DNA of 64,000 nt, taken from Alphaproteobacteria bacterium. Lineage in GTDB: Bacteria > Pseudomonadota > Alphaproteobacteria > Sphingomonadales > Sphingomonadaceae. Of the stretch, positions 1 to 64,000 are shown piece by piece. The notes under the pieces were generated by a model. That model did not search any database and was not told where the DNA came from. It saw only the letters and a list, made by a program, of their open reading frames with translations. The DNA is taken from the NCBI GenBank assembly GCA_005883305.1, contig VBAC01000001.1, positions 1 through 64,000 on the forward strand, read 5' to 3'. The position numbers and the translations under genes were made by a program. Positions within the stretch are counted from its first letter, which is position 1, and each line of letters starts with the position of its first letter.

Positions 1-1546
1 GATCCTGCTCGACGCGCTCGGCCTCGCGCTCGGCGCCCGGGCGGACAGCGGCCTCGTCCGCGCCGGCCAGCCCCAGGCCTCGGTCAGCGTCACCTTCGAG
101 GTCGCCGCCGATCATCCCGCGCTCGCCGCGCTCGACGAGAACGGCCTGAGCCACGAGCCCGGCGAACCCCTCGTCATCCGCCGCACGGTCAAGTCCGACG
201 GTGGAAGCCGCGCCTTCGTCGACGACCAGCCCGTCTCGGCCGGCCTGCTGCGCGAGTTGGGCGCGAGCCTGGTCGAGATCCACGGCCAGCACGACGATCG
301 CGGCCTGCTCAACCCGCGCGGCCACCGCGCCCTGCTCGACGCTTACGGCAGGGTCGACGCCGGCGCGGCCGAAGCGGCGTGGCGGCGGATGCGCTCGCTC
401 GAGGACGCGCTCGCCGCCGCCCGGGCAGAGGCCGAAGCCGCGGCGCGCGACCGCGAATGGCTCGAACATTCAGTGGAGGAGATAGGACGCCTCGATCCCC
501 GCCCCGGCGAGGAGCAGGAATTGGCCGGCCTTCGCGCGACGATGCAGGCCGGCGCTCGGCTCGGCGACGAGCTCGGAACGGTCGCCGCCTTGCTCCAGGG
601 ATCGGAAGGCGGCCTTGCGCAGCTGCGCCAGGCGGCGCGGCGGCTGGACCGGATCGCGGCAGACCATCCCGCGCTCGCCGAGGCGCTCGCGGCGCTCGAT
701 CGCGCGCTGATCGAGGCGTCCGACGGAGAAGCGGCGCTGGAGCGTGCGGCCGAGGCTCTGGCCTACGATCCGGCCCGGCTCGAAGAGGCCGAGGCGCGGC
801 TGTTCGAGATCCGCGCTTTGGCGCGCAAGCACCGGGTCGAAGCCGACGCGCTGGCGGGCTTGCTCGAGGACCTGAAAAGCCGGCTCGGAGCGATCGAGGC
901 CGGCGGCGCCCGGACCGCGGCGATCGAGGCCGATCTGGCTGAAGCGAGGAGCGCCTATGATGCGGCCTCGGCCGCGCTCGGCGAGGCGCGAAAGGCGGCC
1001 GCGGCCAGGCTCGACTCGGCGGTTGCGGCGGAGCTGGCGCCGCTCAAGCTCGATCAGGCGCGCTTCCGCACCGCCTTCGCGGAGGCCGAGCCCGGCCCTT
1101 CGGGCCGCGACCGAGTCGAGTTCGAAGTCTCGACCAATCCCGGAGCGCCCTTCGGGGCGCTGATCCGGATCGCCTCGGGGGGCGAGCTGTCGCGCTTCAT
1201 CCTCGCCCTCAAGGTCGCTTTGGCCGAGAAAGGCGGGGCGACGACGATGATCTTCGACGAGATCGACCGCGGAGTCGGCGGCGCGGTCGCAAGCGCCGTC
1301 GGCGAGCGCCTGCATCGCCTCGCGACGCGCGGCCAGGTCCTCGTCGTTACCCACTCCCCCCAGGTCGCCGCCCGCGGCGCGCGCCACCTGCTGATCGAAA
1401 AGAGCCACGACGGCCTGGTTACCCGAACGGGCGTCCACCTGCTCGACGCGGGGCGGCGGCGCGAGGAGATCGCGCGGATGCTGTCCGGCGCCGAGGTGAC
1501 CGACGAGGCGCGCGCGCAGGCCTCGCGGCTGCTGGAGGCTGCGTGA
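1..1546 (+). CDS. recN: DNA repair protein RecN, 5' end cut by window
   Basis: SMC-like ATPase of recombinational double-strand-break repair, acting in the cytoplasm. The reading frame starts at base 2 and is open from the window edge, so the N terminus with the Walker A loop is missing. Visible parts: the RecN signature EIHGQHDDRGLL (about 275-310), a long Ala/Glu/Arg-rich coiled-coil arm, then the C-terminal head with ABC signature SGGELSRFILALK, Walker B MIFDEIDRGVGG and the H-loop VVTHSPQVAA. It is followed by a small gene and then ligA on the same strand, so a repair/replication operon is plausible. Identity is very secure; only the start is unknown. Confidence 0.96.
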   Translation, partial: ILLDALGLALGARADSGLVRAGQPQASVSVTFEVAADHPALAALDENGLSHEPGEPLVIRRTVKSDGGSRAFVDDQPVSAGLLRELGASLVEIHGQHDDRGLLNPRGHRALLDAYGRVDAGAAEAAWRRMRSLEDALAAARAEAEAAARDREWLEHSVEEIGRLDPRPGEEQELAGLRATMQAGARLGDELGTVAALLQGSEGGLAQLRQAARRLDRIAADHPALAEALAALDRALIEASDGEAALERAAEALAYDPARLEEAEARLFEIRALARKHRVEADALAGLLEDLKSRLGAIEAGGARTAAIEADLAEARSAYDAASAALGEARKAAAARLDSAVAAELAPLKLDQARFRTAFAEAEPGPSGRDRVEFEVSTNPGAPFGALIRIASGGELSRFILALKVALAEKGGATTMIFDEIDRGVGGAVASAVGERLHRLATRGQVLVVTHSPQVAARGARHLLIEKSHDGLVTRTGVHLLDAGRRREEIARMLSGAEVTDEARAQASRLLEAA

Positions 1547-1601
1547 GGGCCGGTAGGTGGATGTGCGCGCGCCCCGCAATTGGCCCGGAGGGAGAGCTGA
1601 C

Positions 1602-4120
<2,519 letters not shown>

Positions 4121-4168
4121 TTTTCGCCGCTTCGTGCGTTATAAGCGCGCCAGCAAAGGAGACGAGCC

Positions 4169-4489
4169 ATGCGTATCATCGCGGCGGCGGCCCTGGCCTT
4201 TCTGCCCCTGACGGCCACGGCCGCCCCACCCGCCGCGCCCGAGGCCGGGCCTCGCGCGGAGGCGGCGCAACAGGCCCCGCCCAGCCTCGACCGGATGAAC
4301 CGGTTTCAGCAGCGCCCGCGCTGCACCCCGATCCAGCAGCAGGTCGCGCGGGGCGAGCGGCGGGACGGCACCCGGCTCGACCGCGAGCCGCCCGGCCGCG
4401 CCCTGTTTGCGGTCGACCGGGTCGTCGACGGCTGCCACGAAGCGGTGCTGATCAGCGAAGAGCAGCGGCGGCAGTGGGGCCCCCGCTAA
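4169..4489 (+). CDS. Small exported hypothetical protein
   Basis: 106 residues beginning with a clear Sec signal peptide (MRIIAAAALAFLPLTATAAPP), so periplasmic. A good ribosome site (AAAGGAG) lies 8 bases before the ATG. The mature part is rich in Pro, Arg and Gln and has two cysteines; no family recognised. It follows ligA by 48 bases on the same strand and may share its transcript. Function unknown. Confidence 0.75.
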   Translation: MRIIAAAALAFLPLTATAAPPAAPEAGPRAEAAQQAPPSLDRMNRFQQRPRCTPIQQQVARGERRDGTRLDREPPGRALFAVDRVVDGCHEAVLISEEQRRQWGPR

Positions 4490-4499
4490 GCCTCACCCC

Positions 4500-4569
4500 G
4501 TCATTGCGAGCGTAGCGAAGCAATCCAGTGCGGCATCCGAGGCCCGCTGGATTCGCTCCTCGCAATGAC
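4500..4569. repeat. Intergenic inverted repeat of the GTCATTGCGAG type
   Basis: Outer arms GTCATTGCGAG (4500-4510) and CTCGCAATGAC (4559-4569) are perfect inverse copies, with inner AATCCAG-like complementary segments. It lies between convergent genes (unknown 4169-4489 and prmA), where a long RNA hairpin could act as a bidirectional transcription end. The GTCATTGCGAG palindrome is a common dispersed bacterial intergenic repeat. Confidence 0.85.
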
Positions 4570-4578
4570 TGCTCAAAT

Positions 4579-5508
4579 CTACCGCCAGCCCGTCGCCCGC
4601 CGCTTGCGCATCACCAGGGTCGGCCAATCGCCGCGGTCGATCCTGCCCGCGGCCATCATGCCCTGCCGGCGATAAGCGGCCGAGACCGCGCCCGCCTGCG
4701 AATCGAGCAGGCCGGCGAGGATCAGCCGGCCGCCCGGCGCCAGCGCGCCGGCCAGCGCCGGCGCCATCGCGATCAGCGGCCCGGCGAGGATATTGGCGAT
4801 GAGCAGATCGTAGGGCGCGCGATCCTTCAGCCGCGGGTGGTCGAGGCCGGCCGCCACGATCAGCTCCACCTGGCCGCGAGCCCGTCCGACCGGGATCCGG
4901 TTCACCTTCGCATTGCCGGCCGCGACCTCGATCGCCACCGGGTCGATGTCCGAGGCGACGGCTCTCGCCGCGGGCCACAGCCGCATGGCCGCGAAGGCGA
5001 GCAGCCCGGTGCCGGTGCCGATGTCCGCGAGGTCGGAGAAGCTGGCGCCGGTCGCCTTCAGCCGGTCGAGCGCGAGCAGGCAGCCGGTGGTCGTCTCGTG
5101 CTGGCCGGTGCCGAACGCGCGCCCGGCGTCGATCTCGAACGCCACGGCGCCCGCCGGCACGGCATCGCGATGGGCCGGCGTATGGACGAAGAAGCGCCCG
5201 GCACGGATCGGCTCCAGCCCCTGCTGGCTCAAGGTCACCCAATCCTGCTCCTGCAGCCGCTCGATCACCGCATCGGTCGCCGCCGAGCTCGGCACGAGGA
5301 AGTGCAGCAGGTCCACGTCGGAGCGGGTCGGCGCGAGCTCGAAATAGGCGTCGAGCCGCCACTTCTCGCCGTCGGCCTCGCTGGTCATCAGCACCGGCGG
5401 CGAATCCATCGCCGCGAGCTGCGCGATGTCGCCCGTCAGCGCTTCGGCCTCCGCCTTGGTGCAGGGGAGGGTGACCTTCCAGGCGCTAGCGGACAAAGCT
5501 CGCTCCAT
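4579..5508 (-). CDS. prmA: Ribosomal protein L11 methyltransferase PrmA
   Basis: 309 residues, start taken at the ATG at 5508 (MERALSASAWKV), since PrmA proteins begin close to the conserved WKVTLPC strand; the longer frame to 5556 is not needed. SAM-dependent class I methyltransferase that trimethylates ribosomal protein L11. Seen: N-terminal L11-recognition domain, linker with FGTGQHETT, SAM-binding loop DIGTGTGLLAFAA and the NILAGPL catalytic motif. It overlaps the 3' end of the upstream SDR gene by 23 bases, so it is translated from the same transcript. Identity is secure. Confidence 0.94.
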   Translation of the reverse strand: MERALSASAWKVTLPCTKAEAEALTGDIAQLAAMDSPPVLMTSEADGEKWRLDAYFELAPTRSDVDLLHFLVPSSAATDAVIERLQEQDWVTLSQQGLEPIRAGRFFVHTPAHRDAVPAGAVAFEIDAGRAFGTGQHETTTGCLLALDRLKATGASFSDLADIGTGTGLLAFAAMRLWPAARAVASDIDPVAIEVAAGNAKVNRIPVGRARGQVELIVAAGLDHPRLKDRAPYDLLIANILAGPLIAMAPALAGALAPGGRLILAGLLDSQAGAVSAAYRRQGMMAAGRIDRGDWPTLVMRKRRATGWR

Positions 5509-6196
5509 TGACGTCGATGACCGCTCCGGTGGCCGATGCGGGCGCGTCGAGAGCAAGCCAGCGCACCGTCTCGGCGATCTCCGCCGTCGTCGCCGGTCGC
5601 CCGATCGGCAGGTCGCCCAGCGAGGCGAGCCCGCCGCGGCTCTCGATATAATCCTCGACCATTCCGGTGACGGTGAAGCCGGGGCACACGGTGAAGGCGT
5701 AGATTCCCTCGGCCGCGTAGCTCCGGGCGATGGTCTTGGTCATTCCCACCATGCCGGCCTTGGACGCAGCATAATGCCAATGGTCGGGGCTGTCGCCGCG
5801 ATAGGCCGCGCGGCTGGCGACGTTGACGATCCGGCCATCACTTCCGCGTCCGCGGAAGTGAAGCACCGCGAGGCGGCAGAGCTCGGCCGCGGCGAACAGG
5901 TTGATCCGGTGAGTCCGCTCCCACCCCGCGACCCATTCGCCGTGGGCAAGATCGATCGGCGCCGCCTCGAAAACGCCGGCATTGTTGACCAGCACGTCGA
6001 TCCGCCCCTCGAGCCGTTCCAGCGCCTCGCCCCACAGCCCCTCGGCGACGCCCGGGCGGGAGAGGTCGGCGGCGATCCTGCCGCCGCCTCCCGCGGTGGA
6101 GTGGCCGACGGCGCGGTGCCCGGCGAACGCTTCGAGGATGGATTCGCCGATGCCCCGGCTGGTGCCGGTGACGAGGATGTGGAGAGGTTCGCTCAT
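5486..6196 (-). CDS. Short-chain dehydrogenase/reductase
   Basis: 236 residues, classical SDR Rossmann enzyme, cytoplasmic NAD(P)-dependent oxidoreductase of unknown substrate. Seen: cofactor loop TGTSRGIG near residue 10, NNAG, catalytic Ser (VASRAAY) and YAASK (Tyr/Lys), then a C-terminal V(N/D)G segment. FabG-like in outline, but no acyl-carrier-protein gene is nearby, so a fatty-acid role is not supported. It is first in a two-gene unit with prmA. Confidence 0.9.
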   Translation of the reverse strand: MSEPLHILVTGTSRGIGESILEAFAGHRAVGHSTAGGGGRIAADLSRPGVAEGLWGEALERLEGRIDVLVNNAGVFEAAPIDLAHGEWVAGWERTHRINLFAAAELCRLAVLHFRGRGSDGRIVNVASRAAYRGDSPDHWHYAASKAGMVGMTKTIARSYAAEGIYAFTVCPGFTVTGMVEDYIESRGGLASLGDLPIGRPATTAEIAETVRWLALDAPASATGAVIDVNGASFVR

Positions 6197-6234
6197 GGCA
6201 CGCGGGATAGGCGCGCCGTGGGGGGCTGAAAAGC

Positions 6235-7578
6235 CTAGGCCGCGAAATTCTGGACGAAGCGGCCCGCGCTCAGCTTGAACTTGGCCATCTGCTCATCCAC
6301 CTCGCCGAAGCTCTTGGCGACCTCGTCGATCTCGCTCGCCACATTCTCGGTGTCGGAGCGGATCGCGGCGATCGTCGAGCTCATCGAATCGGCGGCGAGC
6401 GCGGTCTCGTCGACCGCCGCGGTGATCATGGTCACCGTCTGCGCCTGCATCTCCATCGCCTTGCGGATCCGGTCGGCGCTGACCTGAACCTCCTCGACCG
6501 TCCCCTGGATCGAATCGTTGGCCTCGAGGGTCTGCTTGGTGGCCGACTGGATGGCGGCGATCTTCGAGGTGATATCGTCCGTGGCCCGCGCCGTCTGGCT
6601 GGCGAGGCTCTTCACTTCCTGGGCGACGACCGCGAAGCCGCGCCCCGCGTCGCCAGCGCGCGCCGCCTCGATCGTCGCGTTGAGCGCGAGCAAATTGGTC
6701 TGGCCGGCGATGTCGCGGATCAGCCCCAGGATCGATTCGATCGCCTCGACATGGGCGGAAAGGGCCTGGCTGACCTTGACCGCCTGGCTCGCCTGGTCGC
6801 CGGCGCGCACCGCGACCCCGGCGGCGACCTCGACCTCGTTCCGAGCTTCCTCGATGGCCATGATCAGCCCCGCCGCGGTCTGCGCCGCCTCGCGCATCGC
6901 GACCGCCGACTGTTCGGCGGCGGCGGCGACCTCGCTGGTCTTGCCGAGCATCCCGCGCGCCGCATTGCTCGCCTCGGCCGCCTGGGTGCGCACCTTGCGG
7001 CTGCCGCTGGTGGTCTTTTCGACCACGGTCATGATTTCCTTGTTGAAGTCGGAGCCCTGGGCGGTGCGCCGCTCGGCCTCGGCGCGCTTGCGAAGCGCGT
7101 CATAATGGTCGGAGAAGACGTCGATCTCGAGCACCGTCGCCTGGGTCAGCGCCTTGCCGAGCCGCGCCAACCGCTCCGGCTCGCCGATCAGCGCCCGGAT
7201 GAGCAGGTCGTGCGCGGTCTGAGCGCCCGCGGCGACTCCGGCGAAGAGCGAGGTCAGGGAGATTCCGGCCGAGGCCGCGGAGGCGACATAGGCGCTGACC
7301 GAATCCGTCCAGGCGGGATCGGAAAGGTTTCCATATTTGGCGGCGAGATAGGGCACGATCCGTGCCGTGAGCTCGTCGAGCTTGTCGCCCTCGATCTTGC
7401 GCGCGACGTCCTCCGAGCGTGAATATTGGATCCAGAACTGACGCGCGATGTCTTCCCTGCCGTGGACGATCAGCTCCCAGATTTCGCGGCAGTCGGCGAC
7501 GAGGTCGCTGTCGGCCGCGAACAGAGCGAGCCTCTTCTCGTAGCTGATGCCCTGGCCCTTGCCCGACGCCTCAGTCAT
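6235..7578 (-). CDS. Soluble chemoreceptor with globin-like sensor domain
   Basis: 447 residues from the ATG at 7578, which has AAGGG at proper spacing; an ATG three codons earlier (7587) abuts that site. The N-terminal 170 residues are alpha-helical and resemble the protoglobin sensor of globin-coupled chemoreceptors. The C-terminal half is a methyl-accepting signalling domain with the conserved hairpin tip ([20 protein letters not shown]). There is no transmembrane segment, so it is cytoplasmic. The usual proximal haem histidine is not seen: the corresponding stretch near residues 97-108 reads [12 protein letters not shown]. It may therefore sense something other than a haem gas ligand. No che genes are nearby. 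Confidence 0.88.
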
Positions 7579-7696
7579 CGTCACCATCCCTTTTCGTGCA
7601 CGCGTCTCTTCGCCGCCGAGTTAAGGCGCAAGGTGTTAAGATGGTGTTAGCCAAAAGCTGCGGATTTGGTGGGCGGGAGGCGGGGACGGCTTCCAG

Positions 7697-7821
7697 TTCC
7701 TCCCCAGGATTTCCTGGGGAGGGGGACCGCGCGTAGCGCGGTGGAGGGGACCTTCTGTTGAAGGGGGTGCCCCTCCACCATCCTGCGGATGGTCCCCCTC
7801 CCCTCGGGAATCGAGGGGAGG
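7697..7821. repeat. Long intergenic inverted repeat (CCTCCCC type)
   Basis: Contains CTCCCCAGGATTTCCTGGGGAG, followed by GGGGGACCGCGCGTAGCGCGGTGG. The second half is inverted: CCACCATCCTGCGGATGGTCCCCC, then CCCCTCGGGAATCGAGGGGAGG. It sits between the terminase and chemoreceptor genes. No coding sequence is apparent in 7579-7835 apart from this element. Confidence 0.8.
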
Positions 7822-7835
7822 ATAGAAGCCGCCTC

Positions 7836-9161
7836 CTAAAGCGCCCTGATCCGCGGCTCCCTTCGCGGGCTGAGCAGCAATTCGGTCAGCGCCCAGATGC
7901 AGGCGTCGGCGCGGTCGGGGGAGCGGCCTGGACCCTGATAGTCGCCGCCGGCCACGAGCCCGGCCAGTTGGTCCTCGAGCGCCGGGAACCGCCCGGCGAA
8001 TTTCGCCTCGCCGCTTTCGAAGAAGGCGGCGATCGGCTCGGCACGCGCGCTCTTTCCCGTCCGCGCGTGGACCCGCCTGACCGGCAGCCTCAGCCCCGCG
8101 CCCTTCAGCACGCTCTCCACCATCTCGCCGCCATTATTGCCCTCGGCGATCACCCGGTCGGCGGCCCATTTTTCCGCCGCTCCGGCCACCTTGCGCGCCC
8201 ATTGCTCGGGCGAGAGGCCGCCGGCGCTGTGGTCGCCGAGCACATAGGCGGTTCCGCCTTCGTCGATCCCGCAGGCGACGATCCCGCATTCATCGCCATC
8301 GGCCGTGGCCGGCGGATCGACCCCGATCACCACCCGCCTCAGCGCCTCCCGTGGCGGCGGCTCGGCTCGGCTCGCCTCGATCAGGGCGCGCGGCCATAGC
8401 GCGCCGCCCAGATCCTCGATCAATTCGCCGAGCAGTTCCTGCCGCCCGAAGCGGGTCTTTCCGTGCACCTCCTCGATCATCCGGATGAAGGCGGCGGCGA
8501 GGTGTGGATTGTCGCGACTCGCTCCGCCCGTCAGAACAACCCCGGACATGGCGAGCACGCGCCGAAGCGCCGGCACCGGGCGCGGAGTCGTCGTCACGAT
8601 CGCGCGGGGTCGCTTGCCCGCACGCAGCCCCAGCAGCAAATTATCCCACGCAATCTCGGCCTGCTTCCACTTGGCGAGCTCGTCGCACCAGGCGAAATGA
8701 TGCTCGGGACCGCGCAAAGTCTCCCCGTCCGCGCCTGAATAGACGAACGCCTCCGCGCCGCTGGCGAAGGTCAACCGGCCGAGCGAGGGCTCCCAGTGCA
8801 TCTTGCGCCGTTCCTCGCCGTCGCGCGCGGCGGCGAACAGGCCGCCGCGCCCCTCGACCATCACCCGGCGCGCCTCCATCGGAGTCGCGGCGACCAGAGC
8901 GATCCGCGCTTCCGGATTCTCCCGCGCCCGGGCGCTCACCCATTCCGCCCCGGCCCGCGTCTTGCCGAACCCGCGCCCGGCGAGCATCACCCACACGTCC
9001 CAATCGTCGTTCGGCGGCGCCTGACCCTCATGCGCCCAGGTCGGCCAATATCCGTCGAGGGTCTTCACCAGCGCCTCGCCGATCGCGAACAGCGCCATTC
9101 CCCGCTTCTCCGGCGCAATCTTGCGCAGGCGCTGGAGGACCGCCTTTTCGTCTGTCATCAT
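7836..9161 (-). CDS. Terminase large subunit, gene-transfer-agent type
   Basis: 441 residues. DNA-packaging motor ATPase/nuclease of the HK97-like/GTA family. Seen: Walker A LAGRGFGKT (about residues 60-68), Walker B region HHFAWCDEL, and the C-terminal RNase H-like nuclease with acidic motifs VIGVDPP, VIAEGNNGG and DRADACIWALTEL. The next upstream gene is a terminase-small-subunit-like protein. Downstream there are no portal, protease or capsid genes; a chemoreceptor follows. The pair therefore looks orphaned from a GTA or prophage cluster, yet both frames are intact. Two tandem ATGs (9161, 9158) are possible starts. Confidence 0.88.
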   Translation of the reverse strand: MMTDEKAVLQRLRKIAPEKRGMALFAIGEALVKTLDGYWPTWAHEGQAPPNDDWDVWVMLAGRGFGKTRAGAEWVSARARENPEARIALVAATPMEARRVMVEGRGGLFAAARDGEERRKMHWEPSLGRLTFASGAEAFVYSGADGETLRGPEHHFAWCDELAKWKQAEIAWDNLLLGLRAGKRPRAIVTTTPRPVPALRRVLAMSGVVLTGGASRDNPHLAAAFIRMIEEVHGKTRFGRQELLGELIEDLGGALWPRALIEASRAEPPPREALRRVVIGVDPPATADGDECGIVACGIDEGGTAYVLGDHSAGGLSPEQWARKVAGAAEKWAADRVIAEGNNGGEMVESVLKGAGLRLPVRRVHARTGKSARAEPIAAFFESGEAKFAGRFPALEDQLAGLVAGGDYQGPGRSPDRADACIWALTELLLSPRREPRIRAL

Positions 9162-9188
9162 TCCTGGTTCCGAGTGTTTGAAGCAAAA

Positions 9189-9320
9189 CCCCTCGCCCCT
9201 TTAGGGGAGAGGGTAGGGAGAGGGGTTGCGGCTGAGGCGGCTCGACGCCGCCGAAGACGCCTAAGGGCTCGCTTCGCTCGCGCCCCTCTCTCCCACTCTC
9301 TCCCCAAAGGGGAGAGAGGG
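9189..9320. repeat. Intergenic inverted repeat between terminase genes
   Basis: Left arm (9189-9225) CCCCTCGCCCC...GGGAGAGGGG and right arm (9281-9320) CCCCTCTCTCCC...GGGGAGAGAGGG can pair over most of their length, with GGCTCGCTTCGCTCGC-type inner hairpins. It ends exactly at the stop codon of the small-subunit-like gene, so the insertion filled the whole gap between the two terminase genes. Confidence 0.8.
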
Positions 9321-10157
9321 CTAACCGCTCTCTTCGTCGCCACGCTCGCCCGCTGCCAGCATCGCCTCGTGCCGCTCGATCGCCTCGATCTTGGCCAGCA
9401 CGCTCTCCACCGCCTCCTCGAAGCTGCGCTCGGGCGGCCCTTTGCGCCGCCGCCCGCGCGTCGTTCCGCCGCCGCGTCTCCGGTCGAGGAAGGAAAGGAT
9501 GCGCATCGCCTTGTCCGGATCGAACGGGGTGCCGTCGTCCTCGGGCTCGTCCGCCGCCCCCGGCGCCTTCAGCAGCATATGGGCATGCGCCGCCAGCCTG
9601 TAGTCGAGCTGGATCGAAGCCTCCTTCAGCGCCGAGTCGCAATCCTGGGCGAAGGCCGGCCAGCGCCGCATCCGCTGGAACAGGGAGGCGGGCTGAAATC
9701 CGATCGCCAGCGCCGATTGGCTGAAATTGCCGGTGGCCCTCAGCAAGGTGAGAAACTCGCCCTCCTGCTCGGAGGTCATGTTCCGCTCCGGCGCCAGCGC
9801 GATCTGCACGCGCCCCCCGCGAGTCCGCCGGATCACCTGCTCGCGCTGTTCGGGCTTGCGCTTCGGCATCGGCCGCAGCAGCCTGTCCGGATCGGGCGCG
9901 GATTTCGGGAGCTTGCACGGCCGCTTCCGCGCCGCGGCGAACGCGCTGGTCGCCGCGCTCCATTTCCCGTCCGCCGCCTTCTCGGCCTCGGCCCAGTCCC
10001 GCGCGAACTCCGGATCGCTCCGCCGCCGCCGCATGAACATGTTCTGGTGCCCGATTCGCCTGTAGGCCGCCCGCGCATTGCCCGTCTCGCGCAGCGCGGC
10101 CAGAAACCGCTCCCGGATTTGCGGCGTCCAGATACCGCGCTTCTTTCCCTTGCCCAT
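9321..10157 (-). CDS. Terminase small-subunit-like protein with duplicated HTH
   Basis: 278 residues from the ATG at 10157, preceded by GGGAGGG; the frame to 10232 is open but lacks a ribosome site. Two similar segments are visible: residues about 10-60 (RERFLAALRETGNARAAYRRIG...) and about 118-170 (EGEFLTLLRATGNFSQSALAIG...). Both have the helix-turn-helix pattern of phage DNA-recognition subunits. The C-terminal tail is Arg/Glu-rich. It lies directly upstream of the large terminase subunit on the same strand, which fits a DNA-recognition partner. Family assignment is by pattern and context. Confidence 0.72.
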   Translation of the reverse strand: MGKGKKRGIWTPQIRERFLAALRETGNARAAYRRIGHQNMFMRRRRSDPEFARDWAEAEKAADGKWSAATSAFAAARKRPCKLPKSAPDPDRLLRPMPKRKPEQREQVIRRTRGGRVQIALAPERNMTSEQEGEFLTLLRATGNFSQSALAIGFQPASLFQRMRRWPAFAQDCDSALKEASIQLDYRLAAHAHMLLKAPGAADEPEDDGTPFDPDKAMRILSFLDRRRGGGTTRGRRRKGPPERSFEEAVESVLAKIEAIERHEAMLAAGERGDEESG

Positions 10158-10392
10158 CGACCCTCCCGCTCCGCGCCGATCGCGCGGGACCAAAGACCCG
10201 GCACGGCCGACGGCCGCCCCGCTTCCCCCCAATGATTGTCACGAAGACTTATGCCTTCGAACGGCCTCGACGGGCCGCTTCGGCGGAGCGACAGGCCCCG
10301 CCTCGCACCCCGGGCAACGACTCGGGGATCGTAATTTACCGAATAGGTGATTATTAGTCAAGAACAAAAGCGCAACTGGGTTGCTTGCTCGC

Positions 10393-10764
10393 CTAACGCC
10401 GCCGCCTTCGCTCCGCCTTCCACTCGAACTCCGAGGGCATCGGAAACCTCGTGTCGGTCGGCTCCCAGTCGCCGAACTCCATGTCGGGCATGCGCACCCT
10501 CTCGCCGCGTTCGTACCAGCAGACCATGCAAATGCTTCGGCGCTGGACCTCGCGGAAGCGGTCGGCCCAACCTTTCTTGTGGTAGTAATACCAGAGCGCC
10601 ACCGCGCTGACGATCGTCTGGTGGCGGCAGCGGCAGCAGGTGAGGCGGATCGCGCCGTAGCGGATCGCGGCGTCGTACAGGTCCCGGAACGGGTTCACGG
10701 TCGGGAGATCGGGCACGCTTCTCGCTCGGGTTGGACTCGAGGCGAGAGAACATAGCGGGAACAA
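10393..10764 (-). CDS. Hypothetical protein with two CxxC pairs
   Basis: Up to 123 residues. The core has CCRCRH and, about 40 residues on, CMVC, a spacing that suggests a zinc ribbon-like fold. Between them lies an aromatic basic helix (ALWYYYHKKGWADRFREV), and the tail is very Arg-rich. The start is uncertain: the ATG at 10764 has no ribosome site, while a GTG at 10716 has GAGCGAGAAG upstream and would give about 107 residues. Unrelated to the neighbouring terminase genes by sequence. Function unknown; nucleic-acid binding is a guess from the basic tail. Confidence 0.6.
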   Translation of the reverse strand: MFPLCSLASSPTRARSVPDLPTVNPFRDLYDAAIRYGAIRLTCCRCRHQTIVSAVALWYYYHKKGWADRFREVQRRSICMVCWYERGERVRMPDMEFGDWEPTDTRFPMPSEFEWKAERRRRR

Positions 10765-10817
10765 TTAAGGAGCGCGAGCCCATTGCTGACCGGCGGCTCT
10801 TGGCGCACAAATGTCGT

Positions 10818-11261
10818 GTGAAACAGTTTCGCGTCATCAGTCTAATATCGTTACTCGCCCTATTGGCGGGAACGACGCCGGCCGCCGCGGACGACTCAAG
10901 ATGTTCGAATCCAAGAAGAGAAGGCATCCGAGCCTCAATGAGCGTGGACTTGCCAAGCGGAGGAGCCGCTCAACTTGAAGAGCAGATTACAGCGATAGCC
11001 GAAACCCGTCTGGGGATGAGCGTCAGCGGGGGCACCTTCGAGGACCCTTATGAGCAGCCCGTGCTCCGACGAAGTGACCTCATCCTCCAGAGTCCGGACG
11101 TAAGCGTCGCGATCACCGTAAGCACATCGAACCGCAGCAGCCGCGCCCGCATAAGCGTGCGGCGAACATGCTATTACGACGCACTGGTGCCGTGGCGGCC
11201 ATATTGGCGGAACTTGAGCGCGTTTCTGCAAGAGAGCGGCTATCGCGTTCATCGACGGTGA
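10818..11261 (+). CDS. Exported hypothetical protein
   Basis: 147 residues from a GTG at 10818, chosen because it places a clean signal peptide at the N terminus (KQFRVISLISLLALLAGTTPAAA). The frame continues upstream to 10731 without a convincing start. The mature part is about 120 residues with a few cysteines and an Arg-rich C terminus; no known domain seen. Third codon positions are less GC-biased than in neighbouring genes, which could reflect later acquisition. No operon partner: the next gene begins 54 bases downstream. Confidence 0.55.
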   Translation: MKQFRVISLISLLALLAGTTPAAADDSRCSNPRREGIRASMSVDLPSGGAAQLEEQITAIAETRLGMSVSGGTFEDPYEQPVLRRSDLILQSPDVSVAITVSTSNRSSRARISVRRTCYYDALVPWRPYWRNLSAFLQESGYRVHRR

Positions 11262-11314
11262 ACGTAAACCCCCACCATAGCTGACATTGCCGCCCGCAAT
11301 GTTATCCTCACGGA

Positions 11315-11950
11315 ATGTGCAACCTCTACACCAATAAGAAGAGCGCCGCGGAGGTCGCTGCGCATTTCCGGGCGCAGCTTCCAATCGCCTTCAACGCCGG
11401 GCCGGACGAGGTCTATCCGGGCGGGCCGGGCATGGTGGTGCGCGAGAACAATGGGACGCGCGTGCTTCAGGCGATGACCTGGGGCTTTCCGCTGCGGCTC
11501 AAATCGATGAAGCCCGGGACCAAGCCCAAGCCGGTCAACAATATCGCCGACCTTTCGAGCTTCATGTGGCGCTTCATCGCCGGCAAGCCCGAGCATCGCT
11601 GCATCATCCCGATGACCGGCTTTTGCGAGGCCGAAGGGGAGAAGGGAGCGAAGACGCAGACCTGGTTCTCCTTGCACGAGCGGCCGCTCTTCGCCTGGGC
11701 GGGGATGTGGAAGGACAGCGCCGAATGGGGGCCGGTCTATTCGGGGCTGATGACCGACTGCAATGAGGCGATCCGCCCGGTGCACGACCGGATGCCGGTG
11801 CTGCTTCACGAGGAGGATTACGACCTGTGGCTGCGCGGGAGCCTCGACGACGTGATGGGGTTTCAGGGGCGGTGCTTTCCGGATGAGCTGATCGCGATGG
11901 AGCGGACGGGGGAACCGTGGTTCAAGCGAAAGGCGGAAGGTTCGAGCTAG
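11315..11950 (+). CDS. SOS response-associated peptidase (YedK/HMCES family)
   Basis: 211 residues. The family forms a DNA-protein crosslink with abasic sites in single-stranded DNA, shielding them. Seen: the obligatory Cys2 right after the initiator Met (MCNLY), the NARxE-like region FNAGPDEVYP, the active-site Glu in MTGFCEAEG, and the histidine in RPVHDRMPVLL. The start is fixed by Cys2, which must become N-terminal. Stand-alone gene between an exported protein and sdhC; no LexA box was identified. Confidence 0.93.
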   Translation: MCNLYTNKKSAAEVAAHFRAQLPIAFNAGPDEVYPGGPGMVVRENNGTRVLQAMTWGFPLRLKSMKPGTKPKPVNNIADLSSFMWRFIAGKPEHRCIIPMTGFCEAEGEKGAKTQTWFSLHERPLFAWAGMWKDSAEWGPVYSGLMTDCNEAIRPVHDRMPVLLHEEDYDLWLRGSLDDVMGFQGRCFPDELIAMERTGEPWFKRKAEGSS

Positions 11951-12060
11951 CCTGTAGTGTCGCGGCAGCCGGTAAGGCGCGAGATTGCCGACCCACCCTT
12001 GCATCCCCCCGCCCACGCCGTAAAAGCGGCCCCAGCCACAAACCAGGGGCCTTTCGCCGC

Positions 12061-12459
12061 ATGACCCGCAATCCAGACCGACCCCTCTCGCCCCATCTCA
12101 CCATCTGGAAATGGGGCCCGCACATGGCCATCTCGATCCTCCACCGGATCACCGGCGTCGGCCTCGCGCTCGTCGGCATGGGGCTGTTCACCTGGTGGCT
12201 GGTCGCGGCCGCCTCGGGCGCCGAGGCCTATGGGACGTTCGCCGGCTGGGCGAGCTGGAAATGGGCGCTGCTGGTGTGGGTGCCGCTTTCCTGGGCCTTC
12301 TTCCAGCACACGCTGTCGGGCATGCGCCACTTTGTAATGGACGCGGGCGCGGGCTTCGCGCTCGACACCAACAAATTCTGGGCCTGGGCGGTGCTTGCGC
12401 TCGCCCTCGTCCTCACCGCCCTGCTCTGGGCCTGGATCATCTACGGGAGGGCCGCATGA
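12061..12459 (+). CDS. sdhC: Succinate dehydrogenase cytochrome b556 subunit
   Basis: 132 residues, inner-membrane anchor of complex II with three transmembrane helices. Seen: the SdhC signature RPLSPHLTIWKWGPHMAISI followed by LHRITG, and the haem-ligand region HTLSGMRHFVMDAG. The start at 12061 gives the usual MTRNPDRPLSPHL N terminus; the open frame upstream to 11917 overlaps the end of the YedK gene. The stop overlaps the ATG of sdhD (ATGA), so coupled translation is likely. Confidence 0.96.
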   Translation: MTRNPDRPLSPHLTIWKWGPHMAISILHRITGVGLALVGMGLFTWWLVAAASGAEAYGTFAGWASWKWALLVWVPLSWAFFQHTLSGMRHFVMDAGAGFALDTNKFWAWAVLALALVLTALLWAWIIYGRAA

Positions 12460-12932
12460 CGGACGTGGCGCGCTCGAAGGCGAGCGCCAAGGGATCGGCG
12501 GGGGGGCGCGACGCCGCGGGCTCGGCCGATGTCGGCCGCACCCCGCTCGGCCGCGTGCGCGGGCTCGGCTCGGCGCGCGAGGGCGGGCATCATTGGGGGC
12601 AGGAGCGCGCGCTGTCGGTCGCCACCTTGCTGCTGTTCGTCTGGCTCGCCGTGTCGCTGCTGCGGCTGCCCGCGCTCGATCTCGAGACGGTCAGCGAATG
12701 GCTTCGCAATCCGCTCGCCGCGGTGCCGATGCTGCTCCTGATCGCGGCGACGTTCCGCCATCTCGACTGGGGTCTCGCCGTCGTGGTCGAGGATTACGTT
12801 CACGAGGAGGGCAACAAGCTGCTCCTCCTGATGCTGATCCGCTTCGCCAGCGTGGGCGCCGGAGCGCTCGCCGCCTTCTCGGTGCTCAAGATCGCCTTCG
12901 CGGCCGCCGCGGCGACGGGGGCTACCCCCTAG
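12456..12932 (+). CDS. sdhD: Succinate dehydrogenase membrane anchor subunit
   Basis: 158 residues with ATG at 12456 inside the sdhC stop and a GGGAGGG site upstream. Three hydrophobic helices (about residues 52-70, 85-105, 125-150) and the conserved VVVEDYVHEEGNK loop identify SdhD. The first 45 residues are hydrophilic and low complexity (Ala/Gly/Ser/Arg), longer than in most SdhD proteins. It ends 260 bases before sdhA; a repeat fills that gap. Confidence 0.93.
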   Translation: MTDVARSKASAKGSAGGRDAAGSADVGRTPLGRVRGLGSAREGGHHWGQERALSVATLLLFVWLAVSLLRLPALDLETVSEWLRNPLAAVPMLLLIAATFRHLDWGLAVVVEDYVHEEGNKLLLLMLIRFASVGAGALAAFSVLKIAFAAAAATGATP

Positions 12933-12959
12933 GCTCGCGCGGCTCGGTCTCCGCTTTAT

Positions 12960-13089
12960 TTCACGCGAAGGCGCGAAGGCGCGAAGAAGGCAAGAGTGGG
13001 CCGAAGGCCCGTTGCCGCCGGAAAGCCGAGACTATGCTCGGGGCGGGCGACCGGTTCGGCCCCTTCGCGCCTTCGCGTCTTCGCGTGAA
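12960..13089. repeat. Inverted repeat within the sdh operon
   Basis: Arms 12960-12986 (TTCACGCGAAGGCGCGAAGG...) and 13063-13089 (reading CTTCGCGTCTTCGCGTGAA at its end) are inverted copies of a GCGAAG-rich unit. It lies between sdhD and sdhA, a junction that is usually short. Confidence 0.85.
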
Positions 13090-13191
13090 CCGATCTTCCT
13101 TCGATCCGCGCAGCCGACCGGGGGTGGCGGCCCTTGCAACCTCTTCCGCCAAGGCTAATAGCGGGCCGTCCCACCGGAACTGGAGCCCGGC

Positions 13192-14997
13192 ATGTCCACC
13201 GCCGCCTACAAGATCATCGACCACGATTATGACGTGGTCGTCGTCGGCGCGGGCGGGTCGGGCCTCAGGGCGACGATGGGGGCGGCTCAGGGGGGCCTCA
13301 GGACCGCGAACATCACCAAGGTGTTCCCGACGCGCTCGCACACGGTCGCCGCGCAGGGCGGGGTGGCCGCCAGCCTCGGCAATATGGGGCCGGACCATTG
13401 GACCTGGCACATGTACGACACGGTCAAAGGGTCCGACTGGCTCGGCGACCAGGACGCGATCGAATATATGGTCCGCGAGGCCCCGGCCGCGGTCTACGAG
13501 CTCGAACATGCCGGGGTTCCGTTCAGCCGGACGAGCGAGGGCAAGATCTACCAGCGCGCCTTCGGCGGGATGATGCAGAATATGGGCGAGGGGCCGCCCG
13601 CGCAGCGCACCTGCGCCGCCGCCGACCGCACGGGGCACGCGATGCTCCACGCGCTCTACCAGCAGTCGCTCAGGTACGACGCCGACTTCTTCGTCGAATA
13701 TTTCGCGCTCGACCTGATCATGGAGAACGGGGCGTGCCGCGGGGTCGTCGCGCTCTGCCTGGAGACGGGCGCGATCCACCGCTTCCGCGCCCACGCGGTG
13801 GTGCTTGCGACCGGCGGCTACGGCCGCGCCTATTTCACCGCGACCTCGGCCCATACCTGCACCGGCGACGGCGGCGGAATGGCCTTGCGCGCCGGCTTGC
13901 CGCTGCAGGACATGGAGTTCGTCCAGTTCCACCCGACCGGGATCTACGGCGCCGGCGTGCTGATCACCGAGGGCGCGCGCGGCGAGGGCGGCTACCTCAC
14001 CAACTCCGAGGGCGAGCGCTTCATGGAGCGCTACGCGCCGAGCGCAAAGGACCTCGCCAGCCGCGACGTCGTCTCGCGCTCGATGGCCCTGGAAATCCGC
14101 GAAGGCCGCGGAGTCGGCCCGAACAAGGATTACATCCATCTCCACCTGGATCATATCGATCCGAAGGTGCTGCACGAACGGCTGCCGGGGATCACCGAAT
14201 CGGGCAAGGTGTTCGCGGGCGTCGACCTGACGCGGCAGCCGCTGCCGGTCACACCCACGGTTCACTACAATATGGGCGGAATCCCGACCAACTTCCACGG
14301 CGAGGTGGTGACTCTGAAGGGCGGCGATCCGGACAGCGTGGTGCCCGGGCTGTTCGCGGTCGGCGAGGCGGCCTGCGTCTCGGTCCACGGCGCCAACCGG
14401 CTCGGCTCGAACAGCCTGATCGACCTCGTCGTCTTCGGCCGCGCCACGGGCCTGAGACTCGCCGAGACGATCAGGCCGCAGACCCGCCACGCCACGCTGC
14501 CCAAGGGCGGCGAGGAGCTGGCGCTGACCCGGCTCGATCGCTTCCGCTTCGCCAAGGGCGCCGCTCCGACCGCGGAGATCCGCGTCGAGATGCAGCGCAA
14601 CATGCAGACGCACTGCGCCGTCTTCCGAACCGACGAGCTGATGCGCGAGGGCGTGGCGAAGCTCGCCGAGACCTACCGCAAGATGAGCGACATCGGGGTC
14701 ACCGACCGAAGCCTGATCTGGAACACCGACCTCGTCGAGACGCTCGAGCTCGACAACCTGATCGCCCAGGCGAGCGTGACCATCGCCGGCGCGGTCAACC
14801 GCAAGGAAAGCCGCGGCGCCCACGCGCATGAGGATTTCCCCAAGCGCGACGACAGGAACTGGATGAAGCACACGATCGCCTGGTTCGACGGCTGGGGCGG
14901 GCAAAGCGGCGACGTGCGGATCGATTACCGCCCGGTGCACGAATATACGCTGACCGACGAGGTGGACTACATCAAGCCCAAGGCGCGGGTGTACTGA
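13192..14997 (+). CDS. sdhA: Succinate dehydrogenase flavoprotein subunit
   Basis: 601 residues, catalytic FAD subunit of complex II, oxidising succinate to fumarate. Seen: Rossmann FAD motif [25 protein letters not shown] containing the histidine that binds FAD covalently, the substrate-site HPTGIYG and EGARGEGG, and [18 protein letters not shown]. Length is normal. It is separated from sdhD by a 130-base repeat, and from sdhB by about 4.4 kb of unrelated genes, which is unusual. Confidence 0.97.
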
Positions 14998-15263
14998 TGA
15001 GTGAGGGAGCGTCTCAGCTCACGATAATCGTCGCGGCATTCCTAATCACCTATCCCTTAGCTCGGTTCGTCCGCATTCACCCAATGGTAATTGGCTGCGC
15101 CGTGCCGATCCTCGCTGCCATCGGCGTCGTGTTCTGGCTGAACTCGCGACCGCCGGAATCGTCTACCGAAGGGGCCGCAGTACCGTTCATGGCGATCTTT
15201 GCGTCGATGGGAAGCATTCCGGCCGCATTCCTCGCCCGGCAGAGAGCGGACCGTTGGAAATAG
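14997..15263 (+). CDS. Small membrane protein downstream of sdhA
   Basis: 88 residues. The ATG at 14997 overlaps the sdhA stop (TGATG), so it would be translated by coupling. Two or three hydrophobic segments (about residues 7-22, 29-48, 62-80) separated by short polar turns indicate an inner-membrane protein. No family recognised. It occupies the place where sdhB would be expected. Its third positions are less GC-rich than in sdhA. Confidence 0.62.
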   Translation: MSEGASQLTIIVAAFLITYPLARFVRIHPMVIGCAVPILAAIGVVFWLNSRPPESSTEGAAVPFMAIFASMGSIPAAFLARQRADRWK

Positions 15264-15329
15264 CGCGAAGCGCGGTTCCGCGCGTTTGACTAACCCGCAA
15301 AGCACGCAGGACTAGCGGGGGAGGATCGG

Positions 15330-15480
15330 TCATGCAGCCCTCTTGAACCTATCCACCCGTATCTCCCCCTCGTCGCCCGCGCCTGTGCAAGCTCAAACGC
15401 TGTCTACATCCGCAGCAAGGAGTCCGCCTTCACGCCGAACGCCTTTTCGAAGCGGATCGCCATGTCCGCCGAGAGGCCGG
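15330..15480 (-). pseudogene. Decayed HigA/XRE-type antitoxin C-terminal fragment
   Basis: On the minus strand the frame ADMAIRFEKAFGVKADSLLRM matches the end of the DNA-binding domain of HigA antitoxins. A TAG stop then stands where a CAG is expected (family reading LLRMQTA), after which TAFELAQARA continues in the same frame. A one-base shift then gives GEIRVDRFKRAA and a stop, again like the HigA tail. The N-terminal part and any HigB toxin partner are missing. With one stop, one frameshift and a deletion, this is a dead remnant. Confidence 0.7.
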
Positions 15481-15522
15481 CGCGCCGGGGGGGTCGAGCA
15501 ACAGCCCGAGCCTCGATAAAGG

Positions 15523-16023
15523 TTAGCCCAAGGAACCGTTGAACGCGATGTGGGTGAAGCGCCGGGCTTCGACGTCCCATTCGACCCCGAAGAAGACCGG
15601 GCCGCCGTCGCATACCACGACCGGCTGGGTGTGCCAGTCGAGAGGCTGGTCGCCCCGCCGGGGAAAGTAATTGCCGTAGACGTAGCGCCGACCGTCCCTG
15701 ACCAAGCCGACATATTGCCTTTGCCAGCCGAGCGGCACGCGCGCCCAATCGCGGTCGGCCGGGTAGAGCGGCCCACCTATCTCCGGCCGTCCGCGCAGGG
15801 CGCCCGGAAGCGCCTGCTCGAGCGCGGCGACATCGCCGGCGCCCGGTTGCCAGGCCGTTTCGCCCGGTTGTGGCACGGCGCGCGAGCATTGGTGCAGCAT
15901 CTGGCCGGCCGCCGATCCGGGAAGCACGGCCGCATCGATGGGGAGGATCGTCGCCTGCTCTTGCGCCCCCGCACGGCAGCCGGCGAGAGCGAGGGCGGCG
16001 ACCAGAAGAAGGGCGGAGCGCAT
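15523..16023 (-). CDS. Predicted lipoprotein
   Basis: 166 residues. The signal sequence ends in a lipobox (LALAGC, Cys16), so lipid-anchored in the periplasm-facing membrane. The mature domain is hydrophilic with several Trp and a few cysteines (HQC near 46, VVCDGG near 137) and ends in FGVEWDVEARRFTHIAFNGSLG. No recognised family. It is transcribed away from the PLP-enzyme gene on the same strand, 38 bases downstream, so it may be co-transcribed with it. Confidence 0.75.
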   Translation of the reverse strand: MRSALLLVAALALAGCRAGAQEQATILPIDAAVLPGSAAGQMLHQCSRAVPQPGETAWQPGAGDVAALEQALPGALRGRPEIGGPLYPADRDWARVPLGWQRQYVGLVRDGRRYVYGNYFPRRGDQPLDWHTQPVVVCDGGPVFFGVEWDVEARRFTHIAFNGSLG

Positions 16024-16061
16024 TGCCGGAGTCTAAAGCATAGGCCCCGGCGAGGCCATCC

Positions 16062-17525
16062 TCACCGGCGCGCTTCGGCGGCGAGCAGCGCCTCGCGGAT
16101 CCGCGCCATGTCGTCGGCGAAGCGGGCGGCGAGCGCGGCATCGGGCAGGGCGGCCGCGTCGGCGATCTGGCCCATGGTCAGACCGATGCGCAAGGTCGCG
16201 CCCCAATCGCCGTTGCGCAGGCGGACGCACTTGACCGGCTGGCCGACCCGAACGCCGGCGAGCGCCATCGCCTTGTGCCAGGCCTGCGCGTCCTCGAAGC
16301 GCGCGCCGCCGGGGGTCAGCGCGCTGAGATCGAGGGTCGAGAGGGTGCGCATCTCGATCGGATGCGTGTCGGCATCCTCGACATGGCCGGGCGGGTAGGG
16401 CGCGACCCGGCGCGCCGCGGTCCGCTCGACGATCTCGCCGCGCACGGCGGCGTGGAAGGCGAGGATCACACGCTCCGCCGCCGCCGCGGGAATCGCCTGA
16501 AACCGCTCGAGCTCGAACACCGATGCTTCGAGCCGCAGCAGCAGGCCGAGATTGACCGTCTCGGAAAGGTCCTCGCGGCCCGGCCATCCGGCGGGCCATT
16601 CGGCGCGGCGGAAGATCGTGGCGAGGCCCGAGGGCAGGTTCTGCGCCTGTTCGCGAAAGGCGGCGGGGACGAGGGCGAAGCCGCTGAACGGCGGGCCGCC
16701 CATGAACTTGGAGCCGGTGACGAAGACGATCGCCCCGCGCTCGAGATAATCGTTCACCGCCGCCCCGGTGATCCGCGCCTGGCAGGCGTCGACGACGAAG
16801 GTGGCATGATCGCCGTGCGCCGCGATCAGCCGGTCGACGTCGGCAAGCGAAGGAAGGATCAGGCCAGTCTTCGAGCCGTGGACGATGTGGGCGAGGCTGT
16901 GCCTGCTTGCCGAGCGCGCCGCCGCGACCAGGCTCTTCATCCGCTCCGCGAGGTAGGTCGCGGGACGCACCCGGCCCATGCGGTCACGCACGGGGATATC
17001 GGCCAGCGCGACATGGACCCCGCCGAGGCCAAGCACCGACTGACCGGGCTCGACCGGGACTCCGAGCGCGGTCTCGCCGGCGAAATAGAGGCCGTGCGCG
17101 GAGTGGATGCACCCCGATCCGACCTCGTCCGCTCCGAGAAGGACGGCCTGAGTGCCGCCCGGCGCGCGCCCGGCGACGCAGGCCAAAGCGACATATTCGA
17201 GGTCGGTGCCCGAAGGGGCGAAGACGATCTCCACACCGCCCGCCACCCCATAAGCGGCGCGGATTCGGCCCCTGAGCGCTTCGAGGCTTGCGGCGTAGGC
17301 GGCGGGAGAGGGGGAAGCGCCGATTTCGGCGAGCACCGCTTCGGCCCGGGCATAAGCGGCGGGCGAGATGTCGTTCGCCGTCGAGGAGGCGTAGGCGAGG
17401 ATGTCGCGCGGCCGCGGCACGCTGAAATAGCGGTTGAGGCCGGTTTCCGCATCCAGGAACAGGCGGGCGTCCCCGCCGGTCGTCATCAGCTGGGCGGCGG
17501 CCGGCAGGTCAACGCTTACTCTCAT
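16062..17525 (-). CDS. PLP-dependent aminotransferase-fold enzyme, unknown substrate
   Basis: 487 residues from the ATG at 17525 (a TTG immediately before is also in frame). Fold-type I PLP enzyme: FAPSGTDLEY for phosphate/substrate binding, VVDACQAR with the aspartate that contacts the pyridine nitrogen, and VTGSKFMGGPPFSG with the likely Schiff-base lysine. This arrangement resembles class V aminotransferases/desulfurases, but no specific enzyme matches by eye. It is divergently arranged with an ATP-grasp ligase and a nucleotidyltransferase, 85 bases apart. That suggests a shared promoter region and a common pathway acting on an amino acid or amino sugar. The pathway is inference. Confidence 0.8.
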   Translation of the reverse strand: MRVSVDLPAAAQLMTTGGDARLFLDAETGLNRYFSVPRPRDILAYASSTANDISPAAYARAEAVLAEIGASPSPAAYAASLEALRGRIRAAYGVAGGVEIVFAPSGTDLEYVALACVAGRAPGGTQAVLLGADEVGSGCIHSAHGLYFAGETALGVPVEPGQSVLGLGGVHVALADIPVRDRMGRVRPATYLAERMKSLVAAARSASRHSLAHIVHGSKTGLILPSLADVDRLIAAHGDHATFVVDACQARITGAAVNDYLERGAIVFVTGSKFMGGPPFSGFALVPAAFREQAQNLPSGLATIFRRAEWPAGWPGREDLSETVNLGLLLRLEASVFELERFQAIPAAAAERVILAFHAAVRGEIVERTAARRVAPYPPGHVEDADTHPIEMRTLSTLDLSALTPGGARFEDAQAWHKAMALAGVRVGQPVKCVRLRNGDWGATLRIGLTMGQIADAAALPDAALAARFADDMARIREALLAAEARR

Positions 17526-17610
17526 CAATCTTGCACAGACCTTTGGGCTGGACTAACGCCCTCCATATCGGCCGGGGCGGCCGGGGAACAGGGGGCCGCC
17601 GCACACATTC
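17526..17610. promoter_or_regulatory. Divergent promoter region of the PLP/ATP-grasp set
   Basis: The 85 bases between the PLP-enzyme start and the ATP-grasp start must hold promoters for both directions. The middle is G-rich (GGCCGGGGCGGCCGGGG). No recognised operator was found. Listed from gene arrangement only. Confidence 0.4.
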
Positions 17611-18648
17611 ATGTCGCAAAAGGTTGCAATGCCTCCCGTAATCGCCCCCATCGAGCCGCGCTCCATCCCGGAGCGAGCGAAGCAGCGGCTGCGAATCCTG
17701 TTCATCGCCAAGCATGCCAAATGGGGCGGCGGGCTTCACCCGGACGACGGCAACCACGCGCTCTATCACGTCGAGACCCGCGAGGTGCTCGAGTCGCTGG
17801 GGCTGAACCTGGCGCTTGCCGACGATTATGCCGAGCTGTTCGAGGGCCCGGACGCCGATTTCGTCTTTCCCCTGCTCAACCGCGGCGGCTTTCTCAACAG
17901 CGAGATGATGCTGCCCCTGCTCTGCACGCGGCTCGGCCTGCCCTATCTCGGCGCGACTCCGATCCTTCGCGGCCTTGCCGACGACAAGCATCTTTCCAAG
18001 CTCTGCGCCGCCGCGCGCGGCATTCCGACCGCGCCCTGGGCGATCTACCGCCGCGGAGCGCCGGTCAGCCAAGCGCGCTGCCCGGTCGGCGAGCGTATGG
18101 TGATCAAGCCCAACGCCTCCTCGGCCAGCTGGGGCGTTCAGGACGCGCGCGACTGGGCCGGGGTCGAGGCGGCGATCGCCGACATCCATTCCCAAGGCCA
18201 CGACGCGATCGTCGAGCCCTTCCTCAACGGAAGCGATGTCGAGGTGCCGGTGATCACCATCGACGGCGCGCCGGTGGTGATGCCGATGATGCTGTTCGAG
18301 CAGGCCGATCCGACGCACCTGCGCACTTATTACGAGAAGCGCGACCTGGTCGAGCGGGCGAACAAATACGAGCTGGTGCCGTTCGACGACGAGCGCTGGA
18401 TGCCGCAGATCGCGGAATATACGCGGCGCATCGCCGAGGAATTCCGCCCCTTCGATTACGGCCGCTTCGAGTTCCGGCTCGATGCGGAGACCGGAACGCT
18501 CAACTTCCTCGAGCTCAACCTCCAGGCCAATCTCTGGTCGCAGAAGGTGTTCGGCCGCTCGGCGGTCCGCGCCGGCCTGACCCAGGCCGAGCTGATCGAG
18601 ACCATTCTCTACGAGGGCTTGCGCCGGCACGGGCTGCTCGATGACTGA
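17611..18648 (+). CDS. ATP-grasp ligase, D-Ala-D-Ala ligase-like
   Basis: 345 residues (an ATG at 17629 with AAAAGG upstream would give 339). Three-part ATP-grasp layout: N-terminal domain with ILFIAKHAKWGGG, central domain with ADDKHLSKL and VIKPNASSASWGV (ATP-binding lysine and glycine/serine-rich loop), and the C-terminal metal-binding YGRFEFRLD...NFLELNLQANL. It resembles D-alanine-D-alanine ligase but lacks the usual HGxxGEDG entry motif and is not next to mur genes. An amino-acid or peptide ligase of a specialised pathway is more likely than peptidoglycan synthesis. It overlaps the following nucleotidyltransferase gene by 8 bases. Confidence 0.82.
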   Translation: MSQKVAMPPVIAPIEPRSIPERAKQRLRILFIAKHAKWGGGLHPDDGNHALYHVETREVLESLGLNLALADDYAELFEGPDADFVFPLLNRGGFLNSEMMLPLLCTRLGLPYLGATPILRGLADDKHLSKLCAAARGIPTAPWAIYRRGAPVSQARCPVGERMVIKPNASSASWGVQDARDWAGVEAAIADIHSQGHDAIVEPFLNGSDVEVPVITIDGAPVVMPMMLFEQADPTHLRTYYEKRDLVERANKYELVPFDDERWMPQIAEYTRRIAEEFRPFDYGRFEFRLDAETGTLNFLELNLQANLWSQKVFGRSAVRAGLTQAELIETILYEGLRRHGLLDD

Positions 18649-19423
18649 TCGCGGCTTCACGATTATCGTCCTCGCCGCCCAGCGCGACGGCCGGCTCGAC
18701 CCGCTCGCGGCCGAGGCCGGAGTCAGCCATAAATGCCTGGTGCCGATCGGCGGCCGGCCGTTGCTTGCCCATGTCATGGACGCGCTGGCCGAGGTCGAGG
18801 GGATCGACAGCGTCCGAATCGTCGTCGAGCCGGGCGCCGAGGGGCTGCTCCGCGCGGTGCCGATGCCGGCCTCGCTTCGGGTCGCCTTCGTGCCTGCCGC
18901 GGCGAGCATCGCCGACAGCGTCTATGCCGGCGCGGAAGGCGCGGACGGCCCGGTGGTCGTGACCACCGCCGACAACGTGCTTCTGACGGCCACCGCGGTC
19001 CGCCGCGTGGCGGACCGGCTGCTCGCCGGGGACGACGCGGTGGCGGCGCTGGCGCGCAAGGAGGACGTGCTCTCGGCCCATCCCGAGGGCCAGCGCCGCT
19101 TCTACCGCTTCCGCGACGGCGAATTTTCGAACTGCAACCTCTACGGAATGTCGCGGCGCGGGCTGGCGCTGGCCGAGACCTTCCGCGAGGGCGGCCAGTT
19201 CGCCAAGAATCCGATGCGGATCGCCCGCGCCGTCGGCTTCTTCAATCTACTGCGCCTGCGTTATGGCCTCGTCACCCTCGCCGACGCGATCGCGCGGCTG
19301 GGACGGCGCTTCGATGTTCGCGCGTCCGCTATTGTGCTGGAGGACGGCGCCCACGCGATCGACGTCGACAACCGGCGCACCTACGATATCGCCGCGGGCC
19401 TTCTCGACAGGCGCGCCGCCTGA
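18641..19423 (+). CDS. NTP-transferase family protein (MobA/IspD-like fold)
   Basis: 260 residues, start inside the end of the ATP-grasp gene (ATGACTGA overlap), so coupled. The N-terminal nucleotide-binding strand-loop is altered ([16 protein letters not shown]) but is followed by the typical [31 protein letters not shown] carries the metal-binding aspartate. Such enzymes transfer a nucleotide from CTP/GTP to a phosphorylated acceptor. With the ATP-grasp and PLP proteins it suggests an activated, nucleotide-linked amino compound. It is followed by sdhB after 29 bases, so sdhB may be expressed from this operon. Confidence 0.82.
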
Positions 19424-19452
19424 AGCTAACGGCCCGACGAGGAACCAGGACC

Positions 19453-20235
19453 ATGGCCGAATTCACGCTCCCGAAGAACAGCAGGATCAGGAAGGGCAAG
19501 GCGTATTCCGCTCCCTCCGGCGCGAAGCGGACCCGGCGCTTCCGAATCTACCGCTACGATCCCGATAGCGGCGAGAATCCGCGCTACGATACCTTCGAGG
19601 TCGATCTCGACAGCTGCGGGCCGATGGTCCTCGACGCTCTGATCAAGATCAAGTCCGAGCAGGATTCGACGCTCACCTTCCGCCGCTCCTGCCGCGAGGG
19701 GATTTGCGGCTCCTGCTCGATGAACATGGACGGGAAGAACGGCCTCGCCTGCACCACCGCGATCGAGGATTTGAAGGGCGAGGTCAGGATCACGCCGCTG
19801 CCGCACATGGACGTGATCAAGGATTTGGTCCCCGATTTCACGCACTTCTACGCGCAATATGCCTCGATCGAGCCCTGGCTGAAGACCAAGACTTCGACGC
19901 CGTCGGGGAAGGAAAGGCTGCAGAGCCCCGAGGACCGCGAGAAGCTCGACGGCCTCTACGAATGCATCCTGTGCGCCTGCTGCTCGACCGCCTGCCCGAG
20001 CTATTGGTGGAATTCGGACAAGTTCCTCGGGCCCGCCATCCTGCTCCAGGCCTATCGGTGGCTCGCCGACAGCCGCGACGAATATGCCGGCGAGCGGCTC
20101 GACGATCTCGAGGACCCGTTCCGCCTCTACCGCTGCCACACGATTATGAACTGCGCCAACGTCTGCCCCAAGGGCCTGAACCCGGCCAAGGCGATCGCCG
20201 AGACCAAGAAGCTGCTGCTGGAACGGGCTGTTTGA
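19453..20235 (+). CDS. sdhB: Succinate dehydrogenase iron-sulfur subunit
   Basis: 260 residues from the ATG at 19453 (GAGGAACCAGGACC upstream). It carries electrons from SdhA to quinone. Cysteine clusters: [10 protein letters not shown]...C for [2Fe-2S], [15 protein letters not shown] for [4Fe-4S], and [17 protein letters not shown] for the [3Fe-4S]/[4Fe-4S] ligands. Length and order are normal. It is detached from sdhCDA by about 4.4 kb and follows the nucleotidyltransferase gene closely on the same strand. Confidence 0.96.
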
Positions 20236-20289
20236 CAGCTATACGCGCCGCTTGAGCTCGTCGTGGCGTTGGAACACCACGCCTTCAAG

Positions 20290-20667
20290 CTAGCTACTTT
20301 GTCGCAAGGACTGCCCTCCCAGCATGCCGGTGATCGCACCAAATCCTATCTTCGCGAGATCCGCCAACCATCTTACCACCTCTACCGTAAGAGGCGGAGG
20401 GTCCCTGCCGGCGAGAAGAGTGGTGGCCACGCAGATTGCAGTGAACAGGACCGTGCCTCCAAAGGCGGACAGGAACACCAGCTTGAAGGCTGCGCTCAAA
20501 GGGGCATGGCCGCTCGTGACCGACTGCCGCTGCTCAGCGGCTGCGCCCTCATATTCCGGGTGATTGCTGCAAACGTAGCTTCCGTGCCGGTCTGACCAAA
20601 CCGACGGCCGGCCAGGAGCGCGTACACATTCCGCAGCCGCGGCCACCATTCGTCCTGAAAGTCCCAC
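20290..20667 (-). CDS. Small single-span membrane protein, GTG start
   Basis: 125 residues. The GTG at 20667 is chosen because AAGGAGA lies 6 bases upstream; an ATG six codons later (20649) has only a crowded AGGA. The first 50 residues are hydrophilic (with VCSNHPEYEG). A strong transmembrane helix follows (about residues 60-87, KLVFLSAFGGTVLFTAICVA), then a short tail with IGFGAITGMLGG. Base composition is less GC-rich than in the flanking genes. Convergent with sdhB, divergent from the thioesterase gene. Function unknown. Confidence 0.6.
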   Translation of the reverse strand: MGLSGRMVAAAAECVRAPGRPSVWSDRHGSYVCSNHPEYEGAAAEQRQSVTSGHAPLSAAFKLVFLSAFGGTVLFTAICVATTLLAGRDPPPLTVEVVRWLADLAKIGFGAITGMLGGQSLRQSS

Positions 20668-20794
20668 GATTCTCTCCTTCCGTTGTCCGTCGGCGCCCAG
20701 AGCTGCCCGGGAGAGTTGTTTATCACAATCTGGCTCTTGGTTGGGCGCAAATGGCTTCCTTGAAAGGCCGCGTATTTCCCGGCACTGCGCCGAC

Positions 20795-21247
20795 ATGGAC
20801 GTCCACCCGCTGATCAAGCACGCGCCCGATCCGGACCACCCCGGCTGGTGGACCTGGGACCTGCCCGACGACGCCAGGTTCCATGGCGTGATCGGCAAGC
20901 TGCTGGTTCGGCCCGCTGGCGAGGGGCGCGCCGTGTGCCGGATGTTTCCGGAGGAGCGCCATTCGAACCTCGGCGACATGGTCCATGGCGGCGCTCTGCT
21001 GACCTTCATCGACATGGCCTTCTTCGCCGGCGGGCGGCTGGCGGGAGCGAACGTGGCCCGTGCGGTGACGCTCGATTGCTCTGTGCGCTTCCTCAGCCGC
21101 GGGCGGATCGGCGTGCCGCTCGACGCCGAGGTCGAGCTGCTCCGCGAGACCAGGCGGCTGGTCTTCCTCTCCGGCAAGCTCGTCCAGGAAAGCGAACTGG
21201 TCGCCTCCTTCTCGGGCGCGCTGCGCAAGGCCAGCCGCGCCGAATGA
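20795..21247 (+). CDS. Hotdog-fold thioesterase, PaaI-like
   Basis: 150 residues from the ATG at 20795; the frame extends to 20741 but the added residues lie outside the family's usual start. The hotdog signature NLGDMVHGGALLTFIDMAFF contains the catalytic-site HGG. This suggests hydrolysis of an acyl-CoA thioester; the substrate is unknown. The stop overlaps the zapE ATG (ATGA), making it the first gene of a tightly packed three-gene operon. Confidence 0.88.
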   Translation: MDVHPLIKHAPDPDHPGWWTWDLPDDARFHGVIGKLLVRPAGEGRAVCRMFPEERHSNLGDMVHGGALLTFIDMAFFAGGRLAGANVARAVTLDCSVRFLSRGRIGVPLDAEVELLRETRRLVFLSGKLVQESELVASFSGALRKASRAE

Positions 21248-22347
21248 CGGCGCTTGCGGAGCGCTACCGAGCGCTGGTCGCGGCCGGCGAGCTCAGGCCC
21301 GACGCCGATCAGGAGGGGGCGGTGGCGGCGCTCGACGCGCTGGCGACGCGGCTCGCCCGGCCGCGCACGGGCCTGCTCGGCCTGTTCGGGCGGTCCGAGC
21401 CGGCGCCCGGCGGCGTCTATCTCTGGGGTGGGGTCGGCCGCGGCAAGTCGATGCTGATGGACCTCGCTTTCGAGACGATCGCCGTCTCGCCCAAGCGGCG
21501 GGTCCATTTCCACGAATTCATGCTCGAAGTGCACGACCGGCTGCGCGAGGAGCGGGCCAAGGAGAAGAGTGACCCCGTCCCCGAGGTCGCGGCGGCGATC
21601 GCCAGCGAAGCGAAACTGCTCTGCTTCGACGAGATGGTGATCAACAACCCCGCCGACGCGATGATTCTCTCGCGGCTGTTCGCCCATCTGCTGGAGGAGG
21701 GCGTGACCGTCGTCACCACCTCGAACCGCCCCCCGCGCGATCTTTATCTCGGCGGGCTCAACCGCGAGCTGTTCCTGCCGTTCATCGACCTGATCGAGGC
21801 GAAGCTGGACGTCGTGCCGCTGAATGGGCCGACCGATTACCGGCTTGAGCGGCTCGGCGGCATGCCGACCTGGTACGTGCCGAACGGGCCGGAGGCGACG
21901 AAGGCGCTGAGTGAGGCCTTCTTCCGGCTGACCGACTATCCGGTCGAGGATCGGGCCAAGGTGCCGAGCGAGGATTTGCCGCTCGGCGGCGGGCGAACCC
22001 TGCACGTGCCCAAGAGCGTCAAGGGCGTCGCCGTCTTCTCGTTCAAGCGGCTCTGCGGCGAGCCGCGGGGCGCGCCCGACTATCTCGCCATCGCACGGCG
22101 CTATCACAGCGTGATCATCGTCGGCATTTCGCGCATGGGGCCGGAGAACCGCAACGAAGCGGCGCGCTTCGTCACGCTCGTCGACGCGCTCTACGAGCAC
22201 AAGGTCAAGCTGCTCGCCGCCGCCGACGCCGCGCCCGACGATCTCTACGTCGCCGGCGACGGGGCGTTCGAGTTCGAGCGCACCGCCTCGCGCCTGATCG
22301 AGATGCAGAGCGCGGATTATCTCGCGCTCGGCCACGGGGAGGAATGA
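21244..22347 (+). CDS. zapE: Cell division protein ZapE / AFG1-family ATPase
   Basis: 367 residues. P-loop ATPase of the AFG1/ZapE family; in E. coli ZapE acts on the FtsZ ring. Seen: Walker A WGGVGRGKSML (about residues 61-71), HFHEFM, Walker B LLCFDEM and the sensor TTSNRPP, plus RYHSVIIVGI near the C terminus. In many alphaproteobacteria the AFG1-like gene neighbours mdh and the suc genes; here it lies about 3.7 kb before mdh. Overlaps both neighbours by 4 bases. Confidence 0.92.
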   Translation: MTALAERYRALVAAGELRPDADQEGAVAALDALATRLARPRTGLLGLFGRSEPAPGGVYLWGGVGRGKSMLMDLAFETIAVSPKRRVHFHEFMLEVHDRLREERAKEKSDPVPEVAAAIASEAKLLCFDEMVINNPADAMILSRLFAHLLEEGVTVVTTSNRPPRDLYLGGLNRELFLPFIDLIEAKLDVVPLNGPTDYRLERLGGMPTWYVPNGPEATKALSEAFFRLTDYPVEDRAKVPSEDLPLGGGRTLHVPKSVKGVAVFSFKRLCGEPRGAPDYLAIARRYHSVIIVGISRMGPENRNEAARFVTLVDALYEHKVKLLAAADAAPDDLYVAGDGAFEFERTASRLIEMQSADYLALGHGEE

Positions 22348-23726
22348 AGACTCTCCGCGATCCCGACGCCGCGCTCGCCGGCGGGCTGGCCGCGATCCGC
22401 GCGCAATTCCAGGTGCCCGAGCGCTTCCCGCCCACGGTCGAGGCGGCGGCCGCGGAGGCGGCGCGGCGCACTCCCGACGCCCACGCGGACCGTACCGAGC
22501 GGCCGTTCGTCACGCTCGACCCCGCCTCCTCGATCGATCTCGACCAGGCTTTCGCCATCGAGCGCTCCGGCGGCGACCTGCTGCTCCATTACGCGATCGC
22601 CGATGTCGGCTGGTTCGTCGATCCGGGCGGGCCGATCGACGCGGAGGCCTGGCGGCGCGGGGCGACACTCTATCTGCCGGACGGCAAGGCGCGGCTCTAT
22701 CCGGCGGTGCTGAGCGAGCAGGCGGCGAGCCTGTTGCCGGACGGGCCCCGGCCAGCCGTGGTCTTCGCCGTGCGCCTCTCGCCCGACGGCAAGGCCAGCC
22801 TCGACGGCGCCGAGCGGGCGATCGTCCGAAGCCGGTCCAAGCTGGCCTACACGACGGTGACCGAGGCCGAGCTGCCGCCGGAATTCGATGAATTCGCCGC
22901 GCGGGTAAAGGCGGCGGAGCGGGCGCGGGGCGCGTCGCGGGTCGATCCGCCGGAGCAGGAGGTGACCTGCGAGGAAGGGCGCTGCCGGCTGAGTTTCCGC
23001 GAGCGCACCGCGGCCGAGGACCGCAACGCCGCTTTGTCGCTCGCCGCCAACCTGGCGATCGCCGACGCTCTGCTCAGCCATCGCACGGGCCTGTTCCGGG
23101 TCATGGCCGGGCCGGATGAAAGGGCGGTCCGCCGCCTTCGCCACACGGCCCGCGCGCTGGCTCTCGATTGGCCGGCCGCCGAGCCGCTTCCGGCCTTCGA
23201 GAGGAGGCTCGATCCGGCCAAGCCGCGCGAGGCCGCTTTCATGACGGCGATCCGCCGAGCCGGAACGGGCGCCGCCTACGTGCCTTACCGGCCCGATATG
23301 GTCCCCTATCACGCCGCGATGGCCGCGCCCTACGCCCGCGCCACGGCGCCTCTGCGCCGCCTCGCCGACCGCTACGTGGTCGAGGCCGCTCTGGCCATCG
23401 CCAACGACAGCCCTGTGCCGGAGACCGCGGCGGCCGCCTTCGAGAAGCTGCCCGAGGTTATGGCCCGGGCCGACGCGCGCGGCAGCCAGATCGAGCGCGC
23501 GGTGATCGACCTCGCCGAAGCGGCCATGCTCCAGGACCGGATCGGCGAGACGTTCGCGGCGGTCGTCATCGACCAGGACGAGCGCGGCGCCCGAATCCAG
23601 CTCTGCGACTTCCCGATCGTCGCCCGGGCGACGGCCCACCATGCCGATCCCGGCGACGCGATCCGGGTGAAGCTCCTCGCCGCCGAGCCGGAGACCCGCA
23701 AAATCGTCTTCGAACGCATCGCTTGA
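22344..23726 (+). CDS. RNB-domain exoribonuclease (short RNase II/R-like)
   Basis: 460 residues, overlapping the zapE stop. RNB catalytic domain: VTLDPASSIDLDQAFAIE supplies three of the four magnesium-binding aspartates. The fourth position, usually Asp (DxDD), is Gln. Later motifs AYVPYRPDMVPYHAAMAAPYARATAPLRRLADRYV match the conserved RNA-binding and YaxxTSPiRRyxD-like region. No N-terminal cold-shock domains; a short S1-like segment ends the protein. Therefore smaller than RNase R (about 750-800 residues). Probably 3'-5' RNA degradation in the cytoplasm; activity with the Gln variant is not certain. Confidence 0.87.
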   Translation: MKTLRDPDAALAGGLAAIRAQFQVPERFPPTVEAAAAEAARRTPDAHADRTERPFVTLDPASSIDLDQAFAIERSGGDLLLHYAIADVGWFVDPGGPIDAEAWRRGATLYLPDGKARLYPAVLSEQAASLLPDGPRPAVVFAVRLSPDGKASLDGAERAIVRSRSKLAYTTVTEAELPPEFDEFAARVKAAERARGASRVDPPEQEVTCEEGRCRLSFRERTAAEDRNAALSLAANLAIADALLSHRTGLFRVMAGPDERAVRRLRHTARALALDWPAAEPLPAFERRLDPAKPREAAFMTAIRRAGTGAAYVPYRPDMVPYHAAMAAPYARATAPLRRLADRYVVEAALAIANDSPVPETAAAAFEKLPEVMARADARGSQIERAVIDLAEAAMLQDRIGETFAAVVIDQDERGARIQLCDFPIVARATAHHADPGDAIRVKLLAAEPETRKIVFERIA

Positions 23727-23778
23727 CCGGCTCTCTTTTTGCGCCAAATCTCCCGCCGCCTTCCAAGGGAGTTCCGCC

Positions 23779-25185
23779 ATGCGCCTCGCACTCATCGCCG
23801 CAGCCCTGCTCTCCACCGCCGCGGCCGCCGCCACGGCCGAGGTTCCGGCCGATCGCTGGCACGCCAAGGCGCGCGAGATTTACGAGCATGCGATCTCGAT
23901 CCCGACCGTTCAGGGGCGCGGCCAGGTGCCGGCGCTCGCCCAATATCTGCAGGAGCAGTTCCGCGCCGCAGGCCTGACCGAGGTCACCATCCATCCCTAT
24001 GACGTGGTCCGCCCCGCCGATCACACCGCAGCCCTGATCCTGCGCTGGCCGGCGGCGCGTCCGTCGGGCCGCAAGGCGATGCTGATCATGGCCCATATGG
24101 ACGTGGTCGAGGCGCGGCGGGCCGATTGGTCGCGCGATCCGTTCGAGCTCGGCGAGGTCGAGAATTATTTCTACGGCCGCGGCACGCTGGACGACAAGCA
24201 GGGCGTCGTCGCGGTCACCGCGGCGTTGCTCAGGCTCAAGGCCGAGGGCTTCCGGCCGAACCGCGACATCGTCGTCCTGTTCACCGGCGACGAGGAGACC
24301 GGCGGCAACGGCGCGAACCAGGCGGCGAACCAGTGGATCGACGCCTCGACGCTCGATTTCGCGCTCAACGCGGACGCCGGCGGTGGCGCCTTCCTCGCCG
24401 ACGGGCGGCTGCTCGGCTTCGGCATCCAGACCGCGGAGAAGATCTACCAGAGCTACTTCCTCACCGCGACCAATCCCGGCGGCCACAGCTCGCGCCCGCG
24501 GCCGGACAATGCGATTTACGCGCTCGCCCACACGCTCGACCGGCTCGAGCATTACCGGTTCCAGCCGATGCTGAACGAGACCACGCGCGCCTATTTCCGC
24601 CACCGCGCCGAGAGCGCCGGCCCGGAGCTTGCCGCGGCGATCAACCGCTGGCTCGCCAACCCGAACGACGGCGAGGCCGCCGACTTCATCGAAGCCTCGG
24701 AGACCGAGGTCGGGCTGACCCGCACGCGCTGCGTCGCGACCCGGCTGGAGGGCGGCCATGCCGACAATGCGCTGCCGCAGCTTGCAAGGGCGACGGTCAA
24801 TTGCCGGATTTTCCCGGGAGTCGATCCGGCGACCGTTCTGGCGACGATGCGCGAGCTCAGCGCCCCCGATCACGTCACCGTCGAGCCGGTCGATCCCGCC
24901 CACCCGACCGAGGCCTCGCCGCTGCGCGAGGACGTGGTCGGCGCCTACACCGAGGCGGTCCGCGCCCGCCATCCCGGCGCGGCGATCACTCCGGACATGA
25001 GCACCGGGGCGACCGACGGCCTCTATTTCCGGGCGCGCGGGGTTCCGGTCTACGGAGTCGACGGCTCATGGGTCGTGATCCCGGCCGACGAGCGCGCCCA
25101 CGGCCGCGACGAGCGCCTGCCCGTCCGCGCCTTCTACGACGACGTCGACCACTGGACCGACCTGATCCGCCGCCTGGCGCGGTAG
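23779..25185 (+). CDS. Exported M20 family metallopeptidase
   Basis: 468 residues with a Sec signal peptide (MRLALIAAALLSTAAAAATA), so periplasmic. Metal-ligand motifs of M20 enzymes are present: MAHMDVVEA, GRGTLDDKQG, the catalytic FTGDEETGG and a dimerisation domain beginning near NPGGHSSRPRPDN. The C-terminal histidine region is less clear by eye. Substrate probably small peptides or N-acyl amino acids. Transcribed with the RNB gene 52 bases upstream, or separately. Confidence 0.92.
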   Translation: MRLALIAAALLSTAAAAATAEVPADRWHAKAREIYEHAISIPTVQGRGQVPALAQYLQEQFRAAGLTEVTIHPYDVVRPADHTAALILRWPAARPSGRKAMLIMAHMDVVEARRADWSRDPFELGEVENYFYGRGTLDDKQGVVAVTAALLRLKAEGFRPNRDIVVLFTGDEETGGNGANQAANQWIDASTLDFALNADAGGGAFLADGRLLGFGIQTAEKIYQSYFLTATNPGGHSSRPRPDNAIYALAHTLDRLEHYRFQPMLNETTRAYFRHRAESAGPELAAAINRWLANPNDGEAADFIEASETEVGLTRTRCVATRLEGGHADNALPQLARATVNCRIFPGVDPATVLATMRELSAPDHVTVEPVDPAHPTEASPLREDVVGAYTEAVRARHPGAAITPDMSTGATDGLYFRARGVPVYGVDGSWVVIPADERAHGRDERLPVRAFYDDVDHWTDLIRRLAR

Positions 25186-25195
25186 GACTGCTTTT

Positions 25196-25299
25196 CCCCT
25201 CCCCCTGAGGGGGAGGGTAGGGTGGGGGTTTACGGAGTCTGCGAATACTCGCGGACGTGGGGCCCCTTCACCCCAACCCTCTCCCCCTGGGAGAGGGAG
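25196..25299. repeat. Intergenic inverted repeat downstream of M20 peptidase
   Basis: CCCCTCCCCCTGAGGGGGAG (25197-25215) followed by GGTAGGGTGGGGGTT is answered by CACCCCAACCCTCTCCC and CTGGGAGAGGGAG (25268-25299). It lies between convergent genes and belongs to the same CCCTCTCC-type family as the elements at 9189 and 45589. Confidence 0.8.
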
Positions 25300-25333
25300 C
25301 CTGCGGTGCCGCCATGACCGTCTAGGGGATCGC

Positions 25334-25867
25334 CTACTTCCCGCCCGCGTCGCCACCCGCCGGTTCCACCGCCGCGGAATCGGCCGGGTTGCAGCGCCAG
25401 TCGAACTGGTTGCTCGCCTCGTTCTGGCGGGTGACCGTGCAGTTGGCGCGGATCTCGGTGCCGCCGCTGTCGACGACGACGGCGTGGCCGGTCATGCGCA
25501 TGTCGTCCTGCCGGGACAGCTCGACCTCCCTGACCTCGCCGTGCTGGGCGAGCGATTGCCTGATCGTGTTCTTCATCTGGTCGATCACGCGCTGGTCGAT
25601 CGCCGGCAGGCACCGCCAATTGTAGGAGCCGGATTTGGTCGTGTCGGGTGTCGCGTTGCAGCGCAGCCGGCCCTCGCTGCCGTCGGCGGTCCTGATCTCG
25701 GCAAAGCCGACCATATTGTCGCCTTCCCGGGTCATCTCGACCTGGTTGACCGTGCCGTTCTTCGAAAGCTCCTCGCGGATGGCGTTTTCCATCCTGTCCT
25801 CGTCGCTGGACATCGAGCAGCCGGCAACCGCGAGCGCGCAGCCGAAATAGATCGCGATCTTCTTCAT
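25334..25867 (-). CDS. Lipoprotein with an internally duplicated domain
   Basis: 177 residues from the ATG at 25867 (GGGGAAG upstream). Lipobox AVAGC, Cys17, then two similar 65-residue halves. One starts MENAIREELSKNGTVNQVEMTR and ends NWRCLPA; the other starts MKNTIRQSLAQHGEVREVELSR and ends DWRCNPA. Each half carries a conserved Cys pair (LRC/NCT and WRC). This is an old tandem duplication of a secreted module that also fits a periplasmic binding fold. Family not recognised. Divergent from mdh. Confidence 0.8.
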   Translation of the reverse strand: MKKIAIYFGCALAVAGCSMSSDEDRMENAIREELSKNGTVNQVEMTREGDNMVGFAEIRTADGSEGRLRCNATPDTTKSGSYNWRCLPAIDQRVIDQMKNTIRQSLAQHGEVREVELSRQDDMRMTGHAVVVDSGGTEIRANCTVTRQNEASNQFDWRCNPADSAAVEPAGGDAGGK

Positions 25868-26054
25868 TTTCTTCCCCTTTCGCCATGACCGGATGAGTGA
25901 AGGCGGCAAGACTTCCCCTTTTCCCCGATTCGCGCAACCGGGGTCGATCCGGCGGCGGTTCGTTGCCCGTTGCCCCCCGCGCGCGAGGCGTCTAAGCGCA
26001 GCGCCACGTTCGGCCGCGCGCACGCGGCGCTCTCGTCTTGGAAAGGATCGGTAG

Positions 26055-27023
<969 letters not shown>

Positions 27024-27028
27024 ACCTG

Positions 27029-27111
27029 CTCCCCGGCGAAGGCCGGGGCCCAGGCGGCGCTATCGCGCCGCTCTTTGTTTTAGGACTGGACCCCGGCCTT
27101 CGCCGGGGAAC
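27029..27111. repeat. Palindromic repeat pair between mdh and sucD
   Basis: CCCCGGCGAAGGCCGGGG (27031-27048) and its inverse CCCCGGCCTTCGCCGGGG (27091-27108) bracket an inner GGCGGCGCTATCGCGCCG hairpin. The ribosome site of sucD (GAAGGA) follows at once. Confidence 0.92.
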
Positions 27112-27124
27112 GTGAAGGACAGGC

Positions 27125-28009
27125 ATGAGCATTCTTGTCGATCGGAACACCAAGGTGATCACCCAGGGGATGACCGGCGAGACCGGCACTTTCCATACCG
27201 AGCAGGCGCTGGCCTACGGGACGAAGATGGTCGCCGGCGTGACGCCCGGCAAAGGCGGGCAGACCCATATCGGGCTGCCGGTCTACGACACCGTCGCCGA
27301 GGCGGTCGAGGCGACCGGCGCGAGCGCCAGCGTGATCTACGTGCCGCCGCCCTTCGCCGCCGACTCCATCCTCGAGGCGATCGACGCGGAGGTGCCGCTG
27401 ATCGTCGCGATCACCGAGGGCGTTCCGGTGCTCGATATGGTCAAGGTCAAACGCGCGCTCTCGGGCTCCAGGTCGCGGCTGATCGGGCCGAACTGCCCCG
27501 GCGTGCTTACCCCGAACGAGTGCAAGATCGGGATCATGCCCGGATCGATCTTCAGGAAGGGCAGCGTCGGCATCGTCAGCCGCTCGGGCACGCTCACCTA
27601 TGAAGCGGTGTTCCAGACGACCAATGCGGGCCTCGGCCAGACCACCGCGGTCGGCATCGGCGGCGATCCGGTCAACGGCACCAACTTCATCGACGTGCTC
27701 GAGCTGTTCCTCGCCGACGAGGAGACCAAGTCGATCATCATGATCGGCGAGATCGGCGGCTCGGCCGAGGAGGAGGCCGCCCAGTTCCTCGCCGACGAGG
27801 CGAAGAAGGGCCGCTCCAAGCCGGTCGTCGGCTTCATCGCCGGGCGAACCGCGCCGCCGGGGCGCCGGATGGGCCATGCCGGGGCGATCGTCTCGGGCGG
27901 GCAGGGCGGCGCCGAGGACAAGATCGCGGCGATGGAGGCGGCGGGGATCCGGGTCTCGCCGAGCCCGTCGGAGCTTGGGAGCACGCTCGCAGCGCTTTTG
28001 AAGGACTAG
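27125..28009 (+). CDS. sucD: Succinyl-CoA synthetase alpha subunit
   Basis: 294 residues. Forms the CoA-binding and phospho-histidine subunit of succinyl-CoA synthetase. Seen: N-terminal CoA domain with [16 protein letters not shown] and [22 protein letters not shown], and the active histidine in [13 protein letters not shown]. Start supported by GAAGGA. Its beta partner gene sucC is absent from the window, so the two subunits are made from separate loci or sucC lies elsewhere. Confidence 0.96.
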
Positions 28010-28010
28010 T

Positions 28011-28112
28011 TCCCCGGCGTAGGCCGGGGCCCAGGAGCGCCGTGAGGCGCTTCGACTATCAGGAAGAACGTCCGGCTTTCGCCGGCCTGGGCCCCGGCCT
28101 TCGCCGGGGAAC
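28011..28112. repeat. Palindromic repeat pair upstream of the GIY-YIG gene
   Basis: Begins TTCCCCGGCGTAGGCCGGGG right after the sucD stop and ends CCCCGGCCTTCGCCGGGG. Its inner part also holds a CGTCCGGCTTTCGCCGGC half-copy. One arm differs by a single base (GTA for GAA) from the family consensus. Confidence 0.92.
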
Positions 28113-28126
28113 AAAAGGAAGGACAG

Positions 28127-28414
28127 ATGAACGGCGGCTTCGTCTACATCGTGGCCAGCCGGAAGAACGGGACGATCTATACCGGCGTGACCAGCGACCT
28201 TCCGAAACGGATATATGAGCACCGTGAGGGGTTGGTGAAGGGCTTCACGAAGGAATATGGCTGCAAATTGCTGGTGTGGTTCGAAGCGCACGACGATCTG
28301 CAGGAGGCGCGTCGCCGCGAATTGCAGATCAAGGAATGGAAACGGGCCTGGAAGATCAGGCTGATCGAGGAAGCTAACCTTGAGTGGGATGATCTCTATC
28401 CGACGCTTTTCTGA
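28127..28414 (+). CDS. GIY-YIG nuclease family protein (UPF0213-like)
   Basis: 95 residues, single GIY-YIG domain: GGFVYIVASRKNGTIYTGVT gives the paired YI/YTG strands, followed by DLPKRIYEHREG with the catalytic-type arginine and tyrosine. The glutamate typical of the family falls near KEYGCKLLVWFE. No separate DNA-binding domain, as in the small YhbQ-type proteins. It sits in the TCA operon between sucD and sucA and is flanked on both sides by inverted pairs of the same palindromic repeat. GGAAGGACAG gives a good ribosome site. Confidence 0.9.
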   Translation: MNGGFVYIVASRKNGTIYTGVTSDLPKRIYEHREGLVKGFTKEYGCKLLVWFEAHDDLQEARRRELQIKEWKRAWKIRLIEEANLEWDDLYPTLF

Positions 28415-28417
28415 GCT

Positions 28418-28524
28418 GTTCCCCGGCGAAGGCCGGGGTCCAGGAGCCGAAGGCTTTCCTATGACGTTGTGGCTTTCAAACCCGGCTGTCGCCGGGGCCC
28501 GGACCCCGGCCTTCGCCGGGGAGC
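28418..28524. repeat. Palindromic repeat pair between GIY-YIG gene and sucA
   Basis: Starts GTTCCCCGGCGAAGGCCGGGG-like at 28418 and ends CCCCGGCCTTCGCCGGGGAG at 28523. A third GTCGCCGGGGCCCGG half-copy lies inside. The GGGGAG at its end is 5 bases from the sucA ATG and is the only visible ribosome-binding sequence for that gene. Confidence 0.92.
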
Positions 28525-28527
28525 AGT

Positions 28528-31308
28528 ATGATGACTGACCAAGCCGAGGGCCCCAGCTGGGCGCGCGACGATTGGCCATTGGTCGAGCTCGACGAGGTCA
28601 ATGCCGGGCTCGATCCGACCCAGGCGACGATCCAGCGCGTGGCGGCGAAAGCGAAGGACGCCGCCGGCCCCGCCGCTTCGCAGGCCGAGATCGAGCAGGC
28701 CGCGCGGGATTCGATCGCCGCGATGATGCTGATCCGCACCTATCGGGTGCGCGGCCACCTCGCCGCCGATCTCGATCCGCTCCACCTCAGCCAGCGCGAG
28801 ATGCCGGCGGACCTGACGCCGGAGTTCCACGGCTTCGCCGGAGCCGCGCTCGACCGGCCGGTCTGGCTCGGCGGGGCGCTGGGCCTGCAGAAGGCCAGCG
28901 TGCGCGAGATCGTCGAGATCCTTCGCCGCAATTACTGTGGGCGTGTCGGCCTCGAATATATGCACATCAATGACCTCGAGGAGCGGCGCTTCCTCCAGGA
29001 GCGGATGGAGGGCAAGGACGCCGAGATCAGCTTCACCCCCGAGGGCAAGCGGTCGATCCTGACCAAGGTCGTTCAGGCCGAGCAGTGGGAGAAGTTCCTC
29101 GCCCGCAAATATGTCGGCACCAAGCGCTTCGGCCTCGATGGCGGCGAGGCGATGGTTCCGGCGCTCGAGGCGGTGATCAAATATGGCGGCCAGTACGGAG
29201 TCGCCTCGATGGTCTTCGGAATGGCCCATCGCGGCCGGCTCAACGTCCTCGCCAACGTCATGGGCAAGCCCTACCGCGCGATCTTCAGCGAGTTCGCGGG
29301 CGGCGCCGCGAACCCGGAGGACGTCGGCGGATCGGGCGACGTCAAATATCACCTCGGAACCTCCTCGGACCGCGAGTTCGACGGGATCAGGGTCCATCTC
29401 AGCCTGGTGCCCAATCCGAGCCATCTCGAGGCGGTCGATCCGGTCGTCCTCGGCAAGACCCGCGCGCAGCAGGTCGCCAAAGGCGACAGCGAGGGCGACA
29501 CGGTGCTCCCCGTGCTGCTCCACGGCGATGCGGCCTTCGCCGGGCAGGGCATCGTCGCCGAATGCCTCGGCTTTTCCGGCATCCCCGGCTATTCGACCGG
29601 CGGCTGCCTCCACTTCATCATCAACAACCAGGTGGGCTTCACCACCTCGCCCCAGTTCGGCCGCTCCTCGCCTTATCCCTCGGACGTCGCCAAGGCGATC
29701 CAGGCGCCGATCCTCCACGTCAACGGCGACGATCCCGAAGCGGTCACCTTCTGCTGCAAGCTTGCGATCGAATATCGGCAGAAGTTCAACCGCGACATCG
29801 TCATCGACATGTGGTGCTACCGGCGCTTCGGCCACAATGAGGGCGACGAGCCGAGCTTCACCCAGCCCTTGATGTACCAGGAAATCCGGCAGCACCCACC
29901 GGTCTCCGCGCTCTACGCCGCGCGGCTTGAGCCGGAAGGGGTCATCGCCAAGGGCTGGGTCGACGGCGAGGTCGCGGCCTTCACGGCCTTGCTCGAGCAG
30001 GAGTTCGAGGCGGCCAAATCCTATCTGCCGAACAAGGCCGACTGGTTCGAGGGCGCTTGGTCCGGCCTCGGCAAGCCCAAGGCGGCGATCACCGAGCGGC
30101 GCAACGTCGCCACCGGCTGCTCCGAGGAGATTCTGCGCGACGTCGGCCGGACTCTGACCACGATCCCCGAGGGGCTCCAGGTGCACAAGACGCTCGGCCG
30201 GATCGTCGACGCCCGGCGGGAGATGTTCGAGAGCGGCGCCGGATTCGACTGGGCGACGGCCGAGGCGCTCGCTTTCGGCACCTTGCTGCGCGAGAACCAT
30301 CCGGTACGCCTGTCCGGCCAGGACAGCGGCCGCGGCACCTTCAGCCAGCGCCACGCCGTCTGGGTCGATCAAAGCGACGGGCACAAATTTATCCCCCTGA
30401 CCCAGGTGGGCCCCGCCCGCTTCGAGGTGCGCGACAGCCCGCTGTCCGAATTCGGCGTGCTCGGCTTCGAATATGGCTGGTCGCTCGCCGATCCGCAGAC
30501 GCTCGTATTGTGGGAGGCGCAGTTCGGCGATTTCGCCAACGGCGCTCAGGTGATCATCGACCAGTTCATCGCCGCCGGCGAGGCCAAGTGGCTGCGCGCG
30601 TCTGGCCTCGTCCTCTTGCTTCCGCACGGCTACGAAGGGCAGGGGCCCGAGCATAGCTCGGCGCGGCCCGAGCGCTTCCTCCAGCTGTGCGCCGAGGACA
30701 ATATGCAGGTCGCCAACTGCACCACGCCGGCCAACTATTTCCACCTGCTCCGCCGTCAGATGCACCGCGATTTCCGCAAGCCTTTGGTGGTGATGACCCC
30801 CAAGTCGCTGCTTCGGAACAAGAGCGCCGTGTCGAGCCTCGGCGATTTCGCCGGGGAGAGCCACTTCATGCGCATCCTCTCCGATCCCAGCCCGCCGAAG
30901 GATTCGGACGTGAAGCGGCTGGTGCTGTGCACCGGCAAGCTCTCCTACGAGCTGATCGAGGCGCGCGACAAAGCGGGAGACGCAACCACCTCGATTGTCC
31001 GCATCGAGCAGCTCTATCCCTTCCCGGGCGAGGCCTTGCTGGCGCGGCTCAAGCGCATGACCAACCTCGAAGAGGTGATCTGGGCGCAGGAGGAGCCGCA
31101 GAATCAGGGCTATTGGGCCCATGTCGCGCCGCGCATCGAGCGCCGGCTCGGCGAGGCCGGGCTGAAGCCCAAGCGTCCCGTTTACGCCGGCCGCTCGCCC
31201 GCCGCGTCGCCGGCGACCGGTCTTGCCAAGCGCCACGCGGCGGAGCAGGCGGCCCTGATCGCCGACGCGCTCGGCCAGTCGACGACTGCACAAAGGAAAG
31301 CGAGCTAA
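28528..31308 (+). CDS. sucA: 2-oxoglutarate dehydrogenase E1 component
   Basis: 926 residues; thiamine-diphosphate enzyme that decarboxylates 2-oxoglutarate in the OGDH complex. Seen: GMAHRGRLNVLANVMGKP, HGDAAFAGQGIV, INNQVGFTTSP, the ThDP GDDPEAV region, LSGQDSGRGTFSQRH and LLPHGYEGQGPEHSS. The product starts at GPSWARDDWP. The N-terminal E2-contact segment of E. coli SucA (WLDSSYLSG...SVDANWR, about 40 residues) is not encoded. The ATG directly abuts a repeat. Stop meets the sucB ATG without a gap. Confidence 0.95.
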   Translation: MMTDQAEGPSWARDDWPLVELDEVNAGLDPTQATIQRVAAKAKDAAGPAASQAEIEQAARDSIAAMMLIRTYRVRGHLAADLDPLHLSQREMPADLTPEFHGFAGAALDRPVWLGGALGLQKASVREIVEILRRNYCGRVGLEYMHINDLEERRFLQERMEGKDAEISFTPEGKRSILTKVVQAEQWEKFLARKYVGTKRFGLDGGEAMVPALEAVIKYGGQYGVASMVFGMAHRGRLNVLANVMGKPYRAIFSEFAGGAANPEDVGGSGDVKYHLGTSSDREFDGIRVHLSLVPNPSHLEAVDPVVLGKTRAQQVAKGDSEGDTVLPVLLHGDAAFAGQGIVAECLGFSGIPGYSTGGCLHFIINNQVGFTTSPQFGRSSPYPSDVAKAIQAPILHVNGDDPEAVTFCCKLAIEYRQKFNRDIVIDMWCYRRFGHNEGDEPSFTQPLMYQEIRQHPPVSALYAARLEPEGVIAKGWVDGEVAAFTALLEQEFEAAKSYLPNKADWFEGAWSGLGKPKAAITERRNVATGCSEEILRDVGRTLTTIPEGLQVHKTLGRIVDARREMFESGAGFDWATAEALAFGTLLRENHPVRLSGQDSGRGTFSQRHAVWVDQSDGHKFIPLTQVGPARFEVRDSPLSEFGVLGFEYGWSLADPQTLVLWEAQFGDFANGAQVIIDQFIAAGEAKWLRASGLVLLLPHGYEGQGPEHSSARPERFLQLCAEDNMQVANCTTPANYFHLLRRQMHRDFRKPLVVMTPKSLLRNKSAVSSLGDFAGESHFMRILSDPSPPKDSDVKRLVLCTGKLSYELIEARDKAGDATTSIVRIEQLYPFPGEALLARLKRMTNLEEVIWAQEEPQNQGYWAHVAPRIERRLGEAGLKPKRPVYAGRSPAASPATGLAKRHAAEQAALIADALGQSTTAQRKAS

Positions 31309-32592
31309 ATGGCGACTGAAGTCAAAGTCCCGACTCTGGGCGAATCGATCACCGAGGCGACGCTCGGCGCGTGGCTCAAGCAGCCTGGCGACGCGGTCGC
31401 CCAGGACGAGCCGATCGCCAGCCTGGAGACCGACAAGGTCGCGGTCGAAGTGCCCTCGCCGGTCGCGGGCACGATGGGCGAGCAGCGTGCGGGCGTGGGC
31501 GACACGGTCGCCGTCGGAGCGGTGATCGCCACCGTGGAGGCCGGCGCCGCCGCGACTCCGGTCAACCCCCAGGGCGCGGGCGAGAATATCGCGCCGAAGG
31601 AGGCGCCGCCCGCTGCCGCTCCCGCGGAAGAGGAGGATGAGGAGGCGCCGCATCTGACGCTCTCCCCCGCGGTGCGCCGGATCGTGCTCGAGCACCATCT
31701 CGATCCGTCTAAGATCAAGGGCACCGGCAAGGACGGCCGCCTGACCAAGGACGACGTGCTTGCCGCCGCCGAGAGCCAGGAAAATGGTTCCCCGGCGAAG
31801 GCCGGGGCCCAGGCGCCGCAGGCGGAAGCCCCGTCGGCTCCGCAAGCCGCGCCCGCGCCAACCAGGGCCTCGACCCCGGCCTCCGCCGGGGAACGGCGCG
31901 AGGAGCGCGTCCGCATGACCCGCCTCCGCCAGACGATCGCCAAGCGGCTCAAGGAGGCGCAGAACACCGCCGCCCTGCTGACGACGTTCAACGACGTCGA
32001 CATGACCGAGATCATGGCCGCGCGAAGCCGCTACAAGGATTTGTTCGAGAAGAAGCACGGAATCCGCTTGGGCTTCATGGGCTTCTTCGTGAAGGCCGCC
32101 GCGCTCGCCGCGCGCGACGTTCCCGCGGTCAACGCGTCGATCGACGGCGAGGAGATCGTCTATCACGATTATATGGACGTATCGGTCGCTGTCTCCGCGC
32201 CCAACGGCCTCGTCGTCCCCGTCCTCCGCGACGCGCAAGGCCTGAGCTTCGCCGAAATCGAGAAGAGGATCGCCGACTTCGGCAAGCGCGCGAAGGACGG
32301 CACCCTGAAGATCGAGGAGATGCAGGGCGGGACCTTCACCATCTCCAACGGCGGCGTGTTCGGCTCGCTCCTTTCGACCCCGATCATCAACCCGCCGCAG
32401 AGCGCGGTGCTCGGAATGCACCGGATCGAGGAGCGCCCGGTCGTCCGCGACGGCCAGATCGTCGCCCGGCCGATGATGTACCTCGCGCTCAGCTACGACC
32501 ACCGCCTGGTCGACGGCCGCGAGGCGGTCACCTTCCTCGTGCGGATGAAAGAGGCGCTGGAAGACCCGACGCGGTTGCTGATCGATTTGTGA
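31309..32592 (+). CDS. sucB: Dihydrolipoyl succinyltransferase (OGDH E2)
   Basis: 427 residues. Domains: lipoyl domain (1-77) with lipoyl-lysine in ETDKVAVEV (Lys43), Ala/Pro linker, E1/E3-binding domain (about 113-150, [21 protein letters not shown]), second linker, then the catalytic domain (about 200-427) ending with [10 protein letters not shown], which holds the active histidine. The second linker is unusually long because about 36 residues ([10 protein letters not shown]... to ...[10 protein letters not shown]) are translated from an inverted pair of the intergenic repeat. Directly downstream of sucA. Confidence 0.96.
31788..31894. repeat. Palindromic repeat pair translated inside sucB linker
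   Basis: Left arm TTCCCCGGCGAAGGCCGGGG (31788-31807) and right arm ACCCCGGCCTCCGCCGGGGA (31873-31892) in inverted orientation, 65 bases apart, wholly in frame within sucB. Encodes a flexible Ala/Pro/Ser/Gly segment. Confidence 0.9.
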
Positions 32593-32604
32593 GAAGAAAA
32601 ATTG

Positions 32605-32710
32605 TGCTCCGGCGAAGGCCGGAGCGCTGGATGGAGCGCGATGCGACCGGGAGAGAAAACCCTCGTCCAATTGCGCGGGTGGCCAACGCTCCGGCCTTCG
32701 CCGGAGCACC
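32605..32710. repeat. Palindromic repeat pair between sucB and lpdA
   Basis: Variant of the same family: GCTCCGGCGAAGGCCGGAGC (32606-32625) and its inverse GCTCCGGCCTTCGCCGGAGC (32688-32707), with a less-ordered middle. Both arms changed together (CCCC to CTCC), keeping the hairpin. Confidence 0.9.
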
Positions 32711-32722
32711 AAAGGATAGAAA

Positions 32723-34120
<1,398 letters not shown>

Positions 34121-34139
34121 CGCGGCGTCGCAACCGCCC

Positions 34140-34212
34140 CGTCATTCCCGCGAAAGCGGGAATCCCGCTGCTCTTCGGAAGAAGCTGGACCCCCGCTTTC
34201 GCGGGGGTGACG
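34140..34212. repeat. Intergenic repeat of GTCATTCCCGCGAAAGCGGGAAT type
   Basis: GTCATTCCCGCGAAAGCGGG (34141-34160) and the inverse arm CCCGCTTTCGCGGGGGTGAC (34193-34212). A common dispersed proteobacterial repeat family. Downstream of lpdA, it may end the TCA transcript or be read through. Confidence 0.88.
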
Positions 34213-34234
34213 CAGATGTGGTAGCGTGGCGCTC

Positions 34235-34864
34235 ATGCCCCCCGCCTCCCTCCCCGAAGCCCTCGGGCCGGTCCTCGACTGGCTCAACTATGCCGGAATT
34301 GCCGTCTTCGCCGCGTCGGGGGCGATGCTCGCGGCGCAGCGCAAGCAGACGTTCGTCACCTTCGTCTTCTTCGCGGTGGTGACCGGAGTCGGCGGCGGGA
34401 CGGTGCGCGACCTGCTGATCGGCGCGCCGGTCTTCTGGGTCCACCACAATGCGACGCTGGCCATCTGCCTCGGCGCTGCCGCGGCGGTGTGGCTGGTGTC
34501 GGCGCGGCTGTGGCCGGCCAGGGCCATGCTCTGGTTCGACGCCGCGGGCCTTGCCGCCTTCTCGGCCTATGGCGCTGCCAAGGCGCTCGCCTTCGGAATC
34601 GCGCCGGTTCCGGCCTTCGCGATGGGGGTGTTGACCGGCTGCCTCGGCGGAATCATACGCGACGTGCTCGCCGGCGATCCTTCGATCCTGATGCGGCCCG
34701 AGCTCTACGTCACCGCCTCGGCGCTGTCGGCGGCGCTGTTCGTCGGCCTCGCTTTGGCGGGGGTTCCGGGCGGCGTTGCGGGCATCGCCGCCTTCCTCGC
34801 CGGCTTCGCGCTGAGGGGCGCCGCCATCTGGCGCGGCTGGTCGCTGCCGGCCTATTCGCGCTAG
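34235..34864 (+). CDS. TRIC-family cation channel protein (UPF0126)
   Basis: 209 residues from the ATG at 34235; a GTG three codons earlier is possible. Seven hydrophobic helices, with the two diagnostic repeats GVGGGTVRDLLIG (about residues 50-62) and CLGGIIRDVLAGDPSIL (about 133-149). These belong to the internal duplication of bacterial TRIC channels, inner-membrane trimers conducting K+/Na+. Also suggested for glycine transport in related proteins; not decided here. Confidence 0.88.
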   Translation: MPPASLPEALGPVLDWLNYAGIAVFAASGAMLAAQRKQTFVTFVFFAVVTGVGGGTVRDLLIGAPVFWVHHNATLAICLGAAAAVWLVSARLWPARAMLWFDAAGLAAFSAYGAAKALAFGIAPVPAFAMGVLTGCLGGIIRDVLAGDPSILMRPELYVTASALSAALFVGLALAGVPGGVAGIAAFLAGFALRGAAIWRGWSLPAYSR

Positions 34865-34908
34865 AGTCCGGCTCGATGGGCTTCGACCGATCTGCGTACA
34901 ATTTCAGA

Positions 34909-35022
34909 GTCATCCCCGCGAAAGCCGGGACCTATGAACACAGGTCATTGAGGAGACGCTCAGCTTCGGAAGCGCAATTGCACTGTCCGAGTTCATGGGT
35001 CCCGGCTTCCGCCGGGATGACT
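34909..35022. repeat. Intergenic inverted repeat downstream of TRIC gene
   Basis: GTCATCCCCGCGAAAGCCGGGACC followed by TATGAAC (34909-34939) is mirrored by GTTCATGGGTCCCGGCTTCC and GCCGGGATGAC (34990-35021). It lies between convergent genes. Related to, but distinct from, the element at 34140. Confidence 0.85.
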
Positions 35023-35067
35023 CCCAAGGTCAGACCATCCACCTGAATTTCTAATCCTGTGCGGACC

Positions 35068-35613
35068 CTAGCCGCGCCAGACCATTGAGACCGGTTTCGG
35101 CTCTTCGGGCCGGGTCGAAAGCGGGGCCAGCGCGCGCTGCCACAGGCCGACGCTGCGCCATTCGCGGAATTTGAAGCCGACCTTCTCGTAGGTTCCCGCC
35201 TGCCGGAAGCCCACGCTTTCGTGGAGCCTGACGCTCGCTTCGTTGGGCAAGGTGATCGCGGCGATCGCCTGGGCGAAGCCCTGGCCTTCCAGCAGAGGCA
35301 GCAAGGCGCGGTAGAGCAGGGTGCCGGTGCCGCGCCCGCTCATCCCGTCGGCGAGATAGACCGTGGTCTCGACGGTGAAGCGATAGGCCGGCCGCGCGCG
35401 GAACGGGCAGGCATAGGCGTAGCCGATCGCGGCCTCATCCTCGCCGCAGGCGGTCAGCCATGGATAGAGGTCCCCGCCCTCCGCGATTCGCCGCGCCATC
35501 TCGGCTTCGTCGGGCGGCTCGGTCTCGAACGAAACGACCGTGCCGGCGACGTAGGGCGCGTAGATCGAGGCGATTGCCGCCGCGTCGTCCGCGGTGGCGC
35601 GCCGGATCTTCAC
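35068..35613 (-). CDS. GNAT acetyltransferase, phosphinothricin-type
   Basis: 181 residues from a GTG at 35613 that overlaps the sppA stop (GTGA); no ATG is available upstream. IRRATADDAAAIASIYAPYV, SFETEPPDEAEM and the acetyl-CoA loop GRGTGTLL match phosphinothricin/amino-acid N-acetyltransferases, with NEASVRLHESVGFRQAGTYEKVGFK near the end. Likely acetylates a small amine or amino acid. Translated from the sppA transcript. Confidence 0.87.
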   Translation of the reverse strand: MKIRRATADDAAAIASIYAPYVAGTVVSFETEPPDEAEMARRIAEGGDLYPWLTACGEDEAAIGYAYACPFRARPAYRFTVETTVYLADGMSGRGTGTLLYRALLPLLEGQGFAQAIAAITLPNEASVRLHESVGFRQAGTYEKVGFKFREWRSVGLWQRALAPLSTRPEEPKPVSMVWRG

Positions 35614-37490
35614 CCCCGCCAGACCATCGCCATCAACTGCGTCCACAGCGACCCGCTCGCCGCCGCGCGCGGGGCCGGGGCGATCGGCGGGCATTCGAGG
35701 CAGCGGGCCTGGATCGCGGGTCCCGAAAGCAGCTGCTGAGCGTCGTGGAGCGCGCGCTGGATCATGATCTCGGGGCGGTGGGCGAGCCGGGCGAAGGCGT
35801 CGCGCGCCTGGTCGTCCTGGTCCTCCTCGTCGCGGGCCGCGTCGGCGAGGATCTGGCCGAGCCAGCCGGGCTCGCGCTCCAGGAACCGCGGCTGCGCGTC
35901 GGCGGGGTCGATATGCGCCCGGCGCGCCGCTTCGGCGATGGCGTCGTCGAGGCTTCCGAAGCGGTCGACGAGGCCGAGCTGGCGGGCAGTGCCGCCGTCC
36001 CACACGCGGCCCTGGGCGATCTCGTTGACCCGCGCCGGCGGCAGGTGGCGAGAGCGGGAGACGAGGCCGATGAAGCGCCGGTAGGTCGTCTCGACCCCCA
36101 TCTGGAGCAACTGGCTCGCCTGGGGGGAGGGGCCGCGCAGCAGGTCCGGCTCGCCCGAGAGCGGAGTCGTTCGCACGCCGTCGGCGCCGACCCCCAGCTT
36201 CTCGAGCGTTCCCTGGAAGCTCGGAAGGATTCCGAACACGCCGATCGAGCCGGTGATCGTCGAGGGCTCGGCGAAGATCACGTCGCCGGCGGTCGCGATC
36301 CAATAGCCGCCCGAGGCGGCGACCGAGCCCATCGAGACGACCACCGGGATGCCGCGCCTTTTGGCGCCGACCACCGCCCGCCGGATTCGCTCCGAGGCGG
36401 TGACCGATCCGCCCGGCGAATCGATCCGGACGACCAGCGCCTTGATGTCGCCGCGCTCCAGCCCGCGCTCGAGATTGCCGGCGACGGTCTCGCCGCCCGC
36501 CGTCCCGGCCGGCGCGTTGCCGTCGACGATCTCTCCGGCGACCGTCAGCACCGCGATCTCGCCGCCCGAATCGCTCGCCGGATGGTCGTCAATCCAGGCA
36601 TCGTAATGGACCGCGCGGTAGCTGTCGGGCTCGTCCGGGTCGTCGGTGCCGGCAAGCTCGGCCATCCGCTGCCCGAACTGGGCGCGGCCGCCGATGCGGT
36701 CGACCAGCCCGGCGCGAAGCGCCGCCTGGGCCATGTCGCCGCCCGCGGCGGTGATCGCGGCCGGCGTGTCGGCGACATATTGGGCGATCTGCGCGCGCGG
36801 CCGCGCCTGTCGCACGTCCTGCTGCCAGGTGCCCCAGAGAGCGTCGGCGAGGGCCTGGGCGGCGCGGCGGGCCTCGGGCGACATGTCGCTTCGCGTATAG
36901 GGCTCGACCGCCGACTTGAACGCGCCGACCCGGTAGACGTTGGCGGTCACCCCGAGCCGCTCGAGCAGGCCGGCATAATAGAGGTTGCTTCCGCCCGGGC
37001 CGGCGATGAGCACCGCGCCCAGCGGATCGAGCCAGATCTCGTCGGCATGGGCGGCGAGCTGGTAGGTGTCGTCGCTATAGCCCGTGGCGTAGGCGACGAC
37101 GCGCTTGTCGGCGCGCCGAACGCGGTCGAGCGCCTCCCCGACATTGGCGATCGCCGTCTGGCCGCCGCCGGTGAACAGGTCGAGGTCGAGGGCGACGGCC
37201 TGGATGTCGTCGTCGGCCGCGGCGGTGTCGAGCGCGTGGATCAGCTCGCTCACCCGATATTGGCGGGTCACGGGCGTTCCGCCGACCAGGTCGAAGGGGT
37301 TCCGTTGCGAGGGCTGCTCGACGATCGCTCCGGAAAGCTCGAGGCGCAGGGCGCCGCGCTCGGCGCTGTCCTTGTGCGGGCTGGCGGAAAGCGCCGCGTA
37401 GAGGCCGCCGAAGAAGATCAACATGAAGATCAGGACGAGCGCGTCCTTGATCCCGACCAGCACCTTCCACGCCTTGCCCAGAAACCTCAT
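35610..37490 (-). CDS. sppA: Signal peptide peptidase SppA, long (67K) type
   Basis: 626 residues, membrane serine protease that cleaves leftover signal peptides. One N-terminal membrane anchor (about residues 11-33). Two S49 domains: the N-terminal one with VYRVGAFKSAVEPYTR containing the catalytic lysine, the C-terminal one with VSMGSVAASGGYWIATAGD containing the catalytic serine. Length is typical of the duplicated E. coli-like form. Followed by an acetyltransferase in a 4-base overlap. Confidence 0.94.
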   Translation of the reverse strand: MRFLGKAWKVLVGIKDALVLIFMLIFFGGLYAALSASPHKDSAERGALRLELSGAIVEQPSQRNPFDLVGGTPVTRQYRVSELIHALDTAAADDDIQAVALDLDLFTGGGQTAIANVGEALDRVRRADKRVVAYATGYSDDTYQLAAHADEIWLDPLGAVLIAGPGGSNLYYAGLLERLGVTANVYRVGAFKSAVEPYTRSDMSPEARRAAQALADALWGTWQQDVRQARPRAQIAQYVADTPAAITAAGGDMAQAALRAGLVDRIGGRAQFGQRMAELAGTDDPDEPDSYRAVHYDAWIDDHPASDSGGEIAVLTVAGEIVDGNAPAGTAGGETVAGNLERGLERGDIKALVVRIDSPGGSVTASERIRRAVVGAKRRGIPVVVSMGSVAASGGYWIATAGDVIFAEPSTITGSIGVFGILPSFQGTLEKLGVGADGVRTTPLSGEPDLLRGPSPQASQLLQMGVETTYRRFIGLVSRSRHLPPARVNEIAQGRVWDGGTARQLGLVDRFGSLDDAIAEAARRAHIDPADAQPRFLEREPGWLGQILADAARDEEDQDDQARDAFARLAHRPEIMIQRALHDAQQLLSGPAIQARCLECPPIAPAPRAAASGSLWTQLMAMVWRG

Positions 37491-37622
37491 CGTTCCGCCG
37501 CTCCTTTGCCCTTCCGGGGCTAGACGAGGCCCCGTGCGCTGTAAATGGGAGGCGCGGCGAGCCGAGCCAAGTGCCGCCGTCGAGTCCTTGACCTGTCATG
37601 CGCAAGCCCTACATGGGCGTCA

Positions 37623-37649
37623 TTGGCACTCGCCCCGCGTGAGTGCTAA
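37623..37649 (+). promoter_or_regulatory. CIRCE operator of the groESL operon
   Basis: TTGGCACTC (37623-37631), nine bases, GAGTGCTAA (37641-37649): one mismatch from the canonical TTAGCACTC-N9-GAGTGCTAA. It lies 34 bases before groES, where the HrcA repressor binds in heat-shock control. hrcA is not in the window. Confidence 0.95.
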
Positions 37650-37682
37650 CAAGTTTTCTACGCCCATGAGAAAGGTGACTCT

Positions 37683-37970
37683 ATGAAGTTTCGACCGCTC
37701 CACGATCGCGTCCTCGTCCGTCGCGTCGAGGCCGAGGAGAAGACGGCCGGCGGGATCATCATCCCCGACAGCGCCAAGGAAAAGCCCCAGGAGGGCGAAG
37801 TCGTCTCCGTCGGCACCGGCGCCCGCAACGAAGCCGGCGAGATCCACCCGCTCGAGGTCAAGGCCGGCGACAAGATCCTGTTCGGCAAGTGGTCGGGCAC
37901 CGAGGTCAAGATCGACGGCGAGGACCTGCTCATCATGAAAGAGAGCGATATCCTCGGCATCGTCGGCTGA
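37683..37970 (+). CDS. groES: Co-chaperonin GroES
   Basis: 95 residues, lid of the GroEL folding chamber. Starts [21 protein letters not shown], with mobile loop [16 protein letters not shown] and the terminal [21 protein letters not shown] provides the ribosome site. First gene of the groES-groEL operon under the CIRCE element. Confidence 0.98.
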
Positions 37971-38033
37971 ATTTGAGAGCGCGCTGGCCCATGGTCAGTG
38001 CGAACATTCGGAACATTCAAACCTGAAAGGTAA

Positions 38034-39686
<1,653 letters not shown>

Positions 39687-39693
39687 TTTCGCA

Positions 39694-39721
39694 CCGGCGC
39701 AGCGCTCTGGCGCTGCGCCGG
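39694..39721 (+). terminator. Strong hairpin directly after groEL
   Basis: CCGGCGCAGCGC (39694-39705), TCTG loop, GCGCTGCGCCGG (39710-39721): a perfect 12-base stem. No T-run follows, so it may stabilise the transcript end rather than terminate by itself. Confidence 0.7.
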
Positions 39722-39816
39722 AGACGAAATCGGAACGGACGGCGGGGCGGTCGGCCCGAAGCCGACCGAACCCGACCGACGGCGCGGATTCACTCCGCGC
39801 CGCCGCACCGAAAAAA

Positions 39817-39850
39817 AGAGGGCCGGGGAGAAATCTCCGGCCCTTTCTTA
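39817..39850 (+). terminator. Rho-independent terminator of groESL
   Basis: AGGGCCGGGGAGA then TCTCCGGCCCT with a short AA loop, followed by TTCTTATT. A GC-rich stem with a U-rich tail about 130 bases after groEL. On the minus strand a run AAAAAAAG precedes it, so it might also serve the opposite-strand genes. Confidence 0.88.
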
Positions 39851-39882
39851 TTGTCCGTCGCTTCCGCAAGCGGCGCGTTTCC

Positions 39883-40365
39883 TCACCTGGGAGGGGGCAC
39901 GGGAATAAGCGGCGGCGATCCTGTCTCGGCGTCAGGATCGACCAATCGGACGGCGAGGTTGGTGATGAACGTCAGCGGATTCCTGCCTCCGCCATAGCCG
40001 GCATCCGCCATTTCCGCCTTGCTGCAGCGGTGCTGGTCCTGGAATATGCCGCAACCGCCGGTGGCGATCGGGTCGGCCGAAGGTCTCGGGACCTCGCCCC
40101 TCATATTCCCGGCGCCGAAGAGCGCGTTTGTCCGGCCGAGCTGGGGAAGGCGGTAGCGGTCGCGGTCGCGTCTGTTGCCGCACACGACGATCTCGTCGTC
40201 CGGCCGCGAGGCGCTGCACGGATCGATCCTGTCCAGCACGCGAAAGCGGGCGACGGCGTCTTCCGCCCTGTCCTGGGCGAGCGCCGCGGGCGAGGCCAAA
40301 AGCGAAGTCACGGCGGCAAGCGTGACGCGCCTTGCTCGGGCGCGTCTGCCGGCTCGATCCGTCAC
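39883..40365 (-). CDS. Exported hypothetical protein
   Basis: 160 residues from a GTG that overlaps the upstream lipoprotein stop (GTGA). Signal peptide with long Arg-rich n-region (MTDRAGRRARARRVTLAAVTSLLASPAALAQ). The mature part has four cysteines (DPCSA, VVCGN, GGCGIF, HRCSKAEM), probably two disulphides, and a Pro-rich tail. The CxN/VVCGNR pattern is seen in many secreted unknown proteins of this group. Function unknown. Confidence 0.75.
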   Translation of the reverse strand: MTDRAGRRARARRVTLAAVTSLLASPAALAQDRAEDAVARFRVLDRIDPCSASRPDDEIVVCGNRRDRDRYRLPQLGRTNALFGAGNMRGEVPRPSADPIATGGCGIFQDQHRCSKAEMADAGYGGGRNPLTFITNLAVRLVDPDAETGSPPLIPVPPPR

Positions 40366-40601
40366 TGCCCGTTGCCGGCCGCTTCGTTCGCCTCCGCCGC
40401 ATTCTCCTCGGCGGCGATCTCCGCCTCGTTGGCGGTCAGCGAATCCGGGGACACGTCGAACACATTGTCGTCGAGCATCGCCGCGGCATTGTCGAGTTGG
40501 CGCTCCTCCTCCTCGCTGAGGCCGCCGCCGCGGTCGTTGCCGCGCCCGCAGGCCGCGAGAGCGAGGAGGGCAGCCAGGCCGGCGGTCGTCAGGCGCTTCA
40601 T
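40362..40601 (-). CDS. Small acidic lipoprotein
   Basis: 79 residues from the ATG at 40601 (GGAG upstream); the in-frame GTG at 40616 is less likely. Signal sequence with lipobox LALAAC, then a very acidic Ala/Asn/Glu-rich tail with DNVFDVSPDSLTANEAE. Coupled to the next gene through a 4-base overlap. No known family; resembles short envelope lipoproteins. Confidence 0.72.
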   Translation of the reverse strand: MKRLTTAGLAALLALAACGRGNDRGGGLSEEEERQLDNAAAMLDDNVFDVSPDSLTANEAEIAAEENAAEANEAAGNGQ

Positions 40602-40651
40602 ATCCGGTTTCTCCACCGCATCGAGCGCACTCTAACCCGATCGGCGGGCAA

Positions 40652-40690
40652 AGAAAAAGGGCCGCGCGCCTTGGCGGCGCGCGGCCCTCG
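40652..40690 (-). terminator. Terminator of the 40714-40980 lipoprotein gene
   Basis: Read on the minus strand: GAGGGCCGCGCGCC, loop, GGCGCGCGGCCC, then TTTTTCTTT. A strong GC stem followed by a U-run, ending the upstream lipoprotein transcript. Confidence 0.9.
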
Positions 40691-40713
40691 TCCCGAATAA
40701 GCTCGAAAGAAGC

Positions 40714-40980
40714 TTACTTGGTCTCGTTGCTGACGGCGTTGCCGACGTCGGCGCTCGCGTTGGCGGCGGCGCCGGTCGTGGCGTCGGTCAGGTTGGCGGC
40801 GGCGTCGTTGACGTTGCCGGCAGCGTTCTGGACGTCGGCGGACGCGTTCTCGAGCGTGTCGGTCGCGGCGTTCATCGCGTCGGTCTCGTTGGCGGTGGTG
40901 TTGTTGGCGGCGGTGTTGCCGCCGCAGGCGGCGAGGCCCAGCGCGGAAACGGCGACGAGGGTGAGAGCGATCTTCTTCAC
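40714..40980 (-). CDS. Ala/Asn-rich repeat lipoprotein
   Basis: 88 residues from a GTG at 40980 (AAGGAAC upstream). Signal sequence MKKIALTLVAVSALG ends in lipobox LAAC. The mature part is almost entirely Ala, Asn, Thr and Asp in irregular 11-residue-like periods (NAAGNVNDAAANLTDAT), probably an amphipathic helix lying on the membrane or peptidoglycan, as in Lpp-like proteins. Has its own terminator at 40652-40690. No enzymatic role expected. Confidence 0.8.
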   Translation of the reverse strand: MKKIALTLVAVSALGLAACGGNTAANNTTANETDAMNAATDTLENASADVQNAAGNVNDAAANLTDATTGAAANASADVGNAVSNETK

Positions 40981-41160
40981 TGGATAGTTCCTTCGATTGG
41001 TTGCGAGTGTTGCGAGGAGAACCCCTAATCGCTGGACGAGGCGCCGAAAGAGCAGCTCAGGCCCTCCTCAGGCCTCCCAGCAGGCGGCGATATTAGGGGA
41101 TGCCGGCGGGTGAGTCTAGAGTTTCTCTACTATTGTGGTTAGGAAGCCCTCGATCCCACT

Positions 41161-41607
41161 TTAATGCGTAGAGCGCCGGTTGCTAAACGCCTTCTGATCT
41201 CCGCGCTGTGCCTCTGGCTCGATCAGCGGAAAGCTCCGCTCGCTGAGATAGCTTTTGATCGTATCCCTGACCGTTGCGCGGACGAGCGCATGCGGGATCG
41301 TATCCCCATTCTTCCAGCGATAGAAGGTGCTCAGCGCCACTCCGAAGACGGCGGCTGCATCGCGCTTGTCCGAAAACTGGCGCGAGAAAAACTCGATGAG
41401 ATCGGCAAAGCCGTCCGAATTGCGGGGGTCGTACAACTGGACCATTTGGCTCCAAATGCGGAACTCCAGTTCCGAAGCCTGGCGGGCCGCCGAGCGAAAA
41501 GATTCGAAGTCCCTGTTCTCCAGTTTGAACACGGCCAGCGACGCTAGTTGGGAGTAATCGCAACTGTGCACTTCAGCGCCTAGGTCCGTCTCGGCACGTT
41601 GGTCCAT
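41161..41607 (-). CDS. Putative helix-turn-helix protein, unknown family
   Basis: 148 residues from the ATG at 41607, preceded by GGAGG at ideal spacing; the open frame further upstream has no ribosome site. The C-terminal half carries a helix-turn-helix-like pattern (KRDAAAVFGVALSTFYRWKNGDTIPHALVRATVRDTI). The N-terminal half is helical and acidic (FKLENRDFESFRSAARQASE...). It could be a regulator of the divergent gene at 41843. Codon third positions are less GC-biased than in nearby genes. Identity is tentative. Confidence 0.6.
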   Translation of the reverse strand: MDQRAETDLGAEVHSCDYSQLASLAVFKLENRDFESFRSAARQASELEFRIWSQMVQLYDPRNSDGFADLIEFFSRQFSDKRDAAAVFGVALSTFYRWKNGDTIPHALVRATVRDTIKSYLSERSFPLIEPEAQRGDQKAFSNRRSTH

Positions 41608-41842
41608 GTTAGCCTCCACGTTGTTCAAAAGTTGCCAAAAAACATCGCGCGGCAGTCGCACGAGCTTGGGACGCGCACCCTTAACCTCCTCAAGGAGAAA
41701 ATCAACCCACAGTGCAAAAGATTCGCAGCATGCGAGAAACCTCTTGCCGCAAAGGTCAATCGCCTGTATCGACAGGGGTCCACTCCTGAAAGCCTTCGGA
41801 GTGTGGTGGAATTCGGTTGGCTCTTGGCTTGGGAGAAAGCAG
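41608..41842. promoter_or_regulatory. Divergent intergenic region of two unknown genes
   Basis: 235 bases without a supported gene, between divergent starts at 41607 and 41843. It should contain promoters for both and possibly the operator of the HTH protein. Nothing specific was recognised. Composition is nearer 50 percent GC than the rest of the window. Confidence 0.4.
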
Positions 41843-42601
41843 ATGGACCATCGTCCTCGCGGCCTCGTGATAAAAGTCGAGCCGGCAACGGACAACAACT
41901 ATCCGAAGGTCCGGGACCTGTGGCTCGACAGCGGCGAGCATAATGTTGATGTCCGGGGTTCGGCGGAGGCGCTCGAATCCGGTGCGCTGCAAGTCTTCAA
42001 GGTGGGTGAGGATATCATAGCGACCGGCGGCTTTTATGCCTATGCGAAGGGCCGTTTCACTGAACTGGGCTCCAGTTGCTGGCTCGAAGCCTATCGTGGT
42101 CTGGGTGGCGCGGACGTGTCGGTCTGCTTCAGGGCTGTCCTGGCTTCACTTTATGAGCCCGGCACACTGATCACGACGGAGCATTATGAGACTTCCACCA
42201 AGAGCGCCCGCGTCCTGCTTCGCAATGGTTTCGAGGAACTTTCGCTGATCCCCTTGGAAATGCACGAGCATGCCCTCTCCGCTAATGCATCCCAGCGCGT
42301 TCGACATCTTGCGCTGTCCCCGTGGCGCGTACCTCGTTGCGCGCGCCAACTGCTCCGATGGATTAACGGAGAGCCGGCCACCGAAAGCCCGATCGGTCCG
42401 GTCTTCGAATTCTCGCGGGCATACGGATTCGACAATCCGGCCTTCCGGGCCGCAATTGAGCGTCTTGCAGGTGGAGATACCGAGGTTATCGGGCATTATG
42501 GCGATCCGCCGCTTACTCTGGAGCAATGGGTTTCCGAGAAGGCAACCTCGCCCATTCTTACGCAAGAGAGCTTTCTGACGCTTCTGCACCGTCCCCACTA
42601 A
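41843..42601 (+). CDS. GNAT-like acyltransferase, unknown substrate
   Basis: 252 residues; the start at 41843 has GGGAGAAAG upstream. The N-terminal 150 residues follow a GNAT outline: EDIIATGGFYAYAKGRFTELGSSCWLEAYRGLGGADVSVCF and TKSARVLLRNGFEELSLIPLEM. The last 100 residues form a separate acidic region without a recognised fold. Transcribed away from an HTH-like protein and placed just before the methionine-cycle operon, but with no obvious metabolic link to it. Confidence 0.55.
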   Translation: MDHRPRGLVIKVEPATDNNYPKVRDLWLDSGEHNVDVRGSAEALESGALQVFKVGEDIIATGGFYAYAKGRFTELGSSCWLEAYRGLGGADVSVCFRAVLASLYEPGTLITTEHYETSTKSARVLLRNGFEELSLIPLEMHEHALSANASQRVRHLALSPWRVPRCARQLLRWINGEPATESPIGPVFEFSRAYGFDNPAFRAAIERLAGGDTEVIGHYGDPPLTLEQWVSEKATSPILTQESFLTLLHRPH

Positions 42602-42680
42602 GCTATCTCACGGATCGGCTTGTCTACCAAGTGGCGCCGACCGTTCTGTCGTCACAAGCCGCACTTGGCCATTGACCGAT

Positions 42681-42696
42681 ATAAAGATATCTTTAT
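42681..42696. promoter_or_regulatory. Perfect 16-base palindrome, likely ArsR-type operator
   Basis: ATAAAGATATCTTTAT is a perfect inverted repeat of the kind bound by ArsR-family dimers. It overlaps the first possible ATG (42695) of the regulator gene that follows, suggesting autorepression and control of metF-metH. Confidence 0.7.
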
Positions 42697-43663
42697 GTCT
42701 GCATATATGGCTCTCGCCTCTTCCATCTTCGCTGCCCTTGCAGACCCGACGCGGCTTCGCATGCTCATGCTGCTGCGCGCGATGGAGCTTTCGGTCGGCG
42801 AGCTCGCGCAGGTGCTTGGGCAGAGCCAGCCGCGGGTCTCGCGCCATGTGAAGATCCTGATCGATTCCGGCCTCGCCGAGCGGCGCAAGGAGGGGAGCTG
42901 GGTGTTCCTCAGCCTCGGCTCGCGCGCGCGCACCGAGCCCTTGTTTCAGCTGCTCGACCGGTGGAGCGACCTGGACGGGGACAATCCCTCCGTCGCCGCC
43001 GACGCGGCCCGCCTCGCCGCAGTGCGGGCCGACCGCGCCGCCGCCGCGACACGCTATTTCGCCAGCCACGCCGGCGTCTGGGACGCGCTTCGCTCGCTCC
43101 ACGTCGCCGAAAGCGAGGTCGAGGCCGCCTGCCGCCGAGCGCTGGAAGGCGCCCCGGTGGGAAGGCTGGTCGACATCGGCACCGGCACCGGACGGATGAT
43201 CGAGCTGTTCGGTCCCGCCGCCGACAAGGCGCTGGGCATCGACCGAAGCCCCGAGATGCTCCGCCTCGCCCGCGCCAAGCTGGCCGAGGCGGGCCTGGGT
43301 GCGGTCGAGCTCAGGCAGGGCGATATGTACGCGCTTCCGCTGCCTTCGGCCGCCGCGGACACGGTGATCATCCACCAGGTGCTTCATTACGCGCAAAACC
43401 CGGCGGCGGCGGTGGCCGAGGCGGCGCGGCTGCTGGGCCCCGGAGGGCGCCTGCTGATCGTCGATTTCGCGCCGCACGAGCGCGAGGAGCTGCGCGCGAC
43501 CGACGCCCATGTCCGCCTGGGCTTCGCCGACGAGGCGATCCTCAGGCATTTCGAGGAGGCAGGGCTTGAGGGCCGCGTGGTCGAGCATCTCGAGGGCGGG
43601 GAGCTCACCGTCACCATCTGGCTCGGGCTTCAGCCCGAAACGCGAATCAGGCAGGTCGCATGA
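42695..43663 (+). CDS. ArsR regulator fused to SAM methyltransferase domain
   Basis: 322 residues from the ATG at 42695, or 318 from 42707 (MALASSIFAALADPTRL, closer to the family's start). Residues 1-85: winged helix with LADPTRLRMLMLL and LGQSQPRVSRHVKILIDSGLAERR. Residues about 140-310: class I methyltransferase fold with LVDIGTGTGRMIELF, a SAM-binding loop. Such fusions head methionine-cycle operons in alphaproteobacteria, where SAM or SAH binding probably controls repression (known of the family; not proven here). The metF start overlaps the stop. Confidence 0.88.
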   Translation: MSAYMALASSIFAALADPTRLRMLMLLRAMELSVGELAQVLGQSQPRVSRHVKILIDSGLAERRKEGSWVFLSLGSRARTEPLFQLLDRWSDLDGDNPSVAADAARLAAVRADRAAAATRYFASHAGVWDALRSLHVAESEVEAACRRALEGAPVGRLVDIGTGTGRMIELFGPAADKALGIDRSPEMLRLARAKLAEAGLGAVELRQGDMYALPLPSAAADTVIIHQVLHYAQNPAAAVAEAARLLGPGGRLLIVDFAPHEREELRATDAHVRLGFADEAILRHFEEAGLEGRVVEHLEGGELTVTIWLGLQPETRIRQVA

Positions 43664-44595
43664 GCCCGCTCGCCACCGCCTTGTCGCAGCCCGCTCGGCC
43701 CCTGTTCGAGGATGCGGCCGGGGACATCGAGGTCAGCTTCGAATTCTTCCCGCCCAAGACGGAGAAGATGGAGCAGGTCTTGTGGGAGAGCGTCAAGACG
43801 CTCGAGCCGCTCGCCCCCCGCTTCGTCTCGGTCACCTACGGCGCCGGCGGATCGACCCGCGAGCGCACCCACAACACGGTCGCCCGGATCCAGCGCGAGA
43901 CCAGCCTTCAGGCCGCGGCGCATCTGACCTGCGTCGAGGCGAGCCGGGGCGAGATCGACGATGTCGCGCGAGCCTATTGGGACGCCGGAATCCGCCACAT
44001 CGTCGCTCTGCGGGGCGATCCGCCCGAGGCGGGCAAGCCGTTCAGCCCGCACCCGCAGGGCTATGCCAATGCCGCCGAGCTGGTCGCCGGCCTCAAGAAG
44101 GTCGCGCCGTTCGAGATTTCGGTCGCCGCCTATCCCGAATGCCACCCGGATTCGCCGACCCAGGTGGCCGATCTCGACAATCTCAAGCGCAAGATCGACG
44201 CCGGAGCCGACCGCGGAATCAGCCAGTTCTTCTTCTCGCCCGATTGCTTCCTGAGGTTCCGCGACCAGGTCGCAGCGGCCGGCATTTCGGCGGAGATGAC
44301 TCCGGGGATCCTGCCCGTTTCGAACGTCGCCCAGACCCGCAAGTTCGCCGCGATGTGCGGGGCGAGCATCCCCGCCTGGCTCGATCGGCTGTTCGAGGGG
44401 CTCGACGATCTGCCGGCCGCCCGCCAGCTCGTCGCCGCCACCGTCGCCGCCGAGCTGTGCGCCCAGCTCTACCGGGGCGGGGTGCGGCAATTCCATTTCT
44501 ACACGCTCAACCGGGCTGAGCTCAGCTACGCCATCTGTCACCTGCTCGGCCTGAGGCCGAAGGAAGAGAGTCATGAACATCGCCGAACGGCTTAG
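43660..44595 (+). CDS. metF: Methylenetetrahydrofolate reductase
   Basis: 311 residues, reduces methylene-THF to methyl-THF for methionine synthesis, using FAD. Seen: FEFFPPKTEKME, the folate/FAD-region VTYGAGGSTRERTH, HLTCVEASRGEIDD, ALRGDPP and the C-terminal FHFYTLNRAEL. Its ATG overlaps the regulator stop (ATGA), and its own end overlaps the metH1 start by 23 bases, so three gene products are translationally linked. Confidence 0.96.
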   Translation: MSPLATALSQPARPLFEDAAGDIEVSFEFFPPKTEKMEQVLWESVKTLEPLAPRFVSVTYGAGGSTRERTHNTVARIQRETSLQAAAHLTCVEASRGEIDDVARAYWDAGIRHIVALRGDPPEAGKPFSPHPQGYANAAELVAGLKKVAPFEISVAAYPECHPDSPTQVADLDNLKRKIDAGADRGISQFFFSPDCFLRFRDQVAAAGISAEMTPGILPVSNVAQTRKFAAMCGASIPAWLDRLFEGLDDLPAARQLVAATVAAELCAQLYRGGVRQFHFYTLNRAELSYAICHLLGLRPKEESHEHRRTA

Positions 44596-45586
44596 GGCCG
44601 AAGCCGGCAAGCGAATCCTCGTCAAGGATGGCGCCTACGGCACCCAGATTCAGCAGCGCGCCCTGAGGGAAGCCGATTATGCCGGCGACCTCGGCCTGTC
44701 GCGCGAACAGAAGGGCAATAACGACCTCCTCAACCTGACCCGCCCGGAGCTGGTGCGGGAGATCGCCCAGAGCTTCGCCGACGCTGGCGCCGACATCCTC
44801 GCCACCAACACGTTCAATGCCAACCGCATCAGCCAGGCCGATTACGGCGCGGAAAGCCTGGTGCGCGACATCAACGCCGCCTCGGCGCGGATCATGCGCG
44901 AGGTCGCGGGGCCGGACCGCTGGGTCGCGGGCGCTCTCGGGCCGACCAACAAGACCCTGTCGCTCTCGCCGAACGTCAACGATCCCGGCTATCGCGAGGT
45001 CGATTTCGATCTCGTCTCGGACGTCTATGCCGAGCAGATCGAGGGCCTCGTCGAAGGCGGCGTCGACATCATCCTGATCGAGACGGTGTTCGACACGCTG
45101 AACGCCAAGGCCGCGATCCACGCCGCGCGGAGCGCCGCGCCGCAGCTTCCGGTCATGCTCTCGATGACCATTACCGACCTTTCCGGGCGCAACCTTTCGG
45201 GCCATTCGATCGAGAGCTTCTGGGCCTCGGTCCGCCACGCCAGGCCGCTGTCGATCGGGCTCAACTGCTCGTTCGGCGCCGCCCAGCTACGCCCGCACAT
45301 CACCGCTCTCTCGGCCATCGCCGACACGTTGATCATGGCCTATCCCAATGCCGGCCTTCCCAACGATCTCGGCGACTATGACGAGGCGGCGGAGGATACG
45401 GCGCGGCAGGTCCGCGAATGGTGCGAGCAGGGCATCGTCAACATCGTCGGCGGCTGCTGCGGAACCACGCCCGCGCATATCGGCGCCATCGCGCGAACGG
45501 TATGCGACTATCCGCCGCGCGCCATTCCGACGCCCGAACGCCGCACCCGCCTCGCCGGCATCGAACCGATGATCCTCGCCGCCTAA
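44573..45586 (+). CDS. metH: Methionine synthase, homocysteine-binding part
   Basis: 337 residues, equal to the N-terminal homocysteine methyltransferase module of cobalamin-dependent MetH. Zinc-ligand cysteines: NCSFGA and GGCCGTT. VKDGAYGTQIQ marks the N terminus. Encoded separately from the remaining modules (next gene), a split form known in sphingomonads and some other alphaproteobacteria. The two polypeptides must associate to give a working enzyme. Starts within metF. Confidence 0.94.
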   Translation: MNIAERLRAEAGKRILVKDGAYGTQIQQRALREADYAGDLGLSREQKGNNDLLNLTRPELVREIAQSFADAGADILATNTFNANRISQADYGAESLVRDINAASARIMREVAGPDRWVAGALGPTNKTLSLSPNVNDPGYREVDFDLVSDVYAEQIEGLVEGGVDIILIETVFDTLNAKAAIHAARSAAPQLPVMLSMTITDLSGRNLSGHSIESFWASVRHARPLSIGLNCSFGAAQLRPHITALSAIADTLIMAYPNAGLPNDLGDYDEAAEDTARQVREWCEQGIVNIVGGCCGTTPAHIGAIARTVCDYPPRAIPTPERRTRLAGIEPMILAA

Positions 45587-45655
45587 AGCCCTCTCCCCTC
45601 CGGGAAGAGGGTTGGGAGAGGGGCAGTGCCCCGCCATTTTTCAACCAGAGACACC

Positions 45656-48313
<2,658 letters not shown>

Positions 48314-48363
48314 TTTCGCTCGAAAAATCTGTTATCCTTGCCGTTCCGGAAAGGAGATAGACC

Positions 48364-48618
48364 ATGACAAAATCTTCCAGACTTCGGATTGCCGCACTTG
48401 GCGCAATCGGGTTCGCCCTGGCGCTCCCGGCGGCGGCGCAGGAGCAGCCGACGGCTCCGACCGGGCCCAGCGAGGTCCAGACCGGGAGCCGGATCCAGAC
48501 GATCACCGTGATCGGCGCGATGCGCGACCGGCGCGCGGCTCGTCCGGCCGACCGTCAGTCGGACCGGCGCCTGCCCGAACTGCCCGTTTCCTATGAGGAC
48601 GCGCAGCCGGGCAGATAG
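48364..48618 (+). CDS. Small exported hypothetical protein
   Basis: 84 residues with signal peptide (MTKSSRLRIAALGAIGFALALPAAAQ) and GGAAAGGAGATAG upstream, a very good ribosome site. The mature 58 residues are hydrophilic and Arg-rich with TGSRIQTITVIGAMRDRR. No known domain, no cysteines. It follows metH2 by 50 bases and is followed by a palindrome that could end the transcript. Confidence 0.72.
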   Translation: MTKSSRLRIAALGAIGFALALPAAAQEQPTAPTGPSEVQTGSRIQTITVIGAMRDRRAARPADRQSDRRLPELPVSYEDAQPGR

Positions 48619-48639
48619 GCAGTGTGAGTGGAGTGATTG

Positions 48640-48663
48640 GGGACAGTTACTCGTAACTGTCCC
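48640..48663. repeat. Perfect 24-base palindrome with TC centre
   Basis: GGGACAGTTAC (48640-48650), TC, GTAACTGTCCC (48653-48663). It lies between convergent genes and touches the stop codon of the transglutaminase gene. A stem of this strength could act as a two-way terminator. No second copy in the window. Confidence 0.85.
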
Positions 48664-50108
48664 TAGTTGCCTATCGCCGGACGGGCCCTGACCTCGGTCA
48701 TCCCGTTCCACTGAAGCAGGCTGGCCAGCTGGTTGGCCGCCTCGATCGAGCGCGCGTCGCCGTCGCCGACGACGATCGCGATATGGGTGGCGTCGAAATA
48801 TTCGAGCGCCGCATCGAAGCTGCGCCATTGGCCGTCGACATAGGCGAGCACCCAGCTGTGCGGCGTGAAGACGTTGCCGACGCCGTGATAGGCGTCGCGT
48901 GAATAGACCAGGCCGCTGGCGACCCGGGTGGGGATGCCTGCGGCGCGGCCCAAGGCGGCGAGCAGGACGGCCGCCTCGGTGCAGTCGCCTGCGCGGCGCG
49001 CCAGAGTCTCGAGCGCCGAATAATGGCCGCCGAACTCCACCCGCGGCATCAGCTGCCGCGCCCTGACCGCGAGCCGCTCCATTTTGCGCGTGCCGGAAAC
49101 GTCCATCCCGGCGAACGGCGCCGCGATCGCCCGCAGCCGCGGATGATTGCTCTGCAGCCAGCGCGTCGGGCGCAGCGCCCGCGCCCGGAAGGCTTCATCG
49201 TCGCCGGCGAGGCCGGGTCCGCAGGCGGCGCAGATGTCGACCGTCACCTCGCCGGGGGTCGTGGCCTCAGCGGCCGTCACCCGTTGCTCGCCGGTTTGGG
49301 GCAAATCGAAACGAAGGTCGTCGCGGAAGCGGAAATGATAGCGGATATGACCCCGCAGGGCGTTGTCCGATATGCGGTAGGGCGATTGGACGACGGCATT
49401 GCGCATCACGCTGTAGGCCGGCCGCGGCCTGAGCGCCGTCGCGCGATCGGTCGGGCGAAAGGTGATGCCGGTGCCGAAGCTCGGTTGGGTAAGCTCGACC
49501 ACGCGATTGCCGCGATCCAGCAATAGCCGCGAGATCGCGCGCAGGTCGCGGCCGTCGTAGCGCCTGCGCAGGACCGCGATCCGCCCCTCCTCATCCACCG
49601 CCGCGCCGGGCGCCGCCTCGATCACCACATGCTCGACCGCCATCGCCGAAAGGTTGAAATCCTCGAACTCCAGCGGCGCGCGCCGGTCCCACCCGTGCAG
49701 CAGTCCCTGCCCGCCGTCGAAGCGGACGCCGGCGGGCAAAGGTACCTGGACGGCGAAGCGCTCGGGCCCGCTGCGGTAGGTGATCTCGGCGGCGCCGTCC
49801 GCGATCCGCGCCTCGCTCCGCGACCAGCCGGATTCGGTTTGCGAATGCTCGCTGATCCAGATTGTCCGGCCCGACGCGTCGCGGCGGACGATTGTTTCCG
49901 ACAGCACCCGGAACTCCGGCTGATCCTGCTCCTGCAGGCGCATTTCGGAGCGATCCACGCTCTCCGGTCCGTCGCCGCTTCGCCGTTCCTCGTGCGTGGC
50001 ATAGCCGATGATCGTTCCGTCGTCGGCGACGACCGCATAATAGGCCGTGCCGGCGGGCGGCGCGGCCGCGCCCAGCAAGGCGATCGGAATGAGGGCGCGT
50101 GCGTTCAT
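48663..50108 (-). CDS. Exported transglutaminase-like protein
   Basis: 481 residues with N-terminal signal sequence (MNARALIPIALLGAAAPPA). C-terminal transglutaminase core with catalytic triad in order: Cys376 in RRAGDCTEAA, His417 in FTPHSWV, Asp about 432 in RSFDAAL. The region before it (about residues 20-330) is beta-rich and lacks a recognised name. Likely a periplasmic protease- or amidase-type member rather than a protein cross-linker. Shares an operon with an Asp/Asn hydroxylase gene 5 bases upstream. Confidence 0.86.
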   Translation of the reverse strand: MNARALIPIALLGAAAPPAGTAYYAVVADDGTIIGYATHEERRSGDGPESVDRSEMRLQEQDQPEFRVLSETIVRRDASGRTIWISEHSQTESGWSRSEARIADGAAEITYRSGPERFAVQVPLPAGVRFDGGQGLLHGWDRRAPLEFEDFNLSAMAVEHVVIEAAPGAAVDEEGRIAVLRRRYDGRDLRAISRLLLDRGNRVVELTQPSFGTGITFRPTDRATALRPRPAYSVMRNAVVQSPYRISDNALRGHIRYHFRFRDDLRFDLPQTGEQRVTAAEATTPGEVTVDICAACGPGLAGDDEAFRARALRPTRWLQSNHPRLRAIAAPFAGMDVSGTRKMERLAVRARQLMPRVEFGGHYSALETLARRAGDCTEAAVLLAALGRAAGIPTRVASGLVYSRDAYHGVGNVFTPHSWVLAYVDGQWRSFDAALEYFDATHIAIVVGDGDARSIEAANQLASLLQWNGMTEVRARPAIGN

Positions 50109-50113
50109 CGCGT

Positions 50114-50713
50114 TCAGGCGGCCCGGGCGGCGCCCGCGTGCAGCATCCGGTCGAGCCAGTCGCTCCTCCAGGTGTCAATCACCAGGTGAACGCGATCGCT
50201 CGCTCCGCGATTGGCGACGCTGTGTGGGTCTGAAAGGCGCAGATACCATGCGCTGCCGGGCGTCATCGGCACAGGACTGCGGTTGAGCAGGAACTCGACC
50301 TCCGGGTTCGTGGTGATCGGAACATGGAGGCGGGCGGCGCCGCGCTCGGCTTCGGGGTCGTGGTCGTCATGCTCCTTGATGATCGAGCCGGCGCCGAGAC
50401 GCATCAGCCGCACCGCCTTCAGCGGACAATGAAACTGCGACAGGGCGGCCCGAAGCGCCGGTGCGCGATCGAGATAAAGCGTGTCGATGAATCCCTTGTC
50501 AGACGAATGGACCCCGATCATGCGGAGCGGGTGGGTTTCGCCGGCCGCGGCGCGTAGCGGAACCGCGCTCCATTCGCCCTCGTAATTGTCGCGCACGTAG
50601 TGGCGCGTCCAATCGGCCGGCTCGAACCGCTCCAGGTCCGCCGCCAGCGGCTTCGGGTCGAAATCGATCGGCAGCCTGATTCGGTCGGGGAGGGTCTCGG
50701 CATGGGTCGGCAT
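50114..50713 (-). CDS. Aspartyl/asparaginyl beta-hydroxylase family
   Basis: 199 residues from the ATG at 50713. Fe(II)/2-oxoglutarate dioxygenase fold: SIIKEHDDHDPEAER with the metal-binding HxD-type motif, RLHVPITTN, and DPHSVANRGASDRVHLVID holding the second histidine and the 2OG-binding arginine. No signal peptide, so cytoplasmic; substrate unknown. The gene directly precedes the transglutaminase gene on the same transcript. Confidence 0.88.
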   Translation of the reverse strand: MPTHAETLPDRIRLPIDFDPKPLAADLERFEPADWTRHYVRDNYEGEWSAVPLRAAAGETHPLRMIGVHSSDKGFIDTLYLDRAPALRAALSQFHCPLKAVRLMRLGAGSIIKEHDDHDPEAERGAARLHVPITTNPEVEFLLNRSPVPMTPGSAWYLRLSDPHSVANRGASDRVHLVIDTWRSDWLDRMLHAGAARAA

Positions 50714-50789
50714 GACCAAAAGGCTAGGGCGCGCCCGGCCGCTTGGGAAGCCACTCCCTCGCGGGCTCGCGGCGGGCTATAGCGCGACG

Positions 50790-52811
50790 ATGAATCGGTC
50801 CCGGGGGTTGCTCCTTCTCATCCTGATGATGCTCGGCGGCGCGGCTTTGGCCCAGCCCGCGAGCCGCCACATGGCCGTGCGCCTCGTGCCGGAGACCGGC
50901 GCCGTGGCCCCGGGCTCTGCGCTCACCCTGGCCTTCGTCATGCGCCCGCAACCCGGCTGGCACGGCTATTGGCTCAACCCGGGGGATGCCGGCGATACGC
51001 CGCGCGTGACCTGGCGCCTGCCGGAGGGCTGGCGGGCCGGCGCCCTCCAGTTCCCGGTGCCGGGCCGGCTGACGGTCGCGGGGCTGATGAACTACGTCTT
51101 CGACAGCGATTATGCTGTGCTGGCGCGGGTGAGGGTCCCCGACGGCGCCGAGCCGGGCGGAACCTTCCCGATCGACGCCCGGATCGACTATCTCGTCTGC
51201 ACCGACGAGGTGTGCGTGCCGGAGACTGCGGCGGTCACCGCCCAGGTCGCGATCGGCGCACCCGGGGCGGCCAACCCGGCGTTCGACGGCTACCGCCGGG
51301 CGCTCCCCGCGCCCGTGCCGACTGCGGGGCGGTTCGAGACGGCGGGCGGCCGAATCCGGATCGCGCTGCCGCTGCCGGCCGAAACGCCGATCGAGACGCC
51401 CTATTTCTACGCGGCCACCTTGGATGCGCTGCGCTACGCTCCCCCCCAGCGCATCTCGCGGAACGGCTCCTTCGTGATCGTCGAGACCGGGGCGGGGCCG
51501 AGCGCGGCATCGCTTACTTCGCTCGAGGGGGTTCTCCAGGTCGGGCCGGGCCGCGGGCTGGCCTTCACCGCGACGCGCGGCGCGGTGCCGGCTGCGGGGG
51601 CGCCGGAAGGCGAAACGTCCACCGCTTCCGGCGACGGAGGCGGCGGCATCCTCTGGGCGCTGCTCGGCGCCTTGCTCGGCGGGCTGATCCTCAACGTCAT
51701 GCCGTGCGTCTTTCCCATCCTCAGCCTCAAGGCGCTGAGCCTTGCCCGGGCCGGCGAGACGGCGGCCGGAGCGCGGCGCGAAGCGCTGGCCTATGCGGCC
51801 GGCGTGATCGCCACCTGCGTCGCGCTCGGAGCGGTGCTGCTTGCGGTGCGCGCGGGGGGCGCGGCCGTGGGCTGGGCCTTCCAGCTGCAGGACCCGCGCG
51901 TGATCCTCGTCCTCCTCTTGCTGAGCACGGCCACCGCGCTCGGCCTGGCGGGTCTGTTTCATCTGCCGGCGATCGGCGCGGGCGAAGCGCTGACCCGGCG
52001 GGGCGGCCTCGCAGGCGCCTTCTTCACCGGCGCGCTTGCGGCGTTCGTCGCGACGCCCTGCACCGGGCCTTTCATGGGCGCGGCACTTGGCGCGGCTTTG
52101 GTCCTCCCGGCGGCCGGCGCGCTGGCGGTCTTCGCCGGCCTCGGCCTCGGCCTCGCTCTTCCTTTCCTGCTGCTCGGATTCGTGCCGCCCCTGCGCCGGC
52201 TGCTCCCGAAGCCGGGGGCCTGGATGGCGACCTTCCAGCGCATCCTCTCGGTGCCGATGTTCCTCACCGCTCTGGGCCTCGCCTGGGTGCTCGGCGCGGA
52301 GAGTGGAATCGACGGGATGGCGATCGGGCTCGGTGGAGCGCTTCTGCTGGGCCTCGCCTTGTGGTGGGTCGGCCGGGGCGGACGCTTGCTGGCGCTGCTC
52401 TTCGCGCTCGCCGCGATCGCCGCGCCTTTCCTCCTGCTGCCGACGGGGGCGCCAGCCGCCGCAAGCGCGGAAGGGCGGCTGGCGGCCGAGCCCTTCAGCG
52501 AAGCGCGCCTGAACGCGCTCCGGGCCTCGCGGACACCCGTGTTCGTCTATTTCACCGCCGATTGGTGCCTCACCTGCAAGGTCAACGAGCGCGGCGCGAT
52601 GGCCGGCGCCGGGGTCGCCGAGGCCTTCCGCTCGCGGGGCATCAAGGTGCTGGCCGGCGACTGGACTCGCGGCGACCCCACGATCGGCCGCTTCCTCGAG
52701 CGCCAGGGCCGCTCGGGCGTTCCGCTCTACCTCTATTACCCGCCCGGCCGCGACGCCGAAGTGCTGCCGCAAATCCTGACCGTCGGGCGTCTTACCGCTC
52801 TGGGCGGCTAG
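50790..52811 (+). CDS. dsbD: Thiol:disulfide interchange protein DsbD
   Basis: 673 residues from the ATG at 50790 (signal peptide MNRSRGLLLLILMMLGGAALAQ); the frame extends to 50712 but lacks a signal peptide there. Domains: N-terminal periplasmic domain with cysteines (LVCTDEVCVPET), eight-helix membrane domain with the conserved cysteines in NVMPCVFPIL and ATPCTGPFMG, and a C-terminal thioredoxin domain with TADWCLTCKVNE (Cys593, Cys596). It passes electrons to the periplasm. Converges with the amidohydrolase gene, overlapping 20 bases at the 3' ends. Confidence 0.93.
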   Translation: MNRSRGLLLLILMMLGGAALAQPASRHMAVRLVPETGAVAPGSALTLAFVMRPQPGWHGYWLNPGDAGDTPRVTWRLPEGWRAGALQFPVPGRLTVAGLMNYVFDSDYAVLARVRVPDGAEPGGTFPIDARIDYLVCTDEVCVPETAAVTAQVAIGAPGAANPAFDGYRRALPAPVPTAGRFETAGGRIRIALPLPAETPIETPYFYAATLDALRYAPPQRISRNGSFVIVETGAGPSAASLTSLEGVLQVGPGRGLAFTATRGAVPAAGAPEGETSTASGDGGGGILWALLGALLGGLILNVMPCVFPILSLKALSLARAGETAAGARREALAYAAGVIATCVALGAVLLAVRAGGAAVGWAFQLQDPRVILVLLLLSTATALGLAGLFHLPAIGAGEALTRRGGLAGAFFTGALAAFVATPCTGPFMGAALGAALVLPAAGALAVFAGLGLGLALPFLLLGFVPPLRRLLPKPGAWMATFQRILSVPMFLTALGLAWVLGAESGIDGMAIGLGGALLLGLALWWVGRGGRLLALLFALAAIAAPFLLLPTGAPAAASAEGRLAAEPFSEARLNALRASRTPVFVYFTADWCLTCKVNERGAMAGAGVAEAFRSRGIKVLAGDWTRGDPTIGRFLERQGRSGVPLYLYYPPGRDAEVLPQILTVGRLTALGG

Positions 52812-54459
52812 CCCCGCGCTCCCAGACCTTCGCGCCGCCCAGATAGGTTTCCATCACTCGCGTCTCGGCGATCTGCCGCGCAGTCGTGCCCTCGGCGAAA
52901 ATGTCGCGGTCGACGAAGATGAAGTCGGCGAAATGGCCGGGCTCCAAGGTTCCCAGCCGGTCCTCGGCGAAGCCCGCATAGGCGCCGCCGCGGGTGAAGG
53001 CGGCGAAGGCCTCCTCCAGCGTGAGCCGCTGCGCGGGCATCCAGCCGCCGGGCGGTTGGCCCTGGGCATCCTCGCGGCTGATCGCGGCGGCGAGGCCGGG
53101 GAAGGGATTGGGGCTTTCGACCGGATAGTCGGAGCCGAAGGCGAGCGGAACGCGGTTGTCGAGCATCGAGCGCCAGGCATAGCTGCCCTGCAGCCGGTCG
53201 ATCCCCATCCGGGCCTCGGCCATGCGCCAGTCGCTGGTCTCGTGGGTCGGCTGCATCGAGGCGATCACGCCATGCCGGGCGAAGCGCGGCAGATCGGCGG
53301 GATCGACGATCTGCGCGTGCTCGATCCGCCAGCGCCGGTCGCCGTCATAGGTGTGCGACATCTCCTCGATCGCGTCGAGCAGGGTGGCGTTCGCCTGGTC
53401 GCCGATCGCGTGCACCGCGACCTGGAAATGGTCCATCGCCGCGCGGCTCATCAGATTCTTGAGCACCGTGTCGGTGAGCAACGGCAGGCCCCGCTGGCCC
53501 GGCGCGTCGCGATAGGGCTGCTTGAGCCAAGCGCCGCGCGAGCCCAAAGCGCCGTCGAGATAGAGCTTCACGCCGACCATCCTCAGGCGTCCGTCATAGA
53601 GCCAGGGCGTGGGGCGCGTGCCGGCCACCGCCAGCAGATTGTCGATTCCCGACGCGTAGGAGAGGATGCGCACGCTCAGCCGCCCGTCGTCGCCCGCCCG
53701 ACGCATCACGGCCCAATCCTCGGTGGTGGTGCCCATGTCCGCGGTGGCGGTGACTCCGTAGGACAGCAATATCTCCTGCGCCCGGGCGAAGGCGCGGTCG
53801 CGAACGATCGGCAGCGGCGGCGGCACGGCGCGCTCGATCAGGCCCGTCGCGGCGTCGACGAAGATGCCGTTGGGATTGCGCCCGGTCCGCTCGATCCGCC
53901 CGCCGTTGGGCGCCTGCGTCTGCGGCGTGATCCCGGCCTCACGCATCGCCGCGCCGTTGGCCCAGCCGGCATGGCCGTCGACCCGCTCGAGCCACACCGG
54001 CCGGTCGGCAACCGCCGCGTCGAGATCGGCCGCGGTGGGGAAGCGCCCGAGGCCCCAGCGCTCCTGGTTCCAGCCGCGTCCGATCACCCAGCGCGGCGTC
54101 GGATTGGCCGCGGCATAAGCGCGGATCCGCTCCTGCGCCTCCGCAAGCGAAGTCGTGTCGGAAAGGTCGAGCACCAGAGCGCCGAGCCCCAGGCCCATGA
54201 CGTGGCCGTGAGCGTCGATCAGCCCCGGCAGCAGTGTCCGCCCGCGGCCGTTCAGCAGATAGCGCGGGCGCTCCGGCCGGCGGTCGCCGCGATTCAGGAG
54301 CTGGCGCACGCGCCCGTCGTCTCCGATCCAGATGCCGTTGAAGCGGAAGGCGTGCCCGTCGGCGCGGATCGTGTAGCCGTTGACGTTGTCGACGAGCGTG
54401 TCGGCCAGCGCGGGCGCGGCGAAGGCGAGGGCGAGGAAAGCGAGGATCTTGCGGAGCAT
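52792..54459 (-). CDS. Exported amidohydrolase (YtcJ-like)
   Basis: 555 residues with signal peptide (MLRKILAFLALAFAAPALA). Amidohydrolase superfamily: metal-binding LLPGLIDAHGHVMGLG, a second metal site IGDQANATLLDAIE, HAQIVDP and the FGSDYPVESPNPF aspartate near the end. These resemble the amidohydrolase-3/YtcJ group, which are often of unknown or formamide-related function. Tail-to-tail overlap with dsbD; head-to-head with ilvA. Confidence 0.9.
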   Translation of the reverse strand: MLRKILAFLALAFAAPALADTLVDNVNGYTIRADGHAFRFNGIWIGDDGRVRQLLNRGDRRPERPRYLLNGRGRTLLPGLIDAHGHVMGLGLGALVLDLSDTTSLAEAQERIRAYAAANPTPRWVIGRGWNQERWGLGRFPTAADLDAAVADRPVWLERVDGHAGWANGAAMREAGITPQTQAPNGGRIERTGRNPNGIFVDAATGLIERAVPPPLPIVRDRAFARAQEILLSYGVTATADMGTTTEDWAVMRRAGDDGRLSVRILSYASGIDNLLAVAGTRPTPWLYDGRLRMVGVKLYLDGALGSRGAWLKQPYRDAPGQRGLPLLTDTVLKNLMSRAAMDHFQVAVHAIGDQANATLLDAIEEMSHTYDGDRRWRIEHAQIVDPADLPRFARHGVIASMQPTHETSDWRMAEARMGIDRLQGSYAWRSMLDNRVPLAFGSDYPVESPNPFPGLAAAISREDAQGQPPGGWMPAQRLTLEEAFAAFTRGGAYAGFAEDRLGTLEPGHFADFIFVDRDIFAEGTTARQIAETRVMETYLGGAKVWERGASRPER

Positions 54460-54513
54460 GAAGCGGCGATAAGGCTTGTTTGCGCGAGGCGCCAGATGCT
54501 CTAGACGGGCGCG

Positions 54514-55752
54514 ATGGCGAGCCCGGCGCCCCAGTCAGACCTGCCGATCGGCCTCGCCGACGTCGAAGCCGCGGCGGGGCGGATCGCCGGCGCCGTGGTG
54601 CGGACGCCGACCATGCTCAGCCGAACGCTCTCTCAAGCGACCGGCGCCACCGTCTACGTCAAGTTCGAGAACCTCCAGCATACCGGCGCCTACAAGGAGC
54701 GCGGCGCGCTCAACAAGCTGCTGCTGATGGACGAAGCCAGGCGCGCAAGGGGCGTGATCGCCGCCTCGGCCGGCAACCACAGCCAAGCGCTCGCCTATCA
54801 CGCGGCGAGGCTCGGCGTGCCGGCGACGATCCTGATGCCGGCCACCACGCCGACGATCAAGGTCAGCCAGACCGAGGGCCATGGCGCGGAGGTCATCCTC
54901 CACGGCGAGGTTTACGACGAAGCTTACGCCGAGGCGCTTCGCGTCGCCGACGCGCGCGGACTGACCTTCGTCCACCCGTTCGACGATTTCGAGGTGATGG
55001 CCGGGCAGGGGACGGTCGGGCTCGAGCTGCTCGCCGACGCGCCCGACGTCGACACACTCGTCGTTCCGATCGGCGGCGGCGGCCTGATTTCCGGGATCGG
55101 AGTCGCGGCCAAGGCGCTGAACCCGGGCATCCAGCTGGTCGGAGTCCAGGCCGAGCTCTACCCGTCCATGTACGCCAAATTCTCCCGCCAGCAGATGCCT
55201 TGCGCCGGCGACACGATCGCCGAGGGCATCGCGGTGAAATCGCCGGGGATGATCACTGCCGGGGTCATCAACCATTTCGTCGACGACATATTGCTCGTCC
55301 CCGAGCGCGACATCGAGCGGGCGATCGTCCTCTATGTCGAGGCCGAGAAGACGGTGGCCGAGGGCGCGGGCGCGACCGGGCTCGGGGCGCTGCTCGCCCA
55401 TCCCGACCGCTTCCGCGGCCGAACCGTCGGCCTGGTCCTTTCAGGCGGCAACATCGACACTCACCTGCTCGCCAACGTGCTGCTTCGCGATCTGGCCCGC
55501 TCCGGGCGGATGACTCGCCTTCGCATCCAGCTCCAGGATCGGCCCGGCGCGCTCGCCGCGGTGATGAAATTGTTCGACGAGCACAGGGTCAACATCGTCG
55601 AGGTCTATCACCAGCGCGTGTTCACCAGCCTTCCGGCCAAGGATGCGGCGATCGACGTCGAGTGCGAGGCGCGCGATTCGGCGCAGCTCGACCGGCTGTC
55701 CGAGGCGCTCGTTTCTGCCGGGTTCATCGTCCATCCGGTAGCAATCGAATAG
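54514..55752 (+). CDS. ilvA: Threonine ammonia-lyase, ACT-domain form
   Basis: 412 residues. PLP enzyme making 2-oxobutanoate from threonine. Lys61 in FENLQHTGAYKERGALN forms the Schiff base; GGGGLISGIG binds the phosphate. A single C-terminal ACT-type domain (about residues 330-412) with LRIQLQDRPGALAAVMKL suggests allosteric control. Length fits the single-ACT form (about 400-415) rather than the longer two-ACT biosynthetic type. Isoleucine synthesis versus threonine catabolism cannot be settled. Confidence 0.92.
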   Translation: MASPAPQSDLPIGLADVEAAAGRIAGAVVRTPTMLSRTLSQATGATVYVKFENLQHTGAYKERGALNKLLLMDEARRARGVIAASAGNHSQALAYHAARLGVPATILMPATTPTIKVSQTEGHGAEVILHGEVYDEAYAEALRVADARGLTFVHPFDDFEVMAGQGTVGLELLADAPDVDTLVVPIGGGGLISGIGVAAKALNPGIQLVGVQAELYPSMYAKFSRQQMPCAGDTIAEGIAVKSPGMITAGVINHFVDDILLVPERDIERAIVLYVEAEKTVAEGAGATGLGALLAHPDRFRGRTVGLVLSGGNIDTHLLANVLLRDLARSGRMTRLRIQLQDRPGALAAVMKLFDEHRVNIVEVYHQRVFTSLPAKDAAIDVECEARDSAQLDRLSEALVSAGFIVHPVAIE

Positions 55753-55871
55753 GCGGCCGTGCCATCGTGGAACGGCGGCCCCGATCCTTGGTTGTCGAGC
55801 CCGTAACCGCTTTCCAACGAGGCGCGCCGGGATCATAAAGGCGCGGGCCAAAACACCGATGCGGAGTCGCC

Positions 55872-56630
55872 TTGAGCGCACCCTTCAGATTTCCCCGTTT
55901 CTTCGTCACGACGCCCTCGCCGTGCCCCTATCTGCTGGGCAAGACGGAGCGGAAGGTGTTCACGGAGCTGAACGGGCCCCATGCGGGCGATCTGAACGAC
56001 GCGCTCGGCCGGATCGGCTTTCGCCGCAGCCAGAACGTCGCCTACCGCCCCTCCTGCCTCGATTGCGCCGCGTGCATCTCGGTCCGGGTCGTCGCCGGCG
56101 AGTTCCAGCCCAACGGGACCCAGCGCAAGGTCATCCGCCGCAACGCGGACCTCGAGGTCACCGCCTGCAAGCCGTGGGCGACCGAGGAACAATATGAGCT
56201 GCTTCGCCGCTATCTGCGCGTCCGCCACCCCGAAGGCGGGATGGTCGAGATGGACGAGCACGATTTCTCGGACATGGTCGAGCAGAGCCCGGTCAAGACC
56301 TACATCGTCGAATATCGCGAGCCTTCCGTCGGAGGCCGGCCCGGGCGCCTGGTCGGCGCCTGCCTGACCGACCAGCAGTCGGACGGGCTGAGCATGATCT
56401 ACAGCTTCTTCGAGCCTGACGACGGGCACCGCTCGGGCCTCGGCACCTACATCATCCTCGATCACATTCTCCGCGCCGGCCGCGCCGGCCTTCCTTACGT
56501 CTATCTCGGTTATTGGGTCGAGGATTCGAAGCGCATGGCCTACAAGTCCCGCTTCCGCCCGCTCGAGAAGCTCGGGCCCGGCGGCTGGCACCGTTTCGAT
56601 CCCGAGCAGCGCGAGCTGCCGCTCGCCTAA
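55872..56630 (+). CDS. bpt: Leucyl/arginyl-tRNA protein transferase (Bpt/Ate type)
   Basis: 252 residues with TTG start at 55872; no in-frame ATG or GTG is nearby. Transfers an amino acid from tRNA to the N terminus of proteins (N-degron pathway). Seen: [20 protein letters not shown], the cysteine pair [15 protein letters not shown], and the GNAT-like [23 protein letters not shown] with the [19 protein letters not shown] strand. Length and motifs match the bacterial Bpt/Ate family; exact amino acid specificity is not decided by eye. Confidence 0.9.
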
Positions 56631-56878
56631 CGCACCGTTTTACCGCGATAATATCGCATGCTCTGGGATTCGGTTGTGCTGGCGCGGCTGTCGCCAACGG
56701 ACAAATCGGTGTCGCGCATTGCAAAAATGTCCCTTGGCCCGAAGGTCTAACCTTGAAGCGGAAAGGGGATAGGTTCGCGCCGGTCCCCTTCATCCGTTCA
56801 ACCGTTTGAGTTTCAAACAAATCTTGACCGAAGAAGCCTTGATTGGCACTTCAAGGTCCATCAGCTTTGGGGGATAGA
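56631..56878. other. Gene-free leader before the RTX-like protein
   Basis: 248 bases without a supported gene. An ACCTTGAAG (56748-56756) has its inverse CTTCAAGGT at 56850-56858, about 90 bases apart. Otherwise AT-richer than the coding regions, probably promoter and leader. Confidence 0.5.
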
Positions 56879-59797
56879 ATGCCTGGAACCGGCTCTGCCT
56901 ACGGAATTTTCACGCTCGAGACGAGCGGCGCGGCCTCGGTTGCGTTCAGCGCCGATCAAACGCGCATCTACGTGTCGAAATATGACGGGAAGGTCGACGT
57001 CTTCGATGCGGCCAGCCATGCCAAGCTCGCCACCTGGAACGTAGGGACGTCGCTCGGAGCGCTTACGCTTTCGGAAGACGGGGGCTTTTTGCTCGCGGTG
57101 GAGCGCTTCGGGCCGCCCTCCACGCCCGGCGGCGGCTATACGCCCCCTCCCGCGTCCCAGAGCTCGACCTTCTATCGCATCGACACGGGCTCCGGCGCCG
57201 TCACAACCTTCACCCGCGCCGGCAATGCCTATCTCGACATCGAAATCGTCGACGGCCAGAAGGCGATCCTCACCGGCGGACAGCAGCAGGTCACGGTTTT
57301 CGACCTTGTGAACCAAACCTATTCGACGCTGCCGGGCGGCGTCTACTACAGCAACAGCTCGGTGATGGTCGAGGACAGGCATCTCACCCTCTTCGCCGAG
57401 TCGGGCATCTCGAATGGGCCGCTCGCCATTTACGACGACCGCACCGGAACGGTCGTCGCCCACGGCGATGACTATCAGACGGGCGGTCCAAACGGCGGAA
57501 GTGTCGGCTTCAACTACGGCCATCAGGCGATCAGCGAGGCGGGCGGCCTCGTCGCGCAGTTCATCTACCACAGCACGATCAACCTCTACGATCTCAACCT
57601 GCATTTCATTCGCGGCATGACGATCGATGGCCCCGTCGACGGCCTCGCCTTCGATCCCACCGGCAAGTTCCTCTACGCCCGCCTCGACTCCGGCCAGCTC
57701 AACAAGATCGAGGTGGCCACCGGCCTCGTCGTCGACAGCTTTGCCGTCGGCACCACCGACTGGCACAACAATCCCGGATCGGGCGACCAGATCGTACAGA
57801 GCGCCGACGGCAAGACCCTGCTCATCCACGACAATTCCACCGGCAAGCTCCAGCTGATCGATCTTACCGTTCGCGACGAACGCTTCGAAGGGACCGGCGC
57901 CGCCGACGCCTTTGCCGGCGGCAAGGGCGACGACGTCTATGTCGTCAATCACGCGGGCGACACGATCACCGAGCTGAAATATGACGGCAACGACACGGCG
58001 CTGGCCTCGATCGACTACACGCTTCCCGATTATGTCGAAAATCTGATCCTCGCCGGAACGGCGCTGAACGGAGCCGGCAACGCCCTCGACAACCAGATCA
58101 TCGGCAACGCGGCGGACAACCAGCTGGCCGGCCTTGCCGGCAACGACGTGCTGGACGGCGGCGCCGGGCGGGATACGATGAGCGGCGGGCGCGGCGACGA
58201 CATCTTCCTCGTCGACCGCAGCGACGATCGGGTGTTCGAGCTCACTGCCCAGGGCCGCGACGTGGTCTATACGCAGGCGGATTACGTGCTTGCCGAGGGG
58301 CAGGAGATCGAGGTGCTGGCCGCCTCCTCACGAGCGGGGACGGCGCCGCTCCAGCTCGTCGGCAACGCCTTCACCAACGAGATTTACGGCAATGACGGCG
58401 CCAATTACATCGATGGCGGCGCCGGGCCGGACTATCTCGCCGGCTATGGCGGCAACGACGTCTATATCGCCGAGAATGAGGGCGACGTGGTGATGGAGGC
58501 CGTGGGCGGCGGCCGCGACGTCGTCTATGCCGGATCCAGCCTTTCGCTGGCCGCCGGCTCCGAGGTGGAGGTCCTCTCGGCGCTCTCGCAGGCCGGAACC
58601 TCCGCGCTTCAGCTGACCGGCAACGGCTTCGCCAACGAAATCTACGCCAATGAGGGCGCCAATTTCATCGACGGCGGGGCGGGGGCCGATTATCTGGTCG
58701 GCTTCTCCGGCAACGATACCTATGTCGTCGATAACGGCAACGACGTGACGGTCGAAGGCCTGGGCGCCGGCCGCGACACCGTCATCGCGCTGGCGAATTA
58801 CACGCTGACCGCCGGAATGGAGATCGAGGTGCTCTCCGCCCAGTCGCAGGCCGCGGCGACGGCGCTCCAGCTGACCGGCAACGGCTTCGCCAACGAAATC
58901 TATGCCAATGCGGGGGGCAATTTCCTCGATGGCGGCGGCGGCGCGGACTATCTGGTCGGTTTCGGCGGCAACGACGTCTATATCGTCGACAATGCCGGCG
59001 ACCGGGTCGTCGAGGGAACCGGCGGCGGGCGCGACGTAGTCTATGCCCGGGCCAGCTACACGCTCAATGCCGGGGCCGAGGTCGAGGTGCTGTCGGTGAT
59101 CTCGCAGGGCGGCGGGACGATCATCGATCTGACCGGCAACGAGCTCGGCCAGGAGCTTTACGGCAACACCGAATCCAACTTCCTCGATGGCGGCGGCGGG
59201 GCCGATTATCTGCAGGGCTTCGGCGGCAACGACAATTATGTCGTCGAGACTCAGGGCGACGTGGTGATCGAGGGCGCCGGCGAGGGGAACCACGACGTAG
59301 TCTACGCCCGTTCGAGCTACGCGCTCGGCGCCGGCCAGCAGATCGAGGTGCTCTCGGCCCAGTCGCAGGGCGCGACCGGCGCGCTCGACCTCACCGGCAA
59401 CGAATTCGGCAACGAGCTCTACGGCAATGAAGGCGCCAACGTGCTGAACGGCGGCGCGGGGGGCGACTATCTGGTCGGCTATGGCGGGGCGGACGCCTTC
59501 GCCTTCACCACCGCTCTGGGCGGCGGCAATGTCGATCAGATCGCCGATTTCCTCTCGGGCACCGACACGATCCAGCTCGACGACGCGGTGTTCACCGGGC
59601 TCACCCCCGGGGCCCTCAACGCCAATGCGTTCGTCACCGGCACGGCGGCGCAGGATGCCGACGACCGCATCGTCTACGACAGCGCGACCGGCGCGCTTTA
59701 TTTCGACGCCGACGGCAACGGCGCGGGCGCGGCGGTGCAGTTCGCTACCTTGCTGGGCCATCCGCCGATCGCCGCCGGCGACTTCACAATGATCTGA
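56879..59797 (+). CDS. Secreted RTX-repeat protein with beta-propeller-like N terminus
   Basis: 972 residues; ATG at 56879 with GGGGGAT upstream. No Sec signal peptide. Residues about 15-330 contain propeller-like segments (SVAFSADQTRIYVSKYDGKVDVFD, LAFDPTGKFLYARLDSGQLNKIEVATG). Residues about 340-930 are calcium-binding RTX-type sequence (NDVLDGGAGRDTMSGGRGDDIF) plus five near-identical 86-residue modules. The C terminus (about 60 residues, hydrophobic, ending in FTMI) resembles a type I secretion signal. No secretion ATPase or TolC gene lies in the window. Adhesin or surface protein is likely; no enzymatic motif seen. Confidence 0.85.
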   Translation: MPGTGSAYGIFTLETSGAASVAFSADQTRIYVSKYDGKVDVFDAASHAKLATWNVGTSLGALTLSEDGGFLLAVERFGPPSTPGGGYTPPPASQSSTFYRIDTGSGAVTTFTRAGNAYLDIEIVDGQKAILTGGQQQVTVFDLVNQTYSTLPGGVYYSNSSVMVEDRHLTLFAESGISNGPLAIYDDRTGTVVAHGDDYQTGGPNGGSVGFNYGHQAISEAGGLVAQFIYHSTINLYDLNLHFIRGMTIDGPVDGLAFDPTGKFLYARLDSGQLNKIEVATGLVVDSFAVGTTDWHNNPGSGDQIVQSADGKTLLIHDNSTGKLQLIDLTVRDERFEGTGAADAFAGGKGDDVYVVNHAGDTITELKYDGNDTALASIDYTLPDYVENLILAGTALNGAGNALDNQIIGNAADNQLAGLAGNDVLDGGAGRDTMSGGRGDDIFLVDRSDDRVFELTAQGRDVVYTQADYVLAEGQEIEVLAASSRAGTAPLQLVGNAFTNEIYGNDGANYIDGGAGPDYLAGYGGNDVYIAENEGDVVMEAVGGGRDVVYAGSSLSLAAGSEVEVLSALSQAGTSALQLTGNGFANEIYANEGANFIDGGAGADYLVGFSGNDTYVVDNGNDVTVEGLGAGRDTVIALANYTLTAGMEIEVLSAQSQAAATALQLTGNGFANEIYANAGGNFLDGGGGADYLVGFGGNDVYIVDNAGDRVVEGTGGGRDVVYARASYTLNAGAEVEVLSVISQGGGTIIDLTGNELGQELYGNTESNFLDGGGGADYLQGFGGNDNYVVETQGDVVIEGAGEGNHDVVYARSSYALGAGQQIEVLSAQSQGATGALDLTGNEFGNELYGNEGANVLNGGAGGDYLVGYGGADAFAFTTALGGGNVDQIADFLSGTDTIQLDDAVFTGLTPGALNANAFVTGTAAQDADDRIVYDSATGALYFDADGNGAGAAVQFATLLGHPPIAAGDFTMI
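58355..59647 (+). repeat. Tandem 258-base (86-residue) coding repeats in RTX protein
   Basis: Module starts LTGN(G/E)FANEIY occur at about 58355, 58613, 58871, 59129 and 59390. Three intervals are exactly 258 bases and the last is 261 (one extra codon). DNA between copies is near-identical, e.g. CTGACCGGCAACGGCTTCGC in copies 2 and 3, so they are recent or homogenised. Confidence 0.93.
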
Positions 59798-59804
59798 CAG
59801 TGAT

Positions 59805-59834
59805 AGGCGAGGCCCTTCATGCCGGGGCCTCGCC
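59805..59834 (+). terminator. Terminator after the RTX-like gene
   Basis: AGGCGAGGCCC (59805-59815), eight-base loop, GGGCCTCGCCT (59824-59834): an 11-base stem just after the gene end, followed by ACCTTCC rather than a full T-run. Read in the plus direction it lies 8 bases after the stop. Confidence 0.75.
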
Positions 59835-60001
59835 TACCTTCCGTGCCGCCGGGCCGAATGCGCCCCGCGCGGAAAAATAACCCTAAATTCCGAACTTAGC
59901 GTCTTGCCGCCGTCATGATCGGCTGACATCCTCCGCCTTATGCCAAATGGAGTCGCGCGGCCCGTCGGCCTGCGCGCGTGCCACCTCAAGGGGGATTTCC
60001 G

Positions 60002-63000
60002 ATGAAGTCGAAGCTGCTCGCCTCCAGCCTTGCCAATCAGAACGAGTCCGATTTCCGCGTTTCGCTGAACCCGGACAATTGGATCGGCGGAAGCTTCTCC
60101 ACCACGCCCGCGCCGCAGAGCGCGGCGGGCCCCGTTCCGCAGAACGCCGTCCCGCCGACGATCGCCCTGAACCTCTCCGGCGCCACCTACAGCCAGGATT
60201 TCGACAGCCTCGCCAACACGGCCAACACCAGCAACAACACTACGACGCCGGACGGCTGGACCTTCAACGAAACCGGCGGAGGCGCGCGCGACAACGAGCA
60301 ATATGCGGTCGATCCCACGGTCGGCGGCGGAAGCACGACCGGCGACACCTACAGCTACGGCAGCCAGGCGAGCAGCGAGCGTGCATTCGGCCAGCTTCGC
60401 AGCGGCACCCTGATCTCGACCATCGGCGCGGCGTTCACGAACACCACCGGCGGCACCATCACCGCGCTGGCGATCAGCTATGACGGCGAGCAGTGGCGCT
60501 TCGGCGGAGTCCACACCACCGTTCCCGAGAAGCTGGATTTCCAGATCAGCTTCGACGCGACCAGCCTGACCACCGGCACCTGGATCGACGTCAACGCGCT
60601 CGATTTCTCGCCGCCCGTCGTCGCCGGCTCGGCAACCTCGCTCGACGGCAACCTCGCGGCCAACCGGGTCGCGGGCATCGCCACGACCATCTCCAGCCTG
60701 ACGATCGCCAACGGCGCGACCTTCTGGATCCGCTGGGTCGATCAGGACGCCACGGGATCGGACGACGGCCTGGCGATCGACAATTTCTCGATCACGCCGA
60801 CCAGCTCGGGCGGGCTTCCGACGCTTACGGTCAACGACGTCACCCAGTCCGAGGGCGATTCGGGGACTGTGACCTACACCTTCACCGTCAGCCTCAGCGC
60901 GCCGGCCGGCCCGGGCGGGGTCACCTTCGACATCGCCACCGCCGACGGCACCGCTCAGGACGACAATCCGGCCGCCGAGGACAACGACTATGTCGGCATC
61001 TCGCTGACCGGCCAGACCATCCCCGCGGGCAGCTCGACCTATTCGTTCCAGGTCACCGTCAACGGCGACAACGCGCCCGAGGCCAACGAGACCTTCTTCG
61101 TCAACGTCACCAACGTCACCGGAGCGACCGTCGGCGACGGCCAGGGCCAGGGCACGATCACCAACGACGACACGCCGGGAACGCTGGCGATCGACGACGT
61201 GACCCTCGCCGAGGGCAATTCGGGGACCACCGATTTCACCTTCACCGTCACCCGCAGCGGCGGCAGCGAGGGCGCGGTCGGCGCGACCTGGACGCTCAAC
61301 CTGCCGGGCGGCGCCAATGCCGACGCCGGCGATTTCGCCGGCGCCCAGCCGCTCAGCGGAAGCGTCAGCTTCGCGGACGGCGAGACGAGCAAGACGATCA
61401 CCGTCCAGGTCCAGGGCGACGCCCTGGTCGAGCCTGACGAAGGATTCACCGTCACCCTGTCGAGCCCCACCGGCGGAGCGACGATCACCGACGACACCGG
61501 CGCCGGCACGATCACCAACGACGATTCGCCGCCCGTCGCAACGATCGGCGACGCCGCCCTGGCGGAGGGCGACGACGGGGTCACCTATCTCGTCTTCACC
61601 GTTACTCTCGACCACGCATCGAACGGGGCGGTCACCTACGATTACGCCACTTCGAACGGCACCGCGCTCGCGGGGAGCGACTATGTCGCCGTCGCCGGGC
61701 AGATCAGCTTCGCTCCCGGCGAAACCTCGCAGACGATCAGCGTGCCCATTATCGGCGACGATTCGCCCGAGAATAACGAGACTCTCACGGTCACGCTCTC
61801 CAACCCCGTCGGCGGCTCGATCGGCGACGGCGCCGCGACCGGCACGATCACCAACGACGACGGCTCGGCTTATTATTCGCTCGCGAGCGGCTCGTTCAGC
61901 CAGAACTGGACCGACACGAACCAGATCACCGCCAACGACAATTGGAGCGGCGTTCCCTACATCATCGGCTATCTCGGCGACATCGACGCCGGAAGCACAA
62001 CCAACGTCGATCCGCGTCTGCGGACCGACGCCAATCTCGGCGCGATCGACGTCATCGCCAATTTGAGCGCGACGACCAGCACGTCGGGCGGCGTCGGCGA
62101 GTTCCAGATCGCCGATCCGACGATCGGCCTGCAGGGCTCGGGCACCGCCGACGCGCCGTCGATCGTCCTTTACATGGATGCGACCGGCCGCAGCGGCGTC
62201 CGTCTCCAGGCCAATCTTCGCGACATCGACACCACCGCGGACGATTCCGCCCAGCAGGTGAACGTCCAGTACCGGACCAGCCCGGGAGGCGCCTGGACCA
62301 ACGTCCCGGGCGGCTATTTCGCCGACGTCACCACCGGCGGCAGCGCCACCCAGGTCACGGCGCTCGACGTCACCCTTCCGGCCGACGCGAACAACGCGGC
62401 GACTCTGGAAATCCGGATCCTGACCACAAATGCGGCGGGCAATGACGAATGGGTCGGGATCGACGACATCGTCGTCTCGAGCCAGGTCAGCGGCCCAAGC
62501 CTGTCGATCGCCAACGCGGCGGCGATCGAGGGTGATGCCGGCCCGACCCTGATCACGTTCACGGTCACCCGCGCCGGCGACAGCAGCGGCGCGGTCACCG
62601 CCGATTATTCGGTCTCCTTCGGCGGCGGGCCGTTCGACGCCGATGCAAGCGACTTCACCCCGGCGACTCCGCTGTCGGGCCAGGTCAGCTTCGCCGACGG
62701 CGAGACGACGGCTACGATCACCCTCAGCATCGACGGCGACGTCGGGCCGGAGGGCGACGAGAATTTCACCGTGCTCCTCTCCAACCCGAGCGCGGGCGCC
62801 GCGATCGGCGACGGCAGCGCCACCGGCACCATCGTCAACGACGACGGCCCGCCGCCGCTGGTGACGATCGACGACGTCACCATCGCGGAGGGCGACAGCG
62901 GCACCAGCCTGATGACCTTCACGGTCACCCGCACGGGAGGCACCGGCGCGTTCGACGTCGACTGGCACACCGCCGACGGCACCGCGATTGCCGGCGAGGA

Positions 63001-64000
63001 TTATGTCGCCGACTCCGGAACGCTCCATTTCGCCGACGGCCAGATGTCGCAGCAGGTCAGCGTCACGATCAACGGCGATACCGACGCCGAGCTCGCCGAG
63101 ACTCTTCAACTCGTCCTTTCCAACGCGACCGATTTCGCGCTGATCACCGACGGCACCGGAATCGGCACGATCGCCGGCGACGACCCGATCTTCATCCACG
63201 ACATCCAGGGCACGGCCTATTTCAGCCCGATCCTGGCCGGTGAGGGAATCACCGGCTTCAACATTCAGTCGGCCGGAACGGTGATCGTCCGGGCGATCGT
63301 CACCGCGGTCGATAACGACGGCACCCGCCAGGGCTTCTACATCCAGGAGGAAATCACCGACTGGGACGGCAACAACTTCACCTCCGAGGGCATCTTCGTG
63401 ATGACCCGCAACGACGCCGGCGTCGGCACCCAGGCCGCCGGAGTGGCGGTCGGCGATCTCGTCACCGTCACCGCCCACGTGATGGAATATCAGGGCTTCG
63501 CCAACAACATGCCGATAACGGCGCTGACCAGCCCGAGCTCGATCGTCGTCGAAAGCTCGGGCAACGGCTTGCCGGCGCTGGTGCTCGACGCGGGGCACCC
63601 GATGCCGACGGCGATCATGACTCTGGTCCAGCCGGATTATACCGATTCTTCGGACGGCGCCGGCGACACGTTCGACGCCTCGCTCTACGCGCTCTCCTTC
63701 TGGGAGACGGTCGAGGGGATGCTAGTCACGATCCCGGACATGGTCGTCGCCGACGGCTTCGTCTCCACCTCGGGCGGCCAGCCGATCTTCCAGGCCTATT
63801 CGCAGCAGCATGCGGACGCCGACCAGATCAACAGCCGCGGCGGCTACACCATCGCCGGCGATCCGCCGGTCGGCCCGCCCGACACGCTCGATCCCAATGA
63901 CGACACGATCTCCGGCGGCCGCCACCTGTCCGACGGCGACGTCAATCCGGACATCATCGAGGTCGATTTCTCGGGCTTCGCGATCGACGCGCCCGCCGGC
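60002..64000 (+). CDS. Calx-beta-repeat ExeM/NucH-like extracellular protein, 3' end cut
   Basis: 1333 residues visible from the ATG at 60002 (AGGGGGAT upstream), open to the window edge. No signal peptide; begins MKSKLLASSLANQNESDFRV. Layout: residues 1-270 a beta-rich domain; two Calx-beta domains and a third (about 277-386, 396-509, 512-621); a second beta domain (about 622-830); two more Calx-beta domains (about 832-950, 953-1061). The SEGDSG, VEGD and NDD loops bind calcium. From about 1063, IHDIQGTAYFSPILAGEGI leads into an OB-fold-like region with FYIQEEITDWDGNNF, as precedes the nuclease domain of ExeM/NucH proteins. The catalytic part would lie beyond 64000. Confidence 0.78.
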   Translation, partial: MKSKLLASSLANQNESDFRVSLNPDNWIGGSFSTTPAPQSAAGPVPQNAVPPTIALNLSGATYSQDFDSLANTANTSNNTTTPDGWTFNETGGGARDNEQYAVDPTVGGGSTTGDTYSYGSQASSERAFGQLRSGTLISTIGAAFTNTTGGTITALAISYDGEQWRFGGVHTTVPEKLDFQISFDATSLTTGTWIDVNALDFSPPVVAGSATSLDGNLAANRVAGIATTISSLTIANGATFWIRWVDQDATGSDDGLAIDNFSITPTSSGGLPTLTVNDVTQSEGDSGTVTYTFTVSLSAPAGPGGVTFDIATADGTAQDDNPAAEDNDYVGISLTGQTIPAGSSTYSFQVTVNGDNAPEANETFFVNVTNVTGATVGDGQGQGTITNDDTPGTLAIDDVTLAEGNSGTTDFTFTVTRSGGSEGAVGATWTLNLPGGANADAGDFAGAQPLSGSVSFADGETSKTITVQVQGDALVEPDEGFTVTLSSPTGGATITDDTGAGTITNDDSPPVATIGDAALAEGDDGVTYLVFTVTLDHASNGAVTYDYATSNGTALAGSDYVAVAGQISFAPGETSQTISVPIIGDDSPENNETLTVTLSNPVGGSIGDGAATGTITNDDGSAYYSLASGSFSQNWTDTNQITANDNWSGVPYIIGYLGDIDAGSTTNVDPRLRTDANLGAIDVIANLSATTSTSGGVGEFQIADPTIGLQGSGTADAPSIVLYMDATGRSGVRLQANLRDIDTTADDSAQQVNVQYRTSPGGAWTNVPGGYFADVTTGGSATQVTALDVTLPADANNAATLEIRILTTNAAGNDEWVGIDDIVVSSQVSGPSLSIANAAAIEGDAGPTLITFTVTRAGDSSGAVTADYSVSFGGGPFDADASDFTPATPLSGQVSFADGETTATITLSIDGDVGPEGDENFTVLLSNPSAGAAIGDGSATGTIVNDDGPPPLVTIDDVTIAEGDSGTSLMTFTVTRTGGTGAFDVDWHTADGTAIAGEDYVADSGTLHFADGQMSQQVSVTINGDTDAELAETLQLVLSNATDFALITDGTGIGTIAGDDPIFIHDIQGTAYFSPILAGEGITGFNIQSAGTVIVRAIVTAVDNDGTRQGFYIQEEITDWDGNNFTSEGIFVMTRNDAGVGTQAAGVAVGDLVTVTAHVMEYQGFANNMPITALTSPSSIVVESSGNGLPALVLDAGHPMPTAIMTLVQPDYTDSSDGAGDTFDASLYALSFWETVEGMLVTIPDMVVADGFVSTSGGQPIFQAYSQQHADADQINSRGGYTIAGDPPVGPPDTLDPNDDTISGGRHLSDGDVNPDIIEVDFSGFAIDAPAG

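Follow-up and report, generated by a model that had tools for sequence, protein, structure and literature searches.

A single-domain GIY-YIG nuclease gene between palindromic repeat dimers in a sphingomonad mdh-sucD-sucA-sucB-lpd operon, and the pairing of its relatives with their own REP families

The DNA analyzed here (hereafter the window) is a stretch of 64,000 nucleotides, in which a short gene for a GIY-YIG nuclease lies between sucD, which ends at 28009, and sucA, whose ATG is at 28528. According to the open reading frame list, the gene occupies positions 28127-28414 of the + strand (ATG at 28127, stop ending at 28414) and encodes 95 amino acids, and its product, hereafter paralogue A, has GIY-YIG as its sole Pfam domain (PF01541; E 3e-16, residues 4-77). 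On each side, the gene is bordered by a head-to-head dimer of the same REP element. The upstream dimer (28009-28112) consists of a REP at 28009-28035 (+), an inner hairpin AGCGCCGTGAGGCGCT, a spacer, a second inner hairpin CCGGCTTTCGCCGG and a REP at 28086-28112 (-); the inverted pair 28009-28035 / 28086-28112 is 96% complementary, with 50 nt between its arms. The downstream dimer (28416-28526) has the order REP 28418-28444 (+), inner hairpin AGCCGAAGGCT, spacer, inner hairpin and REP 28498-28524 (-); here the inverted pair 28416-28449 / 28493-28526 is 88% complementary, its arms are 43 nt apart, and the edge of the dimer directly precedes the sucA start codon. An earlier note on this DNA had described a single-domain GIY-YIG gene in the sucD-sucA spacer between two inverted pairs of one element that recurs across the operon, and the open reading frame, the Pfam match and the repeat coordinates all agree with this description.

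The same repeat family (A family) was also found away from the nuclease gene. A solitary, gene-less dimer is located in the mdh/sucD gap (27028-27111), a second solitary dimer lies inside the sucB coding frame (31787-31894, apparently in an inter-domain linker), and a third, with the stem variant GTGCTCCGGCGAAGGCCGGAGC changed on both stem sides, occupies the sucB-lpd gap (32604-32709). A single REP was present outside the operon (2440-2460, +), adjoining a coding sequence that by eye resembles a DNA ligase gene. An A-family dimer typically began with GTTCCCCGGCGAAGGCCGGGGYCCAGG and a small inner hairpin, followed by a spacer that varies, in many cases a second inner hairpin, and the inverted REP. 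Chance palindromes were ruled out by two controls: an 18-mer with up to three mismatches matched the window 14 times, one site being scored on each strand, versus 0.79 expected, with 0 of 100 shuffles reaching 14, and the A-family core with up to two mismatches gave 98 + 96 matches genome-wide versus 2 + 0 for the reversed-pattern control. After lpd, at 34140-34212, we also observed an inverted pair of CGTCATTCCCGCGAAAGCGGG-type repeats, which are of the kind that flanks paralogue C (see below).

With regard to the enzyme, the invariant columns of a 23-row alignment include Y7, G15, Y18, G20, T22, R28, H32, E65, R73, K76 and N84, among which we take Y7, Y18, R28, E65 and N84 to be the catalytic residues of the GIY-YIG domain. 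Foldseek analysis of a structure model of paralogue A (mean pLDDT 94) gave UPF0213 protein BH0048 (E 7.6e-5), then Slx1 (0.037), which is a nuclease of branched DNA, and the UvrC N-domain (0.37). The UPF0213 GIY-YIG proteins (1zg2, 1ywl) are the nearest solved sequences and among the nearest folds, a relation of sequence and fold alone. The nuclease is under purifying selection, with dN/dS of ~0.11 versus L196 and ~0.07 versus L197 at dS values near saturation (1.25 and 1.66, respectively), and of 0.03-0.17 in six closer pairs. A GIY-YIG homing endonuclease sitting in its own coding or intron target was considered and ruled out: the sucD and sucA frames are complete, the gene is flanked by REPs, and the 95 residues contain no further Pfam domain.

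Comparison of the sucD-sucA interval in relatives, which the earlier note had proposed as a way of finding a site of precise presence or absence, was informative in part. The nuclease was absent from this interval in all 23 other same-genus loci in which both genes were readable (24 other loci examined), and a precise empty site was not obtained among same-genus loci because their spacers are too diverged for alignment. In two loci (L150 and L159), other REP dimers were seen by eye in the sucD-sucA spacer.

A protein search of the window's genome revealed four loci matching the nuclease, each with a different repeat family. Inspection by eye showed that paralogue B (L002) is flanked on either side by inverted pairs of CGTCATTGCGAGCG..GCGAAGCAATCCAG, that paralogue C (L003) is enclosed by one inverted pair CGTCATTCCCGCG..GCGGGAAT, and that paralogue D (L004) sits amid GTTCGTGTCGAGCGAAGTCGAG-type repeats. 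Paralogue D (L004:1486 onward; G000:C1:1086782) is a single open frame of 462 amino acids that continues past the domain through the repeats.

The association of nuclease genes with inverted repeats was then quantified in a family sample of 59 genomes, 44 of which had a match to the window protein at E 1e-6, and 113 loci were read. Flanks were scored as matching when the 200-nt stretches to the left and right of the gene reached an inverted similarity of 14 or more. By this criterion, matching inverted flanks were found in 96 of the 113 loci (A 32/38, B 8/11, C 33/38 and D 23/26, grouped by best query), versus 8.3% of 314 mismatched pairs of flanks from the same genome and 10.0% of 2923 mismatched pairs from other genomes; of 230 pseudo-genes in 115 of the longer loci, none passed. 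Six of the 17 loci without a flank match still hold a hairpin repeat in a flank. When the window was scanned at 50-nt steps, 21 of 1266 places passed the criterion, four of them at the nuclease gene. A second set of 107 loci came from a phylum sample, in which 89 of 299 genomes had a match at 1e-8, and, with a single-protein query, from named genomes (the best 80 of 171 relatives); six loci were dropped for short flanks, and 80 of the 101 tested had matching flanks, versus 9.0% of 3000 mismatched pairs. General repeat clutter was ruled out by the same-genome mismatched flanks and the pseudo-genes. A paralogue D query detected D-group genes missed by the first query in G006, G043, G046 and G053, and these four loci are outside the 113.

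As for genomic location, all seven A-clade loci of the family sample (the window plus L035, L036, L037, L040, L045 and L113; support 86) were found in the mdh-sucD-sucA-sucB-lpd operon (26061-34120 in the window), in differing gaps. This operon also hosts the named loci L174, L197, L198, L199 and L203, but not L196 or L200, and a separate nuclease clade (L059, L070 and L074) is likewise located in it.

The pairing between nuclease and repeat is specific. Across genomes, protein identity correlated with repeat similarity (rho 0.271, 96 loci), a value reached by 0 of 2000 within-genome repeat shuffles. The same correlation was observed after removal of group D (rho 0.303; 0 of 2000 shuffles) and within group D alone (rho 0.427; 23 of 2000 shuffles). 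On a tree of the 113 proteins, which is based on a short alignment and leaves 61 of 110 inner branches open, the repeat classes needed 31 changes versus 79.7 when shuffled, with 0 of 200 shuffles as low, and repeat class B corresponded to one branch (support 97). The genome comparison shows that a given kind of nuclease tends to stay with one kind of repeat, and suggests that such nucleases are the enzyme partner that a large class of bacterial repeats had seemed to lack.

Copy number also tracked the cognate nuclease. Copies of five repeat families (A, B, T, D2 and S) were tallied across the 59 genomes of the family sample; classes A and B are tree branches, and the labels of classes T, D2 and S derive from the flanks of the nuclease genes themselves and are therefore not independent of the loci. 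Median copy numbers with and without the cognate nuclease were 30 and 0 for A (7 and 52 genomes; one-sided rank p 2.5e-6, as for the tests that follow), 30 and 0 for B (7 and 52 genomes; p 3.3e-7), 13 and 0 for T (15 and 44 genomes; p 2.1e-6), 54 and 2 for D2 (11 and 48 genomes; p 7.5e-6), and 11 and 2 for S (14 and 45 genomes; p 3.8e-4). When four own-locus copies were subtracted, the p values became 1.1e-4 (A), 2.6e-5 (B), 1.7e-3 (T), 1.3e-4 (D2) and 0.042 (S), and at a threshold of at least 10 copies the S family was present in 4 of 14 genomes with the cognate nuclease versus 7 of 45 without it (p 0.24). Once the effects of genome and family had been taken out, the cognate excess amounted to 1.60 log2 units, which 0 of 5000 within-genome shuffles reached.

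Individual genomes were examined for the extremes of this relationship. All ten genomes with at least 30 D2 matches hold a D-group nuclease; G025 (65 D2) and G009 (32 D2), which had been scored as lacking a D2 nuclease, both hold a D-group nuclease with flanks labelled D1. The D2-richest genomes without a D match at 1e-10 were G049 (20), G003 (17) and G013 (12). None of the five patterns matched more than 17 times in any of the 15 genomes without a nuclease match at E 1e-6, and one of these genomes, G043, has a D-group gene detected by the paralogue D query. Repeats without their cognate class were observed in G025 (71 S-type), G018 (31 B-type) and G049, a genome of the same genus with 94 A-type matches of mixed stem types and no A-clade nuclease; nucleases with few repeats were found in three genomes with 3, 5 and 9 A-type copies. 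It is possible that the A-type repeats of G049 are a relic population after loss of the enzyme.

The earlier note had proposed a partnership between the nuclease and this repeat family, in which the enzyme may cut at or move the repeat, had offered as an alternative that both merely gather in intergenic spaces, and had suggested a survey of co-occurrence in which the lack of any correlated pattern would count against the proposal. In the 59 genomes, nuclease class and repeat count were correlated. The proposed partnership is strongly supported, as flank matching, covariation and cognate copy number all hold against same-genome controls, and the same controls contradict the intergenic alternative. 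The interpretation as a whole is partly supported, since cutting or movement of the repeat by the enzyme is inferred.

The REP-gene-REP block can relocate as a unit. The basic unit, REP(+)-nuclease-REP(-), is ~360-410 bp long and its repeats point outward. Among 2440 between-locus matches that cover the gene and are shorter than 620 nt, which are not mutually independent, 105 end no more than 15 nt from the outer edges of both repeats; most of the remaining matches stop within the unit, and overruns of more than 15 nt were seen at 10 left and 7 right ends. On the other hand, 194 locus pairs (45 of them within the family sample) share at least 620 nt, and many copies have therefore been inherited in place. 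In G018, three copies of a 458-464 nt block that are 96.1-99.8% identical were found in three places and contexts; the block extends past the repeats by ~27 and 46 nt instead of stopping at their edges, and two of the three copies look broken, with similarity to residues 2-67 only in one frame. Two close relatives of the window protein, L197 at sucD-sucA and L196 elsewhere, are both accompanied by the same REP sequence. By eye, the copies of a ~33-nt imperfect direct repeat, similar to the upstream gene at its 3' end, enclose the L196 unit (L196:1440-1900), and this was the one suggestive case of a target-site duplication.

To relate solitary dimers to these units, 23 distinct A-family dimers from the window and 30 own-genome loci were read. 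An AGCC-type inner hairpin was located beside the REP in 15 of them (seven being AGCCGAAGGCT itself) and a CCGG-type hairpin in 11, and similar hairpins were seen by eye between REP and gene in the units L196 and L197. Since these inner hairpins are common to solitary dimers and units, the dimers are suggested to be units minus the gene. Thus, solitary head-to-head REP dimers are probably the gene-less form of the unit, a conclusion that rests on the A family, the picture in the T family not being clear.

The hairpin itself is conserved in the T family, for which 20 dimers chosen for intact cores (L276-L295) were analyzed. Two variable stem pairs outside the core were Watson-Crick in 78 of 80 cells, and the two arms differed at these pairs in all 20 dimers, with each arm itself forming a paired hairpin; the outermost stem pair was Watson-Crick in just 31 of 40 copies. 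Pairing is thus maintained inside each hairpin but not from arm to arm, a pattern consistent with a folded single strand being recognized. These dimers perhaps avoid perfect long inverted repeats.

Many of the partner repeats could be assigned to a described superfamily. Of the 73 elements in groups A-C, 51 carried a CGTC or TGTC tag at the outer edge, versus 5 in a reversed-string control; the corresponding counts were 53 of 80 elements for a wider set (control 10) and 5 of 23 elements for group D (control 1); a looser count for the wider set (68/80) was set aside because chance alone would yield many such tags. On the basis of these outer-edge counts, many partner repeats qualify as CGTC REPs as described by Di Nocera 2013 (PMC3733652), having the tag, the hairpin stem, the tail and head-to-head dimers. 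The window's own family shares the hairpin, a CCA-like tail and head-to-head dimers, but differs in its tag: CGTC/TGTC was found at the outer edge in 0 of 6 elements of the window's A class, and GTTC, GCTC or GTGC was present instead. According to the available part of that article, CGTC REPs occur in five phyla, are prevalent in alphaproteobacteria (including two named sphingomonads) and 'apparently lack a dedicated transposase', the enzyme that multiplies them, if any, being left open; CGTC-1 of Neisseriae is equated there with dRS3 (PMC3733652). Whereas that part of the article associates no transposase with CGTC REPs, a GIY-YIG nuclease is associated with them here. Among the matches listed in our literature search, no paper linked GIY-YIG nucleases with REPs, and the available part of PMC12306157 names no nuclease.

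The best reading of these observations is by analogy: the nuclease/REP pair would work like RAYT/REPIN (REPtron) with an unrelated enzyme. Both systems have an enzyme gene flanked by REPs, repeat-specific enzymes, solitary inverted REP dimers and more repeats where the enzyme is present. They differ in the enzyme, which here has only a GIY-YIG domain in Pfam and no HUH tyrosine transposase, and in the tags, which are GTAG there and CGTC-like here, or GTTC/GTGC (GTKC) in the window's family. In the available part of PMC3733652, the RAYT is an IS200/IS605-type tyrosine transposase linked to GTAG tags.

In the mechanism that we propose, one small GIY-YIG nuclease would pair with one specific hairpin REP family, CGTC-tagged in many lineages. 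The enzyme would recognize its cognate REP when this is single-stranded and folded, a state that arises in replication or DNA uptake, and would nick it at the outer end; the replication and recombination machinery of the host would then copy or join the released REP-bounded piece elsewhere. The enzyme would thus keep its own repeat family populated, as has been proposed for RAYT transposases with GTAG REPs. GIY-YIG enzymes are not known to join DNA, and the joining step is therefore without an assigned enzyme. Recognition and cutting of the cognate hairpin by the enzyme are likely, and the chances that the enzyme spreads the repeats appear about evenly balanced. As a whole, we consider it fairly probable that the gene and its flanking palindromes belong to a widespread nuclease/REP system, based on pairing and with putative cleavage and enzyme-driven spread. 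A more general model, which might equally turn out right or wrong, is that CGTC REPs and related repeats without the tag owe their dispersal to small GIY-YIG nucleases, which would fill the place of the missing enzyme. Each REP-nuclease-REP unit would then be a minimal mobile element that acts on single-stranded hairpins without a classical transposase, solitary dimers would be gene-less derivatives of such units, and nuclease and repeat would co-diversify into separate specificities within one genome.

A related enzyme family may already have been described. In 2025, Chenal, Veyrier and colleagues reportedly characterized Ssn, a GIY-YIG family that cuts single-stranded DNA at specific sequences; the target is said to be repeated hundreds of times in Neisseria, with an effect on transformation, and homologues are said to have their own corresponding sequences. 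Ssn would thus combine a small GIY-YIG enzyme, a target sequence in many copies and homologues with their own sequences, and the window nuclease likewise has a single GIY-YIG domain with intact residues and a repeat that is present in many copies as well as around the gene. If Ssn is as reported, the enzyme of the window would most likely be a member, and we consider that it probably belongs to these nucleases. Hence the suggestion of the earlier note that this would be a repeat-nuclease system not yet known is probably not right. Ssn has reportedly been described for cleavage specificity and transformation, whereas the present analysis would add the pairing with REPs paralogue by paralogue, the copy-number link and a relocating unit with probable gene-less forms.

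Such a function points to a different explanation, which we regard as possible although rather doubtful: the nuclease would control DNA uptake by cutting incoming single-stranded DNA at the repeat and shaping which chromosome segments recombine, and the repeats would mark favored genes and be spread by recombination. This explanation is compatible with the pairing and conflicts only with enzyme-driven spread. The repeated target of Ssn in Neisseria reportedly modulates transformation, purifying selection (dN/dS 0.03-0.17 in the six close pairs) fits a host function, and the ~33-nt imperfect direct repeat seen by eye at L196 is what recombination of imported DNA might leave. The equation of CGTC-1 of Neisseriae with dRS3 in Di Nocera 2013 (PMC3733652, available part) is also in line with it. 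However, uptake control alone leaves unexplained the gene-less dimers, the relocation of units with ends at the repeat edges, and the near-identical blocks amplified in one genome.

Regulation in cis is unlikely. Under this hypothesis, the nuclease or its mRNA would be autoregulated via the flanking hairpins, and scattered copies would bring other genes under the same control; in line with this, many loci have a distance of ~20-30 nt from the end of the repeat to the inferred start codon and a repeat near the stop, and in the window a REP edge is placed directly before the sucA start, but neither an increased number of repeats in enzyme-holding genomes nor co-relocation as a unit would be predicted. 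Finally, it is highly improbable that the gene is a mere passenger, that is, a general repair nuclease (a role that would suit the UPF0213-like and Slx1-like folds) among REPs that gather downstream of any gene as terminators or mRNA-stability hairpins, REPs being known in intergenic spaces and as RNA hairpins (PMC3733652, available part), since mismatched flanks from the same genome rarely match and pseudo-genes never do, nuclease kinship predicts the repeat family within genomes, and copy number tracks the cognate class.

Returning to the preferred reading of a nuclease paired with its own REP family, the pairing names a candidate enzyme for each repeat family examined, which bears on the gap described in Di Nocera 2013, and it brings the question of CGTC REPs within reach of tests that need only short oligonucleotides and small proteins. 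Should dispersal of the repeats be due to the enzyme, bacteria would have a second and independent means of housing REP populations, and these proteins would provide a natural set of nucleases with distinct hairpin specificities.
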